A program made the translations under genes and the position numbers. DNA of 10,066 bases from Pseudomonadota bacterium (lineage in GTDB: Bacteria > Pseudomonadota > Gammaproteobacteria > Burkholderiales > Burkholderiaceae_C): NCBI GenBank assembly GCA_018241985.1, contig JAFECV010000041.1, positions 1 through 10,066 of the forward strand, given 5' to 3'. The notes under the pieces are model-generated. The model was given only the letters and a program-made list of their open reading frames with translations. It made no database searches and had not been told where the DNA came from. Positions 1 to 10,066 of the stretch are shown piece after piece (positions within the stretch are counted from its first letter, which is position 1; every line of letters begins with the position of its first letter).

Positions 1-307
1 GCGCCGGCACCACGTCGTCGCGCACCACGTCGAAGTGGTGATAGAAGCTCGCGACCTCGTAGACCTCGGCCATCGGCAGATTCATCAGGTACGCGAGCGC
101 GACCAGGTCGCCCTCGTGCAAGCAGCCGGTCGCGTCATTGATGCGGTGCAGGTGCTCGATCAGCAGGTCGCGCCGATACGGGCCAGGGCCGATCAGGCCG
201 CGCACGCGCGCGACCGCGGCATCGTCGGGCTGGCGGCCCTTGGGCTCGCGCCGCGCGCGGCGCATCGGAACGGCAGCGGTGCCGGCATCGATGGAAGATT
301 GGGTCAT
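1..307 (-). CDS. NuoE/FdsG-like subunit of an NAD-dependent dehydrogenase or formate dehydrogenase (N-terminal part)
   Basis: This is the first 102 residues of a minus-strand gene that continues past the left edge; no stop codon is in view. The residues EVYEVASFYHHFDVV (about 81-95) match the helix before the [2Fe-2S] cysteines in NuoE/FdsG/HoxF-type thioredoxin-like ferredoxin domains. The segment RRDLLIEHLHRIND (about 45-58) fits the helical start of that domain. The cluster cysteines lie outside the window. I recall Burkholderiales proteins of this type as NuoE-NuoF fusions paired with a formate dehydrogenase alpha subunit, but neither the fusion nor the partner can be confirmed here. Such subunits move electrons between NAD(H) and a catalytic subunit in the cytoplasm. 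The start ATG at 307 lacks a clear ribosome binding site, and ATG at 265 (codon 15) is possible. The P450 gene lies 83 bp upstream on the same strand. Confidence 0.7.
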   Translation of the reverse strand, partial: MTQSSIDAGTAAVPMRRARREPKGRQPDDAAVARVRGLIGPGPYRRDLLIEHLHRINDATGCLHEGDLVALAYLMNLPMAEVYEVASFYHHFDVVRDDVVPA

Positions 308-320
308 GGTGTCGCGGCAA

Positions 321-361
321 ATGGCGGCACCATCTTAGTCTTGCCCGGCACGTGCCGCCAT
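321..361 (-). other. Perfect 10-bp inverted repeat between the P450 and diaphorase genes
   Basis: ATGGCGGCAC (321-330) is the exact reverse complement of GTGCCGCCAT (352-361), with a 21-nt loop. A self-complementary GGCACGTGCC (347-356) overlaps the second arm. There is no T-run after it on the minus strand, so it does not look like an intrinsic terminator. It ends 13 nt before the diaphorase ATG and could be an RNA stem affecting processing or translation, or a protein site. The function is unknown. Confidence 0.45.
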
Positions 362-390
362 CGGCATCGTCCCGGAGCCGCGCCGGTGCT

Positions 391-1554
391 CTATTCGAGC
401 CGTACCGACAGGCGCGAGAAGCCGCTGGCCGGAAACAGCGCGCGCTCCGGCGCCGGGTCCGTCACCTCGGCGATCCCCTGGGTGCCCGCCAGCAGCGTCG
501 CCATCAGCACGCGCAGTTCCAGCCGCGCCAGCGGCGCGCCGGGGCAGACGTGCAGGCCCGCGCCGTACAGCAGGTTGTGGTCGCGGTTGCGCGCCGGATC
601 GTAGGCGTCGGGGTCGCCGAACCGGGCTTCGTCGCGATTCGCGGAGGCCCAGATCAGGGTCAGCCGCTCGCCCGCGGCCATCTGGTGTCCGCCGATCTCG
701 ACCGGGCAGGTCGTGATGCGGCGGTTCGCGATCAGCGGTGCATGGATGCGCAGGATCTCGTCGATCGCATCGGGCAGGTCGGCGGGCCGCCGGCGCAGCT
801 CGGCCTGCAGCAGCGGATGCGCGGCGAGGTACTGCACCAGGATGCCGACGCTCGCGGCGATCGTGCCGAGCTCGCCGACGGTCCAGTTGCGCACGATGCT
901 GACGATTTCCTCGTCGCTCAGCGGCCGGCCGTGGATGCGCTCGCGCAGCAGGCGGCTGGTCACGTCGTCGCCCGCCTGCTCGCCGGCATCGCGCCGGACG
1001 ACGAGCTGCTGCACGATGTGGTTGTCGAATTCGAGCGCGACCCGCGCCATCGCGGCGCGGTCGCCCGCGCGGATCGCGCGATGGTTGCTGGCGATCCATT
1101 CGCCGAGCGGCTCGTGCAGCGTGTCGGGCCAGCCCATGAACGCGCACTGCACGCGCAGCGCGAACGGCTGCGCGAAGCCGGCCATCAGCTCGAACGCCCG
1201 GCCGCGCGGCAGCGCCGCGACCAGCGCCTCGGCGATCGATCGGCAGACGGGCTCGAAAGCCGCCATCCGTTCGGGCGCGAAGTAGCGCTCGACGATGCGC
1301 CGGTACGGCGTGTGCTCCGGCGGGTCCATCGCGTTCGGAATCGACAGGTGATTCGACGCCGCGTTGCTGAAGGTTTCGGCGTCGCCCAGCGCGCGCATCA
1401 CGTCCGCATGACGGAACAGCGACCACCACAGGTAGTCGCTGTACGCGACCGGGCAGCGCCTGCGCATCGCGTCGTAGGCGGCGATCTGGTCGCGCTGCAC
1501 GTCATCCGATGCGGGATCCCAGTCGGCAGGTGGGGCAGACGGGATAGTGACCAT
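391..1554 (-). CDS. Cytochrome P450
   Basis: A soluble bacterial-type P450 of 387 residues, with no membrane anchor. The haem loop is YGAGLHVCPG with Cys337 as thiolate ligand. The usual leading Phe is Tyr330 and His335 is present. The K-helix ExxR is E266-ILR-R269, the meander region is near ANRDEARFGDPDAYDP (305-320), and the C-helix His/Arg pair is H81...R85. The I-helix reads GELGTIAA (227-234). Thr231 is in the usual place, but the acidic residue that normally precedes it is Gly230. The substrate is unknown; I recall similar uncharacterised P450s in Burkholderiales. No redox partner is recognisable apart from the flavoprotein-type gene directly downstream, which may share the transcript. 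No good Shine-Dalgarno precedes ATG 1554, but an FNR-like site lies about 36 bp upstream. It follows boxA on the same strand after a 145-bp gap and is probably not part of the box operon. Confidence 0.93.
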   Translation of the reverse strand: MVTIPSAPPADWDPASDDVQRDQIAAYDAMRRRCPVAYSDYLWWSLFRHADVMRALGDAETFSNAASNHLSIPNAMDPPEHTPYRRIVERYFAPERMAAFEPVCRSIAEALVAALPRGRAFELMAGFAQPFALRVQCAFMGWPDTLHEPLGEWIASNHRAIRAGDRAAMARVALEFDNHIVQQLVVRRDAGEQAGDDVTSRLLRERIHGRPLSDEEIVSIVRNWTVGELGTIAASVGILVQYLAAHPLLQAELRRRPADLPDAIDEILRIHAPLIANRRITTCPVEIGGHQMAAGERLTLIWASANRDEARFGDPDAYDPARNRDHNLLYGAGLHVCPGAPLARLELRVLMATLLAGTQGIAEVTDPAPERALFPASGFSRLSVRLE

Positions 1555-1561
1555 GCGCGCC

Positions 1562-1603
1562 AGCGTATCCGAAGCGGGGGCTGCGCGGCTTGACCTGGAT
1601 CAG
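1562..1603 (-). promoter_or_regulatory. FNR/Anr-type site and -10 in front of the P450 gene
   Basis: TTGACCTGGATCAG (1590-1603) matches the FNR/CRP-family consensus TTGAT-N4-ATCAA at 8 of its 10 defined positions. If its centre (1596.5) lies at -41.5, as in class II FNR promoters, transcription starts at about 1555. The -12 to -7 hexamer is then TACGCT (1567-1562), which keeps the important TA...T positions. The start would fall next to the ATG at 1554, giving an almost leaderless mRNA, in line with the missing Shine-Dalgarno. The regulator could be FNR/Anr (oxygen) or Dnr/NnrR (nitric oxide), which use similar sites. Confidence 0.5.
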
Positions 1604-1657
1604 TCATGCTCCGAGGGCGTGATGCACCGGATGCGCGGAATCAATCGCTCAATGACT

Positions 1658-1678
1658 GCGCGGCCCGAAGGACCGCGC
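1658..1678 (-). other. Stem-loop after boxA
   Basis: On the minus strand GCGCGGTCC (1678-1670) and GGGCCGCGC (1666-1658) form a nine-pair stem including one G-U, closed by TTC. It begins 21 nt after the boxA stop codon. No T-run follows, so it is a weak candidate for an intrinsic terminator. It may protect the 3' end of the box transcript or act with Rho. GC-rich DNA produces some such stems by chance. Confidence 0.35.
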
Positions 1679-1699
1679 GCGCGATCGTCAGCGCCATCG

Positions 1700-3028
1700 T
1701 CAATACGTCTCCAGATGCAGCCGCCCCTCGCTCTTGAGCGCGGCGGCGATCGCGTCCCACGACAGGCCGGCCTGCTGCGCGACGTCGCGCAGCGCCAGCA
1801 CCACGCCCTCCTCCATGCTTTTGAGGCCGCAGACGTAGAAGAAGGCGTTCGAGTCCTGCAGCAGCGGCGCGAGGTCCGCGGCGCGCGCGCGCATCCGGTC
1901 CTGCACGTAGGTCTTGGGCTGGCCCGGCGTGCGGCTGAACGCGAAGTTGATGTCGATGAAGTCCTTCGGCAGCGTCTGCAGCGGGCCGAAGTACGGCAGC
2001 TCCTCCTTGGTGCGCGCGCCGAAGAACAGCAGCAGCTTGCCGCCTTCGAACTTGCCGCTCTTGCGCAGGCGCCGGCGCCATTCGGTCATCGCGCGCATCG
2101 GCGCGGAGCCGGTGCCGGTGCAGATCATCACGACGTGGCTCTTCGGGTGGTTCGGCATCAGGAAGGTGGCGCCGAAGGGCCCGATCACCTGCACCTTGTC
2201 GCCGACCTTCAGGTCGCACATGTAGTTGCTGGCGACGCCGCGCACCGGGTTGCCCTGGTGGTCTTCGAGCACGCGCTTGATCGTCAGCGACAGGTTGTTG
2301 TAGCCGGGGCGCTCGCCGTTGCGCGGGCTCGCGACCGAGTACTGGCGCGCGAAATGCGGCTTGCCGCGTTCGTCGAGGCCGGGCGGCACGACGCCGATCG
2401 ACTGGCCCTCGAGCACCGGGAACGGCATCGCGCCGAAGTCGAGGATGACGTGGTGCGTGTCGTACTCCCTGCCGACCTCGGTGACGCGCACGTTGCCGAC
2501 GCAGGTGGCGGTCACGGTCTTATCGGCCGCGCGCGCGCCGTACAGGTTGGTGTAGGCATGGGCGGCGGACCAGGGCGGCAGCTTCGCGCCGTAGCTGGCC
2601 GGCGGCGTGCCGGCGCCGGGCTGCGCCGGGTCGACCGCCGCCTGCGCCAGCGCCGCCTGCGCCTGGGCCAGCGTCTTCAGCGACTCGTCGGCCACCGGCG
2701 CGTCCTGCGCGAGCGCGTCGGCGCCGACACCCATCTCGGCGAGCTGCGCCGGCGTCAGCTCCTCGGGCAGGTCGAACCAGCCGAACTGCTCCGCGAGCGG
2801 GTACGCGCTGGCCTTGGGCACCATGCGCCAGTTGTCGATCGCGCCGGTCGGGCACACCGGAATGCAGGCCAGGCACTTCTCGCAGATCGACGGATCGACG
2901 ACGTAGTTGTTCGCGTCGTGCGAGATCGCCTGGATCGGACACGCCGCCTCGCAGGCGCCGCAGCGGATGCAGATCGCGGGGTCGATCAGGTGTTGCTTGA
3001 GGAGGGTGGTGTCGGTGGCCATGTCCAT
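1700..3028 (-). CDS. boxA: Benzoyl-CoA 2,3-epoxidase, reductase component BoxA
   Basis: BoxA is the NADPH-dependent iron-sulfur flavoprotein that feeds electrons to BoxB; together they turn benzoyl-CoA, O2 and NADPH into 2,3-epoxybenzoyl-CoA in the cytoplasm. The N-terminus carries two [4Fe-4S] ferredoxin motifs, [11 protein letters not shown] (Cys20, 23, 26, 30) and [11 protein letters not shown] (Cys49, 52, 55, 59), each followed by Pro. The rest is a ferredoxin-NADP+ reductase fold. It has RQYS (228-231) for [15 protein letters not shown] (302-313) for NADP, YVCG (398-401) near the nicotinamide, and an aromatic C-terminal residue (Tyr442). An Ala/Gln-rich linker at about 100-150 joins the two parts. 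It makes the protein (442 aa) seem somewhat longer than relatives I recall at about 410-420. ATG 3028 has a purine-rich GAGAGAG upstream; ATG 3022 is an alternative. It is the last box gene on this strand, 207 bp after boxB. Confidence 0.96.
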
Positions 3029-3140
3029 GATTCAACTCTCTCGCACAAGCGACGGCGTTGCGGTTGTCAAAAACGCTTACGCCATCCGCAGCACATAGAT
3101 CCCAAAGAGCCCAATGGCCGCGGAGCAGGCCATGCGCGGG

Positions 3141-3228
3141 CACTCGTGGCCGGGGTCTCCCCGGCCACTGAGTGCGCCCCCTCGCAGGGGGGAAGCGAAG
3201 CGGAACGCAGTCCGCGCAGCTTGGGGGT
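3141..3228. repeat. Palindromic intergenic element between boxB and boxA
   Basis: The gap holds two tight stem-loops in a row. In the first, GTGGCCGGGG (3146-3155) pairs perfectly with CCCCGGCCAC (3159-3168) around a TCT loop, and CACTC (3141-3145) pairs further out with GAGTG (3170-3174). In the second, CCCCCT (3177-3182) pairs with AGGGGG (3186-3191) around CGC. The 3' part, with AAGCGAAGCGGAACGCAG and GCAGCTTGGGGG, resembles a dispersed extragenic repeat I remember from Comamonadaceae genomes. AAGC...GCTT and CCCCC...GGGGG also allow a longer alternative fold. No T-run follows on either strand. The element lies just after the boxB stop, where it could reduce or process the boxA transcript. 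Confidence 0.6.
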
Positions 3229-3235
3229 GGTTCAT

Positions 3236-4663
<1,428 letters not shown>

Positions 4664-4690
4664 GATGGATCTCCTGGTCGGATGGAATGG

Positions 4691-4759
4691 GATTTGCTAC
4701 TAAATAGATAGCTACTATCGAAGAATTGGCAATGGCTATGGCCTGATTTCATTCAAAAA
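4691..4759. repeat. AT-rich intergenic element between boxC and boxB
   Basis: This stretch is clearly richer in A+T than its surroundings. It holds the direct repeat GCTACTA (4696-4702 and 4711-4717), the small hairpin GATAG-CTA-CTATC (4707-4719), and GGCCTGATTTCATTCAAAAA at its right side (4740-4759). The pattern (a GATAGCTACTA-like core, then GCCTGATTTCATTC) resembles a degraded copy of an interspersed intergenic repeat I remember from Comamonadaceae. The identification rests on memory. It could carry a secondary promoter for boxB, but I see no convincing -35/-10 pair. Confidence 0.4.
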
Positions 4760-4780
4760 CCGGACCTCGACGCGGTCGGG
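4755..4780 (-). terminator. Possible weak intrinsic terminator after boxC
   Basis: On the minus strand CCCGACC (4780-4774) and GGTCCGG (4766-4760) pair with one C-C mismatch around a 7-nt loop. TTTTT (4759-4755) follows immediately. It begins 5 nt after the boxC stop codon and lies inside the boxC-boxB gap. The mismatch makes it weak, so partial termination (polar attenuation of boxB and boxA) is more likely than a full stop. Confidence 0.45.
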
Positions 4781-4785
4781 CGACT

Positions 4786-6435
4786 TCAGACCCGGTTCCA
4801 GTCAAATGCGGCCTTTTCGCCCTTGCCGTAGACCTTCAGCGCGCCGCGCTCGCCGACCGCGTTCGGCCGCTGGAAGATCCAGTTCTGCCACGCGGTGAGC
4901 CGGCCGAAGATGCGGGTCAGCATGTTCTCCTGCTGCGAAAAGCGCAAGTTCGCTTCGAGGCCGGTCAGCGCGTCCGGGCTCATCGCGGCGCGCTCTTCCA
5001 GCGCGATGCGGATCTCGTCCGCCCAGTCGATCTCGTCGGGCGCGGCGGTGACGAGGCCAAGCGCGAGCGCCTCGTCCGCCGCAATCGGACGGCCGGCGGC
5101 GGCGCGCACCGCTTCCATCGGCGCGGCCTCTTCGTAGAAGCGGCGCGCGAGCCGCGACTGGTCGTTCACCATCGGCGCCAAGCCGAAGTTGAATTCGTCG
5201 AGCTGCAGCGCGGCCGCATTCTCGACGCCGCTCAGCATGTAGGCGCGGTCCGCGCAGAACGCGAGTTCGGCCAGCACGCCGGCAAAGCACGAGCCGGGCT
5301 CGATCAGCGCGAACAGGCTGCGCGACGACACGTCGAGGCGCGCCAGCGTGCGCCGCAGCATGCCGATCGTCTCGCGCACGAACCAGTGGTGCTGGTGCGC
5401 GAGCATCGCTGCGTCCGCCTGCAGCACCGCCTTGGGATCGCCGGCGGTCTTCAGCAGCCAGGTGCCGATCTCGAGTTCGTTGGTGCGCATGTGCAGGATC
5501 GCGTCGTCGAGCTCGCGCGCCATCGCGAGCGGCCACCAGCCGGCGCCGGCAGCCTCGATGCCGGCGATATCGGCGGGCTGCGCGCCGGCCGGCGCGCGCA
5601 CGGTGAAGGTCGCGAGCCGCTTCGCACGGTCGATGTCCACGGTCACGTTCGCGTAGCGCAGCTGCTCGGTCGTGACGTTGCGCTCGACCGGCGTGAGCGC
5701 GATACCGCGGGCCTGCTGCGGGCGGTCGCTGCCGGCGGCAAGCTGCGCGGCGCGCCCCTGCACCGCCTGCGCGAACTGCTGGGGCTTGGCGATCGCGTCG
5801 ACCAGGCGCCAGTCGACCGCGCGCTGGCCGCGCACGCCTTCGGTCGTGGTGCAGAAGATGTCGGCCAGGTCGTGCCGCACATGGCGCTTGTCGGTGACGC
5901 GGGTCAGCCCGCCGGTGCCGGGCAGCACGCCGAGCAGCGGCACCTCGGGCAGCGACACCGACGACGAGCGGTCGTCGACCAGGATGATCTCGTCGCAGGC
6001 CAGCGCCAGCTCGTAGCCGCCGCCGGCGCAGGCGCCGTTCAGCGCCGCGATGAACTTCAGGCCGGAATGGCGGCTCGCGTCCTCGATGCCGTTGCGCGTC
6101 TCGTTCGTGAACTTGCAGAAGTTGACCTTCCAGGCGTGGGTCGAGAGGCCCAACATGAAGATGTTGGCGCCGGAGCAGAACACCTTGTCGCGCAGCGAGG
6201 TGACGACCACGACACGCACCTGCGGGTGCTCGAAGCGGATGCGTTGCAGCGCATCGTGCAGTTCGATGTCGACGCCGAGGTCGTAGGAATTGAGCTTGAG
6301 CTTGTAGCCGGGGCGGATGCCCGCGTCCTCGTCGATGTTCAGCGACAGCGTCGCGGTCTGCCCGTCGACGGCCAGCTTCACGTGCCGGTATCGGGACGGG
6401 TCGGTCTGGTAGTTCACCAGGGGGTTCTCGGCCAT
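4786..6435 (-). CDS. boxC: 2,3-epoxybenzoyl-CoA dihydrolase (benzoyl-CoA-dihydrodiol lyase) BoxC
   Basis: BoxC hydrolytically opens 2,3-epoxybenzoyl-CoA to 3,4-dehydroadipyl-CoA semialdehyde plus formate, without oxygen. It belongs to the crotonase superfamily but at 549 residues is about twice the usual size, with a second crotonase-like half. The oxyanion-hole segments are FCSGANIFMLGL (86-97) and NGACAGGGYELALACDE (133-149). The residues I recall as catalytic in Burkholderia BoxC (Cys111, Glu146, Glu168) appear here as Cys107, Glu142 (GYELA) and Glu164 (SLPEVP), at one constant offset. The ATG at 6435 is chosen because CAGGAG lies 6 nt upstream and the protein then starts MAENPLVNYQTDP, as in relatives. 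An in-frame ATG at 6486 would add 17 unlikely residues. It is first in boxC-boxB-boxA, behind its own promoter and TGCA operator array in the gap after boxR. Confidence 0.97.
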   Translation of the reverse strand: MAENPLVNYQTDPSRYRHVKLAVDGQTATLSLNIDEDAGIRPGYKLKLNSYDLGVDIELHDALQRIRFEHPQVRVVVVTSLRDKVFCSGANIFMLGLSTHAWKVNFCKFTNETRNGIEDASRHSGLKFIAALNGACAGGGYELALACDEIILVDDRSSSVSLPEVPLLGVLPGTGGLTRVTDKRHVRHDLADIFCTTTEGVRGQRAVDWRLVDAIAKPQQFAQAVQGRAAQLAAGSDRPQQARGIALTPVERNVTTEQLRYANVTVDIDRAKRLATFTVRAPAGAQPADIAGIEAAGAGWWPLAMARELDDAILHMRTNELEIGTWLLKTAGDPKAVLQADAAMLAHQHHWFVRETIGMLRRTLARLDVSSRSLFALIEPGSCFAGVLAELAFCADRAYMLSGVENAAALQLDEFNFGLAPMVNDQSRLARRFYEEAAPMEAVRAAAGRPIAADEALALGLVTAAPDEIDWADEIRIALEERAAMSPDALTGLEANLRFSQQENMLTRIFGRLTAWQNWIFQRPNAVGERGALKVYGKGEKAAFDWNRV

Positions 6436-6479
6436 GTTTTGCTCCTGAAGGAAGATGATCGGCGGCGGGTCAGACGTGA

Positions 6480-6567
6480 TGCACAAAAATGCAGAATTTG
6501 CGATTTCTCAAACGAACATATGCATCATAGTGCATTTTATTGCAGGCGTCAAATGCATTTTTTTGCA
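6480..6567 (-). promoter_or_regulatory. boxC promoter with a TGCA operator array
   Basis: Most of the 159-bp gap between the boxR stop and the boxC start is regulatory. On the minus strand the -35 is TTGACG (6552-6547), the spacer is exactly 17 bp, and the -10 is TATGAT (6529-6524), one base from consensus. The start would be near 6517, leaving a leader of about 80 nt. Seven TGCA units begin at 6480, 6490, 6521, 6531, 6541, 6554 and 6564, mostly 10 bp apart. Two lie within the spacer, one abuts the -10, two are upstream of the -35 and two are downstream of the start. TGCA repeats are the operator core known for BzdR, the close relative of BoxR, so repression by BoxR relieved by benzoyl-CoA is the natural reading. 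Confidence 0.85.
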
Positions 6568-6594
6568 TGCCATCGGTGTAGACATAACCGCAGC

Positions 6595-7554
6595 TCAGCC
6601 CTGCGCCAGCCGCGCCCGAACCTGCGCGAGCAGCTGCGTGTAGGCCTGGTCCAGCGGGCGGTTGCTGGTGTCGAAATGCATGTCGGCCTTGGAATAGAAC
6701 GCCGAGCGCCCGTCCAGGATGCGCTGCAGGTCCTTCATCGCCTCGCGGCTGGCGGCCATCGGCCGCAGGTCGCCCTGCGCCGCGACCCGCGCCATGTGGT
6801 CCGCCGGCGCGGCCTGCAGCCAGATCGTGTAGCAGTGCGCGAGCAGCAGGTTGAAGTTGGCCGCGTCCGACACCAGCCCGCCGGGCGTCGCGATCACGAC
6901 CTCGGGGTAGATCTGGATCGCCTCCTCGAGCGCGCGGCGCTCGTAGCGGCGGTATGCGTTCGCGCCGTACAGGTTGTGGATTTCGCTGATGCCGCAGCCG
7001 GCGAATTTCTCGATCTCGCGGCTCAGCTCGATGAACGAATAGCCGAGGTCTTCGGCCAGGCGCCGGCCGAGCGTCGATTTGCCGGCGCCGCGCAGCCCGA
7101 TCAGCGCGATGCGCGACAGGCGCTCGCGCTCGTTGCCGCCGGCGCCGAACAGCTCGCCCAGAGCGAGCCGCGCACGCAGCAGGTCCGGCTCGCTGCGGTG
7201 CTCCAGCAGTTCGCGGATCAGCAGCCATTCCGGCGACGAGGTGCTGACGTCGCCCAGCAGTTCGGCGAGCGAACAATGCAGCGCGCCCGCGATCTGCAGC
7301 AGCACCAGGATCGACGCATTGCCGGTGCCGTATTCGAGATTCGCCAGGTGCCGCTCCGACACGTCGGCCGCCAGCGCGACGGCCTTGCGCGTCATGCCGC
7401 GGCGCGAACGCAGCGTGCGCACCCGCTCGCCCAACGCGACCAGGAACGGATGCCGCGCCTCGTCGGCCGGCGGCTCGCCTGCCACGGGAGCCGCCGCCGT
7501 TGGCCGAACGTCGACGACTGCCGAATCGGCGCCGGAATCGGGTTCGGAACTCAT
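6595..7554 (-). CDS. boxR: BoxR/BzdR-type transcriptional repressor (XRE domain fused to shikimate-kinase-like domain)
   Basis: BoxR controls the box genes in response to benzoyl-CoA in characterised relatives. The 319-residue protein has a disordered N-terminus (1-35) and an XRE-type helix-turn-helix at about 38-101 (LGERVRTLRSRRGMTRKAVA, then SERHLANLEYGTGNASILVL). A linker (102-146) leads to a shikimate-kinase-like P-loop domain. That domain keeps the Walker A motif GLRGAGKST (153-161), YRRYERRALEE (201-211) like the kinase FR..E region, and ATPGG (222-226) like its glycine-rich loop. The shikimate-binding DxD is replaced by ELSRE (176-180), which suggests ligand sensing rather than catalysis. 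The start at 7554 has a strong TAGGAGG 8 nt upstream. It is divergent from boxD and could be read through into boxC. Its own promoter is not obvious, but TGCA sites in the divergent region suggest autoregulation. Confidence 0.95.
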   Translation of the reverse strand: MSSEPDSGADSAVVDVRPTAAAPVAGEPPADEARHPFLVALGERVRTLRSRRGMTRKAVALAADVSERHLANLEYGTGNASILVLLQIAGALHCSLAELLGDVSTSSPEWLLIRELLEHRSEPDLLRARLALGELFGAGGNERERLSRIALIGLRGAGKSTLGRRLAEDLGYSFIELSREIEKFAGCGISEIHNLYGANAYRRYERRALEEAIQIYPEVVIATPGGLVSDAANFNLLLAHCYTIWLQAAPADHMARVAAQGDLRPMAASREAMKDLQRILDGRSAFYSKADMHFDTSNRPLDQAYTQLLAQVRARLAQG

Positions 7555-7574
7555 GGTTTCACCCTCCTACTGAC

Positions 7575-7616
7575 GGCGGGCGCCGCAGCCCGCCACAGCG
7601 CGCGAGATAGGCGCGC
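7575..7616 (-). other. Two GC-rich stem-loops in the boxR leader
   Basis: GGCGGGC (7575-7581) pairs with GCCCGCC (7588-7594) around a 6-nt loop. GCGCGC (7598-7603) pairs with GCGCGC (7611-7616) around GAGATAG. The first stem ends 5 nt upstream of the boxR Shine-Dalgarno TAGGAGG. They may modulate boxR translation, but such stems are common by chance at this G+C content. Confidence 0.25.
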
Positions 7617-7660
7617 GGCCAGCGCCGACGCCTGCGCCGTGCTGAATGCTTGAGATTTGC

Positions 7661-7708
7661 TTGACATGCACTTTAGTGCATAGTATCGTTCACCAGCATG
7701 ATAGTGCA
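7661..7708 (+). promoter_or_regulatory. boxD promoter with TGCA operators
   Basis: A perfect -35 TTGACA (7661-7666) is followed by an exactly 17-bp spacer and a -10 of TATCGT (7684-7689). Transcription should start near 7696. TGCA units at 7667 and 7677, 10 bp apart, fill the spacer; a third at 7705 lies just after the start. The arrangement mirrors the boxC promoter, so a repressor bound here would block RNA polymerase. The leader to the boxD ATG is about 110 nt. The same sites may serve the divergent boxR gene, whose start codon is 113 bp from the nearest TGCA. Confidence 0.85.
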
Positions 7709-7796
7709 TTTGAGCGGGGAAGTTAAGCGGGAAGAATTCATCCTGCAACATCCTGCAATCCCGATCCCTCGTTTCCTGCAACCCCTTTCGCCGTGA
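7698..7796 (+). other. Possible 32-codon leader ORF before boxD
   Basis: An open frame runs from ATG 7698 to TGA 7794-7796, ending 12 nt before the boxD ATG. Its ATG falls almost at the predicted transcription start, so it would be leaderless; no Shine-Dalgarno is visible. Thirty-two codons without a stop is not significant here by itself. It contains all three TCCTGCAA repeats, which suggests the sequence may be kept for DNA sites instead. Confidence 0.15.
7741..7781 (+). repeat. Three TCCTGCAA repeats in the boxD leader
   Basis: TCCTGCAA occurs at 7741-7748, 7751-7758 and 7774-7781. The first two copies are exactly 10 bp apart, the same step as the TGCA units in the promoters, and each contains TGCA. 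They lie roughly 45-85 bp downstream of the predicted boxD start. They may be extra operator half-sites for BoxR or a different protein. Confidence 0.5.
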
Positions 7797-7808
7797 TGGA
7801 GTGATGCG

Positions 7809-9392
7809 ATGACCACTGACACCCCCGCCCTGCTGCAGAACTACCTGGCCGGACGCTGGCAGGCCGGCAGCGGCCCCGGCACGCTGCTGCGCGACCCGGT
7901 GCTGGGCACCGGCCTGGCGCGGGTCAGCAGCGGCGGGCTCGACCTCGCCGAAGGCTTCGCGTTCGCGCGCGAGCAAGGCGGTCGCGCGCTGCGCGCGCTG
8001 AGCTACCGCGAGCGCGCCGCGATGCTGGCCGCGGCGGTCAAGGTGCTGCAGGCAAACCGCGACGCCTACTTCGAGATCGCGACCGCGAATTCGGGCACCA
8101 CGAACCGGGATTCCGGCGCCGACATCGACGGCGGCATCTTCACGCTCGGCTACTACGCGCGCCAGGGCGAGACGCTGGGCGACGCACGCTTCCTGCTCGA
8201 CGGCGACGCAAGCCGGCTCGGCAAGGACCCGGCGTTCCAGTCGCAGCACATCATGGTGCCGACGCACGGCGTCGCGCTGTTCATCAACGCGTTCAACTTC
8301 CCGTCCTGGGGCCTGTGGGAAAAGGCCGGGCCGGCGCTGCTGTCCGGCGTGCCGGTGATCGTCAAGCCGGCGACCGCGACCGCCTGGCTGACCCAGCGCA
8401 TGGTGCAGGACGTGGTCGACGCCGGCGTGCTGCCGGCCGGCGCGCTGTCGGTGGTGTGCGGATCGTCGAACGGGCTGCTCGATGCGCTCGAGCCGTTCGA
8501 TCTGGTCTCGTTCACCGGTTCGGCCGAGACTGCCGCGCTGATCCGCAGCCACCCTGCCGTGAGCGCGCAATCGGTGCGGGTCAACGTCGAAGCCGACAGC
8601 CTGAACGCGGCGCTGCTCGCGCCCGGCACGCGGCCGGATTCCGAGGTGTTCAAGCTGCTGGTCGGCGAGGTCGTGCGCGAGATGAGCACCAAGTCCGGCC
8701 AGCGCTGCACCGCGATCCGCCGCGTGCTGGTGCCGGCCGAGCTGTACGACGCGGCGGCCGAGGCGATCTCGGCGAAGCTCGCCACGCTCTCCGTCGGCAA
8801 CCCGCGCAACAAGGACGTGCGCATGGGCTCGCTGGTCAGCCGCGAGCAGCTGGATACGGTGCAGGCCGGCCTCGCGCGGCTGCGCGCCGAGACCGACCTG
8901 CTGCACGACGGCGCCGGCCATGCGCTGGTCGACGCGGACCCCGCGGTGGCCGCCTGCGTCGGCCCGACGCTGCTCGGCACGCGCCGCCCGCAGGACGCGC
9001 GCCTCGTGCACGAGGTCGAGGTGTTCGGCCCGGTCGCTACGCTGCTGCCCTACGCTTCGCTCGACGAGGCGCTCGCGACGATCCGCCGCGGCCAGGGCTC
9101 GCTGGTCACTTCGGTCTACAGCGACGATGCGACGTTCATCGCCGACGCGGCGCTCGAGCTCGCGTCCTCGCACGGCCGGGTCCATGCGATCTCGCCCGAC
9201 ATCGCGGCGCTCAACACCGGCCACGGCAACGTGATGCCGATGTCGCTGCACGGCGGCCCGGGCCGCGCCGGCGGCGGCGAAGAGCTGGGGGGCTTGCGCG
9301 CGCTCGGCTTCTACCACCGCCGCAGTGCGCTGCAGGCGTCCGCGGCCGCGCTCGAGCGGCTCGCCGCCGGCGGCCACCGCATTGCGGGCTGA
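7809..9392 (+). CDS. boxD: 3,4-dehydroadipyl-CoA semialdehyde dehydrogenase BoxD
   Basis: BoxD oxidises the semialdehyde released by BoxC to 3,4-dehydroadipyl-CoA with NADP+, committing the carbon to beta-oxidation-like steps. It is a 527-residue aldehyde dehydrogenase superfamily protein. The oxyanion Asn163 is in NAFNFPSW, the cofactor-binding Lys186 in VKPATA, FTGS (235-238) follows the nucleotide site, the general base Glu261 is in NVEADSLN, and the catalytic Cys300 is in KSGQRCTAIRR. The C-terminal part has EVFGPVATLLPY (404-415). These match the BoxD group known from Burkholderia. ATG 7809 has GGAG 7 nt upstream. The gene heads the plus-strand unit with the benzoate-CoA ligase 61 bp downstream, divergent from boxR. 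The open frames opposite it are GC-driven shadows. Confidence 0.96.
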   Translation: MTTDTPALLQNYLAGRWQAGSGPGTLLRDPVLGTGLARVSSGGLDLAEGFAFAREQGGRALRALSYRERAAMLAAAVKVLQANRDAYFEIATANSGTTNRDSGADIDGGIFTLGYYARQGETLGDARFLLDGDASRLGKDPAFQSQHIMVPTHGVALFINAFNFPSWGLWEKAGPALLSGVPVIVKPATATAWLTQRMVQDVVDAGVLPAGALSVVCGSSNGLLDALEPFDLVSFTGSAETAALIRSHPAVSAQSVRVNVEADSLNAALLAPGTRPDSEVFKLLVGEVVREMSTKSGQRCTAIRRVLVPAELYDAAAEAISAKLATLSVGNPRNKDVRMGSLVSREQLDTVQAGLARLRAETDLLHDGAGHALVDADPAVAACVGPTLLGTRRPQDARLVHEVEVFGPVATLLPYASLDEALATIRRGQGSLVTSVYSDDATFIADAALELASSHGRVHAISPDIAALNTGHGNVMPMSLHGGPGRAGGGEELGGLRALGFYHRRSALQASAAALERLAAGGHRIAG

Positions 9393-9453
9393 TCGACGAA
9401 GCACTCGACCAAGGACGCGACCGAGAACCCCACCGTGTAGGCAAGAAGGCACC

Positions 9454-10066
9454 ATGAAACAGGACGTCACCCACCCCGAGGCCGCCGCCGCGCCCGCCAT
9501 CGCGCCGCCCGACGAGCGCTTCAATTTCGCGCAGCATCTGCTGGACTGCAACGCAGAGCGCGCGATCAAGACGGCGTTCATCGACGACCTGGGCACGCTG
9601 AGCTATGGCGCACTCGACGACAGGGTGCGCCGCGTCGCCGCCGGCCTGCGCGCGCTCGGGCTGCGCCGCGAGGAGCGCGTGCTGCTCCTGATGCAGGACG
9701 GCTGCGACTGGCCGGTGAGCTTCCTCGGTGCGATGTTTGCCGGTCTGGTGCCGGTGGCGGTGAACACGCTGCTGACCGCCGACGACTATGCGTACATGCT
9801 CGAGCATTCGCGCGCGCAGGCCGCGCTGGTGTCGGGCGCGCTGCTGCCGGCGCTGCTGTCGGCGATGACGCGCAGCGACCACGAACTGCAGAAGCTGATC
9901 GTGTCGCGCCCGGTCGCGCCGCTCGGCCCGAACGAGGTCGAGTTCGAGGCGTTCGTGGCCGCGCACAAGCCCAGTCCTCGCCCCGCCGCGACTGGTCCGG
10001 ACGACCCCGGCTTCTGGCTGTACTCGTCCGGCTCCACCGGCCGGCCCAAGGGCATCGTGCGGCCGC
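9454..10066 (+). CDS. bclA: Benzoate-CoA ligase (N-terminal part)
   Basis: This enzyme activates benzoate with ATP and CoA to benzoyl-CoA, the substrate of BoxAB. The window holds the first 204 residues of what is usually a protein of about 530; the right edge cuts it four residues after the AMP-binding A3 motif YSSGSTGRPKG (190-200). The N-terminal part has the typical ligase pattern: FNFAQHLLD (23-31), LSYGALDDRVRRVAAGLRAL (49-68), a turn with QDGCDWPVSFLGAMFAGLVP (81-100), and VAVNTLLTADDYAYMLEHSR (101-120). The family is certain. The benzoate preference comes from these features and from the context after boxD, and a 2-aminobenzoate or related ligase is not strictly excluded. ATG 9454 follows GAAGG with a short 4-nt gap. 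Co-transcription with boxD is likely, with 61 bp between them and no terminator seen. Confidence 0.9.
   Translation, partial: MKQDVTHPEAAAAPAIAPPDERFNFAQHLLDCNAERAIKTAFIDDLGTLSYGALDDRVRRVAAGLRALGLRREERVLLLMQDGCDWPVSFLGAMFAGLVPVAVNTLLTADDYAYMLEHSRAQAALVSGALLPALLSAMTRSDHELQKLIVSRPVAPLGPNEVEFEAFVAAHKPSPRPAATGPDDPGFWLYSSGSTGRPKGIVRP

Follow-up and report, generated by a model that had tools for sequence, protein, structure and literature searches.

A predicted BoxR operator of TGCA-N6-TGCA units at the boxC promoter of a Burkholderiales bacterium

Genes and features of the locus

The window analysed here is a stretch of 10,066 nucleotides that makes up one whole contig of an assembly in 820 contigs (89.86% complete), and close relatives are Comamonadaceae. 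The minus strand encodes a P450-like gene, boxA, boxB, boxC and boxR, and the plus strand boxD (Table 1). boxC is the leading gene of a boxC-boxB-boxA run served by the predicted boxC promoter; the cytochrome P450-like gene lies downstream of boxA on the same strand. BoxR combines an N-terminal XRE-type helix-turn-helix domain (PF01381 at 46-99) with a C-terminal shikimate-kinase-like domain (PF01202 at 155-312), the fusion that defines the BoxR/BzdR subfamily. The neighbourhood of boxR is also that of the subfamily; boxC, boxB, boxA and boxD flank it, all scoring above their NCBIfam cut-offs.

Table 1. Genes, predicted promoters and operator units in the window
Feature	Position	Strand	Remarks
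Cytochrome P450-like gene	391-1554	-	PF00067
boxA	1700-3028	-	TIGR03224, above cut-off
boxB	3236-4663	-	TIGR03225, above cut-off
boxC	4786-6435	-	TIGR03222, 955 bits against a cut-off of 712.3; start MAENPL
Operator unit C	6480-6493		about +24 to +37 past the predicted start, as placed from the -10
Operator unit B	6521-6534		ATGCA-C-TATGAT-GCAT on the boxC strand; 6-bp spacer contains the -10 hexamer
Predicted boxC promoter	6524-6552	-	TTGACG (6552-6547), 17 bp, TATGAT (6529-6524); promoter search
Overlapping unit	6531-6544		TGCA at 6531 with an additional TGCA at 6541, the latter between -35 and -10; missing in 5 of 5 same-genus relatives
Operator unit A	6554-6567		TGCA-N6-TGCA; abuts the boxC -35 on its upstream side; score 22.1 of a maximum of 27.1; position conserved
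boxR (repressor gene)	6595-7554	-	helix-turn-helix and shikimate-kinase-like; NF006015, 441.7 bits against a cut-off of 204
Predicted boxD promoter	7661-7689	+	TTGACA-17-TATCGT; promoter search
Operator unit ATGCACTTTAGTGCAT	7667-7680		between the boxD -35 and -10; no other place in the genome is closer to the published consensus (1 mismatch)
Imperfect unit AGCA-N6-TGCA	7695-7708		nests the boxR -10 (TGCA-C-TATCAT on the minus strand); 28 bp from 7667-7680
Predicted boxR promoter	7698-7726	-	TTAACT-17-TATCAT; promoter search
Weak unit TGCA-N6-TGCA	7744-7757		upstream of the boxR promoter; score 11.7; 49 bp from the 7695-7708 unit
boxD	7809-9392	+	NF008868, 876.9 bits against a cut-off of 444

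The TGCA array before boxC

In the 162-base gap between boxR and boxC, TGCA starts at 6480, 6490, 6521, 6531, 6541, 6554 and 6564, exactly the seven positions given by an earlier sequence-only reading of this DNA. The 0.3 copies which that reading expected by chance correspond to the equal-base figure for 88 bp (88/256), whereas 5000 dinucleotide shuffles of the gap gave a mean of 2.9 copies, with seven or more in 0.44%. Four pairs of TGCA lie 10 bp apart, against a shuffle mean of 0.05, and four were reached in none of the 5000 shuffles. Since the expected number of copies rises when the gap's own dinucleotides are kept, the 10-bp pairing is a stronger signal than the TGCA count.

The TGCA-N6-TGCA palindrome is the published BoxR/BzdR motif, ATGCACTATAGTGCAT (PMC6449761), and occurs at the box promoters here as four exact units, overlapping or separate, before boxC and two in the boxR/boxD gap. 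Promoter-like sequences were found three times between 6420 and 7860, with 0.2 expected from shuffles. On the boxC strand unit B reads ATGCACTATGATGCAT, so that the -10 hexamer TATGAT forms its spacer. The units cover the -35, the -10 and the region past the predicted start, as had been claimed from the letters. Their centres are 33 bp (A-B, 3.1 turns) and 41 bp (B-C, 3.9 turns) apart. The seven TGCA starts span about 85 degrees of the helix at 10.5 bp per turn (R 0.88), a tightness largely due to the 10-bp steps within units. For the three non-overlapping unit centres the chance of phasing as good as this is about 0.10; the window by itself is thus no proof of phasing, and the relatives bear the argument.

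Conservation of the array among relatives

BoxR was matched in at least 204 of 399 genomes of the family. A first set of 130 BoxR loci yielded 119 boxR-boxC gaps after 11 were dropped (boxC not found, or gap outside 40-450 bp), and removal of similar gaps, taken as those with at least 35% of 8-mers in common, left 102 representatives. A pooled set, enlarged by 100 further family matches, comprises 214 boxR loci, 199 of them with a boxC gap, 190 unique gaps and 152 representatives.

The exact unit is present in 88 of the 119 gaps, which average 4.08 TGCA each; it is absent from the boxC gap of 34 of the 152 pooled representatives. The 102 representatives contain 410 TGCA against 170 in shuffles (maximum 196 among 200 shuffles) and 103 TGCA pairs at 10 bp against 1.8 (maximum 7), and each of the other 15 palindromic tetramers gives seven such pairs or fewer, CATG being highest with 7. 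A weight matrix, itself derived from these same gaps, finds at least one unit in 100 of the 102 at a score hardly met in boxR coding sequence.

A promoter scored above threshold in 100 of the 119 gaps; in 77 of these a TGCA has its first base exactly 5 bases ahead of the -10, and in 46 one begins 5 bases after the first base of the -10. Three unit positions recur across the relatives, A at the -35, B over the -10 and C past the start. Among the 152 representatives, 107 have a promoter above threshold and 45 have none; unit B lies on the -10 in 79 of the 107, and a scorable unit C is found in 35 only.

In each of the five same-genus relatives, units A and B can be aligned with those of the window, A remains paired at 10 bp and B retains paired half-sites of the TGCA or TGAA type. 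Unit C is also retained, with one TTCA half-site in a single relative (G176). Four of the five have 20 alignment columns fewer between B and C, which shortens the distance from 41 to 21 bp and keeps the phase; the units are fixed and the flanks drift. This is the conservation that the sequence-only reading had proposed to look for, and the loss of phasing in close relatives keeping boxR-boxC, which it had named as evidence against itself, was not seen in these five. The half-site at 6541 is found in none of them, and the tandem TGCA-N6-TGCA-N6-TGCA occurs in two of the 152 representatives, one being the window.

The -10 box within the operator

TGCA and the -10 are joined in one register, TGCA-N1-TATNNT, found upstream of boxR in 42 of 46 regions and before boxC in 87 of 152 gaps. 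Spacers of N0, N2, N3, N4 and N5 were found in none of the 46 regions at boxR and in 7, 0, 0, 4 and 8 of the 152 gaps at boxC, respectively, and replacing TGCA at N1 by any of nine other palindromic tetramers gave zero at both boxR (46) and boxC (152). Around the -10 of 107 boxC promoters, conservation is 99% for G at -4 and for the C at +7 that pairs with it in the palindrome; A at +1 and T at +5 are imposed by the promoter finder itself, which does not force TGCA. The third base of the half-site is C or A. The first half is TGCA in 79 and TGAA in 11 of the 107, the second half TGAA in 40 and TGCA in 37, and TGAA stands on both sides in 10; the half-site is therefore better written TGMA. In some relatives, for example L006 and L012, unit B is ATGAATTATTATTCAT, in which both half-sites are TGAA jointly and the palindrome is kept.

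Spacing and helical phase

Spacings were counted in the pooled representatives from the 79 promoters, among the 107 above threshold, whose -10 carries unit B. Neighbours had to lie more than 15 bp from B to be counted, which dropped five A-B distances of 14 bp. The A-B spacing (n=58) is 30-34 bp in 44 cases, 39-44 bp in 13 and 22 bp in one, and the B-C spacing (n=35) is 20-25 bp in 15, 30-33 bp in 15 and 41-42 bp in five. Both thus cluster near two, three or four helical turns. On a FastTree tree of BoxR the spacing classes change at least eight times for A-B and at least five times for B-C.

A period fit alone is inflated by the dominant spacing near 32-33 bp. Weight was therefore put on the distances outside the main cluster, on the B-C spacing, which the promoter hexamer does not fix, and on the same-genus alignment. 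Beyond the 29-36 cluster, the remaining distances share its phase (z 3.6, n 42; z 2.8, n 30 at a stricter score), in statistics that ignore kinship beyond the removal of similar gaps. The relatives thus support phasing as a property of the boxC promoter.

The boxR/boxD gap

A second TGCA array, absent from the sequence-only reading, lies in the divergent boxR/boxD gap, with starts at 7667, 7677, 7705, 7744, 7754 and 7777. Its unit distances of 28 and 49 bp correspond to 2.7 and 4.7 turns. Divergent boxR/boxD gaps numbered 73 (67 unique, 46 representatives), and neighbouring units in the representatives mostly (35 of 41 cases) stand 25-28 bp apart, about 2.5 turns and so about half a turn off, with 26 bp in most relatives. 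Upstream of boxR in 102 first-set loci that have no nearby divergent boxD, the distance is 49-51 bp in 38 of 66 cases and 26-28 bp in 18 of 66, or 4.7-4.9 and about 2.5 turns. BoxR sites therefore need no common phase, and helical phasing is no general BoxR rule. The same-face arrangement put forward by the sequence-only reading is supported at boxC, where whole-turn spacing is kept across relatives, and fails at boxR/boxD.

Genome-wide search and boxC genomes without BoxR

The genome of the organism contains 32 exact TGCA-N6-TGCA places, six of them in the window, and 14 places for a reversed control pattern. Only the box cluster holds more than two exact units. It also gives the best matches to the published consensus, with one and two mismatches; one place on another contig (C377) likewise has two. 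No convincing further BoxR target was found among the 26 places outside the window, all but two of which are single on their contig; some targets could be missing, as the assembly is incomplete and divided among many contigs. The two exceptions, at 1927-1940 and 1993-2006 of contig C808, are 66 bp apart and form the only other pair on one contig. The C377 place is near ORFs resembling those of a P-type ATPase and a threonine dehydratase, and an AT-rich place on C277 precedes an mraZ-like ORF, all judged by eye. Both places are probably chance occurrences.

Genomes of the class that have boxC and lack BoxR served as a control. A search at E <= 1e-60 left 11 of 17 boxC genomes apparently BoxR-less; the family model then placed BoxR above cut-off in 12 of 16 (G114, already found, was omitted), which left four. 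The unit is missing in three of these and a good unit is present in the fourth, G485, so that the control is weak, small and not clean. Among the 13 boxC genomes with BoxR, a unit lies within 250 bp upstream of boxC in eight and is absent in four, and one has no upstream sequence. G485 (L240) is 93% complete, and BoxR above cut-off was not found in it. In the class relatives L238, L240 and L245, TGCA or TGCA/TTCA units lie upstream of distant boxC genes.

Discussion

BoxR very probably lands on the repeated TGCA boxes before boxC, which are sites of a type already described. They are assigned to BoxR because the unit equals the published motif (PMC6449761), as the sequence-only reading had also recognised for the TGCA core, and because boxR adjoins the array and belongs to the regulator family. 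We read the array as a predicted BoxR operator repressing boxC-boxB-boxA, with one dimer per TGCA-N6-TGCA and three sites nearly on one helix face, and give this reading a probability of about 0.85. From the comparison with relatives, one site appears to be built around the -10, with the others whole helical turns away. The binding of BoxR to TGCA repeats, its action as a repressor and its response to benzoyl-CoA are taken over by analogy from published BoxR/BzdR work: the BzdR helix-turn-helix domain binds the BzdR operators (PMC3602430), benzoyl-CoA is the BoxR inducer (PMC4424350), and BoxR of Azoarcus sp. CIB (Valderrama et al. 2012, as described in PMC6449761 and PMC4424350) is likewise a benzoyl-CoA-responsive box repressor that binds TGCA repeats.

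In the proposed mechanism, dimer B would occupy the -10 box, which is the spacer of its own site, with dimer A at the -35 and dimer C behind the start. As the three sites are nearly on one face, the dimers may touch or join through a shallow DNA bend and jointly shut the promoter, from which benzoyl-CoA would release them. We infer that the phasing at boxC serves such dimer-dimer contacts, through cooperative binding or looping.

An alternative that keeps the array as a BoxR operator is that phasing is a by-product. The dimers would then act singly, without contact; the -35/-10 geometry would pin the sites, and 10-bp hops would arise by half-site slip when a third TGCA appears alongside. The half-site chain 6521/6531/6541 suits such slipping, the best-fitting periods are 9.8-10.1 bp and not 10.5, spacing has changed independently only a few times (8 and 5), and the boxR/boxD units are strongly conserved at 26 bp in spite of being out of phase. 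Unit C, however, has no promoter element to pin it, yet it is found only 20-25, 30-33 or 41-42 bp from B, with the ranges 26-29 and 34-40 bp empty in the 35 cases, and the change within the genus is a 20-bp difference in leader length with no half-site shift. On balance we consider this explanation unlikely, though it deserves to be taken seriously.

Another TGCA-reading regulator, for example a BenR/XylS-type activator, is far less probable as the user of the array. XylS/BenR boxes, TGCA-N6-GGNTA, also open with TGCA-N6 (PMC6449761, PMC6678401). Read by eye, however, neither strand of the gap has a TGCA with GGNTA six bases further on; the second half-site is TGCA or TGAA, and the adjoining regulator gene is boxR. 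An accidental origin, such as TGCA arising in an A-tract-rich promoter, can draw on the somewhat high frequency of TGCA window-wide (63 against 42 expected). It is refuted by the shuffles and by the comparison with other palindromic tetramers and contradicted by the conservation over 119 gaps and the same-genus alignment, which leave it a negligible probability.

A broader reading that joins the two arrays is offered tentatively, as somewhat less likely than not. At boxC and boxR the -10 hexamer would be the operator's own six-base spacer (TGMA-N-TATNNT-KCA, in fixed register), and promoter and operator would evolve as one element. The flanking dimers would shift by whole turns only at the catabolic promoter, and the boxR/boxD pair, about half a turn off, would form independent complexes on opposite faces. 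The nested -10, the TGAA half-site and the 26-bp spacing are not mentioned in the literature surveyed, which comprised main texts other than the primary BoxR paper, and we make no claim of novelty for them.

The predicted BoxR operators of betaproteobacteria share with the window TGCA-N6-TGCA, multiple sites and a divergent boxR-boxCBA/boxD layout (PMC6449761). Published BoxR sites hardly ever occur singly, and 3-5 DNA turns often separate them (Suvorova and Gelfand 2019, PMC6449761), in comparison with 3.1 and 3.9 turns before boxC and 2.7 and 4.7 at boxR/boxD here. The parts of the main text compared give no -10/-35 coverage, -10 nesting, TGAA half-site or 26-bp boxR/boxD spacing. For BzdR, four bound dimers and a DNA loop have been described (PMC6678401). 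Given this published multiplicity and the lack of the 6541 half-site in relatives, the suggestion of the sequence-only reading that the array is a fuller operator than described is mostly unsupported. The predicted operator is of a known kind in an ordinary system, with modest new detail, which is useful for the design of benzoyl-CoA biosensors.

A further counterpart is the BzdR-controlled PN promoter of Azoarcus, which also has several TGCA palindromes over the promoter and past the start (PMC6678401). OR1 is enough for repression at PN, and release by benzoyl-CoA needs OR2 and OR3 (PMC6678401). This three-operator layout is not found in the window: a start at about 6517 puts the OR2 and OR3 places at about 6590 and 6653, no TGCA occurs in 6568-6676, and the window's six exact units all lie elsewhere. 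Only PN has an upstream OR2 at -73, an OR3 at -136 and an FNR-type activator site (PMC6678401), whereas the three units here lie within 88 bp. The spacers described for OR1 differ too, with N15 and an imperfect palindrome that lies between -35 and -10 (PMC6678401). From the published coordinates, OR2-OR3 is 63 bp (6.0 turns) and OR1-OR2 is 72.5 bp (6.9 turns) (PMC6678401).
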